Made by a program: the position numbers and the translations under genes. DNA of 64,000 bases from Pseudomonadota bacterium (GTDB taxonomy: Bacteria > Pseudomonadota > Gammaproteobacteria > Burkholderiales > Burkholderiaceae_C). This document shows, one piece after another, positions 1 through 64,000 of this stretch. The DNA lies in NCBI GenBank assembly GCA_021848345.1, contig JAJZUV010000001.1, forward strand, positions 310,001 to 374,000. Reading direction: 5' to 3'. The notes beneath the pieces are model-generated. The model was not told the DNA's origin, did no database searches, and saw only the letters and a list, made by a program, of their open reading frames with translations. Positions within the stretch are counted from its first letter, which is position 1. Every line of letters begins with the position of its first letter.

Positions 1-2
1 CC

Positions 3-848
3 TATCGATTCAACCCCGACGTCACGCTGGCCCTGCTGGCCGGCTTTCGGCGCAACCGGCGCGTGCTGGTGCAGGGCCTGCACGGAACCGGCAAGTCCAC
101 CCACATCGAGCAGGTGGCGGCGCGCCTGAACTGGCCATGCGTGCGGGTGAACCTGGACGCGCACATCAGCCGCCTCGACCTCGTCGGCAAGGACGCGGTG
201 GTGTTGCGCGACGGCGCGCAGGTCACCGAATTCCAGGAAGGCATCGTGCCCTGGGCGCTGCAGCGTCCGGTGGCGCTGATCTTCGACGAGTACGACGCCG
301 GACGCCCGGATGTGATGTTCGTGATCCAGCGCATCCTCGAGCGCGACGGCAAGTTCACCCTCACCGACCAGAACCGCGTGCTCAGCCCCCACCCGCACTT
401 CCGGCTGTTCGCCACCGCCAACACCGTCGGCCTGGGCAACCTCAACGGCCTGTACCAGGGTGTGCAGCGCCTGAATCATGCGCAGATGGACCGCTGGGAC
501 ATCGTCGCCTCGCTGAGCTACCTCCCCGCGGCCGAGGAGATCGCCATCGTGCTGGCGCGCGTGCCGGGCAAGGACACGCCGCCCGGGCGCGAACTGGTGG
601 CGCGCATGGTGGCCGTGGCCGAGCTCACGCGCCGCGGCTTCGCCGCCGGCGACGTGTCCACGCTGATGTCCCCGCGCACGGTGATCACCTGGGCCGAGAA
701 CTGCGAGATCTTCCGGGATCCCGCCGTGGCCTTCCGCCTGTCCTTCCTCAACAAGTGCGACGACGCCGAGCGCGCGCTGGTGGCCGAGTACTACCAGCGC
801 TGTTTCGACCAGGAGCTCGACCTGGGGACTGCCGCCGCGGCGGCCTGA
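3..848 (+). CDS. cobS: CobS-like AAA+ ATPase, 5' end cut by window
   Basis: The reading frame is open from the first bases of the window, so the true start lies upstream; the visible part is 281 residues. It carries a Walker A motif (GLHGTGKST, visible residues about 25-33), a Walker B region (LIFDEYDAG) and the family stretch FATANTVGLG. These match the CobS subunit of the aerobic cobaltochelatase, an AAA+ ATPase that works with CobT and CobN to insert cobalt into hydrogenobyrinate diamide during cobalamin synthesis. The neighbour 9 bp downstream is a CobT-type VWA protein, which supports the pairing. No cobN is visible, so a role as a generic MoxR/VWA-type chaperone pair on another metalloenzyme cannot be excluded. 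Confidence 0.85.
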   Translation, partial: YRFNPDVTLALLAGFRRNRRVLVQGLHGTGKSTHIEQVAARLNWPCVRVNLDAHISRLDLVGKDAVVLRDGAQVTEFQEGIVPWALQRPVALIFDEYDAGRPDVMFVIQRILERDGKFTLTDQNRVLSPHPHFRLFATANTVGLGNLNGLYQGVQRLNHAQMDRWDIVASLSYLPAAEEIAIVLARVPGKDTPPGRELVARMVAVAELTRRGFAAGDVSTLMSPRTVITWAENCEIFRDPAVAFRLSFLNKCDDAERALVAEYYQRCFDQELDLGTAAAAA

Positions 849-857
849 GGGCGGGCC

Positions 858-2576
858 ATGGACGAGGAACGGGCGCTGGCGCGCCGGCAGCGCCACCTGG
901 AGGAACTGTGCGGCGCGACCATCCGCGCCGTCTCGGGGCAGCCGCAGCTGCAGTGGCGCGGCGGACGACTCTGGCGCGGCGCGCAGCGTCTGCCGCGGTT
1001 CGCCGCCCATCTGTACCCGGTGTTCGGGCAGGCCGACCTGGGCTCGCTGCGGGGCGCGGCCGACGGCCTGGCGCTGCGCGTTTCGCGTTCGGACGCGGCG
1101 CTGCACCGATCCGTGCAGCCCGCCGACGCAGTGGAGCGTCTGGTGTTCGACATGCTGGAGCAGTTTCGGGTCGAATCCCTGGCGCCGGCGGTGCAGCGCG
1201 GGCTGCGCCGCAACCTGGAGCATCGCTTTCGCGCCTGGTCCGACGAGTTCGCGGCCTCCGGCCTGACCGAGGGCGCATTGGGCATCCTGGTGTTCACGGT
1301 GGCGCAGGTGGCGCGCACCCGCATCACCGGCGAGGAGTTGCCCGAGCCCGTCGCCGATCTCATCGAGGGCACGCGCTTCGGCCTGGCCGACGTGCTGGGC
1401 CCGGCCATGCGCGAGCTCACGCGCCTGCGCGACGACCAGCGGGCGTATGGGCGCGTCGCTCTCCAGCTGGCCGCGCAGGTGGGCGCGCGTGCGCGCGACC
1501 TGCGCGAGCAGGGCGATGCGCCGGATGCGTCGGATGCCGCCGAGGCGAAGGACGGGCGCAACGGCTTCCAATGGCTGATCGAACCCGACGGCGGCGAGGG
1601 CGACGCCCTGCCCGCGGCGGCGTCCAGCCGCGGCGGCTCGGACCTCGAGGGCGCCGGATACCGCGTGTTCACGCGCGCCTGGGATCGCGAGGTGCAGGCC
1701 GCCGCGCTGGTGCGCCCGCAACTGTTGCGCGAGTTGCGCCAGCGCCTGGACGCGCTGGCCGCCGCCAGCGGCATCCACGTCGGGCGCCTGGGGGCGCAGT
1801 TGCGCGCGCTGCTGGCGCGCGCCCAGCCGGACGGGTGGGAGGGCGGGCACGAACAGGGGCGCATCGACGGTCGCCGCCTGGCCCGCCTGGTGGCCTCGCC
1901 GGCCGAGCGCAGGCTGTTCGTCGAACAGCCCCATCAGCCGCTGGCCGATTGCATGCTGAGTTTCCTGATCGACTGCTCGGGCTCGATGCGCCAGCACGCC
2001 GAGGCGGTGGCGCTGCTGGTGGATTCGTTCTCGCGCGCGCTGGATCTGGCGGGAGTGGAGCACGAGATCCTCGGCTTCACCACCGGAGCCTGGAACGGGG
2101 GCAGGGCGCGGCGCGACTGGCTGCGCGCCGGCCAGCCGCGTCACCCCGGGCGACTCAACGAGGTGACGCACCTGGTGTTCAAGGCGCGCGAATCCTCGTG
2201 GCGGCGTTCGCGCGCGGGCATCGCCGCGCTGCTCAAGCCCGATCTGTACCGGGAGGGGGTGGACGGCGAGGCCGTGCAGTGGGCCGTCGCCCGCATGCAG
2301 GGCCTGGGCCACCGCAGGCGCCTGCTGCTGGTGATCTCCGACGGCTGCCCGATGGACACCGCCAGCGAGAACGTCAACCCGCCGGGCTACCTCGAGCGGC
2401 ACCTGGTGGACGTGGTGGAGCGCGCCCGCGCGCGCGGCGAGGCCGAGGTGATGGGCGTGGGCGTGGGGCTGGACCTGGGGGCGCTGTACCCGGTCAGCAC
2501 CGCGATGGACCTGTCCCAGCTGCGCGGCAACGGGGCGCTGCGCGAACTGCTGGCCTTGCTGGCGCGCACGCACTAG
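858..2576 (+). CDS. cobT: CobT-like VWA-domain protein
   Basis: 572 residues. The C-terminal half is a von Willebrand factor A domain with the metal-coordinating MIDAS motif DCSGSM (D at about residue 372) and a later SDGCPMD segment near residue 493. The N-terminal half is a charged helical region, as in CobT. In aerobic cobalamin synthesis CobT forms a chaperone ring with CobS that drives cobalt chelation by CobN. It starts 9 bp after the cobS-like gene, so the two are probably cotranscribed. It is somewhat shorter than classical CobT. An overlapping 846-residue open frame on the same strand (137-2677) is only a GC-driven shadow. Confidence 0.85.
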   Translation: MDEERALARRQRHLEELCGATIRAVSGQPQLQWRGGRLWRGAQRLPRFAAHLYPVFGQADLGSLRGAADGLALRVSRSDAALHRSVQPADAVERLVFDMLEQFRVESLAPAVQRGLRRNLEHRFRAWSDEFAASGLTEGALGILVFTVAQVARTRITGEELPEPVADLIEGTRFGLADVLGPAMRELTRLRDDQRAYGRVALQLAAQVGARARDLREQGDAPDASDAAEAKDGRNGFQWLIEPDGGEGDALPAAASSRGGSDLEGAGYRVFTRAWDREVQAAALVRPQLLRELRQRLDALAAASGIHVGRLGAQLRALLARAQPDGWEGGHEQGRIDGRRLARLVASPAERRLFVEQPHQPLADCMLSFLIDCSGSMRQHAEAVALLVDSFSRALDLAGVEHEILGFTTGAWNGGRARRDWLRAGQPRHPGRLNEVTHLVFKARESSWRRSRAGIAALLKPDLYREGVDGEAVQWAVARMQGLGHRRRLLLVISDGCPMDTASENVNPPGYLERHLVDVVERARARGEAEVMGVGVGLDLGALYPVSTAMDLSQLRGNGALRELLALLARTH

Positions 2577-2750
2577 GGCCGTGTCCCCGCGGCGGCGCGG
2601 TGCACGAGACCTTCGTGGAGCGGTCGCTTCGAGGAGCCTCCAGCGCGCGCGCTCGCGCTTGGTTGCCACTCGCGTAGGCGCGGCTTAGACTGCGCCGTTG
2701 CATTCATTTTCCGGCGTCGCAAGAAGTCCAAGACAGGGGAGTCCGAGAAC

Positions 2751-3581
2751 ATGCGCAAGCGCGATTTTTGCAAGGCGGTGGCCGCCTTCGCGGGCACGGC
2801 AGTCGCCCCGCTGAGTTTTGCCCAGGGCACCGACGACGTGCTCAAGCGGGTACTCGCCAGCGGTGAACTGCGCGTGGGGGCCGTCGCTGCGGCGGTCCCG
2901 TATTTCGTGAAGAATCGCGAGACCGGGCAATGGGAAGGCTTCTGTCCCGATTTCGCGCAGAGCTTCGCCAAGAGCCTGGGCGTGAAGGTCAAGTTCGTCG
3001 AGACCACCTGGGGCAACGCGGTGCTGGACCTGCAGTCCGGCAAGATCGACGTGATGTTCGGCGCCGGTCCGACACCGGCGCGCCGCAAGGTCCTGGACTT
3101 CTCCATCCCGCTGTTCCACAACACCTTCACCGTCGTGTGCCGCAAGGGCGTGATGGTCAAGGACTGGGAGCAGTTGAACAAGCCGTCGATGCGCGTGGCC
3201 GTCGACCTGGGATCCAACCAGGACGCCTTCGCCACCGCGCGCCTGCCCAAGGCGACCATCCTGCGCTTCACCCAATCCAGCGAGGCCACGCTGGCCGTGC
3301 AATCCGGGCGCGCCGATTGCCAGGCGCTGGTGGTGCTGCTGGCCGAGCCGCTGGTCAAGCTGCAGCCGCAGGTGGGCTCGATGTACGTGCCCTCGCCGGT
3401 CAGCACCTCCGACGTGACGGTCGCCGTGGACAAGGGCGTGGGCGACGCACTGCTCAAGCGCCTCGACGCGTGGATCACCCAGGCTCGGGCCAAGGGCGAG
3501 ATCCAGGCCGACATTCTCAAGAACATGCAAAAGCTCGTGGGCATTCCGCCCAGCAGCTTCCCGCCCGAGGTGAAGTTCTGA
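2751..3581 (+). CDS. Amino acid ABC transporter substrate-binding protein (family 3)
   Basis: 276 residues. The N-terminus (MRKRDFCKAVAAFAGTAV, then a cleavage region near PLSFAQG) is an export signal; the KRDF run is Tat-like but lacks a true twin arginine. The body follows the family 3 solute-binding fold for polar amino acids: a GELRVGAV strand, a W-G-N-A-V-L-D-L-Q-S-G-K-D region and the P-T-P-A-R-R-K-V-L-D-F-S hinge segment. It should bind a polar or acidic amino acid in the periplasm and deliver it to the permease encoded immediately downstream. The precise ligand cannot be read from sequence; the racemase and D-amino acid dehydrogenase nearby make an amino acid that exists in D and L forms plausible. 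Confidence 0.85.
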   Translation: MRKRDFCKAVAAFAGTAVAPLSFAQGTDDVLKRVLASGELRVGAVAAAVPYFVKNRETGQWEGFCPDFAQSFAKSLGVKVKFVETTWGNAVLDLQSGKIDVMFGAGPTPARRKVLDFSIPLFHNTFTVVCRKGVMVKDWEQLNKPSMRVAVDLGSNQDAFATARLPKATILRFTQSSEATLAVQSGRADCQALVVLLAEPLVKLQPQVGSMYVPSPVSTSDVTVAVDKGVGDALLKRLDAWITQARAKGEIQADILKNMQKLVGIPPSSFPPEVKF

Positions 3582-4403
3582 GTGGCGGGTTCCGGCGAGG
3601 CAGGCGGCGGGGCCGCGGGGCAGGACATGCGCGAAGAGCCTGCGCGCAAGGGGGTTCCGGCGGCCTTGTGGGGGCTGGCCGCCGTCGTCGGCATCGCGCT
3701 GCTGGTGCGCCTGGCCTGGCCGCATGCGTCCGGGGTGCCGGCGTACCGCTGGCACTTCCACGTGATCTGGGATTACCGCCGCGAACTGCTGGCGGGGCTG
3801 TGGTACACGGTGCTGTTCACCGTGGTGTGCATCGTCTGCGGCTTCCTGTTCGGGCTGCTGACGGCGCTGGCGCGGATCTCGGGCGTTCGCGCGCTGGCCG
3901 TGCCGGTGCGTGCGCTCATCGAGCTGTTCCGCTGCACGCCGCTGCTGGTCCAGCTGGTGTGGATCTACTACGCGCTGCCGGTGCTCACGGGGCTGCAGCT
4001 TTCGGCGCCGGTGGCGGCCGCGATCAGCCTGTCGCTGTACGGCGGAGCCTTCTATTCGGAGATCATCCGCGGAGGCATCCTGTCCATCGACTCCGGGCAG
4101 ACCGAGGCGGGGCAGGCGCTGGGCATGATGCCGCTGCAGGTGATGCGTCGTGTCATCCTGCCGCAGGCCTTTCGCAAGATGGTGCCGCCGCTGGTCAGCC
4201 AGTCGATCATGCAGCTCAAGAACACCTCGCTGCTGTCGGTGATCGCTGTGCCGGACCTGCTGTACCAGGCCCAGAGCGCGGCCCAGGCCACCTACCGGCC
4301 GCTGGAGCTGTACACGGCCGCCGCGGTGATCTATTTCCTCGTGCTGTTTCCGGCGACGCTGCTGGCCCAGAAGCTCGAGATCGGCGACAAGGGTGAGCAC
4401 TGA
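3582..4403 (+). CDS. Amino acid ABC transporter permease (HisM/GlnP family)
   Basis: 273 residues, inner-membrane protein with several hydrophobic segments and the family EAA-type loop (Q-T-E-A-G-Q-A-L-G-M region near residue 170). It forms the translocation channel for the upstream binding protein. The start is a GTG directly after the TGA of the preceding gene, preceded by AGGTGAAG; an ATG 15 codons further in (3627) is an alternative and would remove a low-complexity Gly/Ala leader. Only one permease gene is present, so the channel is probably a homodimer. Confidence 0.85.
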   Translation: MAGSGEAGGGAAGQDMREEPARKGVPAALWGLAAVVGIALLVRLAWPHASGVPAYRWHFHVIWDYRRELLAGLWYTVLFTVVCIVCGFLFGLLTALARISGVRALAVPVRALIELFRCTPLLVQLVWIYYALPVLTGLQLSAPVAAAISLSLYGGAFYSEIIRGGILSIDSGQTEAGQALGMMPLQVMRRVILPQAFRKMVPPLVSQSIMQLKNTSLLSVIAVPDLLYQAQSAAQATYRPLELYTAAAVIYFLVLFPATLLAQKLEIGDKGEH

Positions 4404-5186
4404 GTGGCCGACATGGAGCTCGAACCACCGCTGATCGAGATTCGCGGCCTGCGCAAGTCCTTCGGCGCGCATGTCGTGCTGCGCGACGTGAACCTGTCGG
4501 TGAACCGGGCGGAAGTGGTCGCCATCATCGGCCCCTCGGGCTCGGGCAAATCCACGTTGATGCGCTGCATCAACCTGCTGACGATTCCCGACGGCGGCAG
4601 CCTGCGCGTGGGCGACCGGCGCATCGAGTTCCAGGGGGCTCGCACCCGGCTGCCGGACGCGCGCGGCATGTCGCGATTCCGGGCCGCCACCGGCATGGTG
4701 TTCCAGCAGTTCAACCTGTTTCCCCATATGACGGCGCTGGCCAACGTGATGGAAGGCCCGCTGACGGTGTTGCGCATGCCGCGCGAACAGGCGCGCGAGC
4801 GCGCGCTGGCGTTGCTTGCGCGGGTGGGCCTGGGCGATCGCGCGGATTTCCTGCCGGCCAAGCTTTCCGGGGGGCAGAAGCAGCGCGTGGCCATCGCCCG
4901 CGCGCTCGCGATGAGACCGCAGGTCATGCTGTTCGACGAGGCCACCGCGGCGCTCGACCCCGAGCTCGTCGGCGAGGTGCTGGCCGTCGTGAAGGAGCTG
5001 GCGGCCGAGGGCATGACCATGGTGCTGGTGACCCACGAGATCGCCTTCGCGCGCGAGGTGGCGGACCGCGTGATCTTCATGCGCGACGGCGTGGTGGTCG
5101 AGGCCGGCCCGCCCGCCCAGGTGATCGACCAGCCGCGCGAGGAGGCCACGCGCGGCTTCCTGGCGCGGTTTCGCGCCGCGGCCTGA
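4404..5186 (+). CDS. Amino acid ABC transporter ATP-binding protein
   Basis: 260 residues, the cytoplasmic ATPase of the importer. Walker A is GPSGSGKST (about residue 43), the Q-loop lies in FQQFNLFPH, the signature is LSGGQKQR and Walker B is [14 protein letters not shown], followed by the H-loop in VTHE. It starts with GTG abutting the permease stop, with GGTGA a few bases upstream, so the three transporter genes form a tight operon. Organisation and motifs are those of the polar amino acid uptake family (GlnQ/HisP type). Confidence 0.93.
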
Positions 5187-5245
5187 GGCGCCCCGGCGCG
5201 CCGAACGGGCCTGCCCGCACGCTCCCCGCCCCGCGAAGTCCCTCC

Positions 5246-5917
5246 ATGGCCGCCGGCTTCCTGGGCATCTTGATGCTCGACACGCGCTTTCCGCGCCCGC
5301 CGGGAGACATCGGCTGCGCGCGCACCTTCGAGCGAGCGGGCATTGCGGTGCGCTATCTGCGCATGCAGGGGGTGGGCCCGCGGCGCGCGGTGCAGGAGTC
5401 CGACGAGGCGATGCTGCAGGCCGTGATCCACGGCGCGCTGCAGCTCGAACGCGAGGGCGCGAGCCTGGTGGCCACCACCTGCGGCTTCCTGAGTCGCTAC
5501 CAGCCGCGCCTGGAGCGCGCCTTGCGGGTGCCGGTGCTCACCTCCAGTCTGCTGCAGGTGCGCGAGCTACCGCGGCCCGGCATCGTCACCATCGACGCGC
5601 AAAGCCTGGGGCCGGAGGAACTCGGCGGCGCCGGCGTGCCGCCGGGCGTGCCCGTGCAGGGCGTGCGCCCGGGCAGCGAGTTCCGCGAGCGCATCCTGGG
5701 CAACGAACCCAGGCTCGACCTCGCGCAGGCGCGCGACGACGTCGTGCAGGCCGCGCGCGCGCTGGTCGACGCGCATCCGTCGCTGCACAGCATCGTGCTC
5801 GAATGCACCAACATGCCGCCGTATCGCGAGGCGGTGCGCGAGGCGACCGGGCGCACGGTGGTGGACATGGAGACCCTGCTGCTGCGCCATTGGCGCGCCG
5901 CGGGCGGCGCGGCGTAG
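5246..5917 (+). CDS. Aspartate/glutamate racemase family protein
   Basis: 223 residues. Two cysteine contexts, TTCGF in the N-terminal half and LECTNMPPY in the C-terminal half, fit the paired catalytic cysteines of the cofactor-independent Asp/Glu racemase superfamily (which also includes hydantoin racemases and AroM-like proteins). It lies 59 bp after the ABC transporter operon on the same strand and ends 7 bp from a convergent D-amino acid dehydrogenase-like gene. A reasonable inference is interconversion of an imported amino acid before oxidation. The substrate is not known, and the start has no strong ribosome binding site. Confidence 0.75.
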   Translation: MAAGFLGILMLDTRFPRPPGDIGCARTFERAGIAVRYLRMQGVGPRRAVQESDEAMLQAVIHGALQLEREGASLVATTCGFLSRYQPRLERALRVPVLTSSLLQVRELPRPGIVTIDAQSLGPEELGGAGVPPGVPVQGVRPGSEFRERILGNEPRLDLAQARDDVVQAARALVDAHPSLHSIVLECTNMPPYREAVREATGRTVVDMETLLLRHWRAAGGAA

Positions 5918-5924
5918 CTGGCCT

Positions 5925-7199
5925 TCAGTCGGCGCGTCCGAGGCCCGCGAAGCGGCGGGGCGCGAAGGGCGCGGGGTCGATGGGCGGGGCCTCGCCGGAC
6001 ATCAGCGCGCCGAGCAGGCTGGCGCTGCCGGGGCCGGTGCTGAAGCCGATGTGCTGGTGCCCGAAGGCGGCCCAGAGTCCGCGCCGCGGCAGCTCGCCGA
6101 TCATCGGACGGCTGTCGGGCAGCGTGGGGCGGGCGCCCTTCCAGGGATGGTCGTCCAGGCGCGCGCCCAGCGCCAGCGCCTGGCCGGCCGCGCGCTGCGC
6201 CTGTTCGAGCTGGGCATGGTTCGGCGGTGCATCCAGGTCGTTGAGCTCGACCCCGGTGCTCAGGCGCAGCCCGCGGCGCATCGGCGACAGCACGTAGCCG
6301 GCCTGCGCGTCGTGGATCGGGCGCGTGAGCGCGGGCATCCCGGGCGCGGCACCCGCATAGTGCATGTGGTAGCCGCGTTCGAAGGCCATCGGGATGCGCA
6401 GACCGCTGCCGCGCAGGAACTCGGCCGACCACGGCCCGAGCGCGATCACCACCTGTGCGGCCTGTTCCACGCTGCCGTCGTCGAAGCGCACGCTCCATCC
6501 GCGGTCTTGCCGAGCGAGGCCCGCGGCCCTGCGTCGCAACACACGGCCACCCCGTTGGGCAAACAGGTCCGCGTAGCCGCGAACCACCGCCGCCGGGTCG
6601 TCCACCGAATGGGCCGAGCGCACGAGCAGGCCGCGGGCGAAGATGGGTTCGAGCGCCGGCTCGAGGGCGCGGATCGCCGCGGCGTCGAGTTCCTCGACGT
6701 CCACGCCGCAGCGTCGATACACCTCGAGTTGCAGGCGCATGCCGGGGGAGCGCCGTGGGTCGCGGTACAGGAACATCCAGCCGTCGCGGCGCAGGCGCGC
6801 GCCCTGCGCCGACTCGGCGAGCAGGCGCTCGTGCTCCCGCAGGGACAGGTGGATGAGCTGGTCCAGCGCCGCGACCGTGCGCTCGAAGGTCTTCGGTCGC
6901 GCCGCCAGCAGGAAGCGCGCGGCCCAGCCGAGGTTGCGCAGCACATAGCCCGGCTGGTAGCGCAGCGAGGCCGACTCGTTGGACAACAGTCCCGGCAGGC
7001 TGCGCCACAACGCCGGGTTGTTCAGGGGAACGATCGAGCTGCGCGTGAGCACCCCGGCGTTGCCGTGGGAGGTTTCGCTGCCCGGGTCTTCGGCGTCGGC
7101 CAGCACGACCGCGAAGCCCCTGCGCTGCAGTTCCAGCGCGCAACTCACGCCGACCATTCCGGCTCCCAGCACCAGCACCGATCCTTGCATAGCCTTCAT
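5925..7199 (-). CDS. FAD-dependent D-amino acid dehydrogenase-like oxidoreductase (DadA family)
   Basis: 424 residues. The N-terminus contains an FAD-binding Rossmann motif (VLGAGMVGVSCALEL) followed by the DadA-like stretch ETSHGNAG; the C-terminus has the flavin-contact segment GHQHIGFSTGPGS. Such enzymes oxidise D-amino acids to 2-oxo acids and pass electrons to the respiratory chain. It is convergent with the racemase gene, only 7 bp away, which supports a joint role in D-amino acid use. An ATG three codons downstream (7190) is an alternative start. The substrate could also be sarcosine or another secondary amine, since the DAO superfamily is broad. Confidence 0.82.
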   Translation of the reverse strand: MKAMQGSVLVLGAGMVGVSCALELQRRGFAVVLADAEDPGSETSHGNAGVLTRSSIVPLNNPALWRSLPGLLSNESASLRYQPGYVLRNLGWAARFLLAARPKTFERTVAALDQLIHLSLREHERLLAESAQGARLRRDGWMFLYRDPRRSPGMRLQLEVYRRCGVDVEELDAAAIRALEPALEPIFARGLLVRSAHSVDDPAAVVRGYADLFAQRGGRVLRRRAAGLARQDRGWSVRFDDGSVEQAAQVVIALGPWSAEFLRGSGLRIPMAFERGYHMHYAGAAPGMPALTRPIHDAQAGYVLSPMRRGLRLSTGVELNDLDAPPNHAQLEQAQRAAGQALALGARLDDHPWKGARPTLPDSRPMIGELPRRGLWAAFGHQHIGFSTGPGSASLLGALMSGEAPPIDPAPFAPRRFAGLGRAD

Positions 7200-7408
7200 C
7201 GTCGAGGGTCAAGCGCCCATTATCGGTGCGCTTCGAAGCGCCCGATCGGGGAAGCGTCGCGGGGCCGCGATTCGGGACCCAGGTTGCGATGGGCGACGGT
7301 GCATTCGGTGGCGCTGCGCCGTGAACGTGCGGCTTTCGCTACCATCCGCGACAGGAGTGCAGGGACCCCGCGAAGAATCGGGGCATCGAACCGCTAGGAG
7401 GAGAAGAC

Positions 7409-7777
7409 ATGCAACGAATCGCGATCGTGGGCTTGGGTCGGGTGGGTTCCCGTTTTCTGGAGGCCATGCTCGGACGCGCCTCGCGCGGCCTGGAGATCGC
7501 CGCCGTCGCGGAGACCGGGCAGACGCCCGGGCGGGCGGCCGCGGAGGCTGCCGGTATCCCGGTGCTCAGCCTGAACGATCTGCTGGCACAGGCGGCAGGC
7601 ATCGACATCGTGTTCGACCTGAGCGGCCAGTTGGCCGTGCGTCAGAGCCTGCGCCAGGGTCTGGCGAGCCGGGGCAATTCGCGTACCGTGATCGCGCCGG
7701 AAAGCGTCGCGCAGTTGGTGTGGTCTATGCTCACCAGCGAGGACCTGCCGCAGGTGCATGCGAACACCGGCTACTGA
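7409..7777 (+). CDS. Stand-alone NAD(P)-binding Rossmann-fold protein, 122 residues
   Basis: The N-terminus, MQRIAIVGLGRVGSRFLEAM, is a textbook dinucleotide-binding beta-alpha-beta unit (GxGxxG). The following sequence resembles the N-terminal halves of homoserine or aspartate dehydrogenases, including an AEAAGIPVLSLNDLL segment and D-I-V-F-D-L-S-G. The chain stops after one Rossmann domain, with no catalytic domain. The start is well supported by AGGAGGAGAA seven bases or so upstream, so it is probably a real, complete gene rather than a fragment. No function can be assigned; a redox or NAD-level sensor is conceivable but unproven. Confidence 0.7.
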   Translation: MQRIAIVGLGRVGSRFLEAMLGRASRGLEIAAVAETGQTPGRAAAEAAGIPVLSLNDLLAQAAGIDIVFDLSGQLAVRQSLRQGLASRGNSRTVIAPESVAQLVWSMLTSEDLPQVHANTGY

Positions 7778-7803
7778 GTCCGGTTCGCCAGCTCGCCCGG
7801 ATA

Positions 7804-7815
7804 AGGGTTAACCCT
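7804..7815. promoter_or_regulatory. Perfect palindrome AGGGTTAACCCT, copy 1
   Basis: A 12-base perfect palindrome lies 27 bp after the Rossmann gene and just upstream of the hairpin-rich non-coding stretch. The same 12 bases occur at 11596-11607, and a close relative at 11577-11590. Repeated occurrence upstream of neighbouring transcription units suggests an operator for a dimeric regulator. The regulator is unknown. Confidence 0.45.
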
Positions 7816-7839
7816 AACAACCGACGGGTCTTGTCGTCC

Positions 7840-8100
7840 CCGGCCCCTACGGGCCGGCGGAGCCGTTCCTACAATCTCGTGGTTTGAGCTCGTCCCGCCC
7901 AAGTGGGCGGTGTCGTGACGAGGCGCACGACTCCCGCGGGAGTCGTGCGGCGCGGGCTCGCCGGGCCGCGCCGATACCTGGGGCAGCCTCATTCACCCCG
8001 CCGGCGCCGGGCCTTTTCCGGCCAGTTCGTGGGGACCCACCACAAGCTGTAGTCGCCCGTCTCCAGGCGCCGGGGCCCAAGAGGCCCGGGTCATCCGATG
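7840..8100. other. Hairpin-dense non-coding stretch upstream of GGDEF-EAL gene; candidate structured RNA
   Basis: The 418-bp gap 7778-8195 has no credible gene; the frame open through it encodes only Arg/Pro-rich low-complexity sequence. Within it I count successive strong stems: CCGGCCC/GGGCCGG at 7840-7857; CCGCCC/GGGCGG at 7895-7910 enclosed by CTCGTC/GACGAG (7889-7894 with 7917-7922); a 26-base perfect palindrome at 7924-7949; CGGCGCGG/CCGCGCCG at 7948-7955 and 7966-7973; then smaller ones including GTGG/CCAC and GGGCC/GGCCC up to about 8100. This density exceeds what I see in other gaps here. It could be a structured 5' leader of the downstream gene, a separate RNA, or a cluster of palindromic repeats. 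I do not recognise a known family. Confidence 0.4.
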
Positions 8101-8195
8101 GTTTCGTCGCGCAAGCGTGCCGGCCTCGTGCCAGGCTGCGTCGCGCGTGCAATCCGCCAGGGTGTCGAGGTAGGCGGCGACACCGGTTGCGAGCG

Positions 8196-9887
8196 ATGAA
8201 ACCCAAGGGCGTATGCGAGCTGCACCTTTCGGCGTGCGGTCTGATCGAATCCTGCGAGGGCATGACCCAGAGCCTGTTCGGCGAGACGCCGACGGCCCTG
8301 CGGGGCCAGCTCCTGGCCAGCCGTCTGGGGGCGCAGTCGCGCGCGAGCTGGCGCGCATGGTGGCGCGAATTCTGGCGCGAATCCGGACACGACGGGCCGC
8401 GCCGCGATGCCGTCGCGGCGCGGCCCGCCAGCCAGGATCTGACCCTGGCGCGTGCGGACGGCGGCTGGATTCCTGTCTGCGCACGGCTGCGAGCCGCCCA
8501 CGCGCACGAGCCCGGGCGCGTGGTGCTCTCGCTGCAGGCCTTGACGACCAGCCCGCTGCGCGGCGGCGTGCGTGCCCCGGATGCGCTGCACGACGGGCTG
8601 ACCGGCCTGCCCAATCGACGGGGCGCGCGCGAACTGATCGAGTCGACGGTGGTGCCGGGCGCGTACGAGGGCGATTCGATCTCGGTGGCCTGCGTCGACC
8701 TGGACAACTTCCGCAGCGTCAACGAGGGCTACGGGCACGATGTTGCGGAAAGCGTGCTGCGCGCGGTCGGCGACGCGCTCAGGCGCTGCAGTGCCGGCTT
8801 CGGCTGCGTGTGCCGCACCGCGGGTGACGAATTCCTCGTCGTGCATCGCGGTCGCGACAGCGCCGAGGACATGCGCGAATTCGTGCCGGCGCTGATGCGT
8901 GCCATCCACGAGCCGCTGGACATCGGCGGCGAGCAACTGATCGTCACCGCCTCGGTGGGCGTGGCCACGCGCGAATGCCGCGACGTGGACTTCGACGCGC
9001 TGATGCAGCGTGCCAGCCACGCCATGAGTCGGGCCAAGCGCCTGGGACGCAACACCTGGTATTTCGCCCCGGCGCAGATCCTGCCCGATACCCGGCAGCA
9101 GGCGATCAAGACCCGCCTGTATCGCGCCATCCAGCTCGGTGCGCTGGAGTTGCACTATCAGCCCATCCTCGACCTGGCCAGCGGGGAACTGCGTTCCTTC
9201 GAGGCGCTGATGCGCTGGGACGATGCGCAACTGGGCCGGGTCAGCCCGGGGGTGTTCATCCCCGTGGCCGAGGAGTGTGGACTGATCGCCTCGCTGGGCA
9301 GCTGGACCCTGCGCCAGGCCTGCCGCCAGGCGGCGCGCTGGCGCCGCATGCCGGGGTGTCGACACGCGATCGCGGTGAACGTGTCGGCGCTGCAACTGCA
9401 GCGCGGCGAATTCGAGGCGGAACTGCGTGCCATGCTCGAAGCCGAGTGCCTGGAGCCTGGAATGCTCGAACTCGAGGTCACCGAATCGGCCTTGATCCAC
9501 GACGCGGCGCATCTGGCCGAGATGAGCGCTCGCCTGCGCGCACTCGGGGTCGGCGTGGCCATCGACGATTTCGGCACCGGCTATTCCAACCTGCTCTATC
9601 TCAAGCACTTCCATCCGAGCAAGATCAAGATCGACCGCAGCTTCGTGCAGGGCATCGCGACCAGCGCGGAGGATCGGGCGATCGTGCGCGCCGTGATCGA
9701 CATGGCGCATGCGATCGGCGCGCGCGTGGTGGCCGAGGGCGTGGAGTCCGCGCAGGTCTGCGCGGAGCTGCGCCGGCTGGGGTGCGACGAGGCGCAGGGC
9801 TACCTGTTCGCGCGGCCCTGCGCCAGCGCCGACGTGGAGGCGTGGCTGGGTTCCACGCGCATCGCCGCCCTCGACGTTCAGGGTTGA
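8196..9887 (+). CDS. GGDEF-EAL domain protein, c-di-GMP signalling
   Basis: 563 residues from the ATG at 8196; longer starts in the same frame run through Arg/Pro-rich non-coding-like sequence and are rejected. Residues 1-125 look like a degenerate PAS-type sensor. A GGDEF domain begins near residue 131 (DGLTGLPNRRGA) and carries AGDEF instead of GGDEF near residue 208. An EAL domain follows with the catalytic signature FEALMRW (E at about 336), DDFGTGYSN and VAEGVE, so phosphodiesterase activity toward c-di-GMP is expected. The altered GGDEF may be inactive or regulatory. There is no transmembrane segment, so it is cytoplasmic. The ribosome binding site is weak. Confidence 0.88.
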   Translation: MKPKGVCELHLSACGLIESCEGMTQSLFGETPTALRGQLLASRLGAQSRASWRAWWREFWRESGHDGPRRDAVAARPASQDLTLARADGGWIPVCARLRAAHAHEPGRVVLSLQALTTSPLRGGVRAPDALHDGLTGLPNRRGARELIESTVVPGAYEGDSISVACVDLDNFRSVNEGYGHDVAESVLRAVGDALRRCSAGFGCVCRTAGDEFLVVHRGRDSAEDMREFVPALMRAIHEPLDIGGEQLIVTASVGVATRECRDVDFDALMQRASHAMSRAKRLGRNTWYFAPAQILPDTRQQAIKTRLYRAIQLGALELHYQPILDLASGELRSFEALMRWDDAQLGRVSPGVFIPVAEECGLIASLGSWTLRQACRQAARWRRMPGCRHAIAVNVSALQLQRGEFEAELRAMLEAECLEPGMLELEVTESALIHDAAHLAEMSARLRALGVGVAIDDFGTGYSNLLYLKHFHPSKIKIDRSFVQGIATSAEDRAIVRAVIDMAHAIGARVVAEGVESAQVCAELRRLGCDEAQGYLFARPCASADVEAWLGSTRIAALDVQG

Positions 9888-9962
9888 ATGCGTTTTCTTA
9901 CACCTGGATGCTGCAACGCAGCGTAAGCTTCGCGCACATCAGTCGCAGGGGAGAATCGAGAG

Positions 9963-10175
9963 ATGACTTCGCGAATCAGCGATCCCATCTGGACCCGATT
10001 GGGGGTACGCGTCGAAAGTTCCGAGGAGGCGCGCCAGTTGCATTGGCTGCTCGAGCGCTTCGACGCGGGGCGCATTCGCGCCGTGGCGCACAGCCTGCGC
10101 CTGCGGGAGTCGCCCAAGCCCGAGCGCATCGCGCGCGAACTGGGCGCCTGCATTCCGGCGGGCCACCCGGCCTGA
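9963..10175 (+). CDS. Small protein of unknown function, paralogue of the 11051 gene
   Basis: 70 residues, preceded by a good ribosome binding site (AGGGGAGAA). It aligns without gaps to the product of 11051-11251: both have a short lead, then LGVR(V/I)E, a central L-x-W-L-(L/V)-x-R-(F/Y) helix and R-(I/V)-R-A-x-A. The conserved block looks like a small alpha-beta or helical unit. There is no signal peptide or metal-binding motif. I do not recognise the family. It follows the GGDEF-EAL gene by 75 bp on the same strand. Confidence 0.6.
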   Translation: MTSRISDPIWTRLGVRVESSEEARQLHWLLERFDAGRIRAVAHSLRLRESPKPERIARELGACIPAGHPA

Positions 10176-10205
10176 GGCTGCGGCCGTCGGCCGCGCCGAC
10201 ACGGC

Positions 10206-10601
10206 TCAGGCCGCGCGGGCCCGTTGCAGTTCCAGCACGTAGGTCCGCTTGGTGTCGCCTGCGCGCATGCCGGGACGCGACGACACCACGTGGCAGGGGG
10301 TGCGCGCAGGCGACCCCGCCAGGCGCAATGCGCGGTGCAGCGCCAGTTTCTCGCCCTGGTTCATCGCGAAGTCCGACAGCACCACCAGCACGTTGCCCGG
10401 GCGCGTGCCCACGAGCCTGGCCTCCGTGCCGGTGCTCATGCCGTCATGGCTGCTCCACAGCGTGACGTCCAGCGCCTGGAAGGTACCGCGGCGGTCCAGT
10501 CCGACATGGTCCAGCCCGTCCAGCAGGCTGTGCAGGGTCAGCGGATCGCTGGTCTCGGAAATCGTCGGCGGGGCGTCGTACTGGCTGTCGAGAGATTTCA
10601 T
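10206..10601 (-). CDS. Conserved-looking hypothetical protein
   Basis: 131 residues from the ATG at 10601; the open frame extends 17 codons further to a TTG at 10652, which is less likely. Visible features are a soluble, mixed alpha/beta composition with the segments DVTLWSSHDGMSTG, NVLVVLSDFAMNQGE and KRTYVLEL, and no signal or membrane segment. It is convergent with the small gene at 9963-10175, 30 bp away. I cannot assign a family or function. Codon use resembles its neighbours, so it is probably a real gene. Confidence 0.5.
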   Translation of the reverse strand: MKSLDSQYDAPPTISETSDPLTLHSLLDGLDHVGLDRRGTFQALDVTLWSSHDGMSTGTEARLVGTRPGNVLVVLSDFAMNQGEKLALHRALRLAGSPARTPCHVVSSRPGMRAGDTKRTYVLELQRARAA

Positions 10602-10782
10602 GCGGTGCGCGATTCGTGGCGACGGCGCGCGGATGGCGCCGGCTGGCGGCAATACCGCGAGGATAGCGCTGCCGACTCGACGGGCTCAAGCGATTTCGCG
10701 CCTCGCCCGCCCGCGGCGGACAGGCCCGCGTGGCGTGGACGACTGACATGTTTCGGTCACATGCCCCGCCTATGCTCGATGG

Positions 10783-10896
10783 TGCGGGCTCGGTGCGCGC
10801 TTGCGTTGCGCGCCTTGCACGTGGGTCGTGTGCCCGCGACCGATTGAGCCTCTGTGTGAACGCATCTTCGGCCCGTCGCGCTGCGGCGGGTTTTTT
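10783..10896 (+). ncRNA. Candidate small RNA ending in an intrinsic terminator
   Basis: The 449-bp gap between 10601 and 11051 has no good ORF but ends a possible transcript with a strong terminator at 10872-10896. A weak sigma-70-like promoter, TGTTTC (10749-10754) and TATGCT (10771-10776) with 16-bp spacing, would start transcription near 10783, giving an RNA of about 114 nt. No coding gene on this strand could use the terminator. The promoter call is weak, so this is a candidate only. Confidence 0.33.
10872..10896 (+). terminator. Rho-independent terminator without an upstream gene
   Basis: Stem CCCGTCGC/GCGGCGGG (one G-T wobble) with loop GCT, followed directly by six T residues at 10891-10896. 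It is oriented on the plus strand where no coding gene precedes it, since the nearest upstream gene is on the minus strand. Confidence 0.75.
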
Positions 10897-11050
10897 CTTG
10901 CCATGGCGCAAGACGCCGGCGGGCGGGGCGCGCAGCAGGGAGGGACGTTGATCCAGCGCAACGCGCAGGCACGCGGCGCGACCTAGCTTTGCCGAAACCA
11001 AGATACAGCAGCCCCGGACACGTGATCCAGGCGGGCGCAAGGAGGACGAC

Positions 11051-11251
11051 ATGTTCCAGCCATCGATCGAGGAGCCGCCCCTGTGGAGCCTGGGCGTGCG
11101 CATCGAGTGCGCCGACGACATCCGGCTGTTGAGCTGGCTGGTCCGGCGCTATGGGGAGCGCCGGGTGCGCGCGGCGGCGTCGCGCCGCGCGCTCGCGGTG
11201 GCCCCGCGTCCGCAGGGCGTGGCAGCCGACCTCGAACCGCGACGGTCCTGA
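11051..11251 (+). CDS. Small protein of unknown function, paralogue of the 9963 gene
   Basis: 66 residues with a strong ribosome binding site (AAGGAGGACGAC just before the ATG). It shares the LGVR-I-E...L-x-W-L-V-R-R-Y...R-V-R-A-A-A pattern with the protein at 9963-10175, without gaps over roughly 55 residues. The C-terminal third is basic and variable. There is no export signal and no known motif. The two copies lie about 1.1 kb apart, separated by an unrelated minus-strand gene and the candidate small RNA, so this is a dispersed rather than tandem duplication. Confidence 0.6.
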   Translation: MFQPSIEEPPLWSLGVRIECADDIRLLSWLVRRYGERRVRAAASRRALAVAPRPQGVAADLEPRRS

Positions 11252-11321
11252 CCGGCCATCCCCGGCCCATCGCTCGATCGACGTCGCGCATCGCCCGATG
11301 CGCGGCGCGACCCGCTTGCTC

Positions 11322-11534
11322 TTACCAGCGCGGACGTCCGTGCCCGGCGAAGGTGTCGGGCATCGCATACCCGCCGGGAATGTGCGCGATATGCTCCTGG
11401 GCCTGGGTTTCCAGCGCCAGCATGCGGCGCTCGAGGTCGCTCAGGTCGGTGGCCTGGGCCAGATAGGCCTCGTCCATGCGCTGTTGCGGGTCGAAGTGGA
11501 ACAGTTCGTCGAAAAACTTGGCAGGATTGAACAT
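11322..11534 (-). CDS. DUF3563-type small protein
   Basis: 70 residues, ATG at 11534, preceded on the minus strand by GGGAG. The central part (DEAYLAQATDLSDLERRMLALE) matches the short DUF3563 proteins common in Burkholderiales, whose function is unknown; the C-terminus is a Gly/Pro tail. The start is followed by MFNPAKFFDELFHF, an amphipathic helix. Two GGGTTAACCC palindromes lie 45-73 bp upstream of its start and may control it. The GNAT gene is divergent on the other side of those sites. Confidence 0.7.
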   Translation of the reverse strand: MFNPAKFFDELFHFDPQQRMDEAYLAQATDLSDLERRMLALETQAQEHIAHIPGGYAMPDTFAGHGRPRW

Positions 11535-11576
11535 GATGAACTCCCTCGGTGGGGATCGACAGCCCGGTTCGGGCAT

Positions 11577-11607
11577 TGGGGTTAACCCGAATATTAGGGT
11601 TAACCCT
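11577..11607. promoter_or_regulatory. Tandem palindromes (GGGTTAACCC twice), between DUF3563 and GNAT genes
   Basis: The core GGGTTAACCC occurs at 11579-11588 and again at 11597-11606, the second within the full palindrome AGGGTTAACCCT (11596-11607). The cores start 18 bp apart, close to two helical turns, so two dimers could bind on nearly the same face. The site sits between the divergent DUF3563 and acetyltransferase genes and repeats the element seen at 7804-7815. An operator role is inferred. Confidence 0.5.
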
Positions 11608-11657
11608 GCACCTTGCCAAGGGGTTTCATTTCGCATGTTGTGAAAAGGCATCGCGCA

Positions 11658-12140
11658 ATGCGAATTGAGCCGGCGATCTGGCCCCAGGACACGGCACTGG
11701 TGCGGGAGTTGTTTCGCGAATACGCCCGGGGGCTGGGGGTGGACCTGTGCTTCCAGGGCTTCGAGCAGGAACTCGCCGGACTGCCGGGGCGCTATGCGCC
11801 GCCCGGGGGAGCCTTGCTGCTGGCGCGCGACGATGCCGGCCATGCGCTGGGTTGCGTGGCCTTGCGCGCGCTGGGCGACGGCGATTGCGAGATGAAGCGC
11901 CTGTACCTGCGCCCGAGCGCGCGTGGACTGGGCCTCGGGCGACGCCTGGCACTGGCCATCTGCGAGCAGGCACGCGCGAAGGGGTACCGTCGCATCTGCC
12001 TGGACACGCTTGCCGGCATGCGCGAGGCGGTGGCCCTGTACACCTCGCTGGGCTTCGCACCCATCGAGCCCTACGTGTACAACCCGCTCGACGACGTCAT
12101 GTATCTGGGCCGGGATCTGACACAACCCTTGCCGGGTTGA
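11658..12140 (+). CDS. GNAT family N-acetyltransferase
   Basis: 160 residues from ATG 11658; a 15-codon longer form starts at a non-ATG codon at 11613 and would overlap the palindrome region's edge, so it is less likely. The acetyl-CoA binding motif is visible as YLRPSARGLGLGRRLA, followed by the C-terminal GNAT elements (CLDTL, AVALYTSLGF, YNPLDDVMYL). The substrate is unknown; the overall pattern resembles small cytosolic GNAT enzymes acting on free amino acids or similar small molecules. Confidence 0.8.
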   Translation: MRIEPAIWPQDTALVRELFREYARGLGVDLCFQGFEQELAGLPGRYAPPGGALLLARDDAGHALGCVALRALGDGDCEMKRLYLRPSARGLGLGRRLALAICEQARAKGYRRICLDTLAGMREAVALYTSLGFAPIEPYVYNPLDDVMYLGRDLTQPLPG

Positions 12141-12184
12141 GCGCGCAGCGCGCGCGCCATCGCGCCGCGACCCGGAAGCGCGGC

Positions 12185-14236
12185 TCAGCCGGCGGCGAGC
12201 GAAGCGTCCTCGCCGGCGAACCGAACCTGCGATCTTCCAGCGCGCTTGGCCTCGTACATGGCCGCGTCGGCGCGCAGCAGCAGGCTCTCGGCGTCCGCGC
12301 CGTGCTCCGGGAACAGCGCCACGCCCACGCTGCCCGATACCTGCGCCTGACGGGATTCCCCCAGATCGACCGCCTGCGACAACAGGGGCAGCACGCGCGA
12401 GATCACGGGCTCGGCGTCGCGGCGGGACTCCAGCCGGGTGAGCACGAACACGAATTCGTCGCCCGACAGGCGCGCCACGATGTCGTGGGCCCGCACCGCC
12501 TGCTGCAGGCGTTGCGCGGTGCGCACCAGCACGAGATCTCCGGCCTGATGGCCGTGGCGATCGTTCACGCCCTTGAAACCGTCCAGGTCCACGAAACACA
12601 GGGCCAGGCCCAGGCCCGCGCGCGCGTGCCAGGCCAGCGCCTCGTCGAGGCGGTGCTGCAGTTCGAGCCGGTTGGGGAGCCCGGTCAGGCTGTCGCGGTG
12701 GGCGAGTTCCGTGGCTTGTTGTTCGCGCTCCTTCAGGGCGCTGACGTCCAGCATCATCCACAGCGACTCGCCGCGTTCGCGCGACAGCATGGCGCCGTTG
12801 AGGTCGATCCACAACAGCTCGCCGTCCTTGCGCTGCATGCGCAGCTGGGTGCGGAACGTGCCGTGCTCGGCCAGCAGTCCGAAGGCGCGGGCTTCCAGGG
12901 CGTCGTAGTCCACGCCGGCGGGATGCAGCAAGCGCGGCGACTGGCCCAGCAGTTCCCCGGGGGCGTAGCCGAACATGCGTTCGGCCGACGCGTTGACCCA
13001 CACTGCCCGGCCCTCGCGCAGCTTGACCATGCCCAGCAGTTCGCTGTTGAGCATCGCATGCTGTTCGCGCACCAGATCCTGCAGGGAGGCGCGCGCGCGC
13101 TGCAGTTCGGTGAGGTCGAGCATCATCGAGCGCGTGCGCACGAACAGGCCCTCCTCGTCGCTGACCACGCTGGTGCGTACGTGCAGGTGACGCAGCGTTC
13201 CGTCGAGGGAAACGATGTCCAGGTCGTAGGGACGGGGGGCTTCTCCCGCGCGCATCTGCGCGAAGCGCTGCTCGAACACGGCCCGGCCTTCCGGGGTGGC
13301 GAAGTCCGCCGGGCCGAGCTTGCCCAGCGCCTGGTCGAGGGTGCACCCGAGCAGCGTGCAGGTTTGCCGATTCATGCGGATGAATCGCCCGATGTCGTCC
13401 AGCGAGAAGTAGCCGCAGGGAGCGCTTTCGTACAGGTCCTCCAGCTCCTCCCCGGCCGCGGCCAGTCTGCGCTCCAGGCGCTTGCGCTCGTCGACGTCGC
13501 GTGCCGAGACCTGGACCTCCGCCGGGCGCGGCCCGCCATCGAACAGGCCCTGCAGTTGCAGGTCGTACCAGCGGTGGCCCTCGCCGGGGTTGCGCAGGCG
13601 CAGTTCCACCTGGGCGGCGGGCCGGCGAGGGTGCAGCTGGGCCAGCGCGCGGCGCACGATGCGCAGGTCGGGAGGATGCACCACCGTCTCCCAGCCGAGG
13701 TCGCCGGGATCGCAGTCGCCCAGCGCGAAGCGGTCGCGCGCCGCGTCGTTGGCGAACAGCATTTCGCCGTCCACGCCGAAACGCAGCACGAGGTCGCGCT
13801 GGTCGCGCACGATGGCGCTGAGTTGTGCCTCGCTGGTCTCCAGTTTTCCCAGCGCGTCGCGCAGGTCCTGCAGGGTGTGCCGCAGGCGCAGGGCGGTCGA
13901 CTGCTGCGCCCGGATCACCAGGCCGATGAGCAGCGAGGACACGACGAAGGACAGCGCGGCCAGCAGGCCCGCGCGGGTGACCAGCAGCGACCAGTGCGGG
14001 GGGGTGAAGATGTAGAGTCCGGCGCCCGCTCCCAGCAGCGTGGCCCAGCGCCCGGGGCCGCTGCCGCACAGGTAGTAGGCGAGCACGATGGCCGGGTAGA
14101 AGGTGAGATAGGCGACGCGTTGCTCGACCGGCAGCACCATCAGGCGCAACGCGAGCGCGCCCGCCACGATGGCCGTGGCGGCGGCGTAGCGAGTCCCGGC
14201 GGAGCGCGCCAGGAGGTTGAAGTCCCGGATTCCCAC
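12185..14236 (-). CDS. Membrane PAS-GGDEF diguanylate cyclase
   Basis: 683 residues, GTG start. The first 130 residues hold several hydrophobic helices resembling the DUF4118/KdpD-type membrane sensor. They are followed by about three PAS domains (NRQTCTLLG, HVRTSVVSDEEG and EGRAVWVNASAERMFGY regions) and a C-terminal GGDEF domain beginning HRDSLTGLPNRLEL. The signature reads SGDEF near residue 592, a variant that is often active. It should make c-di-GMP in response to a signal sensed in the membrane or by the PAS domains. It is convergent with the GNAT gene and divergent from the phosphoesterase gene. Confidence 0.85.
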   Translation of the reverse strand: MGIRDFNLLARSAGTRYAAATAIVAGALALRLMVLPVEQRVAYLTFYPAIVLAYYLCGSGPGRWATLLGAGAGLYIFTPPHWSLLVTRAGLLAALSFVVSSLLIGLVIRAQQSTALRLRHTLQDLRDALGKLETSEAQLSAIVRDQRDLVLRFGVDGEMLFANDAARDRFALGDCDPGDLGWETVVHPPDLRIVRRALAQLHPRRPAAQVELRLRNPGEGHRWYDLQLQGLFDGGPRPAEVQVSARDVDERKRLERRLAAAGEELEDLYESAPCGYFSLDDIGRFIRMNRQTCTLLGCTLDQALGKLGPADFATPEGRAVFEQRFAQMRAGEAPRPYDLDIVSLDGTLRHLHVRTSVVSDEEGLFVRTRSMMLDLTELQRARASLQDLVREQHAMLNSELLGMVKLREGRAVWVNASAERMFGYAPGELLGQSPRLLHPAGVDYDALEARAFGLLAEHGTFRTQLRMQRKDGELLWIDLNGAMLSRERGESLWMMLDVSALKEREQQATELAHRDSLTGLPNRLELQHRLDEALAWHARAGLGLALCFVDLDGFKGVNDRHGHQAGDLVLVRTAQRLQQAVRAHDIVARLSGDEFVFVLTRLESRRDAEPVISRVLPLLSQAVDLGESRQAQVSGSVGVALFPEHGADAESLLLRADAAMYEAKRAGRSQVRFAGEDASLAAG

Positions 14237-14358
14237 GCGTCCATGCTACTCATGGAACTTCGTGAATACGTCCCCACGACTCGGATTTGTGTCGCATTCC
14301 GTGACTTTGGTTGGCATTGCGCGACGCCCGGCGCGGGCTCCGCGGTGGGTGAAGCACA

Positions 14359-15336
14359 ATGAAGGCCATGATCGTCCAGCTCGCTTCCGACCTTCACCTG
14401 GAACGCCTGGCGCGGCGCTTTCCGGGCGAAACGCTCATCCGGCCGGCGCCGCAGGCCGAGTTGCTGGTGCTGGCGGGCGATATCGCGGCGCGCGCCGACG
14501 GCGTGCGCCTGTTCGCCGACTGGCCGGTGCCGGTGCTGTACGTGCCGGGCAACCACGAGTTCTTCGACGCCGATTGGCAGCACACCCGCGAGGAGCTGCG
14601 GCGGGCCGCCGAGGGCACGCGGGTGCGCATCCTGGACGGCGACGAATGCGTGCTGGGCGGCGTGCGCTGGCTGGGCTGCACGCTGTGGACCGACTACGCC
14701 CTGCAGGAAGCGCTCGACCCGAGTGCATGCCTCCAGGGCCGGGCTGCGCCCAGCCCGCCCCCCGTGGGGGTTGAGGAACCTTGGGGCGGCCCGGCGTTTC
14801 CTCAAGGGAGCCCCCAGGGCCAGGCTGCGCCCAGCCCGCCCCCCGTGGGGGTTGAGGAACCTTGGGGCGGCCCGGCGTTTCCTCAAGAGCAGATGCAGGC
14901 CTGCGCCCGGCGCATGCGCGATCATGCGGTGATCCGCGTCGGGGCGCGCATGTTCGCGCCGGAGGATGCGCTGGCCGAGCACCGGCGCTGCCGCGCCTGG
15001 CTCGAGCGCACGCTGGCGCAGTCTTTCTCCGGTCCCACCGTGGTGGTCACGCATCACGCGCCCAGTGCGCGTTCGGTGCATCCGCGCTTCGCCGGCCACC
15101 CGGTGAATCCCGCCTACGCGAGCCGCCTGGAGCCGCTGATGGCGGGGGCCAGCGTCTGGTTGCACGGTCATGTGCACGACAGTTTCGACTACCTCGTGCA
15201 GGGGCCCGAAGGCCACGCCTGCCGGGTGGTGACCAACCCGCGCGGCAATGCGAGGCGCATCGACCAGGCGGGCGATCCGTCGGATCTGGAATTCGAGAAT
15301 CCGGCCTTTCGTCCGGACGGCCTGATCCGTCTCTGA
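14359..15336 (+). CDS. Calcineurin-like metallophosphoesterase with in-frame repeat insertion
   Basis: 325 residues. Metal-binding motifs are in the usual order: [27 protein letters not shown] and HGHVHD, so the active site is intact. Between residues about 126 and 176 lies a Pro/Gly-rich insert encoded by two near-identical 73-bp DNA units; the flanking protein sequence ([14 protein letters not shown] before, [11 protein letters not shown] after) reads like an uninterrupted phosphoesterase. Without the insert the protein would have the usual length of about 270 residues. The substrate is unknown. ATG 14368 is an alternative start. The insert is probably a tolerated surface loop, but it could impair the enzyme. 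Confidence 0.82.
14734..14887. repeat. Tandem duplicated palindromic element, 2 x 73 bp with 8-bp spacer, inside a gene
   Basis: Positions 14734-14806 and 14815-14887 are identical except for one base (G to A at the eighth position). The repeat period is 81 bp, a multiple of three, so the frame is kept. Each unit contains a CCCCCCGTGGGGG hairpin and the inverted repeat TTGAGGAA/TTCCTCAA flanking a GC-rich core. This is the structure expected of a REP-like palindromic element, normally intergenic, here lodged in a coding sequence. Confidence 0.85.
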
Positions 15337-15398
15337 GCGTGCTCGCGGATGCCCAGGCACGCCGCGCGCGCACGACCGGCGCCTCAAGTCCCCGGCCG

Positions 15399-17306
15399 AT
15401 GTGTCGTCTGACTTCGCACAAGCTCCTCGCACCCATGGCCGAGAACTCCTTCCATCCCGCGGCGCTGCATGCCTTGCGGCAGTTGCTGGCGCCGCTGCGC
15501 AGTTGCGACATGCTGGTGCAGGCCAACGGCTCGGCCGCCGGCATTCGCATCGTTCATCTCAACGACGCCGCGCGCGCCATGCTCGAGCCCCTGGGTGTCT
15601 CCGAGGGCGCCACGCTGGCAGCGTGGGTGGAGGCGCTGGGCCTGGACCCGGTGGTCTGCATGGGGGCGTTGCGCGAACTCACGGCCGGCGCGCGCGCCGA
15701 CGCGGAACTGGACACGGCGGGAGGGGCGCTGCGTCTGAGGGCGCTGCGCGACGAACAGGATCGGGTGATCGGCTTCCACTTGTCGTGGCAGGACCCGGCG
15801 GCGCCGGTGGTGGACGGGGGCCCGTCCGCCGCCCGGCTGCTGCACGATCTGTCCTGCCGCCCGGTGGCGGCGACGGAGCGGGAACTGGCCGCGCTGGACG
15901 GTCCGGCGCGCCAGGCGCTGGCCTTCCTGCGCGACATGGCGCTGGCCTGGGAGCGCGGGTCCACGAAGGTCGGCCTGGCCGCCGCCCGAGGCTATTTTTC
16001 GCCCAAGGGGTCCGTGCAGGTATTTCGCGAGCGCCAGGCCGAGCAGGAGGCCCTGATCGCCAGCGTCGGCGAAGGCGTGGGCCATGTGGTGGATGCGGCG
16101 CACGCGGTCGAGCACAACATCGGGCTTGCCGCCGAGCGCGCAGGGAATATTTTCCAGGTCTGCGAATCGCGCCAACGCGACGTCGGAGGGGCGCGCGAGC
16201 AATTCCAGACCCTGAGTGACGAGACGGCGCGCAATGCGCAGCATCTGGGGCGTATCCGCGAGCACGCACAGGGCGTCACGCAGGTGCTGCAGGTGATTCG
16301 CGACATCGCGGGACAGACCAATCTTCTCGCCTTGAACGCGGCCATCGAGGCCGCGCGTGCAGGCGAGGCCGGCCGCGGCTTCGCGGTGGTGGCCGACGAG
16401 GTTCGCAGGCTGGCCACCAAGGTGGCGCAGACCGTGGTGACGGCCGGCGAGTCGATCGAGGCGATCCAGGCTTCGGTGGCGGTGGCCCACCAGGTTTCGC
16501 GCACCCTGGGCGAGGCGGTGGAACGCAGTGCCGACCAGATGGGCGGAGTGGTGCAGGGTTTCGCCGACATCCGCGCCGGCATCGAGGCCAACCAGGGGGT
16601 GTTCGAGGAGATCACGCGCCTGAGCCTGTCGGCGCGCGAGGCGGTGGGCGCGCTGTCGCAGAGTTTCGATCGCATGGCCGCGGGCGTGCGCCAGGCCAAC
16701 GAGCAGGGCATCCAGGGTGCGCAGGAGATGTCCGCCCAGTTGCTCGAGACCCTGAACGAGAACAAGGTGCTGCTCGAGGCCACGCTGGATTTCGACACGG
16801 GGTCCGAACTCAGCGTCGCGTCCCGCGCGGCCATCGACGGCGCGCGGGAGATCGGCCAGGCGCTGGAACAGGCGCTGGCCGAGGGGGCGATCTCGCCGGA
16901 GGCGCTGTTCGACGAACAGTACGTGCCGATCCCGGGCTCGCAGCCGCCGAAGTTCCGCACCCGCGCCAGTGCCTTGTTCAAGCAGCGCGTGCAGCCCCTG
17001 CTGGATCGCACGCTGGGACGCGGACCGACCCTGCGCTTCGCCTTCGCCGTGGATCGCAACGGCTACACGCCGACCCACAACACCATCTATGACCAGCCGT
17101 TGACCGGCGATCCCCGCAAGGACCTGGTGGGCAACCGGGCCATGCGCATCTTCAACGATGCCGCGGGCCTCGAAGCCGCCCACAACACCAAGCCCATCCA
17201 CCTGATGATCTACGCGCGCGACACCGGCGAGGTGCTGCGCGAACTGGACGTGCCGATTCGCGTGGGCGACCGGCAGTGGGGCAACCTGCGGGTCGGATTT
17301 CCCTGA
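15399..17306 (+). CDS. Soluble methyl-accepting chemotaxis protein with C-terminal sensor domain
   Basis: 635 residues from ATG 15399 (ATG 15435 is an alternative; neither has a strong ribosome binding site). There is no transmembrane segment, so the receptor is cytoplasmic. Residues 1-130 form a PAS-like domain. The MA signalling hairpin is in the middle, with its tip at about residues 300-340 ([20 protein letters not shown]). The last 170 residues form a separate domain ([39 protein letters not shown]) typical of a C-terminal sensor found in some proteobacterial chemoreceptors. It should signal to CheW/CheA; the ligand is unknown. Confidence 0.85.
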
Positions 17307-17344
17307 GGCGCCGGGCGGCCCCTCGCGGGCGCGGCTGGAAAACA

Positions 17345-17371
17345 GGAAGCCAGGCTGCAGGCCTGGCTTCC
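17345..17371. terminator. Bidirectional terminator between convergent chemoreceptor and OFA transporter
   Basis: Perfect 11-bp stem GGAAGCCAGGC/GCCTGGCTTCC with loop TGCAG, between two genes that converge. On the minus strand it is followed by TGTTTTCC; on the plus strand by CTTCTTG, a weaker tract. Confidence 0.7.
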
Positions 17372-17425
17372 CTTCTTGCGCGTGCATCGCGGGCCGGGGC
17401 CGCGCACGGCCCCGGCCCCGGTCAC

Positions 17426-19060
17426 TCAGAACAACGCCGCCGCCTTGGTCAGCGCGATGTACACGCCGATCAGGAAGGGGATGCCGATGGCCAGCCACGA
17501 CACCAGCCCGAGGGCGCCGAAGCTGCCGCGTGCCGCGCTGTGGGCGCTGTCGGCGCCTTGTTGCTCATGCTGCAGCGAGCGTTCGCGCGCCAGGCGCTGC
17601 TCGTCCATGTGGTGCTTCTCGTGCACCGGCCGGATCAGGGCGTTGAGGATCAGGCCCACCAGCAGCAGCCCCGCCAGGATGTGCAGCGTGCCGTCGTAGA
17701 CCAGGTTGTGGGCCACGCCGGCATTGATCTGCGCCTGGCGGATGTGCGCGATCAGGAACGGGCCGACGATGCCCGCGACCGACCAGGCGGTGAGCAGGCG
17801 ACCGTGGATGGCCCCCACCATCTGCGTGCCGAAGATGTCGGCCAGGTAGGCCGGCACGGTCGAGAAGCCGCCGCCGTACATGGACAGGATGATGCACACC
17901 GCGACCACGAAGGCGCCGGCCATCGCATGGTGCCCCAGCACCGGCAGGCTGAGGTACATCAGGATGCCGATGATGAAGAACAGGAAGTAGGTCGACTTGC
18001 GTCCGATGTGGTCGGAGATGCTGGCCCAGAAAAAGCGCCCCAGGCTGTTGAACAGGCTGATCAGGCCCACCAGTCCGGCCGCGGACGCGGCGATGGCCGC
18101 CTTCTGCGCGGTGGTCAGCGCGGTCGTCGCGTCGAGGCCGATGAGGTGGCCGCCGAACACGTCCTGCAGCATCGGGCTGGCCATCGAGATCACGCCGATG
18201 CCGGCGGTCACGTTGAGGAACAGCACGCCCCAGATGAGCCAGAACTGCGGGGTCTTCCAGGCCGTGTCCAGGTGCACGTGCTTGCTCGTCACCATGGCCT
18301 TGGCCTTGGCCGGCTCGGTCCAGCCCTCGGGCTTCCAGCCGCTGGGCGGAACGCGCATGCCGAAGGCGCCCAGGGACATGACGATCATGTACAGGATGCC
18401 CATGGTGATCAGCGTGGCGGACACACCGGCCGCGGCGTCACCGGCGCCGTAGTGCTTCATCAGCGCCACCGCGATGGGCGCGCCGATCATCGCGCCGCCC
18501 CCGTAGCCCATGATGGCCATGCCGGTGGCCATGCCGCGGCGATCCGGGAACCACTTGATCAGTGTCGAAACCGGGGTGATGTATCCCAGGCCCTGGCCGA
18601 CGCCGCCGATGATCCCGCAGCCCAGCCACAGCAGCCAGAGCTGGTGCATGGACACGCCGATGCCCCCCAGCACCATGCCGCCGCCCCAGCACAGCGCGGC
18701 GATGAAACCGGCCTTGCGCGGCCCGGCGTGTTCGAGCCAGCCGCCCCACAGCGCCGCCGACACCCCGAGCACGGCGATGAACATCTCGAAGGTGGAGGTG
18801 ACCAGCGGCACGCTCCAGTTGCAGGTGGTCGAGAACATCAGGGTCCCCAACCCCGCTGCCTGACAGGTCGCGTCGCTGCCCGAGAGCAGCTTGCTCATCG
18901 GCAGCCAGAACACGGAAAACCCATAAGCCATGCCGATGCACAGGTGGATGGCCAGTGCGGCAGGCGGAACCAGCCATCGATTGAAGCGCGGACCGGCAAC
19001 GATGCGCGCGCGGTCCAGCAGGCCGGGTGCGGCCATGGTTTGGCTAAGTGCCTCGGACAT
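17426..19060 (-). CDS. OFA family major facilitator (oxalate/formate antiporter type)
   Basis: 544 residues with about 12 hydrophobic segments, starting at the ATG preceded by GAGGAGACGAA. Hallmarks of the oxalate:formate antiporter family are present: an N-terminal AYGFSVFWLPMSKL segment, the GxxxGxGxGxxY-like region GGVGQGLGYITPVSTLIKWFPDRRG, and a long cytoplasmic loop. It sits beside the formate dehydrogenase regulator and operon, so transport of formate, oxalate or a related monocarboxylate is the best inference. The C-terminus carries an extra charged loop and two terminal helices. Transcribed in the same direction as the fdsR-like gene, 197 bp downstream of it. Confidence 0.8.
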   Translation of the reverse strand: MSEALSQTMAAPGLLDRARIVAGPRFNRWLVPPAALAIHLCIGMAYGFSVFWLPMSKLLSGSDATCQAAGLGTLMFSTTCNWSVPLVTSTFEMFIAVLGVSAALWGGWLEHAGPRKAGFIAALCWGGGMVLGGIGVSMHQLWLLWLGCGIIGGVGQGLGYITPVSTLIKWFPDRRGMATGMAIMGYGGGAMIGAPIAVALMKHYGAGDAAAGVSATLITMGILYMIVMSLGAFGMRVPPSGWKPEGWTEPAKAKAMVTSKHVHLDTAWKTPQFWLIWGVLFLNVTAGIGVISMASPMLQDVFGGHLIGLDATTALTTAQKAAIAASAAGLVGLISLFNSLGRFFWASISDHIGRKSTYFLFFIIGILMYLSLPVLGHHAMAGAFVVAVCIILSMYGGGFSTVPAYLADIFGTQMVGAIHGRLLTAWSVAGIVGPFLIAHIRQAQINAGVAHNLVYDGTLHILAGLLLVGLILNALIRPVHEKHHMDEQRLARERSLQHEQQGADSAHSAARGSFGALGLVSWLAIGIPFLIGVYIALTKAAALF

Positions 19061-19257
19061 TTCGTCTCCTCGGGACTGTTTGTCATGAACGGGTCGAGCC
19101 GTGGCTGCATGGGCCATGGCTTCGGATCTCGTTATAACCGCATACGAACCGAGGGATCTAGAAGGACCAACCCGGGGTCGGCGTATGCAGGAGGCTTGCG
19201 AGGAAATAATCGGAACGAGGCATTCCGAAAGCATCGAAGAATCCCCGCGACCTCCGT

Positions 19258-20373
19258 CTACGAGGCCTTGGCTCGCGGCCGCCGCGAGCGCGCAGTCGGA
19301 GCCCACAGCCCCGGAAAGGCCTCGCCGAGTTCGAACACGCGCCCGGCGTTGTCGGCCTGGTAGCCGGGGAGCTGGTCCACGGCGTTGCGGAACTCCTGGC
19401 CGCACAGGGTGCGCAAGGTCTGCTGCAGCACCGCGTCGCCCAGGCGCCGGGCCTGGCACAGCAGGAAATAGCGCTCGCTGTGCATGGGCACGAAGTCCAG
19501 GTCGAAGCGCCGGGCCGGAGTTTCCACGCCGAAGGCCACGTCGGCCATGTTGCTGGCCACGTAGGCGGCCACCGCGGCGTGGGTCAACTCGCACTGTTCG
19601 TAGCCGTGCACCCGCGCGGCCTCGATGCCGGCGCGGCGCAGCAGCAGGTCCAGCAGGAAGCGCGTGCCCGAGCCGGGCTGGCGGTTGATGAAACGCAGGT
19701 CCTCGCGCGCCAGGTCCTCGATGCCGTAGATCTTCTTCGGATTGCCCCGCGCGATGATCAGCCCGACGCGGCGCGTGGCCAGTCCGATCACGCGCTGCGT
19801 GGCCGGTTGCAGCCAGCGCCGGTAATGCGCGATGGCGTCGGCCTCGAATTCGCCGATGGGCACGTGGAAGCCGGCCAGGTCGCAGTTGTCCAGCGCAAGG
19901 GACGCCACGGCGTCGCTGCTGCTGCAGTAGCGGAGTTCGTTCAGCACACCGTCGCGGTTGAGCCGTTGATGCAGGGCCTCGACCGCGAACCCGTGGCTCG
20001 CGCGGATGCGCAGCACCGCGTCGTTTTCGTGTTGCACGCGGCCGATCTCGGCCTCGAGCTCCGAGCCCAGCGTGTCCAGCGTGGGCGACAGGCGCGCGGC
20101 GATGCGGCGCTGTGCCCACACGAGCTTCTCCGACAGGGGACTCAGGCGCGAGCCGCGGCCGCGCTCCATCTCGAGCAACGGCATGCCCAGCAGCGCCTCG
20201 CCCTCGCGGATCAAGGCCCAGGCGTGTCGGTAGGACACCCCCACCTCCGCGCAGGCGCGCAACAGGCTGCCGTGCTCGTCCACCGCCAGCAGCAGCGCGA
20301 TGGTGCGCTCGGGCAGCGCGGGGCCGCCGTCCAGGCGCAGGGTCCAGCGGGCTTCGATCGTGACCTCGAACAT
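19258..20373 (-). CDS. fdsR: FdsR-like regulator: ModE-type HTH plus periplasmic-binding-like domain
   Basis: 371 residues. The N-terminal 110 residues are a ModE/LysR-like winged helix-turn-helix (LLLAVDEHGSLLRACAEVGVSYRHAWALIREGEALLG). The remainder resembles a substrate-binding (PBP-like) domain with INRQPGSGTRFLLD, a motif seen in molybdate/tungstate and related sensor regulators. It is divergent from the fds operon, the same place and orientation as fdsR, the regulator of the formate dehydrogenase operon in Cupriavidus necator. Since FdsA needs molybdopterin, sensing molybdate or formate are both plausible effectors. The symbol rests on context and architecture, not on a database match. 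Confidence 0.78.
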   Translation of the reverse strand: MFEVTIEARWTLRLDGGPALPERTIALLLAVDEHGSLLRACAEVGVSYRHAWALIREGEALLGMPLLEMERGRGSRLSPLSEKLVWAQRRIAARLSPTLDTLGSELEAEIGRVQHENDAVLRIRASHGFAVEALHQRLNRDGVLNELRYCSSSDAVASLALDNCDLAGFHVPIGEFEADAIAHYRRWLQPATQRVIGLATRRVGLIIARGNPKKIYGIEDLAREDLRFINRQPGSGTRFLLDLLLRRAGIEAARVHGYEQCELTHAAVAAYVASNMADVAFGVETPARRFDLDFVPMHSERYFLLCQARRLGDAVLQQTLRTLCGQEFRNAVDQLPGYQADNAGRVFELGEAFPGLWAPTARSRRPRAKAS

Positions 20374-20545
20374 AGGGTTATGCCTTAGGAGCCCGGTTTC
20401 TTATGAAATGCGTCGGACGAAGCATATTGCGCAACGCATGCACGAATCCTAAAGTGGTTGAAGAGCAGATGCACTCGGGCGGTGCGGGCCATCGATGGCA
20501 TGGCGGCGCGGCCGGTGGACCTGCGTTCCCCTGCCTGGAGACAAC
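20371..20545. promoter_or_regulatory. fdsR-fdsG divergent control region
   Basis: About 170 bp separate the two start codons. An inverted repeat CATA-N4-TATG (20371-20382) overlaps the fdsR start codon, and ATGCG/CGCAT half-sites flank the segment around 20407-20440. These are candidate FdsR binding sites and would allow autoregulation; I see no convincing sigma-70 promoter pair. Confidence 0.3.
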
Positions 20546-21067
20546 ATGCAACAAACCCCGCAAGGCGAGGCGCGTGACGGCGAAGGCGCCGGGCACGTCG
20601 CGGCGCAGGCCCTGGCGCGTTGGTCCGATCGACCCGGCCCGTTGCTGCCCATCCTGCACGAAATCCAGGAGGCCGTCGGGTACATCCCCGGCGAGGTGGT
20701 GCCGCAGATCGCGCGCGGACTGAACCTGTCGCGCGCCGAGGTCCACGGGGTGATCAGCTACTACCACCACTTCCGCACCGAGGCGCCCGCGCGCCATGTG
20801 ATCCAGGTCTGCCGCGCCGAATCCTGCCAGGCCATGGGCGCCGAGGCCCTGTACGGCCACGTGCTGCGGCGCACCGGTTGCGAGGGCCAGAGCGGGCCGG
20901 GCCATGCCTGCCGGGGCGCCGACGGGCGCTACCAGGTGGAGCCGGTGTACTGCCTGGGCCTGTGCGCGGCTTCGCCCGCGGTGATGATCGGACAGACCCT
21001 GCACGCGCGCGTCGATGCGTCGCGCTTCGACGCATTGATCGACGCGCTGGAGGAGGGCAAGCGATGA
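20546..21067 (+). CDS. fdsG: NAD-dependent formate dehydrogenase gamma subunit (NuoE-like)
   Basis: 173 residues, ATG 20546 after a GGAG-containing leader. It is a thioredoxin-fold [2Fe-2S] protein related to NuoE; the cluster ligands are visible as VCRAESCQ and, 45 residues later, CLGLCAA. It passes electrons within the soluble, NAD-linked molybdenum formate dehydrogenase complex FdsABG. It is the first gene of the operon and overlaps fdsB by ATGA, implying translational coupling. Confidence 0.92.
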   Translation: MQQTPQGEARDGEGAGHVAAQALARWSDRPGPLLPILHEIQEAVGYIPGEVVPQIARGLNLSRAEVHGVISYYHHFRTEAPARHVIQVCRAESCQAMGAEALYGHVLRRTGCEGQSGPGHACRGADGRYQVEPVYCLGLCAASPAVMIGQTLHARVDASRFDALIDALEEGKR

Positions 21068-22632
21068 GTGCCGTGACCCTGTACGTGCCGTGCGATTCCG
21101 CCGCGCGCGCCCTCGGCGCCGACGAGGTGGCGCGCGCGCTGGGCGAGCAATGCGCTCGCCGCGGCCTGGACGTGAACATCGTGCGCAACGGCTCGCGCGG
21201 CCTGTTCTGGCTGGAGCCGCTGGTCGAGGTGGCGGGGCCCGAAGGGCGCATTGCCTACGGGCCGGTGCGGCCCGGGGACGTCCCGGGCCTGCTCGATGCC
21301 GGTGCGCTGCGCGGCGGCGCGCACCCGCTGTGCCACGGCCCGACCGAGAAGATCGAATACCTGGCGCGCCAGCAGCGACTGTGTTTCGCGCGCATGGGCG
21401 TCACCGATCCGCTCTCGCTGTCCGACTACGAGGCGCACGAGGGCTGGGCCGGGCTGCGCGCGGCGCTGGCGCTGCAGCCGCAGCAGATCGTCGAGCAGGT
21501 GCTGGAATCGGGCCTGCGCGGACGCGGCGGCGCGGCCTTCCCGACCGCCATCAAGTGGCGCACCGTGCTGAATACCCCGGCCGCGCAGAAATACGTGGTG
21601 TGCAATGCCGACGAGGGGGACTCGGGCACCTACTCCGACCGCATGACCATGGAGGGCGATCCCTTCATGCTCATCGAGGGCATGGCCATCGCCGGCCTGG
21701 CCAGCGGCGCGACCCGGGGATTCGTCTACATCCGCTCGGAGTACCCCGACGCGATGCGCACGATGCAGCGGGCCATCGAACTCGCCCGCGAGGCCGGCTT
21801 CCTGGGCCCGGACATCCTCGGATCGGGCCGGGCCTTCGACCTGGAGGCCCGTCTGGGCGCCGGCTCCTATGTATGCGGCGAGGAGACGGCGCTGCTCGAG
21901 AGCCTCGAGGGCAAGCGCGGCGTGGTGCGCGCCAAGCCTCCGCTGCCGGCGATCTCCGGCCTGTTCGGGCAGCCGACGGTGATCAACAACGTGATCAGCT
22001 TCGCCTCGGTGCCGCTGATCCTGGCGCGCGGCGCGGCCTTCTACCGCGATTTCGGCATGGGCCGCTCGCGCGGCACCCTGCCCATCCAGCTGGCGGGCAA
22101 CCTCAAGCGTCCCGGGCTGGTGGAGCTGGCCTTCGGCGTCAGCCTGCGCGAGCTGCTGTTCGATTTCGGCGGCGGCAGCGCCAGCGGGCGTCCGATCAAG
22201 GCCGTGCAGGTGGGCGGTCCGCTCGGGGCCTACATGCCCGAGTCGCAATGGGACCTGCCGCTGGACTACGAGGCCTACGCCGCGGTCGGCGCGGTGGTGG
22301 GGCACGGCGGCATCGTCGCCCACGACGACAGCGTGGACCTGGCGGGGCTGGCGCGCTACGCGATGGAGTTCTGCGCCATCGAATCCTGCGGCAAGTGCAC
22401 GCCCTGCCGCATCGGCTCCACGCGCGGCGTGGAGGTGATCGACCGCATTCGCGGCGCCGCCGACGCGGCGCAGCGCGCGCAGCAGGTGCATCTGCTGCGC
22501 GACCTGTGCGACACCATGCTTCACGGCAGCCTGTGCGCGATGGGAGGCATGACGCCCTATCCGGTGCTGTCGGCCCTGAACCACTACCCGCGGGATTTCG
22601 GGCTGGACGCCGCCGACGCGGCGGCGGCCTGA
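21064..22632 (+). CDS. fdsB: NAD-dependent formate dehydrogenase beta subunit (NuoF-like, FMN/NAD)
   Basis: 522 residues, with the start ATG overlapping the fdsG stop. The N-terminal about 120 residues are a thioredoxin-like domain; the rest is NuoF-like with the NAD/FMN-binding stretch LRGRGGAAFPTAIKW, CNADEGDSGTYSDR and GAGSYVCGEETALL. The C-terminal [4Fe-4S] site is SCGKCTPCR near residue 441 plus a later cysteine in GSLCAMG. It takes electrons from the iron-sulfur chain and reduces NAD+ to NADH. The start used in longer frames upstream is rejected because the ATGA overlap fits the operon. Confidence 0.93.
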   Translation: MSAVTLYVPCDSAARALGADEVARALGEQCARRGLDVNIVRNGSRGLFWLEPLVEVAGPEGRIAYGPVRPGDVPGLLDAGALRGGAHPLCHGPTEKIEYLARQQRLCFARMGVTDPLSLSDYEAHEGWAGLRAALALQPQQIVEQVLESGLRGRGGAAFPTAIKWRTVLNTPAAQKYVVCNADEGDSGTYSDRMTMEGDPFMLIEGMAIAGLASGATRGFVYIRSEYPDAMRTMQRAIELAREAGFLGPDILGSGRAFDLEARLGAGSYVCGEETALLESLEGKRGVVRAKPPLPAISGLFGQPTVINNVISFASVPLILARGAAFYRDFGMGRSRGTLPIQLAGNLKRPGLVELAFGVSLRELLFDFGGGSASGRPIKAVQVGGPLGAYMPESQWDLPLDYEAYAAVGAVVGHGGIVAHDDSVDLAGLARYAMEFCAIESCGKCTPCRIGSTRGVEVIDRIRGAADAAQRAQQVHLLRDLCDTMLHGSLCAMGGMTPYPVLSALNHYPRDFGLDAADAAAA

Positions 22633-22666
22633 CCCCCGCGCACCACCCGACACGGAGACACGAACC

Positions 22667-25597
22667 ATGCTCGAGCAACTCAAGCAAGCCGATCTGGGAA
22701 CCCCGCGACGCGAATCGGAGCGCGAGGTGACGCTGGACATCGACGGCGTGCAGGTGAGCGTTCCGCAGGGAACCTCGCTGATGCGCGCGGCCGCCGAGGC
22801 CGGGGTGATGGTGCCCAAGCTGTGCGCCACCGACAGCCTGGAGCCTTTCGGCTCGTGCCGGCTGTGCCTGGTCGAGATCGAGGGCCGCAAGGGTTTCCCG
22901 GCCTCGTGCACGACGCCTGCCGAGGCCGGCATGAAGGTGCGTACCCAGTCGCCGAAGCTGCAGGAGCTGCGCAAGGGCGTGATGGAGCTGTACATCTCCG
23001 ACCATCCGCTGGACTGCCTGACCTGCTCGGCCAACGGCAATTGCGAACTGCAGGACATGGCCGGCGTGACGGGCCTGCGCAACGTGCGCTACGGCTACGC
23101 GGGCGCGAACCACCTGGCCGACACGAAGGACGAGTCCAACCCCTACTTCAGCTACGACCCGGCCAAGTGCATCGTGTGCAATCGCTGCGTGCGTGCCTGC
23201 GAGGAGACCCAGGGGACCTTCGCGCTGACCATCAGCGGGCGCGGCTTCGAGTCGCGCGTGGCCGCCGGTATGAGCGAGTCCTTCATGGATTCGGAGTGCG
23301 TGAGCTGCGGCGCCTGCGTGCAGGCCTGCCCGACCGCCACGTTGATGGAAAAATCGGTGATCGAGCTCGGCCAGGCCGAGCACAGCATCAGTACCACCTG
23401 CGCCTACTGCGGTGTCGGCTGCGGCTTCAAGGCGGAGATGAAGGGCACCCAGGTGGTGCGCATGGTGCCGTGGAAGGACGGTGCCGCCAACGAAGGCCAC
23501 AGCTGCGTCAAGGGCCGCTTCGCCTGGGGCTACGCGACCCACAAGGACCGCATCACCACGCCGATGATCCGCAAGAGCATCGCCGAGCCCTGGCGCGAGG
23601 TGAGCTGGGAGGAGGCGATCGGCTACGCGGCCTCCGAGTTCAAGCGCATCCAGGCCAAATACGGACGCGACTCCATCGGCGGCATCGTCTCCTCGCGCTG
23701 CACCAACGAGGAGGACTACCTGGTGCAGAAGCTGGTGCGCGCGGCCTTCGGCAACAACAACGTCGATACCTGCGCGCGGGTGTGCCATTCCCCCACGGGC
23801 TACGGGCTGAAGCAGACCCTGGGCGAATCGGCCGGCACGCAGACCTTCAAGTCGGTGGAGAAGTCCGACGTGATCATGGTCATCGGCGCCAACCCCACGG
23901 ACGGCCACCCGGTGTTCGCCTCGCGCATGAAAAAGCGCCTGCGCGCCGGCGCCCATCTGATCGTCGTCGATCCGCGGCGCATCGACCTGGTGAAGTCCCC
24001 CCACGTGCGCGCGCAGCACCACCTTCCGTTGCGTCCGGGGACCAACGTGGCCGTGCTCAACGCGCTGGCCCATGTGATCGTGACCGAGGGCCTGGTCGAC
24101 GAGGCCTTCGTGGCCGAGCGCTGCGAGCCCAGGGCCTTCGAGCAGTGGCGCGAATTCGTCGCCCGTGCCGAGCACTCGCCCGAGTCGGTGCAGGCGGTGA
24201 CCGGCGTGCCGGCGGAGCAGCTGCGCGCCGCCGCGCGCCTGTTCGCCACCGGCAACGTCGAGGGCAAGCTGGGAGCGCGGCGTCCGAACGCGGCGATCTA
24301 CTACGGCCTGGGCGTGACCGAGCACGCGCAGGGTTCGACCGCGGTGATGGCCATCGCCAACCTGGCCATGGCCACCGGCAACGTCGGCCGCGAGGGCGTG
24401 GGCGTGAATCCGCTGCGCGGGCAGAACAACGTGCAGGGCTCCTGCGACATGGGATCCTTCCCGCACGAGCTGCCCGGCTACCGGCACGTGTCCGACACGA
24501 CCGTGCGCTCGCAGTTCGAGCAGGTCTGGGGCGTGCAGATCCAGCCCGAGCCGGGGCTGCGCATCCCCAACATGTTCGACGCCGCGCTGGACGGTTCCTT
24601 CAAGGGCCTGTACTGCCAGGGCGAGGACATCGTGCAGTCGGACCCCGACACCCAGCACGTGGCGGCGGCGCTGGCGGCGATGGAATGCATCGTCGTGCAG
24701 GACATCTTTCTCAACGAGACCGCCAAGTACGCGCACGTGTTCCTGCCCGGCTCGTCCTTCCTCGAGAAGGACGGCACCTTCACCAACGCCGAACGTCGCA
24801 TTTCCCGTGTGCGCCAGGTCATGCCTCCGCTGGCCGGCTATGCCGACTGGGAGGTCACGCAACTGCTGTCCAACGCGCTGGGCTACCCGATGAACTATCG
24901 CCATCCCGGCGAGATCATGGACGAGATCGCCGCGCTGACGCCGACCTTCCACGGCGTCAGCTTCGATCTGATCGATCGCCTGGGCAGCGTGCAGTGGCCG
25001 TGCAACGAGCAGGCTCCCCAGGGCACGCCGACCATGCACGTCGGCAGTTTCGTGCGCGGCAAGGGGCGCTTCATCCTGACCGAGTACGTCGCCAGCGACG
25101 AGAAGGTCACGCCCAAGTACCCGCTGCTGCTGACCACCGGGCGCATCCTGTCCCAGTACAACGTGGGCGCGCAGACACGGCGCACCGAGAACAGCCGCTG
25201 GCACGAGGAGGACCGGCTGGAGATCCACCCGCACGACGCCGAGGACCGCGGCATCCGCGAGGGCGACTGGGTGGGCATCAGCAGCCGTTCCGGCGAGACC
25301 GTGCTGCGCGCGCTGGTCAGCGAGCGCATGCAGCCCGGCGTGGTCTACACCACCTTCCACTTTCCCGAGTCGGGGGCCAACGTGATCACCACCGACAGCT
25401 CCGACTGGGCCACCAACTGCCCCGAGTACAAGGTGACGGCGGTGCAGGTCATGCCGGTGAGCCAGCCTTCGACCTGGCAGCGGGAGTACACGCGGTTCAG
25501 CCGCACGCAGGAGCAGTTGCTGGCCCAGCGTCGCGGCGCCCAGGCGGTGGGCGAGGCCCGAGGCGCGCAGGCGGGCAAGGAAGTGGCGGCGACATGA
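22667..25597 (+). CDS. fdsA: NAD-dependent formate dehydrogenase alpha subunit, molybdopterin enzyme
   Basis: 976 residues, the catalytic subunit that oxidises formate to CO2. In order: an N-terminal [2Fe-2S] ferredoxin domain (CATDSLEPFGSCRLC), a NuoG-like cluster region (LDCLTCSANGNC), two [4Fe-4S] motifs (CIVCNRCVRAC and CVSCGACVQAC), then the molybdopterin domains starting with CAYCGVGC. The molybdenum ligand is cysteine, in ARVCHSP at about residue 373, so selenocysteine is not needed. The C-terminal domain (DWVGISSRSGE) is the MGD-binding beta barrel. It starts 34 bp after fdsB with a GGAGA leader. Confidence 0.95.
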   Translation: MLEQLKQADLGTPRRESEREVTLDIDGVQVSVPQGTSLMRAAAEAGVMVPKLCATDSLEPFGSCRLCLVEIEGRKGFPASCTTPAEAGMKVRTQSPKLQELRKGVMELYISDHPLDCLTCSANGNCELQDMAGVTGLRNVRYGYAGANHLADTKDESNPYFSYDPAKCIVCNRCVRACEETQGTFALTISGRGFESRVAAGMSESFMDSECVSCGACVQACPTATLMEKSVIELGQAEHSISTTCAYCGVGCGFKAEMKGTQVVRMVPWKDGAANEGHSCVKGRFAWGYATHKDRITTPMIRKSIAEPWREVSWEEAIGYAASEFKRIQAKYGRDSIGGIVSSRCTNEEDYLVQKLVRAAFGNNNVDTCARVCHSPTGYGLKQTLGESAGTQTFKSVEKSDVIMVIGANPTDGHPVFASRMKKRLRAGAHLIVVDPRRIDLVKSPHVRAQHHLPLRPGTNVAVLNALAHVIVTEGLVDEAFVAERCEPRAFEQWREFVARAEHSPESVQAVTGVPAEQLRAAARLFATGNVEGKLGARRPNAAIYYGLGVTEHAQGSTAVMAIANLAMATGNVGREGVGVNPLRGQNNVQGSCDMGSFPHELPGYRHVSDTTVRSQFEQVWGVQIQPEPGLRIPNMFDAALDGSFKGLYCQGEDIVQSDPDTQHVAAALAAMECIVVQDIFLNETAKYAHVFLPGSSFLEKDGTFTNAERRISRVRQVMPPLAGYADWEVTQLLSNALGYPMNYRHPGEIMDEIAALTPTFHGVSFDLIDRLGSVQWPCNEQAPQGTPTMHVGSFVRGKGRFILTEYVASDEKVTPKYPLLLTTGRILSQYNVGAQTRRTENSRWHEEDRLEIHPHDAEDRGIREGDWVGISSRSGETVLRALVSERMQPGVVYTTFHFPESGANVITTDSSDWATNCPEYKVTAVQVMPVSQPSTWQREYTRFSRTQEQLLAQRRGAQAVGEARGAQAGKEVAAT

Positions 25598-25646
25598 GCT
25601 CGCTGGCGGCCATGGCCCCGGGGCGCCGGGCTCGAACGGAGCCGAG

Positions 25647-26552
25647 ATGAGCGCCGCACGTCCACGGGCGGGCGGGCGGGGCGACGAGTCCGGCGGCCCC
25701 GCCGCCGCGATCTGCGAAGGCGCGCGCAGCCTCGAGGTGCTGCGCTGGCGCGGCGGGCGCGCGCAGCCCGTCGACGACTGGCTGTCCGAGGAGGTCGCGG
25801 TGGCCCTGCAATACAACGGTGTGTCGCACGCCGTGATGCTGGCCACGCCGCTGGACCTGGAGGACTTCGCGCTGGGCTTCAGCCTGAGCGAGGGCATCGT
25901 CGAGCGCCCGGCCGAGGTCTACGACTGCGAGATCGTGCGCGAGCCGCGCGGGCTCACGCTGCAGATCGAGGTGGCCGCGCGCTGCTTCGAAGGCCTGCGC
26001 GAGCGCCGCCGCAGCCTGACCGGGCGCACCGGTTGCGGGCTGTGCGGGACCGACAGTCTCGAGCAGGCGCTGCGTCCGCTGCGCCCCTTGCCCGCGCGGA
26101 CGGAACCGCCCGTCGGATCGTCCGCCGTGGCGCGCGCCCTGGGCTCGCTGCGCGAGCACCAGCACCTGAACGCCGCGACCGGAGCCGTGCATGCGGCCGG
26201 CTGGTGCGATGCGCGGGGGCGCCTGCTGCTGGTGCGCGAGGATGTCGGGCGTCACAATGCGCTGGACAAGCTCATCGGCGCCATGGCACGCCGCGGTACC
26301 GATGCCGCGCGGGGCTTCGCCGTCATCACCAGCCGCGCCAGCGTGGAAATGGTGCAGAAGGCCGCCCAGGCCGGCATGCCGATGCTGGTCGCGGTGTCGG
26401 CTCCCACCGCGCTTGCGGTGCGCAGCGCGCGCGAGGTGGACATGTGCCTGGTCGGCCTCGCGCGCGGCGATGACATGGTGGTCTACAGCGGCGCGCAACG
26501 CATCGCGCTCGAATCCTTTCCCGAACTCTCGACCAGTCTGCTCCCCACATGA
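25647..26552 (+). CDS. fdsC: FdhD-type sulfurtransferase for formate dehydrogenase maturation
   Basis: 301 residues. The characteristic CGLCG cysteine loop (near residue 131) identifies the FdhD/FdsC family, which transfers sulfur from a cysteine desulfurase to the molybdenum cofactor so that formate dehydrogenase becomes active. Further family stretches are DLEDFALGFSLSEGI, REDVGRHNALDK and ITSRASVEMVQKAA. It lies between fdsA and fdsD, the usual fdsGBACD order. It starts 49 bp after fdsA; an ATG overlapping the fdsA stop (25594) is out of frame and not the start. Confidence 0.93.
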   Translation: MSAARPRAGGRGDESGGPAAAICEGARSLEVLRWRGGRAQPVDDWLSEEVAVALQYNGVSHAVMLATPLDLEDFALGFSLSEGIVERPAEVYDCEIVREPRGLTLQIEVAARCFEGLRERRRSLTGRTGCGLCGTDSLEQALRPLRPLPARTEPPVGSSAVARALGSLREHQHLNAATGAVHAAGWCDARGRLLLVREDVGRHNALDKLIGAMARRGTDAARGFAVITSRASVEMVQKAAQAGMPMLVAVSAPTALAVRSAREVDMCLVGLARGDDMVVYSGAQRIALESFPELSTSLLPT

Positions 26553-26773
26553 AGACCGAACACCTGATCTCCATGGTCAATCGCATCGGGCAGTTCTTCC
26601 AGGCGATGCCGGACCACGACGAAGCGCTCGAAGGCATTGCGCTGCACGTCAAGCGATTCTGGGAGCCGCGCATGCGGCGCGAACTGCTGGAGTACCTCGA
26701 CAAGCAGGGCGGCAAGGACATCTCGCCGGTGGTGCTCGAAGCCCTGCGCCTGCACCGCCAGCTGCTGGCCTGA
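26549..26773 (+). CDS. fdsD: Formate dehydrogenase delta subunit
   Basis: 74 residues, overlapping fdsC by ATGA. The sequence (VNRIGQFFQAMPDHDEAL, then HVKRFWEPRMRREL and a helical tail) matches the short FdsD proteins that close fds operons and are needed for full assembly or activity of the soluble formate dehydrogenase. There are no cysteines or cofactor motifs. No terminator with a T tract is visible after it. Confidence 0.9.
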   Translation: MKTEHLISMVNRIGQFFQAMPDHDEALEGIALHVKRFWEPRMRRELLEYLDKQGGKDISPVVLEALRLHRQLLA

Positions 26774-26819
26774 CGCCGCCGCTGCGTCGCGGTCGCCGCG
26801 AGCCGGGGCGCCGGCGCAC

Positions 26820-27455
26820 TCAGTACGAGCCGAGCATGCGCGCGGAGAGTTCGCGCGCGTCTTCGCCGCCCTCGCGCAGCGCGTGTGCCAGCGCGGTGCG
26901 GGCCTGCTCCGGATGGTTCTGGCTGAGCTTGAACTTGGCCGTGACCCGCAGCACCTCGATGTCGATGCCCACCACGCCGGCCAGCATCGCGCGTACGTAG
27001 TCCTCCGGTGCGTCCGACACCGCCCACGGGTGTTCGCGCCCGGCCTCGTGCGTGTCGGTCAGTTCGCCGACCAGCTCGCGCAACCAGGCCGGGTCGTCGA
27101 CCGCGCGCAGGCGTCCGCTGACCTGCACGACCAGGTAGTTCCAGGTCGGCACCACCTTGCCGTCGACCGCCTTGCGCGGGTGCGCGGCGGGGCTGATGTA
27201 GGCCTGGGCGCCGTGGAACAGCGCCAGCACATCGCATCCGCCGGCGCCCGCGCGGCGCCACAGGGGATTGCCGCGCGCCACGTGCCCGCGCAGGCGCCGC
27301 GTGCGCCCCTGCGCGTCGCCGTCGGCCAGCAACACCACCGGATTGGCGTCCAGACCCTCGGCATCGTGCGTGACCAGCGTGGCCAGCGGGCGCGCGCGCA
27401 GCAGGCGCAGGACCTCGACGGGGTCGTCGACGGCGAAATGACTGGGCAGATACAT
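26820..27455 (-). CDS. FMN-binding, PaiB-like protein
   Basis: 211 residues from ATG 27455; the 24-codon upstream extension in this frame is low-complexity and unlikely. It matches the PaiB family: MYLPSHFAVDDP at the N-terminus, then a split-barrel flavin-binding domain with LFHGAQAYISPA, VVPTWNYLVVQV and KFKLSQNHP near the end. Family members are annotated as transcriptional regulators or FMN-binding proteins of unknown reaction. It is convergent with the fds operon and faces away from tamA. Confidence 0.85.
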   Translation of the reverse strand: MYLPSHFAVDDPVEVLRLLRARPLATLVTHDAEGLDANPVVLLADGDAQGRTRRLRGHVARGNPLWRRAGAGGCDVLALFHGAQAYISPAAHPRKAVDGKVVPTWNYLVVQVSGRLRAVDDPAWLRELVGELTDTHEAGREHPWAVSDAPEDYVRAMLAGVVGIDIEVLRVTAKFKLSQNHPEQARTALAHALREGGEDARELSARMLGSY

Positions 27456-27620
27456 GGCGGGGACTCCGGGCTGCGGAACATGCGTGGGCGGATCGTCGGG
27501 GGACGCCCGGGAATTGTGCCTGGACAAACCCGACTGGGCTCAGGGTGTTTTGGCCATGAAGCCATAATGCCGATTGCCCGGATCGTGTTCGTACTGGCGG
27601 CCGGCTGGGCCCATGCACCC

Positions 27621-29429
27621 ATGCCGATCCACGTCCCACGCCACCATCGACTCGTGCCGCGCGTAGCCGCATCGCTGCTTGCCATCGCGCTGATGCAGCC
27701 GGTGCTTGCGCATGCCGAGTCGATCGCGCCGCCGGTGCGCGCCCATGCGGCGGCGCGCGCCGGCGCCTACGTGGTCGACATCGAGGCACCGAAGGACCTG
27801 CGCGACGTGCTGCGCCGCGGGCTGGACGTGGAGCGCTGGAAGGGTTTCGCCGACCTGCGCGAGGAACAGTTGCGTTCGCTGGTCGAAGGCGTGCCCGCGC
27901 AGGCCCGAAGCGTGCTCGAGGCGCTGGGGTATTTTTCGCCGCGCGTGGAGGTCAGCCTGGACACCACCCAGCGCCCCCAACGCGTGGTGCTGCGCGTGGA
28001 TCCGGGAGAGCCCAGCCGCGTGGCGGCCGTGCGGCTGCGCGTGCTCGGACCCGACGGGCGTCCGATGCCGGCCCTGCAGGCGCGGCTGCTGCACGACTGG
28101 GGCCTGGGCGAGGGCAGCGTGTTCGACAGCGGAAGCTGGCAGGCCGCCAAGCGCAATGCCCTGCTGCGCCTGAGCACGCGGCGCTACGCGGCGGCGCGCA
28201 TCGTCGGCAGTCGCGCGCTGGTGGATCCGGCACGACACACGGTGCGCCTGACGGTGGATTTCGAGACCGGGCCCGACTACCGCTTCGGTCCGCTGAGCGT
28301 GCAGGGCCTGCAGCGCTATCCCGAGTCCGTGGTGCGCAACCTGGCCCCGTGGTCGCAGGGCGACCCCTATTCCCAGGAACAGTTGCTGGACCTGCAGGCG
28401 AACCTGCAGAACAGCCGCTATTTCCGCAGCGCCACCGTGGGCGCGCCGCTTTCCGGGGCGCACGGCGACGTGCTTCCGGTGGACGTGAACGTCGTGGAGC
28501 AGCGCGCGCAGCGCCTGGGATTCGGGCTGGGCTACAGCAGCAATACGCGCGCGCGCACCCAGGTCGACTACGGCAACCTGAACCTGTTCGGCAGTGCCTT
28601 GCGCCTGAACAGCTCGGTCAAGGTGGAGACCCTGCAGCAAAGCCTGGACGCGCAGCTGCGGTTCCCGCGCCAGCGCAACGGCGCGAGCTACGGCATCGAT
28701 GCCCAGGTACTGCATTCGGACATCCAGGGCCTGACCACGCGCAGCCAGAGCCTCGGATTGCAGCGCCGTCGCACCGACGGCCCGATCGAGACCGTGCAGT
28801 CGCTGAAATTCATCAACGAGCAGCAGCAGCTCACCGGTGGGCCGGTCTCGTCCAACATGGCGCTGATGCCCGGCTACACCTGGACTCGCAGGCGCCTGGA
28901 CAGTTCGCTGGATCCGACCCGCGGCAACCTGCTGAGCGCGCAGATCAGTGGTGGCACGCGGGCACTGCTGTCCCAGCAGAACTTCGTCCGCCTGTATGTG
29001 CACGCGTTGCAATTCGTGCCCCTGGGCCCGAAGGATCAATTGATCCTGCGCGGTGAACTGGGCCAGGTGCTCAGCCCGTCGGCAAACGGCATTCCGCAGC
29101 AGGAGTTGTTTCGCGCGGGCGGCATCGGCTCGGTGCGCGGCTATCCCTACCAGAGCCTGGGGGTGATGGAGGACGGCGCGGTCGTGGGCGGCCGCGCGCT
29201 GTTCACCGCGGGGATCGACGCCGTGCACTGGGTGCTGCCGCGCTGGGGCGCCGCGGTGTTCGTCGATGCGGGGAACGCGGCGGACAGCTTCCGCGCCCTG
29301 CATCCGGTGCTGGGTTACGGGGTGGGCGTGCGCTGGCGCAGCCCGGTGGGACTGGTCAGCATCAATCTGGCGCATGGGCGGGCCATCGGCTCGACGCGCA
29401 TCGAGTTCAACGCCGGCGTGAGTTTCTGA
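27621..29429 (+). CDS. tamA: Outer membrane translocation protein TamA (Omp85 family)
   Basis: 602 residues from ATG 27621, which places a good signal peptide (RVAASLLAIALMQPVLAHA) at the N-terminus; a start at 27567 in the same frame would add 18 residues in front of it. POTRA-like periplasmic repeats occupy roughly residues 40-270, followed by the 16-stranded beta barrel, with the Omp85 motif region FRAGGIGSVRGYPYQSLG and a C-terminal aromatic residue. TamA works with TamB in outer membrane protein or lipid delivery. The next gene overlaps its stop. Confidence 0.88.
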   Translation: MPIHVPRHHRLVPRVAASLLAIALMQPVLAHAESIAPPVRAHAAARAGAYVVDIEAPKDLRDVLRRGLDVERWKGFADLREEQLRSLVEGVPAQARSVLEALGYFSPRVEVSLDTTQRPQRVVLRVDPGEPSRVAAVRLRVLGPDGRPMPALQARLLHDWGLGEGSVFDSGSWQAAKRNALLRLSTRRYAAARIVGSRALVDPARHTVRLTVDFETGPDYRFGPLSVQGLQRYPESVVRNLAPWSQGDPYSQEQLLDLQANLQNSRYFRSATVGAPLSGAHGDVLPVDVNVVEQRAQRLGFGLGYSSNTRARTQVDYGNLNLFGSALRLNSSVKVETLQQSLDAQLRFPRQRNGASYGIDAQVLHSDIQGLTTRSQSLGLQRRRTDGPIETVQSLKFINEQQQLTGGPVSSNMALMPGYTWTRRRLDSSLDPTRGNLLSAQISGGTRALLSQQNFVRLYVHALQFVPLGPKDQLILRGELGQVLSPSANGIPQQELFRAGGIGSVRGYPYQSLGVMEDGAVVGGRALFTAGIDAVHWVLPRWGAAVFVDAGNAADSFRALHPVLGYGVGVRWRSPVGLVSINLAHGRAIGSTRIEFNAGVSF

Positions 29430-32400
29430 TGTCCGAGCCCGGCGCTTCTCCTCCGTCCGATCGACACGCGCGGCGCCGCGTCCGGCGCGCCTGGCTGCTC
29501 GTCGCCTGCTGCATCGTCGCCTGCCTGGCCGTGCTGGCCGGCGCGCTGGCCTGGCTCGGCAGCCCCGGCGGCGTGCGCTGGATCGCCGCGCGGGCGGGGG
29601 TGAGCATGCAGGGCGTGCAGGGCAATGCGTGGAGTTCCCTGCGCGTGTCGAGCCTGCGCTGGGACAGCGGCACCACCCACGTGGATGCGCGCGACGTCGT
29701 GCTGCGCTGGCTCCCGCGCGAGTTGCTGAGTCTGCACCCCGATCTGCACCTGCTCGAGCTGTCGGCGGGAGAGCTGGACCTGCAATCGGCGGCGGCTTCG
29801 GGTGCGGCCGCGGGCGCGCCCGCACGTCCGCCGGCGCGTCTGGCGCCGCCACTGGCGCTGCGCGTGGACTCGTTGCGCGTGGGCCGCCTGCGCTGGCGCC
29901 GGCAGGGACAGGCTCGATGGCTGGACCTCGGCTCGCTGCAAGGGAACCTGCGCGGCGACGCCGCGGCGTGGCAGGCTTCGGCCGCATGGCGCGGCCCATG
30001 GGGAAGCGCGCGCATGCAATGGCGCATGGCCGCGCGGGCACCGTTCGCGCTGGGCGCCTCGCTGCAGGCGGAGCTCTCGCTGCGCCGGCAACAGCTGCAA
30101 CTCGACTCCCGGGTCGACGGGACCCTGCAGCTTCCTCGCGTGAAGGCGACGCTGCGCGCCGTGCAGGCGCGCGCGGTGCTGCAGGCGCAATTGCGCCCCT
30201 TCGAGCCGATCTGGCTGGGCCCCGCCACGCTCGACGTGCAGGGGCTGGATCCGCGGCGCCTCGACCCCGCATTGCCGCAGGCCGAACTCGAACTGCACGC
30301 GGCGCTGCGCGGCGAGGCACGGGACGGGCTTCGCGGCGAAGTGCGCCTGCGCAATGCGCGGCCGGGAACCATCGACGCGGGGCGCCTGCCGCTGCTGGAA
30401 CTGCGCTCCCCGCTGACCTTGCAGGCCGGCGTGCTGCGTGCCCCCGGGCTGCATCTGGCGCTCGCCGGGGGCGGCAGCCTGGACGGCAGCGTGAACTGGC
30501 CGCTGGATGCCGGTGCCACGGTGGACCTTCGGGCGCGGGCGCTGGACCTGCACGCGCTGTACGCGCGCATGCTGGCCACGCGCTTGCAGGGCCGTCTGCA
30601 AGGCACGCTGGACGCGCGGGCACAGAGCGTCTCGGCGAGCTTGAGCCAGCCGGGTTGGCAGGCGAGCGTGCAGGCGCGACACGAGGGGCAGCGCATCGAG
30701 ATCCGGCAGGCGCTGCTGCGGGCCCAGGGCGCCGAGCTGAGTCTGTCGGGGCATCTCGATCAGGCAGCGGGCGAGGCTTTCGCGCTGCGGGCCGAGTTGC
30801 GCGATTTCGATCCCCGGCGCTTCGGTGACTGGCCGCGTGCGCGCCTGAACCTGCACCTGCGGGCGCAAGGGGAGCTTGCCGTCCCGCGCGCCAGCGTGAA
30901 CCTGCAGGTGCGGCCGAGCACGTGGCGCGGGCAGGTCCTGGAAGGACGCGCCAGCGGCGAGCTGAGCTCGCGCAGCGTGCGCGAGCTGCAGGCGCGGCTG
31001 CGCCTGGGGGCCAACCAGCTTCAGGCCCGAGGCAGTTTCGGCGCGCCCGGCGATACCTTGAATCTGGACCTGCAGGCTCCCGCGCTGGCCCAGCTGGGCG
31101 AGGGTTGGAGCGGCAGCGCGCGGGCCCATGCGAGCCTGCACGGCGGACTGGCTGCGCCGAGCGGAAGCCTGAGTCTGCAGGCTCATGACCTGCTCGGTCC
31201 GGACCAGCTGCGCGTGGCGCGCCTGGACGTCGACGCGCGACTCGAAGGCGGGCTTCAAGGCCCGCTGAGCGTGCAGGCCAGCGGCCGCGACCTGCGCCTG
31301 GCCGGGCAGTCGCTACGCGAGCTTGCGCTGCGCGTGCAGGGCACGCTGCGCTCGCACACGCTGAGCCTGCGGCTCGACGCGCCGCCGCGCCTGCGCCTGA
31401 GCGCGAGCGCGCATGGCTCCTGGCAGGGCGCGACGGGATGGACGGGAAGCATCGACAGCCTGGACAACGCCGGCTCGCTGCCGCTGCGCCTGCTGGCGCC
31501 GGCGGCGCTGCGCGTGGGCAGGGACGGCTCCTTCGCGTTGCGACATGCGGTGCTGAGCAGCCCGGGTGGCCGCATCGACCTGGACAGTCTGCGGCGCGAG
31601 GGGCGGGACTGGTCCAGCCGCGGCGATGCCAGCGGGCTCGATCCCATGTACTGGGCGCGCCTGTCCGGGGCCGATCTGCACGGGCTGCGCTCGGATCTGC
31701 GCCTGCGCACCGCCTGGGATCTGCGCGGCAGTCCCGACATGAGCCTGCATCTGAGCCTCGAGCGCAGCGCCGGAGACCTCGTGCTGCCGGCCGGAGGCGG
31801 GCTGCCGCTGGGCATGTCGCGGCTGGCCTTGCGCGTGGATGCGAGTCCGACCGGCCTGCGCGCGGTGCTCGACGCCGCCGGCACCCGGCTGGGCAGCCTG
31901 CAGGCCCGCGCCGATCTGCCCCTGCGGCATTCGGCGCGGGGCTGGGGCGTGGACCCGCGGGCGCCGCTCAGCGGCCGGGCGCAGCTGGACATGCCCGACC
32001 TGTCCTGGCTGACCGGCTGGCTACCGCAGGGCGCGCGAGCGGGCGGGGCGCTGCGCGGCGAACTGCGGGCCGCGGGCACCCTGGCCGCGCCACAGCTGCA
32101 GGGGAGCCTGTCGGGGAGCTCGCTGGCGCTCGCCTTGCCCGATGTCGGCCTGGACCTGCGCGACGGCAGCCTCGATGCGCTGTTCGACGGCGATCGACTG
32201 CGCCTGCGCTCCCTGGTGGTGCACGACGCTTCGGGACGAGGTACCTTGCAGGCCAGCGGCAGCATGGGCCTGGCCGACGGCCTGCCCACCGGAACCATCG
32301 ACCTGAAGCTGGACAAGCTGCAGGCGCTGGACCGCCCCGGGCGCCAGGTGCAGCTCAGCGGCAACGGCACGCTGCGCGCGCTCCAGGGACAGGTCTCGAT

Positions 32401-33232
32401 GAACGGCGCGGTGCGCATCGACAAGGCCGACATCGAACTGGCCAGCGCCGACACTCCCCGGCTGGCTCCCGACGTGGTGGTGCAGGGGCGTCCGGCGCCC
32501 CGTCCGGCCGGTGCCGGCATGCCGGTGAGCGCGAGCCTGAGCCTCGACCTGGGCAGCGACTTCCATCTCGGCGGCTATGGCGTGGACGCGCGTCTGGGAG
32601 GCTCGCTGCTGCTGCGCGCCGTACCCGGACAGCAGCTGAGCGCCGAGGGCAGCGTGGCGGTGCGCAGCGGCAATTACTCCGCCTACGGCCAGCAGTTGAC
32701 CCTGGTCAAGGGCAGCAGCGTGAATTTCTCCGGCCCGGTGGACAACCCGGGACTGAACCTGGCCGCGCAGCGCGAGAACCTGCCGGTGCAGGTGGGCGTG
32801 CGGGTCACCGGCACCTTGCGCGCGCCGCAGGTGACCCTGAGCTCGGATCCGCCGATGTCCGACGGCGCCATCCTGTCCTGGCTGATCCTCGGTCAGGACC
32901 CGAGCACCGTGGGCAGCGACCAGAGCGCCCTGTTGCAGACGGCCGCCGCCGCGCTGCTGTCCAGCGGGCAAGGGGTGCCGTTGACCAGCCGCGTGGCCGG
33001 AGCCCTCGGGCTGGACCAGCTCACGCTCAGCGGTCAGGGAGCCTTGCAGAACAGCGTGGTCACGGTGGGCAAGAAACTGAGCTCGCGCCTGTCGGTCAGC
33101 GTCGAGCAGGGGCTGGCCGCCGCTTCCAGCCTGTTCAACGTGCGCTACACCTTCACCCGGCGTCTGTCGCTGCGCCTGCAGTCGGGGACGGACAACGCCG
33201 TCGACCTGTTCTACACCTTCCACTTCGATTGA
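29429..33232 (+). CDS. tamB: Translocation and assembly module protein TamB
   Basis: 1267 residues, starting at an ATG that shares its first base with the last base of the tamA TGA. It has one N-terminal membrane anchor (residues about 20-45), then a long stretch of repetitive beta-strand sequence rich in L-x-L-x-A patterns, typical of the hydrophobic-groove fold of AsmA-like lipid-transfer proteins. The conserved C-terminal DUF490 domain includes NYSAYGQQLTLVKGSS, VGVRVTGTLRAPQVTLSSDPPMSD and a terminal NAVDLFYTFHFD. TamB spans the periplasm and partners TamA; phospholipid transport to the outer membrane is the current view for the family. Confidence 0.9.
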   Translation: MSEPGASPPSDRHARRRVRRAWLLVACCIVACLAVLAGALAWLGSPGGVRWIAARAGVSMQGVQGNAWSSLRVSSLRWDSGTTHVDARDVVLRWLPRELLSLHPDLHLLELSAGELDLQSAAASGAAAGAPARPPARLAPPLALRVDSLRVGRLRWRRQGQARWLDLGSLQGNLRGDAAAWQASAAWRGPWGSARMQWRMAARAPFALGASLQAELSLRRQQLQLDSRVDGTLQLPRVKATLRAVQARAVLQAQLRPFEPIWLGPATLDVQGLDPRRLDPALPQAELELHAALRGEARDGLRGEVRLRNARPGTIDAGRLPLLELRSPLTLQAGVLRAPGLHLALAGGGSLDGSVNWPLDAGATVDLRARALDLHALYARMLATRLQGRLQGTLDARAQSVSASLSQPGWQASVQARHEGQRIEIRQALLRAQGAELSLSGHLDQAAGEAFALRAELRDFDPRRFGDWPRARLNLHLRAQGELAVPRASVNLQVRPSTWRGQVLEGRASGELSSRSVRELQARLRLGANQLQARGSFGAPGDTLNLDLQAPALAQLGEGWSGSARAHASLHGGLAAPSGSLSLQAHDLLGPDQLRVARLDVDARLEGGLQGPLSVQASGRDLRLAGQSLRELALRVQGTLRSHTLSLRLDAPPRLRLSASAHGSWQGATGWTGSIDSLDNAGSLPLRLLAPAALRVGRDGSFALRHAVLSSPGGRIDLDSLRREGRDWSSRGDASGLDPMYWARLSGADLHGLRSDLRLRTAWDLRGSPDMSLHLSLERSAGDLVLPAGGGLPLGMSRLALRVDASPTGLRAVLDAAGTRLGSLQARADLPLRHSARGWGVDPRAPLSGRAQLDMPDLSWLTGWLPQGARAGGALRGELRAAGTLAAPQLQGSLSGSSLALALPDVGLDLRDGSLDALFDGDRLRLRSLVVHDASGRGTLQASGSMGLADGLPTGTIDLKLDKLQALDRPGRQVQLSGNGTLRALQGQVSMNGAVRIDKADIELASADTPRLAPDVVVQGRPAPRPAGAGMPVSASLSLDLGSDFHLGGYGVDARLGGSLLLRAVPGQQLSAEGSVAVRSGNYSAYGQQLTLVKGSSVNFSGPVDNPGLNLAAQRENLPVQVGVRVTGTLRAPQVTLSSDPPMSDGAILSWLILGQDPSTVGSDQSALLQTAAAALLSSGQGVPLTSRVAGALGLDQLTLSGQGALQNSVVTVGKKLSSRLSVSVEQGLAAASSLFNVRYTFTRRLSLRLQSGTDNAVDLFYTFHFD

Positions 33233-33259
33233 TGGGGTGGAAGATCCCCCGCTCGGGCT

Positions 33260-33769
33260 TCAGGGAAAGGCGGGGATGTCGGGGTCGACGCCCTCGGGCT
33301 GGGCTTCCGGGTGCTGGCGGCGGACCATCCCGTCGATCTCCTCGACGCGGTTCGGGGGCACGTCGACCATCATCAGCAGCTTGCCCTGCTCGATGGCCTG
33401 CTCGTAGGGGCGCAGCCGCGGGCTGTCCACGCTGACCCCGATCATGCTGCTCACCCAGGCGCCGACCGCGCCGCCGGCGACCGCCAGGCTGAGCACGATC
33501 GCACCGGCCGACACCACCGCCGCGCCCGGCACCGCGATGACCACCAGGCCGGCCAGCGTGCCGGTGACCCCGCCCAGCCCGAGCCCGCGTTCGATGGCGG
33601 GGATCAGGTCGGACTTCTCGGCCAGGCCGGCCTCGGGCAGGTTGCCCAGCGGCGTGCCCTCGCGCGCGACGACGTGGATGGACTTCTCCGGCACGCGCGC
33701 CAGCAGCAGCTCGTCGACGATGGCCGAGGCCGTGGGTACGTCCGGAACCAGGAAATAGAGGCGTCGCAT
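33260..33769 (-). CDS. DUF1269-type small membrane-associated protein
   Basis: 169 residues, with AAGGAG in front of the ATG on the minus strand. A soluble N-terminus (MRRLYFLVPDVPTASAIVDELL) is followed by a Gly/Ala/Val-rich hydrophobic stretch from about residue 68 to 112, then a charged tail with LLMMVDVP. This pattern is that of the DUF1269 family, membrane-associated proteins of unknown function. It is convergent with tamB, 27 bp away, and next to an aminotransferase gene on the same strand. Confidence 0.65.
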   Translation of the reverse strand: MRRLYFLVPDVPTASAIVDELLLARVPEKSIHVVAREGTPLGNLPEAGLAEKSDLIPAIERGLGLGGVTGTLAGLVVIAVPGAAVVSAGAIVLSLAVAGGAVGAWVSSMIGVSVDSPRLRPYEQAIEQGKLLMMVDVPPNRVEEIDGMVRRQHPEAQPEGVDPDIPAFP

Positions 33770-33825
33770 CGAGGGCTCCTTGGGCAGTTGGAGGAGGTGG
33801 CGGCGCGCGCCGCCGTGGCCGTCGC

Positions 33826-35190
33826 TCAGCGTGTGTCCAGCAGCGCGCGACGCAGCGTCTCGGCGAGCTGGTCGATCTGCGCGCGTTCGATGATCAGCGG
33901 CGGCGACAGCGCGATCGTGTCTCCGGTATAGCGCACCAGAGCCCCGAGCGCAAAGCAGCGCGCGAACACTTCCTGGCCGCGCAGACCGGCGCCATCGGCG
34001 CGTGGTTGCAGTTCCACCGCCCCCATGAGTCCGATATTGCGGATGTCGCGCACGTGCGGCGCGTCGCGCAGCGCGTGCAGGGTTTGTTCCCAGTAGCTGT
34101 CCAGGCCGTCGCGGCGCACCCGTTCGAGCAGGCCTTCCTCGGCATACAGGCGCTGCGTGGCCAGCGTGGCGGCCGCGGCCAGCGGATGGCCGGAATAGGT
34201 GTAGCCGTGGGGCAGTTCGATGGCCCCTTCGGCGGCGGCGTCCAGCACGGTGTCGACCAGGTCCTCGCGCACGAACACCGCGCCCAGCGGCACGGTGCCG
34301 TTGTTCACCGCCTTGGCGGTGACCATGATGTCGGGCAGCACGCCCAGCGCCTGTGCGGCGAAGGGCGCGCCCAGGCGCCCGTAGCCGGTGATCACCTCGT
34401 CGAACACCAGCAGCAGCCCGTGCTTGTCGCACAGCGCGCGCAGGCGCTGCAGGTAGCCCTGCGGAGGCACCAGCACGCCGGTGGAGCCGGCCACCGGCTC
34501 GACGATCACCGCGGCGATGTTCGACGCGTCGTGCAGTTGCACGATGCGCTCGAGTTCGTCGGCCAGGTGCGCGCCCCAGCCCGGCTGGCCGCGCGAGAAT
34601 CCCTGGTGTTCCAGGTCATGGGTGTGCGGGAGATGATCCACGTTGGGCAGCAGCGCGCCGTGGAACACCTTGCGGTTGCCCGGGATGCCGCCCACCGAGA
34701 TGCCGCCGAAGCCCACCCCGTGGTAGCCGCGCTCGCGGCCGACGAACACGTTGCGCTGGCCCTGGCCGCGCGCGCGGTGGTAGGCCAGCGCGATCTTCAG
34801 CGCGGTGTCCACGCTTTCCGAACCCGAGTTGGTGAAGAACACCCGCTTGAGCCGGCCCGGCGCGATATCCGCCAGGACCTGCGCAGCTTCGAACTCCAGC
34901 GGATGCCCGAGCTGGAACGACGGGGCGTAGTCCATGCGCGCCGCCTGCTCCTGGATGGCGCGGGTGATCGGCTCGCGGCAATGGCCGGCGTTCACGCACC
35001 AAAGGCCGGCCGCGCCGTCCAGGATCTGGCGCCCGTCGTCGCTGCGGTAGTGCATGCCGCTGGCCTGCACCAGCAGGCGCGGCGCGTTCTTGAAGGCGCG
35101 GTTGGCCGTGAAGGGCATCCACAGTGCCTGCATCGGCGCCGCCGAAGCGGCCACCTGTCCGGGGGACCGGGAATTCTCGCGTAGGTTCAT
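33826..35190 (-). CDS. Class III omega-aminotransferase (beta-alanine:pyruvate type)
   Basis: 454 residues from ATG 35190, which has GGAGAAAC upstream; an in-frame non-ATG start nine codons earlier is less likely. PLP-dependent class III features are visible: NSGSESVDTALKIAL, the cofactor-contact VFDEVITGYGRLG and the lysine that forms the internal aldimine in VTAKAVNNGTVPLG. The sequence MPFTANRAFK at the N-terminus and the overall pattern fit omega-amino acid:pyruvate aminotransferases, which use beta-alanine or similar amines. It is divergent from a CinA-like gene, 116 bp apart. Confidence 0.87.
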   Translation of the reverse strand: MNLRENSRSPGQVAASAAPMQALWMPFTANRAFKNAPRLLVQASGMHYRSDDGRQILDGAAGLWCVNAGHCREPITRAIQEQAARMDYAPSFQLGHPLEFEAAQVLADIAPGRLKRVFFTNSGSESVDTALKIALAYHRARGQGQRNVFVGRERGYHGVGFGGISVGGIPGNRKVFHGALLPNVDHLPHTHDLEHQGFSRGQPGWGAHLADELERIVQLHDASNIAAVIVEPVAGSTGVLVPPQGYLQRLRALCDKHGLLLVFDEVITGYGRLGAPFAAQALGVLPDIMVTAKAVNNGTVPLGAVFVREDLVDTVLDAAAEGAIELPHGYTYSGHPLAAAATLATQRLYAEEGLLERVRRDGLDSYWEQTLHALRDAPHVRDIRNIGLMGAVELQPRADGAGLRGQEVFARCFALGALVRYTGDTIALSPPLIIERAQIDQLAETLRRALLDTR

Positions 35191-35306
35191 GGAAAGTTTC
35201 TCCGAATGCGCAAACAATGTACGGCATTCACTTGGCCCTGGCGGGCACGTCGGTTTGTCGGCAGTGCGACGCCAGATCGTTCCGTCCTACCGCGCCTCTC
35301 CAGCTT

Positions 35307-36092
35307 ATGGCTCTGGGTCTGTACATCATCGGTGACGAAATCCTGTCCGGCAAGCGGCAGGACAAGCACTTTTCCCGCGTGCAGCAATTGCTGGCCGCTC
35401 GCGGCATGCAACTGCAATGGGCGCACTATCTGGGCGACGATGCGCAGGTGCTGCGCGACGCCCTGCGCGCCAGTTTCGAGCGCGGCGACACGGTGTTGAG
35501 TTGCGGGGGCATCGGCGCCACGCCGGACGATCACACCCGCGCCGCGGCGGCAGCCGCGCTCGGCCTGCCGCTGGAACTGCATCCCGAGGCCGCCGCGCTG
35601 ATCCGCCAGCGCATCGCCACCGCCTCGCTCGGCGATCCCGACTCCGAGGCCAACCGGCAGCGCCTGCAGATGGGGACCTTCGCGCAAGGCGCGCGGATCA
35701 TTCCCAACCCCTACAACCAGATCCCGGGCTTTTTCATCCGCGAGCACTACTTCGTGCCCGGCTTCCCGGTGATGGCCTGGCCGATGATCGAGTGGGTGCT
35801 GGACACCCGGCTGCAGCATCTGCATCGCCCGGCCGGCTACCTGGAACGCGGGCTCATCGTGCAGGGTGCGATGGAGTCGGAACTCACCCCGCTGATGCTG
35901 CGCATCGAGCAAGAGCACGAGCAGGTCAAGGTCTACAGCCTGCCCAGCGTGGACGATGCCCAGTGGGGGCGGCACATCGAGATCGGCGTCAAGGGCGAAC
36001 CCCGGCGCGTGCAAGCGGCGTTCGATGTGCTCAGACAGGGCTTGATCGCACTCGGCGCGGACATTCGCACCGAAACGGTGCGTTCGATCTGA
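35307..36092 (+). CDS. CinA-like molybdopterin-binding-domain protein
   Basis: 261 residues. The N-terminal part (ALGLYIIGDEILSGKRQDKH, then GDTVLSCGGIGATPDDHTR) is the MoCF/MoaB-type fold of competence/damage-inducible protein A homologues. It lacks the C-terminal amidase domain of full CinA and is much shorter. Family members are linked to nucleotide pyrophosphatase and NMN deamidase activities; which applies here is unclear. Its last 25 bp contain an NtrC-type binding site that probably serves the downstream glnA. Confidence 0.75.
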   Translation: MALGLYIIGDEILSGKRQDKHFSRVQQLLAARGMQLQWAHYLGDDAQVLRDALRASFERGDTVLSCGGIGATPDDHTRAAAAAALGLPLELHPEAAALIRQRIATASLGDPDSEANRQRLQMGTFAQGARIIPNPYNQIPGFFIREHYFVPGFPVMAWPMIEWVLDTRLQHLHRPAGYLERGLIVQGAMESELTPLMLRIEQEHEQVKVYSLPSVDDAQWGRHIEIGVKGEPRRVQAAFDVLRQGLIALGADIRTETVRSI

Positions 36093-36130
36093 GAAGCACG
36101 AAAGCGGGGCGTGACGCACCATATCGGTGC
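36067..36130. promoter_or_regulatory. Two NtrC-type enhancer sites upstream of glnA
   Basis: GCACC-N5-GGTGC occurs perfectly at 36067-36081 (spacer GAAAC) and at 36116-36130 (spacer ATATC), 49 bp apart centre to centre. This matches the core of the NtrC consensus TGCACC-N5-GGTGCA. They lie 110-175 bp upstream of a sigma-54 promoter, the normal enhancer distance. The first site is inside the end of the CinA-like gene. Confidence 0.8.
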
Positions 36131-36240
36131 GCCTCGCGCATCGCCGCGGCCGCGCCGCGGGGGCCTGTCGGCGGGGGCGAGCCCAGGCACGCAGGCCTTG
36201 CGCGCATCGCCGTTCGCCATGGTGCGAAATCACCGGCGTG

Positions 36241-36256
36241 TGGCATGGATTCTGCT
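36241..36256 (+). promoter_or_regulatory. Sigma-54 promoter of glnA
   Basis: TGGCATGGATTCTGCT has the invariant GG and GC doublets with exactly ten bases between them, as in the -24/-12 consensus TGGCAC-N5-TTGCW. Transcription would begin near 36267, giving a leader of about 117 nt before glnA. Confidence 0.75.
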
Positions 36257-36383
36257 AGATTTGCGAGCAGGGTCGAGCGAACCCGCGGCCAGTCGCGTGG
36301 GCGACCGCGCCGGGGTGCGCGACCGGGCCGAAGCCGCGGGCCGTTCCCTCCATACAACCGAACATCCATTCTGGAGAACTTGC

Positions 36384-37799
36384 ATGACCAAACAGGTTGC
36401 TGACGTACTGAACATGGTGAAGGAAAACGACGTCAAATTCGTCGATTTCCGCTTCACGGACACCCGCGGCAAGGAACAGCACGTGACCGTGCCGGTGTCG
36501 GCGTTCGATGAAAGCAAGTTCACCCAGGGTCATGCCTTCGACGGTTCCTCGGTCGCCGGCTGGAAGGGCATCGAGGCCTCGGACATGCTGCTGATGCCCG
36601 ACGCCAGCACCGCCAACATCGACCCGTTCATGGAAGAGACCACGCTGCTGCTGCAGTGCGACGTGCTCGAACCCGGCGACGGCAAGCCCTACGATCGCGA
36701 CCCCCGCTCCATCGCCAAGAAGGCCGAAGCCTTCCTGAAGGCTTCGGGCATCGGCGACACCGCCTATTTCGGTCCGGAACCCGAGTTCTTCATCTTCGAC
36801 CAGGTGCGCTGGAACGTCGACATGTCCGGCTGTTTCGTGAAGATCGACTCCGACGAGGCCTCGTGGTCCACCGGTGAGAAGATCGAAGGCGGCAACATGG
36901 GTCACCGTCCGGCGGTCAAGGGCGGCTACTTCCCCGTGCCTCCCGTGGACAGCCTGCAGGACATCCGCTCCGAGATGTGCCTCATCCTCGAGCAGATGGG
37001 CGTGCCGGTCGAGGTGCACCACCACGAAGTGGCGGGCGCCGGCCAGTGCGAGATCGGCACCATGTTCTCCACCCTGGTGCAGCGCGCCGACTGGACCCAG
37101 GTGCTCAAGTACGTGGTGCAGAACGTGGCCCACAGCTACGGCAAGACGGCCACCTTCATGCCCAAGCCGGTGGTGGGCGACAACGGCTCGGGCATGCACG
37201 TGCACCAGTCGATCTGGAAGGACGGCAAGAACCTGTTCGCCGGCAACGGCTACGCGGGCCTGTCGGACTTCGCGCTGTACTACATCGGCGGCATCATCAA
37301 GCACGCCCGCGCGCTCAACGCCATCACCAACCCGGGCACCAACAGCTACAAGCGCCTGGTGCCGGGCTTCGAGGCCCCGGTGAAGCTGGCCTATTCGGCG
37401 CGCAACCGCTCGGCGTCGATCCGCGTGCCCTACGTGCAAAGCGACAAGGCGCGGCGCATCGAAGTGCGCTTCCCCGATCCGACCTGCAACCCGTATCTGG
37501 GCTTCGCGGCCATGCTGATGGCCGGCCTCGACGGCGTGGAAAACAAGATCCACCCGGGCGAAGCCGCGAGCAAGAACCTGTACGACCTGCCGCCGGAAGA
37601 AGACGCGAAGATCCCGACCGTGTGCTCCAGCCTCGACCAGGCGCTGGGCTACCTGGACCAGGATCGCGGCTTCCTGACCCGCGGCGGCGTGTTCAGCAAC
37701 GACTTCATCGATGCCTACATCGCGCTGAAGATGGAAGAGGTCACGCGCTTCCGCATGACCACCCATCCGGTCGAGTTCGACATGTACTACTCGCTTTGA
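36384..37799 (+). CDS. glnA: Glutamine synthetase type I
   Basis: 471 residues, the standard length for GSI-beta. Characteristic segments include [25 protein letters not shown], the ammonium/ATP region [10 protein letters not shown] and [10 protein letters not shown]. The adenylylation tyrosine is present in NLYDLPPEE, so the enzyme should be regulated by GlnE. It makes glutamine from glutamate and ammonia in the cytoplasm. Two NtrC sites and a sigma-54 promoter precede it, and ntrB-ntrC follow, so it is nitrogen-regulated. A ribosome binding site (CTGGAGAAC) lies just upstream. Confidence 0.97.
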
Positions 37800-37855
37800 T
37801 GTCCGCGTCCGTCAGGGCCCGCGAGGGCCCGCGGCGGACAGGGCAGGGAGCGCCG

Positions 37856-37897
37856 CCGGCGCCGCAGTCGCGAGATTGCGGCGCCGGTTTACTTTAC
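37856..37897 (+). terminator. Rho-independent terminator after glnA
   Basis: Perfect 11-bp stem CCGGCGCCGCA/TGCGGCGCCGG with a 10-base loop, followed by TTTACTTTAC. It begins 57 bp after the glnA stop and would separate glnA from the downstream ntrB-ntrC unit, at least partly. Confidence 0.75.
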
Positions 37898-37973
37898 ACT
37901 CGGGCACCTGCCCGCCGTCGTGCGGGCGCCGCCGATCATGGCCGTTGACCGGTCCGTTCTTCCAGGGTTTGCG

Positions 37974-38486
37974 ATGCGCACCGTTGCCGTTGGCCGTCTT
38001 GTTCTCCTGACCTGTCTGGGCGCTGGCGCCATGGCCGCCGCGTCGGCGCAGGACGTCGATCCCAGTCGCGTGTACCGCTGCCCCGACAACTCCTACACCA
38101 ACATGCTCAGCGTGGTGCGGGAGAAGAACTGCCAGCCGGTGGACAACGCCAACATCAGCGTGCTGGCCCCGACGCCGACGCCGGCCCCGGCAGCCCGGGG
38201 GCGCCGCGCCCCGCGCCATGCCTCGGGTCCCGACCAGGTGAGCTCCGGCGCGCAGAGCGAACGCGACGCCGAGGCCCGCCAGCTGCTGCAAAGCGAACTG
38301 CAGACCCAACAGGCCAAGCTGGCCCAGCAGCTCAAGGAGTACAACAACGGGCAGCCGCAGCGCCTGGGCGACGAGCGCAACTACCAGAAGTACCTGGACC
38401 GCGTGCAGGCGATGAAGCAGCAGATCGACCTGACCCAGTCCAACATCGACGCGCTGCAGCGAGAGCTGCAGCATTACGCGAACTGA
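37974..38486 (+). CDS. Small exported protein between glnA and ntrB, DUF4124-like
   Basis: 170 residues from ATG 37974, giving a clean signal peptide (VGRLVLLTCLGAGAMAAASAQ). The mature protein begins with VYRCPDNSYTN and a second cysteine in REKNCQPV, a pattern reminiscent of DUF4124 proteins; the C-terminal half is a coiled coil (about residues 95-165) rich in Gln, Glu and Leu. It is probably periplasmic. It stands 4 bp before ntrB, so the two are likely cotranscribed, though a link to nitrogen control is only positional. Function unknown. Confidence 0.7.
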   Translation: MRTVAVGRLVLLTCLGAGAMAAASAQDVDPSRVYRCPDNSYTNMLSVVREKNCQPVDNANISVLAPTPTPAPAARGRRAPRHASGPDQVSSGAQSERDAEARQLLQSELQTQQAKLAQQLKEYNNGQPQRLGDERNYQKYLDRVQAMKQQIDLTQSNIDALQRELQHYAN

Positions 38487-38490
38487 CGGT

Positions 38491-39600
38491 GTGAACGAGG
38501 CCGCGCTGTCAGTCTCCGGCGGTGACGACGAGCGCCCGGAAGGCGCGTTGCACGCGGCGGCCGCGCTCGACTGGCTGGCCACGATGGTCGCCGTGGTGGA
38601 CGCCGACGGGCGGGTCGTGCATGCCAACGCCTCGCTGGAGGCAGGCCTGGGCCTGTCGCGGCGCCAGCTGCTGGGCCACGAGTTCGATCACTGGCTGACC
38701 CGCCACGGGCCGCTGCGCGAGGCCCTGCGCCAGGTGCTCGCGGAGGAGTTCTCCAGCAAGCGCTTCGACGACGCGATGATCGCGCGCGCCGGCGCGGAGG
38801 CGATTCCGGTGCAGGTGGTCGTCTCGCGCACCGATTCGCCCGATCTGCTGCTGGTCGAGCTGCTCGAGCTGGGTCAGCAAAGCCGCCAGGAGCGCGAGGA
38901 GCAGTGGCATCGCCAGGCGCAGGCGAGCAAGGACCTGATCCGCAACCTCGCGCACGAGATCAAGAATCCCCTGGGCGGCATCCGCGGCGCCGCGCAACTG
39001 CTGCAGTCCGAGCTGGACAGCCGCGAGCTGCGCGAGTACACGCGGGTGATCATCCACGAGGCCGACCGGCTGCAGAGCCTGGTGGACCGGCTGCTGGCGC
39101 CGCACCGGCGCCCGCACGTGGTGGCCGAACTGAACATCCACGAGGTGCTGGAGCGCGTACGCTCGGTGATCCTGGCCGAGTTCCCGCGCGGCCTCGAGGT
39201 GGTGCGCGATTACGACGCCAGCCTGCCCGAGCTGCGCGGCGACCGCGAGCAGCTGATCCAGGCCGTGCTGAACATCGCGCACAACGCGGCGCTGGCGCTG
39301 GCCGAGCGCCGCGCCGCCGGGGACGCGCGCATCGTGTTCAAGACACGCATCGCACGCCAGGTCACGGTGGCCAAGCAGCGCCATCGCCTGGCATTGGTCT
39401 TGCATGTGACGGACAACGGCCCCGGCATCCCGGAACACATCAAGGATCGCATGTTCTTTCCGCTGGTCTCGGGGCGGGACGGTGGCTCTGGCCTGGGATT
39501 GTCCCTGGCGCAGACCTTCATCCAACAGCATCAGGGGACCATCGAGTGCGACAGCCAGCCCGGACACACCGACTTCCGCATCCTGCTGCCTCTGGCCTGA
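38491..39600 (+). CDS. ntrB: Nitrogen regulation sensor kinase NtrB
   Basis: 369 residues, GTG start. A PAS domain at the N-terminus (MVAVVDADGRVVHANASLEAGLGL) is followed by the HisKA dimerisation helix with the phosphorylated histidine in RNLAHEIKNPLGGIRGAAQLL, then the ATP-binding N, G1 and G2 boxes (NIAHNAALAL, VTDNGPGIP, GGSGLGLSLAQ). No membrane segment is present. In the nitrogen regulatory system it phosphorylates or dephosphorylates NtrC under control of PII protein. The gene is followed by ntrC 19 bp later. Confidence 0.93.
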   Translation: MNEAALSVSGGDDERPEGALHAAAALDWLATMVAVVDADGRVVHANASLEAGLGLSRRQLLGHEFDHWLTRHGPLREALRQVLAEEFSSKRFDDAMIARAGAEAIPVQVVVSRTDSPDLLLVELLELGQQSRQEREEQWHRQAQASKDLIRNLAHEIKNPLGGIRGAAQLLQSELDSRELREYTRVIIHEADRLQSLVDRLLAPHRRPHVVAELNIHEVLERVRSVILAEFPRGLEVVRDYDASLPELRGDREQLIQAVLNIAHNAALALAERRAAGDARIVFKTRIARQVTVAKQRHRLALVLHVTDNGPGIPEHIKDRMFFPLVSGRDGGSGLGLSLAQTFIQQHQGTIECDSQPGHTDFRILLPLA

Positions 39601-39619
39601 GCCGGGCGGGGGGGCCGCG

Positions 39620-41134
<1,515 letters not shown>

Positions 41135-41152
41135 ACGGCCCCGGCGCCGGGA

Positions 41153-41929
41153 TCAGGCGGCGGGCGTGTCGAGCTCCACCCACACCGGCGCGTGGTCGCT
41201 GGGGCGCTCGTTCTTGCGCGGCGCGCGGTCGATGGCGCAGGCGCGCACCCCGGCGCGCAGCGCCTCGGAGACCAACACGTGGTCGATGCGCAGGCCCTGG
41301 TTGCGCCGAAACGCCAGGTTGCGGTAGTCCCACCAGCTCCAGCTCTTCTCGGGTTGCTCGAAAAGGCGGAAGGCGTCCACCAGGCCCAGCTCGAGCAGTT
41401 TGCGGAAGTGGCCGCGCTCCTCGTCGGTGCAGTGGATCTTGCCCCGCCATGCATCGGGGTCGTAGACGTCACGGTCCTCCGGCGCCACGTTGAAGTCGCC
41501 CAGCAGCACCAGCCGGGGATGCGCGGCCAGCTGCCCGGCCAGCCAGTCCTCCAGCGCCTGCAGCCAGCCCATCTTGTAGGCGAACTTCTCGCTGCCCGGC
41601 TCCTGGCCGTTGGGGAAATAGGCGCCGACCACCCGCAGGCCGCCGACGCTGGCCGCGATCAGCCGCGCCTGCGGATCGTCCAGGCCCGGCAGGTTGCGCT
41701 GCACGTCCTCGGCCGGCGTGCGCGACAGCAGGGCCACGCCGTTGTAGGTCGGCTGCCCGAAGCACTGCGCCTGCCAGCCGGCGGCCAGCAACTCGGCATG
41801 GGGAAAGCGGGCGTCGACCAGCTTGGTTTCCTGCAGCACCACGATGTCCGGCTGCTGCGCGGCCAGCCAGTCGAGCAGTTGCGGCAGGCGCACGGCCAGG
41901 GAGTTGACGTTCCAGGTGGCGATTTTCAT
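41153..41929 (-). CDS. xthA: Exodeoxyribonuclease III
   Basis: 258 residues, ATG at 41929. It has the exonuclease III family motifs in order: TWNVNSLAVRLP, LQETKL (catalytic Glu), GAYFPNG, LLGDFNVAPED (catalytic Asp-Asn) and the C-terminal SDHAPVW with the catalytic Asp-His. It degrades duplex DNA from 3' ends and cleaves at abasic sites in base excision repair. It is convergent with ntrC and divergent from the riboswitch-controlled gene. Confidence 0.93.
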   Translation of the reverse strand: MKIATWNVNSLAVRLPQLLDWLAAQQPDIVVLQETKLVDARFPHAELLAAGWQAQCFGQPTYNGVALLSRTPAEDVQRNLPGLDDPQARLIAASVGGLRVVGAYFPNGQEPGSEKFAYKMGWLQALEDWLAGQLAAHPRLVLLGDFNVAPEDRDVYDPDAWRGKIHCTDEERGHFRKLLELGLVDAFRLFEQPEKSWSWWDYRNLAFRRNQGLRIDHVLVSEALRAGVRACAIDRAPRKNERPSDHAPVWVELDTPAA

Positions 41930-42075
41930 GCGATGGGGATTCGGGGAATGGAACTGGGGGGCGGGTGGCCGAAACCTTTGACCTAAAACAAGAGCATGCG
42001 CAAAGTCAACCCCCTGTTTGTGGAAAATAAGCTGCAACCCGATGCAAATTTCACAGGAATCAGTTAACTTTGTGC

Positions 42076-42160
42076 CTACTTTGGCAAACCCGTCGAAAGG
42101 CGGGGACGCAAAGCCTCCGGTCTAACGGCAGAAATGCCCATGACAGCGGGGTTGCCGGCG
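42076..42160 (+). ncRNA. Cyclic di-GMP-I (GEMM) riboswitch
   Basis: The conserved core reads GGCAAACC, then a CGAAAG tetraloop region, GGGACGCAAAGCCTCCGG, TCTAA, and the closing AGCGGGGTTGCC, matching the GEMM-I aptamer in order and spacing. The nucleotide equivalent to the ligand-pairing G20 appears to be G and the C92 equivalent C, consistent with c-di-GMP rather than cGAMP. It is in the 5' leader of the beta-helix lipoprotein gene, and so should tune its expression to c-di-GMP level. Confidence 0.93.
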
Positions 42161-42236
42161 CGAGTGCGCGTCGTGACTTCTCGAGCTGTAGACGTATTGG
42201 CCGCTCAAAGCGGCTGGATGGCAGCGTTGCCACGGT

Positions 42237-42255
42237 CCGCCCCGAAAAGGGGCGG
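42237..42255 (+). promoter_or_regulatory. Riboswitch expression-platform hairpin
   Basis: CCGCCCC/GGGGCGG with loop GAAAA ends 6 bases before the ribosome binding site AGGGAG (42262-42267). Earlier, GGCA/TGCC (with loop GCGT) makes an alternative small stem. There is no T tract, so control of translation or of RNA folding near the start is more likely than simple termination. Confidence 0.45.
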
Positions 42256-42275
42256 GGTCCCAGGGAGCAACCGCC

Positions 42276-44420
42276 ATGTCCAGTCTACAGAACCTGTTTC
42301 GCACCGCCGCACTTCCGATTCTCGCCGCGATGACCCTCGCGGGTTGCGGCGGCGGCGGCGGGGGCGCAAGCGGCGCCGTCGGCGCCACGGCGTCGACCCA
42401 GTCGTACACCAGTACGAGCAACGTGAACGCGCCCGGCGGCGGCACGACGGTGCCGGTCGTCTCGACGAGCACGACGTCGGCACCGAGCACGAGCACGAGC
42501 ACGAGCACGTCGACGCCCGCTCCCGTTCCCAGCAGCTTCACCGCCGAGAATTCGGTCCAGGTTCCGCATCTCGTCGCGGGTGTGAAGACCTGGGTCACGA
42601 TGGACCTTCCCTGGTCGTCTTGGACCAACGCCAACGTCACTACCGCGGGATCTTCCACGGGGACGACCTATTACGTCTCGCTCACGGGAAGCGACAGCAA
42701 CAGCGGAACCTCCGCCCAGAGGGCTTTTGCCACGGTGGCGCACGCGGTTTCGTTGATGCAACCCGGCGACACGCTGCTGTTCGAGCCCGGCGTCTATCAC
42801 CAGACGATCAACCTGGGCGGCGGGCTGTCCGGCACGAGCGGGCACCCCATCACCTTCGGCAACGCGGGAGGCGGCGCCGTGGTGCTCGACGCATCCCCGG
42901 TGATCGCGTCGTCGGCCTGGTCCGCGGTGGGAGGCTCGGTCTACCGGGCCAGCGTGAGCAAGACCCAGGACGGATCGACCAACCTGGCCGTGCCCAACGG
43001 CACCGATCCGTCCACCGCGATGGTCGTCGTCGTCAACGACAAGGCGCTTCGCCTGGCGCCCAATGACAACCCGGCCAGCGTCACGCCGGGGAGCGGCACC
43101 TTTGCCTACGACGGCTCCACGCTGACCGTGGATTTCGGCTCTGCAGTTCCCTCGTCGGCCACGGTGGTCGTGGCCAACGCGAACAACCCGAGCCCGATTT
43201 ACTGGTACGGCAGCAATGACCTCGTGTTCGACGGGCTGACCGCCGAGGCTGGCGGCAATTCCGGGATCTGGGGCTATGGAAGCTCCGTGACCATCGAGCA
43301 TTGCGTCAGCCAGTACAACATCAAGGCCGGCATCAATTTCATGATGATGTCGGGCAACGCGAACGCGAACAACCAGGCGCTGGATAACCTGGTCTACATG
43401 AACTCGCTGCACAACTGGCCCCGCGGGACCAACGGCTTCTACTCGTCCGGCGGGGGCTGGAGCGGCGGACTCGCCTTCAGCGACGCCTACAAGGGAGTCG
43501 CGCGCGGCAATCTCGTGATCGACAACGGTGGCGAGGGGATCATCAGCTACGGCAGCGGCCCGTCGGAGACCACCGGAAGCGTGCTGTTCGAGAACAACCT
43601 CAGCATGGACAACTGGTCCATGCAGATGTATTTCGACAATCAGCCCAACGACATCGCGCGCGGCAACCTGCTGTACTTCTCCGGTTTCGACACCAGCACC
43701 TGGGAGTCCCAGACGGACGATCTGTACAAGTACAGCACCTGTCTGGCGCTGGCGGACGAGGCGAACTCCTCGGCCAACATGACGGCCAACCTGGCCAATT
43801 CGCAGGTCTACAACAATCTGCTCGTCGGATGCCGCCTGGGGATCACCGAGTACTGGGAAGGCAACGTGCTGTCGGGTCAGCACGGGCTGAAGAACACGCT
43901 GATCGCCAACAACACGATCGTGCTCATGCCCACGACGCCAGCGTCCACCTACACGGCGGGCATCTATCTGTGGGACAACGGCACCGCCAACACCAACAGC
44001 GCCGTGGTGAACAACCTGGTCATCGGATGGGACTCGACCGAGCCCGTGATCTGGTATCAGGGAACGGGGGCCGACCCGGGTGTGCAGGTCGATCACAATG
44101 CCTACTGGAACGCCGGCAACAGCACCAGCTTCATGCTGGGGTTCAACACCGTGTCGAAGGACACCTTCGCGCAGTGGCAGGTGGCGACCGGATACGACCT
44201 CGCAGGCTTCTTCGCCAATCCGATGCTCGTGGGCACGAGCGCGCTGTCCAGCCCGTCGCATGCACCGTACGACCAGGCCAACGCCGTGCCGCAATCGGGC
44301 TCGCCCTTGATCGGGGCCGGCATCGACCTCTCGTCGTCTTCGCCGGTGGCTGGTGAGACCTTCTCGACCAACCTGGCCGGCCTGGCTCGCGGTTCGAGCT
44401 GGACCATCGGGGCGTTCTGA
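42276..44420 (+). CDS. Secreted lipoprotein with right-handed beta-helix domain, c-di-GMP riboswitch controlled
   Basis: 714 residues. The N-terminus is a lipoprotein signal: hydrophobic stretch, then LAGC with the lipidated cysteine at 24, followed by a Gly run and a Ser/Thr-rich linker (about residues 38-88). From residue 128 the sequence starts TYYVSLTGSDSNSGTSAQRAFATVAHAV and continues with NNxVI/NGGEG-type repeats, the signature of right-handed parallel beta-helix proteins such as alginate or chondroitin lyases and mannuronan epimerases. A specific activity cannot be read. It is likely exported and surface anchored. Control by a c-di-GMP riboswitch suggests a role in matrix or surface polysaccharide handling. 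Confidence 0.8.
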   Translation: MSSLQNLFRTAALPILAAMTLAGCGGGGGGASGAVGATASTQSYTSTSNVNAPGGGTTVPVVSTSTTSAPSTSTSTSTSTPAPVPSSFTAENSVQVPHLVAGVKTWVTMDLPWSSWTNANVTTAGSSTGTTYYVSLTGSDSNSGTSAQRAFATVAHAVSLMQPGDTLLFEPGVYHQTINLGGGLSGTSGHPITFGNAGGGAVVLDASPVIASSAWSAVGGSVYRASVSKTQDGSTNLAVPNGTDPSTAMVVVVNDKALRLAPNDNPASVTPGSGTFAYDGSTLTVDFGSAVPSSATVVVANANNPSPIYWYGSNDLVFDGLTAEAGGNSGIWGYGSSVTIEHCVSQYNIKAGINFMMMSGNANANNQALDNLVYMNSLHNWPRGTNGFYSSGGGWSGGLAFSDAYKGVARGNLVIDNGGEGIISYGSGPSETTGSVLFENNLSMDNWSMQMYFDNQPNDIARGNLLYFSGFDTSTWESQTDDLYKYSTCLALADEANSSANMTANLANSQVYNNLLVGCRLGITEYWEGNVLSGQHGLKNTLIANNTIVLMPTTPASTYTAGIYLWDNGTANTNSAVVNNLVIGWDSTEPVIWYQGTGADPGVQVDHNAYWNAGNSTSFMLGFNTVSKDTFAQWQVATGYDLAGFFANPMLVGTSALSSPSHAPYDQANAVPQSGSPLIGAGIDLSSSSPVAGETFSTNLAGLARGSSWTIGAF
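42485..42508 (+). repeat. Hexanucleotide tandem repeat GAGCAC x 4 in coding sequence
   Basis: Four exact GAGCAC units in a row encode Ser-Thr repeats in the lipoprotein linker. As the unit is six bases, gain or loss of copies keeps frame and changes only linker length. Confidence 0.8.
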
Positions 44421-44492
44421 TCGTGGCCATCCGGCGATCTCGTCGCGGGCCGCACGGCGGCGAGGCCGCCGTGCGCGGCCTCCCGGGTTGCC

Positions 44493-46001
44493 TCAGGCTT
44501 CCAGCCGGAATCGCTCCACGTTGACGCGCAGCGCGGCCGCCTGGCCGCGCATCTGCTCGGCGGTGGCGGCCAGTTGCTCGGAGGCCGAGGCGTTGTGCTG
44601 AGTGGCGGCGTTCACCTGGGTCATCGCCGTGTGGATCTGGGCGATGCCGGTGGACTGCGAGGCGCCGGCGGCGTCGATCTCGGCGATCAGGGTGCTGGTC
44701 TTGACGATGCTGGGCACCATCTGCTCCAGCAGCGCGCCGGCGGCCTCGGCCTGCTTGAGCGAGGAGGCGGCCAGCTGGCTGATCTCGCGCGCGGCGACCT
44801 GCGAGCGTTCGGCGAGCTTGCGCACTTCGCCGGCCACCACCGCGAAACCCTTGCCGGACTGACCGGCGCGCGCCGCCTCGATGGCGGCGTTGAGCGCCAG
44901 CATGTTGGTCTGGTAGGCGATGTCGTCGACCACCGAGATGCGTTCGGCGATGGCGCGCATGTCCTGCAGCGTGCGCTGCACGGCCTCGCCGGTGCCGCGC
45001 GCCTGTTGCGCCGCCTGCTCGGCCATGGAGGCCGTCAGACGCGCGCTGTCGGCGCTGCTGCGCACCGAGTCGGCCGAGGCCTCCAGCGTGGCCGAGGTCT
45101 GCTCGATCGAGGCCGCCTGCTCCGAGGCCCCCTGCGATACGCTCTGCGCGGTCTCGGCCACCTGCTCGGAGGCCGTGGCCAGCTGGGTCGCGGTGGAGCG
45201 CACCTGGCCGATGGTCTCGCCCAGGCCCCGCACCATGTCGCGCATCGCGCTCAGCAACTGCCCGGTTTCGTCGGAGCGGCCGCGCGGCACCTCCAGCGCC
45301 AGTTCACCGGCGGCGACGCGGTGCAGCACGCCGACGGCCAGCGCCAGCGGGCGGGTGATGGAGCGGGTGATGGTCACCGCCAGCAGCGCGGCGATCACCA
45401 CACCGGCCACCCCCAGGGTGATGGCGAAGCCCAGGGCGTGATGGTAGGAGGCCAGCGCGCCGGCCATCGCGGCATCGTCGGCCTGTTTGCGCGAGGCGAC
45501 GAAGGCCTGCAGGGCGGCCTGCCAGCGCGCCTGCAAGGGACGCACGTCACGCAGCAGGTGCACGGTGGCGAGCATGCCCTGGCTGTGCAGCGCGAAATCG
45601 ACCACATGCTGAAGGCTCGCCGTGGTGCTGGCGGCGATCGCGGCGATCGCCGCCAGGCGCGCGCGGTCGGCCGGCGTATGCGCGTAGCCGGCCAGCTGGC
45701 GCATCTGCAGCGCGTATTCCTGTTCGTGCGCGGCCAGACGTTTGGCCGCGGCCTGGATGGATGTCGGGTTGATCAGCAGCACCACGTCGCGCCCGGCCGA
45801 GCCGATCTTCTCGGTGCTCAGCAGGGCGCCGTCCGCCAGGCGTTCGGCGCGGGCGTGGGTCCCGGCCAGGGTCTGCAGGCTGGTCTTGAGTTGCTGCATG
45901 TCGTGCACGGCCAACCCCAGCAGGCCGAGCAGCATCAGCACCAGTACGCCGAATCCCAGCGCGAGGCGGGGGCCGATGTTCAAGGTTCGGGAAGAAGTCA
46001 T
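44493..46001 (-). CDS. Methyl-accepting chemotaxis protein, membrane bound
   Basis: 502 residues from ATG 46001. The N-terminus has one membrane helix ([17 protein letters not shown]), followed by a periplasmic four-helix sensor domain of about 150 residues, a second helix ([19 protein letters not shown]), a HAMP domain and the MA signalling domain with its hairpin tip at about residues 357-395 ([39 protein letters not shown] region). It should send ligand signals to CheA/CheW. The ligand is unknown. It lies downstream of murI on the same strand, with a 105-bp gap. Confidence 0.9.
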
Positions 46002-46106
46002 GGCCCGAAAATGTAGGATTGCTACAAAATTCGGGCCACGGGGCTTACCCTGAATGCGCAACCGATCGGCGAATTCTTGTCGATCGCGGACGTCTGTGAA
46101 AGTTTA

Positions 46107-46997
<891 letters not shown>

Positions 46998-47022
46998 CGC
47001 GGTCTCGGCGAAATGCCGGCCA

Positions 47023-48552
47023 TCAGGCGGTGGTCACCGGAATCTTGCCGATGCGCGCCTGCCATTCGGCCGGGCCGGTCCTGTGCACCGATTCGCCCTG
47101 GGAATCCACCGCCACGGTGACCGGCATGTCGCGCACGTCGAACTCGTAGATCGCCTCCATGCCGAGATCGGGGAAGGCCAGCAGGCGCGAACTCTTGATG
47201 GCCTTGGACACCAGGTAGGCGGCGCCCCCGACGGCGATCAGGTAGGCGCTCTTGTGCTTGCGGATGGCCTCCAGCGCCACCGGCCCGCGCTCGGCCTTGC
47301 CGACCATGGCGATGAGTCCGGTCTGCGCCAGCATGGTCTCGGTGAACTTGTCCATGCGCGTGGACGTGGTGGGGCCCGCGGGACCCACGGCCTCGTCGCG
47401 CACCGGATCGACCGGACCCACGTAGTAGATCACCCGGTTGGTGAAGTCCACCGGCAGCTTCTCGCCCTTGGCCAGCATGGAGCTGATGCGCGCGTGCGCC
47501 GCATCGCGGCCGGTGAGCAGCTTGCCCGACAGCAGCAGGGTCTCGCCGGGCTTGAAGGCGGCGACCTGCTCGGGCGTGAGGGTGTCGAGGTCCACGCGCC
47601 GGCTCTTCTGGGTGTCCGGGGTCCAGTGCACGGCGGGCCACAGGTCCAGGCTGGGCGGCTCCAGATACACCGGGCCCTGGCCGTCGAGCACGAAGTGGGC
47701 ATGGCGCGTGGCGGCGCAGTTGGGGATCATGGCCACCGGCAGGTTGGCGGCGTGGCAGGGCCAGTGGCGGATCTTCACGTCCAGCACGGTGGTCAGCCCG
47801 CCCAGGCCCTGCGCGCCGATGCCCAGCGCGTTGACCTTCTCGTACAGCTCGATGCGCAACTCCTCGAAGCGGTCGCGCGGTCCGCGCGTGAGCAGCTCGC
47901 TCATGTCGATGTCGTCCATCAGCGCCTGCTTGGCCATCAGCACGGCCTTCTCGGCGGTGCCGCCGATGCCGATGCCCAGCATGCCCGGCGGGCACCAGCC
48001 GGCGCCCATCGTGGGCACGGTCTTGAGCACCCAGTCGACCAGGCTGTCCGAGGGGTTGAGCATGGCGAACTTGGACTTGGCCTCCGAGCCGCCGCCCTTG
48101 GCGGCGACCTGCACGTCCACCGTGTTGCCGGGCACGAGTTCGACGTGCAGCACCGCCGGCGTGTTGTCGCGCGTGTTCTTGCGCCCGAACAGCGGGTCGG
48201 CGAGCACCGAGGCGCGCAGCTTGTTGTCCGGGTTCAGGTAGCCGCGGCGCACACCCTCGTCGACGGCGTCCTGCAGCGAGCCGCTCAGGCCCTCGAAGCG
48301 CACGTCCATGCCCACGCGCAGGAACACGTTGATGATGCCGGTGTCCTGGCAGATCGGGCGGTGGCCCTCCGCGCACATGCGGCTGTTGGTCAGGATCTGC
48401 GCGATGGCGTCGCGCGCGGCCGGGCTCTGCTCGCGCTCGTAGGCCATCGCCAGGTGGCGGATGAAGTCGGCCGGGTGGTAGTAGCTGATGAACTGCAGCG
48501 CGGCGGCGATGGACTCCACCAGGTCTTCCTGGCGGATCACGGTGCTGGTCAT
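47023..48552 (-). CDS. fumA: Class I fumarate hydratase (iron-sulfur)
   Basis: 509 residues, the single-polypeptide class I form with a [4Fe-4S] cluster. Visible features are CAEGHRPICQDTG near the N-terminus, MGAGWCPPGMLGIGIGGTAEKA in the middle and the C-terminal GPTTSTRMDKFTETML plus VGGAAYLVSKAI, matching the alpha and beta halves of the enzyme. It interconverts fumarate and malate in the citric acid cycle. The symbol is by homology to the class I enzymes; FumA and FumB cannot be told apart here. Confidence 0.92.
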   Translation of the reverse strand: MTSTVIRQEDLVESIAAALQFISYYHPADFIRHLAMAYEREQSPAARDAIAQILTNSRMCAEGHRPICQDTGIINVFLRVGMDVRFEGLSGSLQDAVDEGVRRGYLNPDNKLRASVLADPLFGRKNTRDNTPAVLHVELVPGNTVDVQVAAKGGGSEAKSKFAMLNPSDSLVDWVLKTVPTMGAGWCPPGMLGIGIGGTAEKAVLMAKQALMDDIDMSELLTRGPRDRFEELRIELYEKVNALGIGAQGLGGLTTVLDVKIRHWPCHAANLPVAMIPNCAATRHAHFVLDGQGPVYLEPPSLDLWPAVHWTPDTQKSRRVDLDTLTPEQVAAFKPGETLLLSGKLLTGRDAAHARISSMLAKGEKLPVDFTNRVIYYVGPVDPVRDEAVGPAGPTTSTRMDKFTETMLAQTGLIAMVGKAERGPVALEAIRKHKSAYLIAVGGAAYLVSKAIKSSRLLAFPDLGMEAIYEFDVRDMPVTVAVDSQGESVHRTGPAEWQARIGKIPVTTA

Positions 48553-48618
48553 GGGGCGGTCTCCGGGAGGCGGGATGATCTTCGGGTTATCCCGGCATGT
48601 TAAGCCCGCCGCCCCGGC

Positions 48619-49251
48619 TCAGTGGTTGGCGGATTCGTGCTCCTCGCTCATGTGGATGGTGCGGGTCATGATTCGGTCGGTCCAGGCCACGGCCAGCGCC
48701 GACAACAGGAAGGTGACATGGATGGCCGTCTGGGCGATCAGCGCCTTCACGCTGTAGGCGTCGGCGTTGATGAAGGTGCGCAGCAGGTGGATGGAGGAAA
48801 TGCCGATGATGGCCATGGCCAGCTTGACCTTGAGCACCGAGGCGTTGACGTGCGACAGCCACTCCGGGTGGTCGGGATGCTGCTCCAGGTAGGTGCGCGA
48901 CACGAAGGTCTCGTAGCCGCCGATGATCACCATGATCAGCAGGTTGGCGATCATCACCACGTCGATCAGGCTCAAGGCCACGAGCATGATCGTGGTCTCG
49001 CCCAGGCGCGTGGGAGGCGGACCTTCCATGGCCGCGCGTCCCGCAGCCTGCCCTTCCAGCAGGTGCTGCAGCGCCGCCTGGCTACCCGAGGCGGCGCGTA
49101 CCAGGTCGAACAATTCCAGCCAGAAATGCACCACGTACACGCCCAGCGCGACGATCAGGCCGAGATACAGCGGCAACTGCAGCCAGCGGCTGAGGAACAG
49201 CAGGCGAGCCACCGGCGGGATGGGACGCTCGGGAGTGGGAGTGGGGCTCAT
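48619..49251 (-). CDS. YqhA/UPF0114 family membrane protein
   Basis: 210 residues from ATG 49251. It has about four hydrophobic helices and the family segments [43 protein letters not shown] and [19 protein letters not shown]. Proteins of this family (TIGR00645, YqhA of E. coli) are inner-membrane proteins of unknown function. The gene is upstream of fumA on the same strand and divergent from acs; a 268-bp gap separates the two divergent starts. Confidence 0.85.
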
Positions 49252-49519
49252 GGATCCGGGGAGGGGCGCGGAGAAGGGGGCGGGAAAGGCGGCGCGTGCA
49301 GCGGTCGCCGCCGGGCCGGGCGGAATTGCATGCAAGTGTAAACGCGAGCATGCGCGGGGAAATCGCGCCGGACCGTCGCGTTGCGCGACGTCAGGGCGCT
49401 GTAAGAGCCTGGAGTACACAATCGGACTCCTACCGCCTACAGTGGGACCTGACAGCGGGCGCGCGAGCCCGCCGGGTACCCGAACGCGGCACGAACCGCC
49501 CAACCCTCTGGAGACAACC

Positions 49520-51502
<1,983 letters not shown>

Positions 51503-51555
51503 GCGCCACGGGGGCCGGTCGCGCGGGGGCCGTCCCCGGCAATGCGCTGTCGCGC

Positions 51556-51583
51556 GGGCCGGTGCGATGCACCGGCCCTGTTT
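51556..51583. terminator. Terminator between convergent acs and arnD
   Basis: Perfect 10-bp stem GGGCCGGTGC/GCACCGGCCC with loop GAT, followed on the plus strand by TGTTT. It lies 53 bp after the acs stop and 16 bp before the end of arnD on the other strand. Confidence 0.7.
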
Positions 51584-51598
51584 CAGGCGCAGGCTGCC

Positions 51599-52498
51599 TC
51601 AGGCAGCGGGCAGGGGTACCGCCAGCAGCCCGCTGCGGCCCGGCACGCTGCCCATGCCCACCTCGCGCACCGGCAAGGCGCGCGTGTCCAGCGTGGCGGC
51701 GTAGCCGCCCAGCGTGCCGATGCGCAGACCCGCGGCCATCCAGCCCTGCAGCAGGGCTTCGAACACCGGGCTGAGCTGGCCGCCTTCCAGTTCGGCGTGC
51801 AGCGTGTAGACGTGGTCGCGGCCGTCCAGCGAAAGCTTCAGCAGGTGCTCGGCGACGTTGTCCGCGCTGATGCCGTCCACCCCGATCAGCTCGTCCAGCG
51901 TGGGCAGCGTGGTCGGCAGCTGCGGCACCTCGAGCACGCGTTCGCCGATGCGCGGCAGGAAGGGGGCGTCGCCGCGGCAGTCGGAGGCCAGGCTGAAGCC
52001 CAGCTCCTGTTCCAGTTCGTAGGCCTGCGGATTCATCTGCCAGCCGGCGGCTCCGTGCACCTCCGGGGCGCGTCCGAACACCTCGCCGAAGCGCTGGACC
52101 GCCAGCTGCAGCTGGCGCCGGGTCCATTCGCGGTCGCGCCGCGCCACATGGTCCTGCCACAGCACGTGGTCCCAGGTGTGCACGCCGACTTCGTGCCCTG
52201 CACGCCAGCAGGCGCGCATCGGCTCGGCCGCGCGACGCCCGATGTCGGGGCCGGGCAGCAGCGTGCCGTACAGCAGGGTCTTGAGCCCGTAGTTGCTGCC
52301 CACCGAGGTGCGGCGCACCTTGGCGAGGAAGCCGGGGCGGAAGATGCGCTTGAGCGCGCGCCCGGTGTGGTCCGGGCCGAGGCTGAACAGGAAGGTGGCG
52401 CGAAGTTCGTGGCGCGCCAGCTGGCGCAGCAGCGCCGGCACCCCCTCGAGGGTGCCGCGCAGCGTGTCCACGTCGACCTTGAGGGCGATGCGGGGCAT
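51599..52498 (-). CDS. arnD: Deformylase of L-Ara4N pathway (polysaccharide deacetylase family)
   Basis: 299 residues. NodB-type deacetylase motifs are visible: the metal-site aspartate in KVDVDTLRGT and the histidine pair in HTWDHVLWQDH. ArnD removes the formyl group from undecaprenyl-phosphate-Ara4FN, giving the donor for lipid A modification. It is the last gene of the operon, 26 bp after the arnA decarboxylase gene, and is the only step in the cluster whose gene is not overlapping its neighbour closely. Confidence 0.9.
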   Translation of the reverse strand: MPRIALKVDVDTLRGTLEGVPALLRQLARHELRATFLFSLGPDHTGRALKRIFRPGFLAKVRRTSVGSNYGLKTLLYGTLLPGPDIGRRAAEPMRACWRAGHEVGVHTWDHVLWQDHVARRDREWTRRQLQLAVQRFGEVFGRAPEVHGAAGWQMNPQAYELEQELGFSLASDCRGDAPFLPRIGERVLEVPQLPTTLPTLDELIGVDGISADNVAEHLLKLSLDGRDHVYTLHAELEGGQLSPVFEALLQGWMAAGLRIGTLGGYAATLDTRALPVREVGMGSVPGRSGLLAVPLPAA

Positions 52499-52524
52499 GG
52501 GAGGCTCGGAGCGTGCGGTCCCTG

Positions 52525-53580
52525 TCAGTTGCCGGCTTCGTCCACCAGCGCGCGCGCCTGCGCGATCTGGCCGCGGTAGGCCTCGAAGATCTTGCGCAGC
52601 GCGGTGTCCATGTCGGTGCGCGGCGCCCAGTCGAGGTCGCGCATGGTGTTGGTGATCTTGGGCACGCGGTTGGGCACGTCCTGGTAGCCGGCGCCGTAGT
52701 AGGCGCCCGAGCTGGTTTCCACCAGCTGCACCTTGTGCGCGGTCTCGGCGTACTCGGGAATGCTGGCGGCCATGCGCAGCATGCGCTCGGCCAGGTCGCG
52801 CACCGAATGGTTGTTGGCCGGGTTGCCGATGTTGTAGATCTGGCCGCTGGCCACGCCGCGCGGGTTCTCGATGATGCGCATGAGCGCGTCGATGCCGTCG
52901 TCGATGTCGGTGAAGGCACGCTTTTGCATGCCCCCGTCGACCAGGCTGATGTTCTCGCCGCGCACGATGTGGCCGAGGAACTGGGTCACCACCCGCGAGC
53001 TGCCTTCCTTGGCGGAGAAGATGGTGTCCAGCCCGGCGCCGATCCAGTTGAAGGGGCGGAACAGCGTGTAGTCCAGTCCTTCCTGCTGGCCGTAGCCGGC
53101 GATCACGCGGTCCATCAACTGCTTGGAGCAGGCGTAGATCCAGCGCGGCTTGTTGATCGGGCCGTACACCAGCGGCGAGGCCTCGGGGTCGAACTCGCCG
53201 TCCGGGCACATGCCGTAGACCTCGGAGGTCGACGGGAACACCAGGTGCTTGCGGTGCTTGACCGCGGCGCGAACGATCGGCAGGTTGGCCTCGAAGTCCA
53301 GTTCGAACACCCGCAGCGGCGCCTTCACGTAGGTGGCCGGCGTGGCGATGGCCACCAGCGGAAGGATCACGTCGCACTTGCGCACGTGGTATTCGATCCA
53401 CTCCTTGTTGATCGTGATGTCGCCCTCGAAAAACCGGAACCGCGGCTTGTCCAGCAGGTCGGCGATGCGGTCGGTGTTCATGTCCATGCCGTACACCTCC
53501 CAGTCGGTGGTGCCGAGGATGCGCTTGGACAGGTGGTGGCCGATGAAGCCGTTGACTCCGAGGATCAGGATTTTTTTCAT
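52525..53580 (-). CDS. arnA: UDP-glucuronic acid decarboxylase, ArnA C-terminal-domain homologue as a separate gene
   Basis: 351 residues. It is a short-chain-dehydrogenase-like epimerase with GxxGxxG (GVNGFIGHHLS), the catalytic STSEVYG and YACSKQL (Tyr-x3-Lys) motifs and the RPFNWIG segment. In E. coli this activity, which makes UDP-4-keto-arabinose from UDP-glucuronate with NAD+, is the C-terminal half of bifunctional ArnA; here it is a distinct gene. Its ATG overlaps the stop of the formyltransferase gene (ATGA at 53577-53580). Confidence 0.9.
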   Translation of the reverse strand: MKKILILGVNGFIGHHLSKRILGTTDWEVYGMDMNTDRIADLLDKPRFRFFEGDITINKEWIEYHVRKCDVILPLVAIATPATYVKAPLRVFELDFEANLPIVRAAVKHRKHLVFPSTSEVYGMCPDGEFDPEASPLVYGPINKPRWIYACSKQLMDRVIAGYGQQEGLDYTLFRPFNWIGAGLDTIFSAKEGSSRVVTQFLGHIVRGENISLVDGGMQKRAFTDIDDGIDALMRIIENPRGVASGQIYNIGNPANNHSVRDLAERMLRMAASIPEYAETAHKVQLVETSSGAYYGAGYQDVPNRVPKITNTMRDLDWAPRTDMDTALRKIFEAYRGQIAQARALVDEAGN

Positions 53581-54542
53581 GATGAATGGTGCAAGAGATG
53601 TGCGATGCGTTGCGGCTCCAGGGCCAGGCCGGGCTGCGCGCTGTCCCAGACCTGCTGCAGGTGCAGCACGCCGCCGTCGCCGCAGCGGGCCAGCAGCGCA
53701 CCCGCACGGAGATGAAGACCTTCGGGCGCGCCGGGTTCCAGTGCGGCCGCCAGCGCCGGCGCGGCGTGTCGGGCGCGCGCCACCAGCAGACGGCGTCCGC
53801 CCGCCTCGAAGAATGCGCCGGGGTAGGGCGGCGCCACGGCCCGCATGAGGTTGTAGACCTGCGCGGCCGGCCGGCTCCAGTCGATGCGCCCGTCCTCGGG
53901 CTTGCGCCCGCCGAAGTAGCTGCCCTGCTCGAGGCGGTTCGGACGCCGCGGGAGTTCGCCGCGCAGCAGCGCCGGCAGCACCTGCCACAGCGCGATCTCG
54001 GCGGCCACCGTGACCTTGTCGAACACCTCGCGCGCGGTGTCGTCGGGCAGGATGGGCACCGCCTGCTGCGCGACGATGTCGCCGGCGTCGGGCTTGGCCT
54101 GCATCAGGTGCAGCGTGGCGCCGGTCTCGGTCTCGCCGTGCAGCACGGCCCAGTTCACCGGCACGCGCCCGCGGTAGCGCGGCAGCAGCGAGCCGTGCAT
54201 GTTCAGCGCCGCCACGCGCGCGGCATCCAGCACCGCCTGCGGCAGCATGCGCCGGAAGTAGAAGGAGAACACGTAGTCGGCGTGCAGCGCGCGCACGCGC
54301 TCGATCTGCGCCGGCTCCAGCCCCTGGTCGACCAGCAGCACGGGGATGCCGTGCTCCGCGGCGACGTCGGCCACGCGCTCGAACCACAGGTTCTCGCCCG
54401 GGTCGTCCGGGTGGGTGACCACCAGTTCCACGCGCATGCCGCGCGCCAGCAGGGTGCGCAGGCAGCGCGCGCCCACGTTGTGGTAGGCGAACACCACGGC
54501 TCGCGTGGCGCCCTGCGCGGTGGTCGCGGAGGCCTGGGTCAT
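53577..54542 (-). CDS. arnA: UDP-Ara4N formyltransferase, ArnA N-terminal-domain homologue as a separate gene
   Basis: 321 residues. Formyltransferase motifs are present: NMHGSLLPRYRGRVPVNW (with the catalytic Asn and His) and MQAKPDAGDIV (catalytic Asp). It transfers a formyl group from N10-formyltetrahydrofolate to UDP-Ara4N. In E. coli ArnA this is fused to the decarboxylase, here encoded immediately downstream with an ATGA overlap. The last residues (LEPQRIAHLLHHSS) are a short tail. ATGA overlap with arnC is also present at 54539-54542. Confidence 0.88.
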   Translation of the reverse strand: MTQASATTAQGATRAVVFAYHNVGARCLRTLLARGMRVELVVTHPDDPGENLWFERVADVAAEHGIPVLLVDQGLEPAQIERVRALHADYVFSFYFRRMLPQAVLDAARVAALNMHGSLLPRYRGRVPVNWAVLHGETETGATLHLMQAKPDAGDIVAQQAVPILPDDTAREVFDKVTVAAEIALWQVLPALLRGELPRRPNRLEQGSYFGGRKPEDGRIDWSRPAAQVYNLMRAVAPPYPGAFFEAGGRRLLVARARHAAPALAAALEPGAPEGLHLRAGALLARCGDGGVLHLQQVWDSAQPGLALEPQRIAHLLHHSS

Positions 54543-55516
54543 CGGGCCTGCGCGGAGCCGGCGTCCGCGGTGTCGTCGAGCACGGCCTGCACCACGTAGC
54601 GCGGACGCCCGCGCACCTGCTCGTAGATGCGCCCGATGTACTCGCCCAGCAGGCCGATGCTGAACAGCAGCACGCCCAGCAGGCAGAAGGTGATGGCGAA
54701 CAGCGTGAACACGCCCTGCACCTGGGAGCCGAACAGCAGCCGGTCGACCATCAGCAGCACGAACAGCGCGCCCGAGGCCAGCGCCAGCGCGATGCCCAGG
54801 AAGGACATGAACTGCAGCGGGATCAGCGAAAAGCCGGTGACCAGGTCGAAGTTCAGGCGCACCAGCTTGAACAGCGAGTACTTCGACTCGCCGGCCGCGC
54901 GCTCCTCGTGTCCCACCTCGATTTCCGTGGGATTGAGCGAGAAGGTGTAGGCCAGCGCCGGCACGAAGGTATTGACCTCGTGGCAGCGGTTGATGGTGTC
55001 GACCACGTGGCGCCCGTAGGCACGCAGCATGCAGCCCTGGTCGGTCATGCGCACGCGGGTGATGGTTTCGCGCAGCCGGTTCATCCACAGGCTGGCGTTG
55101 CGCCGGAACCAGCTGTCCTGGCGCTGGCGCCGGATGGTGCCGACGTAGTCGTAGCCCTCGCGCATCTTGGCCACCAGCCGGCCGATCTCCTCCGGCGGGT
55201 TCTGCAGGTCGGCGTCCAGGGTGACGATGATCTCGCCGCGGCAATGCTCGAAGCCGGCCAGGATGGCCATGTGCTGGCCGTAGTTGCCGTTGAACAGGAT
55301 CACCCGGGTCACGTCGGGGCGCTCGCGTTGCTGGGCCGCCAGCAGCGCGGCGGAGCGGTCGCGGCTGCCGTCGTTGACGAAGATGACCTCGTAGGGCTCG
55401 CCCAGTGCGTCGAGCGCCGGGTACAGGCGGGCGTACAGCGAGGCCAGGCCGTCCTGCTCGTTGTACACGGGCACGACCACCGAAACCGCGGGCTGGATGG
55501 AGGGCTGCTGGCTCAT
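54539..55516 (-). CDS. arnC: Undecaprenyl-phosphate Ara4FN transferase (GT2)
   Basis: 325 residues. The glycosyltransferase family 2 fold is visible with SVVVPVYNEQDGL, the metal-binding TLDADLQNPPEE and the TDQGCMLRAYGR segment; two hydrophobic helices at the C-terminus anchor it to the inner membrane. It transfers Ara4FN to undecaprenyl phosphate. It overlaps arnB at the start (55513-55516) and the formyltransferase at the end. The fit to ArnC rests on sequence and gene order; other GT2 bactoprenol transferases are similar. Confidence 0.9.
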   Translation of the reverse strand: MSQQPSIQPAVSVVVPVYNEQDGLASLYARLYPALDALGEPYEVIFVNDGSRDRSAALLAAQQRERPDVTRVILFNGNYGQHMAILAGFEHCRGEIIVTLDADLQNPPEEIGRLVAKMREGYDYVGTIRRQRQDSWFRRNASLWMNRLRETITRVRMTDQGCMLRAYGRHVVDTINRCHEVNTFVPALAYTFSLNPTEIEVGHEERAAGESKYSLFKLVRLNFDLVTGFSLIPLQFMSFLGIALALASGALFVLLMVDRLLFGSQVQGVFTLFAITFCLLGVLLFSIGLLGEYIGRIYEQVRGRPRYVVQAVLDDTADAGSAQAR

Positions 55517-56673
55517 ACCCCGAATTCTCGCAGCACTGCCGAAAACTCACGCACGACCCGCTCGATGTCGCCGTCGCGCATGGCGGGAAACAGGGGCAGC
55601 GTGAGGATGCCGGCGCCGATGCGCTCGGCCTGCGGGAAGTCGCCCGGCTTGAACCCCAGCTTGCGGTACAGGCTGAACAGGTGGATGGGCGGATAGTGCA
55701 CGCCGCTGCCGATGCCGCGGTCCTTCAGCGCCTGCATCACCGCCGCGCGCGGCGCCTGCGTCGGCAGCACCACCTGGAACATGTGCCAGTTGGAGTCCTC
55801 GAACTCGCGCGGCGGCAGTTGCACGCCGCGCGCGTCGAGTCCGGCCGCATCGGCGGCCGCGAAGTAGGCCCGCGCCAGCTCGCGCCGGCGCGCGTTGAAG
55901 GCCTCCACGCGCTGCAGCTGGCCCCAGCCCACGCGGGCCGCCACGTCGGTCAGGTTGGCCTTGCCGCCCACCAGGTCGACGTCCATGCCGTCGAGGCCGA
56001 AGCGCCGCACCCCCTGCAGGCGGTAGCGTTCGGCCAGCGCCGGGTCGGCGTCGGCCGGCAGCACCAGGCAGCCGCCCTCGATGCTGGTGGCGTTCTTGTT
56101 GGGATGGAAACTGAAGGAGGCGAAATCCCCGAAACTGCCCACGCGGCGTCCCCGCCAGCTGCTGCCGATGGCCTGCGCGGCATCCTCCAGCACCCGCAGG
56201 CCGCGACGCGCGGCGATGTCGTACAGGCGGTCGAGGTCGCAGGGCAGGCCGGCCAGGTGCACCGGCAGCAGCACCCGCGTGGCGGGGCCGATCGCGGCCT
56301 CGAGCTGATCCAGGTCGAGGTTGCGCGTGCGCGGGTCGATGTCCACGAACACCGGGCGCGCGCCCACCGCCAGGATCACGTTGGCGGTGGCCACCCACGA
56401 CAGCGGGGTGGTGATGACCTCGTCGCCGGCGCCCACGCCCATCATGCGCAGCGCGATCTCCATGGTCACGGTGCCGGAGTTGAAGGCGCGCACCGTGCGT
56501 CCGCCGAAGTACTCCGACAGCGCCTGTTCGAAGCGGGCATTCCACGGTCCCGTGGTCAGCCAGCCCGAGCGCAGCACCTCGACCACGCCGGCGATGGTCT
56601 CCTCGTCGATGTCGGGGCGGGTGAAGGGCAGGAACTCGGCGGCCGGGCCGCCGGCGGCGTGGGATGCGGACAT
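55513..56673 (-). CDS. arnB: UDP-Ara4O aminotransferase (DegT/AHBA family)
   Basis: 386 residues. The PLP-binding lysine is in SFSFHPNKNATSIEGG, and the family stretches FTRPDIDEETIAGVVEVLRSGWLTTGP and TTPLSWVATANVILAVGARPVFVDID are present. ArnB makes UDP-4-amino-4-deoxy-L-arabinose from the keto sugar using glutamate. The gene is second after arnE and overlaps arnC by ATGA. Confidence 0.93.
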   Translation of the reverse strand: MSASHAAGGPAAEFLPFTRPDIDEETIAGVVEVLRSGWLTTGPWNARFEQALSEYFGGRTVRAFNSGTVTMEIALRMMGVGAGDEVITTPLSWVATANVILAVGARPVFVDIDPRTRNLDLDQLEAAIGPATRVLLPVHLAGLPCDLDRLYDIAARRGLRVLEDAAQAIGSSWRGRRVGSFGDFASFSFHPNKNATSIEGGCLVLPADADPALAERYRLQGVRRFGLDGMDVDLVGGKANLTDVAARVGWGQLQRVEAFNARRRELARAYFAAADAAGLDARGVQLPPREFEDSNWHMFQVVLPTQAPRAAVMQALKDRGIGSGVHYPPIHLFSLYRKLGFKPGDFPQAERIGAGILTLPLFPAMRDGDIERVVREFSAVLREFGV

Positions 56674-56682
56674 GGAAGCCTT

Positions 56683-57054
56683 TCAGGTACGGGCGAGCAG
56701 GACGACGCCGGCGATGATGATGCCGATTCCCAGCAGCTTCTGCGCGCTCAGGGACTCGCCGAACAAGCCCCAGGCGGCGAAGGCGGTGACCACGTAGCCC
56801 AGCGAGAGCATCGGATAGGCGATCGACACCTGCACGCGGGTCAGCGCGAGGATCCACACCACCACCGACACCGCGTAGCAGGCCAGGCCGGCGAGGATCT
56901 GCCACTGCATCGCGAAATGCAGCCCGGCGCGCAGGATGTGCCCGGCGGTGAAGGTGAAATGACCGGCGGTGTCGGCGCCGGCCTTGATCAGCAGTTGCGC
57001 GGCGGCGTTGAGCATCACACCGGTCAGCACGAGCGCGAAGGCCACGGGCGTCAA
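56683..57054 (-). CDS. arnE: ArnE-like small multidrug-resistance family flippase subunit
   Basis: 123 residues from a TTG at 57054 that overlaps the arnT stop (TTGA), with AGGAGAAG 8 bp or so upstream; an ATG at 57087 (134 residues) would overlap arnT by 37 bp and is less well placed. Four hydrophobic helices are visible, with family stretches AAAQLLIKAGAD, WILALTRVQVSIAYPMLSLGYV and LGIGIIIAGVVLL. ArnE pairs with ArnF to flip undecaprenyl-phosphate-Ara4N; only one subunit gene is present here, so it may act as a homodimer. Confidence 0.8.
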   Translation of the reverse strand: MTPVAFALVLTGVMLNAAAQLLIKAGADTAGHFTFTAGHILRAGLHFAMQWQILAGLACYAVSVVVWILALTRVQVSIAYPMLSLGYVVTAFAAWGLFGESLSAQKLLGIGIIIAGVVLLART

Positions 57055-58832
57055 GGTTGCTTCTCCTGGAGGGATGGGGGATTCCATGCCGCCGGCAGGC
57101 GCGCGCGCGCCTGGCTCGCCGCGGCGCCGTAATCCTGGTCGGGGCGCGCCACGACCACGTAGCGGGGGGTGCTGTCGATCACCAGCAGCGGCAGCCCGAG
57201 CGCGCGCAGCGCCGGCAGTTCGCCGCTGGGCATGAAGGCCAGTGGAAGCTTCGCGGCGCGCCAGCGCGCGGCGAAGTCGCCCAGCGTGGGAACCCACAGC
57301 GAGGGTTGCTGGTCGATGCCGAAATCGAGTTCGCCGCGGTACTGCACCACCGTGACCTTGCGGCGCAGGTAGAAGGGTAGCGTCTGGTCGTAGGTGGCCA
57401 CCGTGTAGAAGGGCTGGTCCTTGTGCAGCCAGGGCCGGATGGCCGTCACCACGTCACGCGTGGAGGCGGTGCGCCCGAGGATCTGGAAGGCCTGGGTGGC
57501 CACGGTCAGGCCGACGAACATGCTGCCGGCCAGCGCCAGCACCGCCAGGCTGCGGCGCCCGTGCCGTTCCCAGCGCCAGGCGGCGAGCGCCCCGACCAGG
57601 CCCAGCCCCGCGGTGATCTCCAGCCACCAGCCGAAGCGCTGGTACAGCGCACCCGGGGTCACCGAGGTGCCGGCGCGCCAGAGCTGCGTGAAGCCGATGC
57701 CGGCGGCCAGGCTGAGCAGCGCCCACAGCGCGAACTGCCAGCCCAGCGCACGCGAGCGGGCCCGCGCCAGGTACTCGCCCAGCAGCAGCGCCAGCGCCGG
57801 GAACATGGGCAGCACGTACGACGGCAGCTTGGAGTGCGAGGCGCTGAAGAACACGAAAATGAACCCCGCCCACACCACCAGCACGCGCCGCGTGCGCAGC
57901 GAGCCGGGACTCTCGTCGGCCGGCGGCAGCAGGCTGCGACGACCGCTGCGCCACAACGCCGGCACCAGGGCTCCCAGCCAGGGCATGACGCCCAGCAGCA
58001 GGATCGGCACGAAGTAGTACCAGGGGCCCGGGCGCGACAGGTCGGGCGTGGCGAAGCGGTCGAACTGCTGGTAGATGAAGTAGAAATGGAAGAATTCGGG
58101 GTTGCGCAACTGCACCATCACGTGCCAGGGCAGCGCGACGGCCAGCAGCAGCGCCAGGCCGGGCAGGATGTGCAGGCGCCGCCACAGCCCCCATTCCAGG
58201 CTCCACAGCGTGTACAGCACCAGGGTCATGCCGGGGAAGGCCAGTCCGATGAGCCCCTTGGACAGCAGCGACAGCCCCATGAAGCCCCAGCAGGCCAGCA
58301 TCCAGCCGCGCTCGGCGGCGCGCGACACGCCGTCGCGCTGGGCCAGCAGGAAACTCAGCAGGCTGCCGCCCAGGCAGGCCGACACCCCCATGTCGAGGGT
58401 GTTGATGTGGCCCATGGCGAGCCAGTACACGCAACTCGCCAGCACGGCGCCGGCGTACAGACCGGCGCGGCGCCCCCACAGCAGGCAGCCGGCGAGGGCG
58501 GTGAAGGCGATGCCGAACAATCCGCTGAGCCCGGTCCACAGGCGCGCCTGCCACTGGCCGATGCCGAACACCTCGTAGCTGGCGGCGGTGGCCCAGTACT
58601 GCAGCGGGGGTTTCTCGAAATACTTGAACCCGTCCAGGCGCGGGGTGACCCAGTCGCCGGTGCGCACCATTTCGCGGGGAATCTCGGCGTAGCGGCCTTC
58701 GTCGGTGGGGACCAGGTCGCGCACGCCCAGCACGCCCAGCCACAGGATGGCCAGCAACGCGCCCAGCGCCAGCAGGGCGCGGCGCGAAGGCAGGGGGTCT
58801 CGGAGGGTTTCTTCGGAGGAGGATTCGGTCAC
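57051..58832 (-). CDS. arnT: Lipid A 4-amino-4-deoxy-L-arabinose transferase
   Basis: 593 residues with GTG start. It is a GT-C type integral membrane glycosyltransferase with about 12 helices and the periplasmic loop motif PTDEGRYAEIPREMVRTGDW followed by GFKYFEKPPLQYW. It moves L-Ara4N from the lipid carrier to lipid A, reducing its negative charge and so affecting resistance to cationic peptides such as polymyxin. It is first in the operon. No PmrA/PhoP box was identified in the short (58-bp) gap before it. Confidence 0.9.
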   Translation of the reverse strand: MTESSSEETLRDPLPSRRALLALGALLAILWLGVLGVRDLVPTDEGRYAEIPREMVRTGDWVTPRLDGFKYFEKPPLQYWATAASYEVFGIGQWQARLWTGLSGLFGIAFTALAGCLLWGRRAGLYAGAVLASCVYWLAMGHINTLDMGVSACLGGSLLSFLLAQRDGVSRAAERGWMLACWGFMGLSLLSKGLIGLAFPGMTLVLYTLWSLEWGLWRRLHILPGLALLLAVALPWHVMVQLRNPEFFHFYFIYQQFDRFATPDLSRPGPWYYFVPILLLGVMPWLGALVPALWRSGRRSLLPPADESPGSLRTRRVLVVWAGFIFVFFSASHSKLPSYVLPMFPALALLLGEYLARARSRALGWQFALWALLSLAAGIGFTQLWRAGTSVTPGALYQRFGWWLEITAGLGLVGALAAWRWERHGRRSLAVLALAGSMFVGLTVATQAFQILGRTASTRDVVTAIRPWLHKDQPFYTVATYDQTLPFYLRRKVTVVQYRGELDFGIDQQPSLWVPTLGDFAARWRAAKLPLAFMPSGELPALRALGLPLLVIDSTPRYVVVARPDQDYGAAASQARARLPAAWNPPSLQEKQP

Positions 58833-58890
58833 GGCGGGGTGCGCGACGGTGCGCGGGCGGCATTTTAGCCGCCCGCCTGAGCCGCTCCGC

Positions 58891-60009
58891 CTACTCCGCC
58901 AGCGCCTGCCAGGCCGGTACGTAGGGCAGGCCGAGCGCCTGCGCCACCGCCGGGTGGGTGATGCGCCCGTGGTGCACGTTCAGTCCGGCCAGCAGGTGCG
59001 GGTCCTCCTCGCAGGCGCGCGCCCAGCCCTTGCCGGCCAGGTCCAGCACGAAGGGCAGCGTGGCGTTGTTCAGCGCGTAGGCGGACGAACGTGCCACCGC
59101 ACCGGGCATGTTGGCCACGCAATAGTGCACCACGCCGCATTCGATGTAGGTGGGGTGCTCGTGGGTGGTCGGGCGCGAGGTCTCGAAACACCCGCCCTGG
59201 TCGATGGCCACGTCGACCACGACGGCACCCGTGCGCATGCGCGCGAGCATGTCGCGGCGCACCAGCCTGGGGGCCGCCGCGCCGGGCACCAGCACCGCGC
59301 CGATCACCAGGTCGGCCTGTTCCAGCGCCGATTCCAGCGCGTGCAGGGTGGCGTACTGCGTGGACGCGCGACCCTGGAACAGTTCGTCGAGTTCGCGCAG
59401 CCGGGGCAGGGATTTGTCCAGCACGGTCACGCGCGCGCCCAGGCCCACGGCCATGCGCGCCGCGTGCGTGCCCACGGTGCCGCCGCCGATCACCAGCACG
59501 TCCCCGGGGGGTACGCCCGGCAGGCCGCCCAGCAGCACGCCGCGTCCGCCGGTGCTCTTTTGCAGCGCCACCGCGCCGACCTGCACCGCCATGCGCCCCG
59601 CCACCTCGCTCATGGGCGCCAGCAGCGGCAGCTGCCCGCGCGCGTCGGTGACGGTCTCGTAGGCGATGGCGGTGCAGCCGCTGCGCAGCAGCCCTTGCGC
59701 CTGCTCCGGGTCGGGCGCCAGGTGCAGGTAGGTGAACAGCACCTGCCCGGCGCGCAGCATGCGGCATTCTTCCGGTTGCGGCTCCTTGACCTTGACCACC
59801 ATGTCGGCGCCGGCGAACACCTCCGGCGCGTCGGCGGCGATGCACGCACCCGCGGCCTCGTAGGCCGCGTCGTCGGCGCCGATGCCTTCTCCGGCACCGG
59901 CCTGCACCAGCAACTGGTGGCCGTGATGCACGAGTTCGCGCACCGCCTCGGGCGTGAGCCCGACCCGGTATTCGTGCACCTTGATCTCCTTGGGAACTCC
60001 TATCAGCAT
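58891..60009 (-). CDS. ald: Alanine dehydrogenase
   Basis: 372 residues, standard length. N-terminal [20 protein letters not shown], the catalytic-site stretch FTYLHLAPD (His) and the NAD-binding [20 protein letters not shown], plus [19 protein letters not shown], identify it. It reversibly deaminates L-alanine to pyruvate and ammonia. It is divergent from an Lrp/AsnC regulator, the usual activator of ald genes. A possible sigma-70 promoter lies upstream. Confidence 0.96.
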
Positions 60010-60107
60010 GCCGCGTGCTCCTTGCTCGGATGACGTCCATGACCAGACACCATCATCACGCGGATCCCGGATCAGAGGTTGCAGTGTGGATTTTGCATGT
60101 AACGCGG

Positions 60108-60136
60108 ATAAAACATCGGTTTCTGCAATTGATCAA
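60108..60136 (-). promoter_or_regulatory. Possible promoter of ald
   Basis: On the minus strand TTGATC (plus 60131-60136) and TTTTAT (plus 60108-60113) are separated by 17 bp. The segment 60090-60170 is the most AT-rich in the region, typical for a regulated promoter bound by an Lrp-type protein. Confidence 0.35.
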
Positions 60137-60159
60137 CGAATTATTTGTAGCTTGAGGCG

Positions 60160-60170
60160 CAGAATTGCTG
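60160..60170. promoter_or_regulatory. Candidate Lrp-type site upstream of the Lrp-family gene
   Basis: CAGAATTGCTG has the CAG-N5-CTG dyad with an AT-rich core, resembling a short Lrp consensus. It is 24 bp before the start of the regulator gene and could serve autoregulation. Confidence 0.3.
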
Positions 60171-60193
60171 GCATTCCAACGGAGGCTACTGGG

Positions 60194-60655
60194 ATGACCG
60201 AACTTGACCGTTTCGACCGCAGCATTCTGTCCTTGCTGCAGGGCAATGCGCGCATGGCCAATACCGAACTGGCGGAGCGCGTGGGGTTGTCCCCCTCGGC
60301 CTGTCTGCGACGGGTGCAACGCCTGGAAAAGGTGGGAATCATCGCCGGCTACGTGGCCCTGCTGGATCCGCAGGCGGTGGGGCGCGCCAGCACGGTGTTC
60401 GTGGAAGTAACCCTGCATTCGCAGACCGAGGAAGCGCTGGCGGCCTTCGAGCAGGCCGTGGGAGTCTGCTCCGAAGTGCAGGAATGTCACCTGGTCGCGG
60501 GGGACTTCGACTATCTGCTGCGCGTCGCGGTTCAGGACATGCAGGAGTATGAGCGGGTGCACAAGCGCGAACTCGCGCGCCTGCCGCATGTCGCGCGCGT
60601 CCGGGGCATGTTCGCGCTGCGTACCGTGGCCAGGCGCACCGACTATCCCTTGTAG
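60194..60655 (+). CDS. Lrp/AsnC family transcriptional regulator
   Basis: 153 residues. The N-terminal winged helix-turn-helix reads LDRFDRSILSLLQGNARMANTELAERVGLSPSACLRRVQRLEKVGII; the C-terminal RAM ligand-binding domain follows with VEVTLHSQTEEALAAFE and VAGDFDYLLRVAV. It is divergent from ald, so it is probably the local regulator of alanine dehydrogenase and senses alanine or another amino acid. The start ATG has GGAGGC upstream. Confidence 0.92.
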   Translation: MTELDRFDRSILSLLQGNARMANTELAERVGLSPSACLRRVQRLEKVGIIAGYVALLDPQAVGRASTVFVEVTLHSQTEEALAAFEQAVGVCSEVQECHLVAGDFDYLLRVAVQDMQEYERVHKRELARLPHVARVRGMFALRTVARRTDYPL

Positions 60656-60703
60656 GCCGTGAGGGAGCGGGGCGGCGGGCGGCCGCCCCGGCATCCCGTT
60701 GAA

Positions 60704-60719
60704 CTGTATTTTTATACAG
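60704..60719. promoter_or_regulatory. LexA binding site (SOS box) upstream of imuA
   Basis: CTGTATTTTTATACAG is a perfect match to CTG-N10-CAG with the AT-rich core of the gammaproteobacterial and betaproteobacterial LexA consensus CTGT-N8-ACAG. It lies 65 bp before imuA, so the mutasome genes are expected to be DNA-damage inducible. Confidence 0.88.
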
Positions 60720-60784
60720 CTTTTTGATAGGCTTCGCTTCCCGCCCGGGCGTCCGGGCGTCGTCGATGCACGCGAGGCCGTCCG

Positions 60785-61597
60785 ATGTCCGCCGCCGTTT
60801 CCTCCCTGTTGTCTTCCGGGCTCGCCGCCAGCGTCTGGCGCGGCGTCGACCTCGGGCATGCCGGCGCGCCGGTGCTGCGCAGCGGCTGGCCCCGGCTCGA
60901 TGCCGAACTGCCCGGGGGCGGCTGGCCCTGCGCCAGCCTGACCGAACTGCTCGTGCCGCGGGGCGCGCTGCTGGAGTGGCGCCTGCTGGGCACGGCGTTG
61001 CGCGCCGCGCTGCGCGCGGGCGGCCGCCTGGTGCTGGTGGGCCCGCCCGCGGTGCCCTATCTGCCGGGGCTGCAGGAACAGGGCATCGACCCCGCGCAAC
61101 TGGTGTGGGTGCGCAGCCGCGAAGCCGGCCAGAGCCTGTGGGCCGCCGAGCAGGTGCTGCGCGCGGGCGGGGCCGCGGCGGTGCTGGTGTGGTTGCCGGC
61201 CTGCCGTGCCGAGGCGTTGCGCCGCCTGCATGCCCACGCCCAGGACGGCCGCGCCCCGGTGTTCGCGCTGCGTCCCGAGCAGGCGCGTGGCGAGGCCTCG
61301 CCGGCGCCGCTGCGCGTGCGTGCGCGGCCCGGCGAGGCCTGGGAGCTGTGCGTGCAGCTGCTCAAGCGCCGCGGCCCGGCCCATGAACAGGAACTGCGCC
61401 TGGCCTCGCGCCCCGCAGGACTCGAGCAGGCCATCCTCGCCGCGCCCGGGGACGCCTGGAGCCTCGGGGTGCGGCACGGGCGGGATGGACAGATCCTGGA
61501 TGAAGCGCTTGGCGAGGCGTCTGGCGAGGCGGGCCGGGCGCCCGCGTGGGAGCACGGCGATGCTGTGGGTCGCGCTGTTGGCATGCGCCTGGCCTGA
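60785..61597 (+). CDS. imuA: ImuA, RecA-like mutasome accessory protein
   Basis: 270 residues. The N-terminal sequence (LRSGWPRLDAELPGGGWPCASLTELLVPRGALLEW) matches ImuA/SulA-like proteins, which resemble RecA but lack a complete nucleotide-binding site; I see no canonical Walker A. It acts with ImuB and DnaE2 in error-prone translesion DNA synthesis. A LexA box precedes it and imuB overlaps its end by 38 bp. Confidence 0.88.
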   Translation: MSAAVSSLLSSGLAASVWRGVDLGHAGAPVLRSGWPRLDAELPGGGWPCASLTELLVPRGALLEWRLLGTALRAALRAGGRLVLVGPPAVPYLPGLQEQGIDPAQLVWVRSREAGQSLWAAEQVLRAGGAAAVLVWLPACRAEALRRLHAHAQDGRAPVFALRPEQARGEASPAPLRVRARPGEAWELCVQLLKRRGPAHEQELRLASRPAGLEQAILAAPGDAWSLGVRHGRDGQILDEALGEASGEAGRAPAWEHGDAVGRAVGMRLA

Positions 61598-62885
61598 GCC
61601 GGACGGCGCGGCCGCGCCGTCCGAGGCGACCGCGCATGCGCTGGCCGTCTGGGGCCTGCAGTTCACGCCGCGCGTGGCGCTGCTGGAGCGCGCGGTGCTG
61701 CTCGAGCTCGAGCGCAGCCTGCGGCTTTTCGGCGGGCTGGATGCCCTGCGGACCCGCATCGACGCGCAGTCGGCCGAACTCGGCGCCGTGGGCCAGGCCT
61801 GGGCCGGTACCGCGCTGGGGGCGCTGGCGCTGGCGCGGGCGGCGGCGCGGCCCACCCCGCCGCGCGACCTGGCGCGGGCACTGGACGCGCTGCCGCTGCA
61901 CTGCCTGGACGCGGCCGCCGCGCAGGCGGCGCTGTTGCAGCGCCTGGGGTGCCGCCGGCTGGGCGATCTGAGACGCCTGCCGCGCGACGGCCTGGCGCGG
62001 CGCTGCGGTCCGCAACTGCTGCAGCAACTCGATCAGGCCTATGGCCAGCGGCCCGAGCAGCATGCCTGGTTCGCGTTGCCGCAGGGTTTTCGCGCCCGCC
62101 TGGAACTGCCGGCCCGGGTGGAGGATGCGCAGGCCTTGTTGTTCGGCGCGCGGCGCCTGTTGCTGCAACTCGAGGGCTGGCTGGGGGCGCGCCAGGCCGG
62201 CGCCACCGCGCTCGTGCTGCGTTGGCGCTTCGACGCGCCGCGCCTGTCCGTCGCGTGCGGCGAACTCGTCGTGCGCACCGCGCTGCCGCTGCGCGGCGCC
62301 GAGCAACTGGCGCGATTGCTCGCCGAGCACCTGGGGCACGTGCGCCTGGAGGCTCCGGCGATCGAACTGGAACTGGAGTTGCGCGACATGCAGCCGCTGG
62401 CCGGTATCACCGCCAGCCTGCTGCCGGGCACGCCGGCGCAGGATGCGGGCGCCTCGCGCGAGCTGGTGCTGGCCTTGCAGCGCGTGGCTGCGCGCCTGGG
62501 GCCGGAGCAGGTGCTGCAGGGGACCGTGCTGGCCGACCACCGCCCCGAGTGGCAGCAGGCCTGGCATCCCCTCGGCGACGCCCCGCGGGACGCGGCCCCG
62601 CCCCCCGCGGGCAGCGCCGGACCCCGCCCGACCTTCCTGTTGCCGCGTCCGCTGCCTCTGCGCAGCCGCGACGGGCGGCCGTTGTGGCAGGGGGAGCTGC
62701 GCCTGTTGCTGGGGCCCCAGCGCATCGAGGGCGGCTGGTGGCAGCGCGACCCGGCCGGAGGCACCCACCACGTGGCGCGCGACTACTGGGTGGCCGCGAA
62801 CCAGCGCTCCGGCCTGCTGTGGGTGTTTCGCAGCCGCGAGCGCACGGCGCGCGCGCAGTGGTTCCTGCACGGCGTGTTCGCCTGA
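61560..62885 (+). CDS. imuB: ImuB, Y-family polymerase-like mutasome protein
   Basis: 441 residues from ATG 61560 (MLWVALLACAWPEPDG), the standard start for ImuB; the open frame extends upstream but as a shadow of imuA. It has Y-family polymerase architecture (fingers-palm region LLERAVLLELERSLRLFGG; HhH-like LQRLGCRRLGDLRRLPRDGLARRCG; little finger) but lacks the catalytic acidic residues seen in active enzymes, as is usual for ImuB. It bridges DnaE2, the beta clamp and ImuA. A 38-bp overlap with imuA suggests translational coupling. Confidence 0.88.
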   Translation: MLWVALLACAWPEPDGAAAPSEATAHALAVWGLQFTPRVALLERAVLLELERSLRLFGGLDALRTRIDAQSAELGAVGQAWAGTALGALALARAAARPTPPRDLARALDALPLHCLDAAAAQAALLQRLGCRRLGDLRRLPRDGLARRCGPQLLQQLDQAYGQRPEQHAWFALPQGFRARLELPARVEDAQALLFGARRLLLQLEGWLGARQAGATALVLRWRFDAPRLSVACGELVVRTALPLRGAEQLARLLAEHLGHVRLEAPAIELELELRDMQPLAGITASLLPGTPAQDAGASRELVLALQRVAARLGPEQVLQGTVLADHRPEWQQAWHPLGDAPRDAAPPPAGSAGPRPTFLLPRPLPLRSRDGRPLWQGELRLLLGPQRIEGGWWQRDPAGGTHHVARDYWVAANQRSGLLWVFRSRERTARAQWFLHGVFA

Positions 62886-62899
62886 CGGAGGCCTCGGAC

Positions 62900-64000
62900 A
62901 TGTCGATGGGGGCGAGCGGCGGGGACCACGGCGGTGGGGGCGAGGGCGGCGGGCGGCCGGCCTGGGCGGCGCTGCGCTGCATGTCCAATTTCAGTTTCCT
63001 GCGCGGCGCCAGCCATCCCGAGGAGCTGGTGCGCCGCGCCGGCGAGCTGGGCTGCGCGGCGCTGGCGCTGACCGACGAATGTTCCCTGGCCGGCGTGGTG
63101 CGCGCCCACGTGGCGGCGCGCGAGGCCGGGGTGAAGCTGCTGGTGGGCAGCCAGTTCCGCCTGCGCCTGGACGCCGGGCACGAGGCCGTGCTGGTGCTGC
63201 TGGCGCGGCATCGCGCGGACTACGCCGCGCTGTGCCGCTTCATCACCGGGCTGCGCCGCGCGTCGCCCAAGGGCCGCTACCGCCTGGAGCTCGAGCAGTT
63301 GCTGCGCCAGCCGCCCGGGGCCTGCGTGGGCGTGCTGTGCCTGCCGCGACGGGCCGACGATGCGCGTCTGCTCGGCTGGGCCGCCGCGCTGCGCGATGGC
63401 CTGGGCGCCGCTTCGGACCAGGATTCGGACCAGGGGCTGCTGCTGGGAGTGGAACTGCATCGCGAACTGGACGACGCGCGCTGGCTGCAGCGCCTGCGCG
63501 CGCTGTCGGGGCAGCTGGGCATGGAACTCGTGGCCTGTCCCGACGTGCAGATGCACGCGGCGTCGCGCCAGCCGCTGCACGACACGCTGTGCGCGATCCG
63601 CCTGGGACGGGAGCTGGCGCGTTGCGGACTGGAGTTGCAGCCCAACGCCGAACGCGCATTGCAAGGCCTGGAGCAACTGGCCCGGCGCTACCCCGCCGAA
63701 CTGCTCGAACGCAGCGCGCGACTGGCGGCGCGCTGCTCCTTCTCGCTCGAGGAACTGCGCTACAACTACCCGCGCGAAGTGGTGCCGCCGGGGCTGCGCG
63801 CCGACGAACACCTGCGCCGGCGCGTCTACGAAGGCGCGCGGCGTCGCTGGCCGGGCGGGCCCGATGCGGCGATGCGCGAGCTCATCGAGCACGAGCTCGC
63901 GCTGATCGCGGAGCTGGGCTACGCGCATTACTTTCTCACCGTCGACGACATCGTCGGCTTCGCGCGTTCGCGCGGCATCCTGTGCCAGGGACGCGGCTCG
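62900..64000 (+). CDS. dnaE2: Error-prone DNA polymerase DnaE2, 3' end cut by window
   Basis: The first 367 codons are visible and the frame is still open at the window end. After a Gly-rich leader comes the PHP-domain start (LRCMSNFSFLRGASHPEELVRRAGELG), LTDECSLAGVVRAH, and near the window end the polymerase-proximal EHELALIAELGYAHYFLTVDDIV and GILCQGRGS, all typical of DnaE2. The His of the canonical PHP motif is replaced in C-M-S-N-F-S, as in other DnaE2. It is the catalytic polymerase for SOS mutagenesis with ImuA and ImuB. It starts 14 bp after imuB. Confidence 0.93.
   Translation, partial: MSMGASGGDHGGGGEGGGRPAWAALRCMSNFSFLRGASHPEELVRRAGELGCAALALTDECSLAGVVRAHVAAREAGVKLLVGSQFRLRLDAGHEAVLVLLARHRADYAALCRFITGLRRASPKGRYRLELEQLLRQPPGACVGVLCLPRRADDARLLGWAAALRDGLGAASDQDSDQGLLLGVELHRELDDARWLQRLRALSGQLGMELVACPDVQMHAASRQPLHDTLCAIRLGRELARCGLELQPNAERALQGLEQLARRYPAELLERSARLAARCSFSLEELRYNYPREVVPPGLRADEHLRRRVYEGARRRWPGGPDAAMRELIEHELALIAELGYAHYFLTVDDIVGFARSRGILCQGRGS

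Follow-up and report, generated by a model that had tools for sequence, protein, structure and literature searches.

The window, the whole 64-kb stretch of DNA that was analysed, holds a c-di-GMP-I riboswitch aptamer (RF01051, 42073..42159, + strand) and, 116 nt behind the aptamer end, a gene for a 714-aa lipoprotein (42276..44420, + strand), defined by its ORF translation, Pfam PF13229 and an alignment of 13 homologs. Its neighbours encode an exodeoxyribonuclease III upstream and a chemotaxis receptor (44493-46061) downstream, both on the opposite strand; because the next downstream gene is thus oriented, the lipoprotein gene stands alone, as an earlier note on this DNA had said in placing the aptamer ahead of a single gene. 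This copy lies outside any exopolysaccharide (EPS) locus. The two c-di-GMP enzymes that the note had placed elsewhere in the window are a GGDEF-EAL protein (7884-9887, +) with the signature AGDEF and a PAS-GGDEF protein (12185-14236, -) with the signature SGDEF. No sigma-70-like promoter site was found in 41950-42320, nor was any terminator-like site, the latter in keeping with the absence of a clear terminator noted before.

The entire 64-kb window was scanned with Rfam at the gathering threshold, and RF01051 at 42073-42159 (+) was the sole match, with 85 bits against a cut-off of 35, an E-value of 2.4e-15 and full coverage of the model (1-87 of 87). The near-canonical GEMM-I aptamer described earlier is thereby recovered at its location, with the model beginning at 42073, 3 bases ahead of the start then given. 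A chance or artefactual aptamer is ruled out by this E-value in 64 kb together with retention in two orthologous loci, and the riboswitch is well formed and ordinary for its known class. It is also the only RF01051 site found in its own genome (3.26 Mb, 48 contigs), with one gene behind it, which agrees with the claim of a sole target; a further site may sit in the missing part of the genome, since the assembly is 93.7% complete.

By pairwise alignment, G42084, A42111 and C42155 correspond to what we take to be G20, A47 and C92 of Vc2. These Vc2 residues contact c-di-GMP according to the available parts of PMC4744006, and because their equivalents are present, c-di-GMP is the expected ligand, which the window aptamer presumably binds. 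A cGAMP variant was considered and set aside, the G20 equivalent being G, for which c-di-GMP is expected; this residue is given as a selectivity factor in the accessible parts of PMC9262584, and no mention of it in that role was located in those of PMC6274999. The window switch has the same aptamer class as Vc1 and Vc2 of Vibrio cholerae and, by this alignment, the same contact residues, and its leader is long and without an intrinsic terminator. It differs from both in its target, a beta-helix lipoprotein, and in a post-aptamer leader seen in this genus only.

The beta-helix lipoprotein and its relatives

Direct reading of the translation gives an export signal, MSSLQNLFRTAALPILAAMTLAGC, with the lipobox LAGC and Cys24, followed by a Ser/Thr-rich linker to about residue 85 and a beta-helix core from 86 to 714. 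The protein exceeds the cut-off of Pfam Beta_helix (PF13229; 27.7 bits against 25.9), so that with the lipobox the 714-residue exported beta-helix lipoprotein of the earlier note is borne out at the level of sequence. Among 12 scanned homologs, PF13229 was over the cut-off in six (window, L042, L065, L071, L074, L076), under it in five (L041, L063, L064, L069, L044) and without a match in L070. Pel9A-like PF22842 (L063, L074) and Chondroitinas_B PF14592 (L071) were also over their cut-offs, in each case with the match in the N-terminal cap.

Searched against PDB, the profile of 13 homologs, which are 49-93% identical to the window protein, had six matches with E-values of 0.1 or lower, whose best stretches fall between profile positions 18 and 121 (of 591). 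These include a xylosidase (3vst, 9.5e-16), a rhamnogalacturonan lyase (5olq, 2.5e-9), a lacto-N-biosidase (6kqs) and a PL6 chain (6qps); no PL31, AlgG or AlgE chain is named among the six. At the same threshold the catalytic part of the beta-helix had no match to any solved enzyme. The matched beta-helix enzymes, which we take to belong to the PL6 and PL9 lyases and the GH120 and GH136 glycosidases, have the cap motif and the beta-helix family in common with the window protein and differ from it in their catalytic part. The N-terminal cap thus appears, by sequence comparison, to be common to several enzyme families, and a match through the catalytic part, by which PL6 or PL9 membership is recognized, was not found, both PDB and Pfam matches being confined to the cap.

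Residues invariant in the 13 aligned homologs include K350, R383, E420, R462, D494, E495, R520, H536 and K539 (residue number is core number plus 85). The alignment (A2) left out L075, which has one internal stop, the partial matches L066 and L067, and the ortholog L043. An AlphaFold2 model built from four near-identical sequences had a pLDDT of 30.3, too poor to read the fold.

At E 0.001 the family was matched in 10 of 28 genus genomes, in G309 via the N-terminal part only, and in 10 of 299 family genomes, full-length in the own genome only and weakly at the N-terminus in the other nine. The own genome alone was matched by the 13-homolog profile among 369 class genomes (E 1e-40) and 398 phylum genomes (E 1e-25), cut-offs at which weaker relatives may be missed. 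No relative was found among 34 pattern stretches in viral contigs, and no distant homolog in plasmids.

Three relatives are 93% identical in their best segment, from the metagenome-assembled genomes Proteobacteria LL3.bin32 (L043) and ZJ1.bin49 (L044) and from Thiomonas sp. clean350 (L045). RF01051 is retained in the first two (84.8 and 86.3 bits). The third has a different signal peptide, and its sequence starts 47 nt ahead of the start codon; as these 47 nt are unlike the window leader, riboswitch control is supported in three of the four orthologs, and L045 may have lost it. G301 and G322 yielded no RF01051 site, though both hold lipoprotein homologs. The linker is encoded by runs of the hexamer ACGAGC, with 3 copies in the window (42489), 11 in L043 (6208), 11 plus 4 in L044 (5890) and none in L045, and because the copy number differs, so does the linker length among the orthologs.

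The own genome encodes two paralogs of the window lipoprotein (51% and 50% identical), both located in EPS loci. Paralog L042 directly follows a TviB-like (484.5 bits, cut-off 592) and a TviC-like gene (417.6, cut-off 760), in a stretch with the XrtA-system chain-length determinant TIGR03007 (421.4, cut-off 278.85), the ATPase TIGR03015 (366, cut-off 324.5), the outer-membrane protein TIGR03016 (154.6, cut-off 90.85) and, both under cut-off, a TIGR03018-like kinase and an EpsE-like glycosyltransferase. Next to paralog L041 are a Wzy_C-like gene (29.8, cut-off 31.7) and two that resemble the XrtA amidotransferase TIGR03108; the TviB, TviC, TIGR03108 and Wzy_C matches are all under the curated cut-offs. 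Behind a beta-helix paralog in an EPS cluster lies a gene (L094 13476-15158) for a lipoprotein that matches the Lactonase propeller of Pfam. UDP-GalNAcA is the product of TviB and TviC in the Vi pathway, and with such genes nearby a uronic-acid EPS would be a reasonable substrate; among the papers available to us, none on a Vi lyase was found. AlgG is a beta-helix protein encoded within the alginate EPS cluster. Paralog L042 likewise has its gene inside an EPS cluster, unlike the window copy, which stands alone under a riboswitch and has no AlgG or AlgE chain among its PDB profile matches.

Riboswitch sites and leader cassettes in the genus and family

RF01051 sites were found in 88 of 299 sampled family genomes and in none of 14 control genomes. 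Targets were assigned for the 28 loci outside the genus among the 30 listed (L002-L030 without L012), taking one downstream ORF per locus by length and third-position GC. Like the window, these GEMM-I sites precede genes for exported proteins; unlike it, 22 of the 28 lie before what look like secreted peptidases, and none of the 28 targets matched a beta-helix model. Eight are Pfam Peptidase_S8 and 14 form one lipoprotein family by phmmer, including L009, which matches sedolisin (PDB, E 6.7e-8). The other six comprise one spore-coat-U-like, one GspH-like and one Lcl_C lipoprotein and three without a match.

Within the genus, 12 of 28 genomes carry RF01051, at 16 places of which one is under the cut-off. 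Target genes were assigned by reading of translations, for all but the first place of G305 and both places of G302. GGDEF-EAL genes lie behind the first site of G320 (L082) and the sites of G299 (L085) and G312 (L087), and probably behind that of G315 (L086, where the ORF choice is ambiguous), an arrangement that suggests feedback on c-di-GMP turnover. Chemotaxis-receptor-like genes lie behind the second sites of G320 and G305.

Seven of the 16 places, in 6 of the 28 genomes, bear an aptamer and leader of the window type, with 83-98% identity to the window in the aptamer and 56-94% in the UTR. The similarity continues into the coding sequence, the first 26 codons being 62-95% identical in five of the six other sites and 40% in G240. 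Upstream of the aptamer it falls off, the 60 nt there being only 26-43% identical to the window at the four non-orthologous sites. A leader-block pattern, with zero mismatches allowed, found the seven sites (6 genomes) and nothing else in the 28 genus genomes; in the 299 family genomes it gave two matches only, both from this genus.

The signal peptide is alike in six of the seven sites, and the mature domains are of three types. When the window protein was compared with G309a, G309b and G307, blastp aligned the first 26 residues alone (58-69% identity, E 0.003-0.24) and the mature parts had no convincing match; the DNA gave blastn E-values of 1e-34 to 1e-51. Type 1 is the window beta-helix (G000, G311, G314). 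Type 2 comprises both G309 copies; they share 55% identity over 148 residues with the product of the G240 cassette, a gene cut short by the end of its contig. Part of type 2 is TIG-like (4hw6, E 0.004, PDB), and the sequence reads like a beta-helix, has no match in Pfam and resembles type 1 weakly in a profile comparison (hhalign probability 60%, E 8.5e-5). Type 3 (G307) has no match in Pfam or in PDB at E 0.1, and the G311 switch has a 73% identical relative as its second downstream gene, about 200 nt past the beta-helix gene. Where the window has its chemotaxis-receptor stretch (44447-46158), G311 (L080 5155-6944) instead has this type 3 lipoprotein gene, on the same strand.

TviC-like genes adjoin three of the four non-orthologous sites. 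TviC- and TviB-like genes, under the cut-offs, follow both G309 copies, the one copy scanned for it is also followed by a UDP-glucose dehydrogenase-like gene, and a TviC-like gene, also under the cut-off, lies immediately upstream in G240. Beside the G307 site an O-antigen-ligase-like gene was recognized by reading, with no NCBIfam match at 1e-20. Leader and signal peptide behave, in some Thiomonas relatives, as a plug-in unit placed ahead of differing EPS-associated domains.

A candidate expression platform and the proposed direction of control

Hairpin H1 (42156..42173, +) directly follows the aptamer and is paired in all seven window-type leaders, one of its pairs occurring as G-C, G-U and A-U. 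The element GUCGUGACUUCUC (42170..42182, +) is invariant in the seven, and its pattern matches solely at these seven sites in the 28 genus genomes; despite this invariance it has no conserved pairing partner. Hairpin H3, GGCAGCGUUGCC (42220..42231, +), is paired in 27 of 28 cells, with one two-sided change. Direct reading places the Shine-Dalgarno sequence AGGGAG and the adjacent GCAACC (42267-42272) at 42262..42272 (+), the latter being GCRAYC in 7/7 leaders. The proposed switching strand is GGUUGC (42150..42155, +), which consists of the 3' side of aptamer helix P3 together with the ligand-contact C and can pair with 42267-42272 in every one of the seven leaders.

RNAalifold, applied to the seven post-aptamer leaders, picked the GGUUGC x GCRAYC helix unprompted. 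That alignment (A4) had the 3' end of G307 out of register; with it realigned in A5, all 42 of 42 cells of the helix pair, the changes being G-U and on one side only. Column shuffles of the Shine-Dalgarno segment gave a 6-bp complement on the GGUUGC strand in 19 of 2000 cases, and in 56 of 2000 when the whole aptamer was allowed as partner. Whole-structure shuffles, a weak control, reached the overall pairing in 52 of 500 and the covariation score in 24 of 500. Enforcing the switching helix costs 4.2-13.9 kcal/mol relative to the aptamer-formed fold in all seven leaders; in that fold the Shine-Dalgarno sequence is more open in two of seven and the AUG in five of seven. Folding of single leaders gave no consistent masking structure. 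We regard the helix as a candidate translational platform.

In the mechanism that we favour, c-di-GMP would bind the aptamer, and GGUUGC would have two alternative partners, one inside the ligand-bound aptamer and the other GCRAYC next to the Shine-Dalgarno sequence, placing control at translation; ligand binding would then open the start region and turn expression ON. Vc1 before gbpA is a precedent for positive control (available parts of PMC4744006). The ON direction is a tentative choice, a little short of an even call and only slightly ahead of its opposite, and is put forward as a proposal only, because the helix is energetically costly, the shuffle controls are weak and the opening of the Shine-Dalgarno sequence is inconsistent. 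The opposite direction, with the same riboswitch and target as a translational OFF switch, is possible and somewhat doubtful: the ligand-bound leader would mask the Shine-Dalgarno sequence and the protein would be made at low c-di-GMP, for example for matrix loosening at dispersal. Vc2 is described as working in this way, masking a distant ribosome-binding site (accessible parts of PMC9262584), and in five of the seven leaders the alternative fold leaves the Shine-Dalgarno sequence more open than the aptamer-formed one does; however, the masking pairing of the window leader is not retained in G311, and the conserved pairing involves the aptamer strand instead.

Proposed role and its alternatives

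Our principal reading, which we hold to be evenly balanced between right and wrong, is that a canonical c-di-GMP-I riboswitch controls a lipid-anchored beta-helix protein acting on the cell's own EPS, probably one that contains uronic acid. The lipoprotein would be anchored at the outer membrane, and its beta-helix core would cleave or modify the polysaccharide. The earlier note had proposed a lyase- or epimerase-like activity on a surface polysaccharide. The link to polysaccharide gains support from the EPS neighbourhoods of the paralogs and from the sister cassettes; a lyase or epimerase activity stays a candidate, as the lyase and glycosidase matches reach the N-terminal cap only.

Adhesins are commonly under c-di-GMP control, and the lack of a catalytic-domain match to solved enzymes, together with a long Ser/Thr linker of variable length, would also fit a non-enzymatic, adhesin-like lipoprotein that binds the matrix and tethers EPS to the cell at high c-di-GMP. 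We think this unlikely, since many charged residues are invariant over the 13 homologs, beyond what a scaffold needs, and the N-terminal relatives are lyases and glycosidases. Foraging on the polysaccharides of other organisms, for which beta-helix lyases are often used and which the position of the window copy outside an EPS locus would suit, is improbable: EPS genes lie beside both paralogs and three sister cassettes, and the family, class and phylum samples yielded full-length relatives from this genus alone.

A broader form of the principal reading is speculative, and we would not expect it to hold in full: riboswitch, genus-specific translational platform (H1 plus GUCGUGACUUCUC) and signal peptide would recombine as a block before interchangeable EPS-processing domains, so that lineages remodel their own GalNAcA-type matrix with different enzymes under the same c-di-GMP switch.

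Available parts of PMC2829063 and PMC5481541 report EPS genes together with GGDEF/EAL or diguanylate cyclase genes in Thiomonas, and the word riboswitch is absent from both papers. Searches of literature mostly without subscription papers found nothing that joins a c-di-GMP riboswitch with Thiomonas or with a polysaccharide lyase, and by title and abstract none of the matches listed in a broader search describes this arrangement. Both the beta-helix lipoprotein as target and the recurrence of one switch, leader and signal peptide ahead of EPS-associated domains that have been exchanged are apparently new, at least to us, and are offered as a testable proposal. The compact, terminator-less GEMM-I leader would be useful for the study of translational control. 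If the proposal is true, c-di-GMP would, through RNA, govern a protein that reshapes the matrix itself, one switch-plus-signal block would serve unrelated exported domains, and this block would flag the beta-helix, the TIG-containing type and the family-less type as candidate matrix enzymes.
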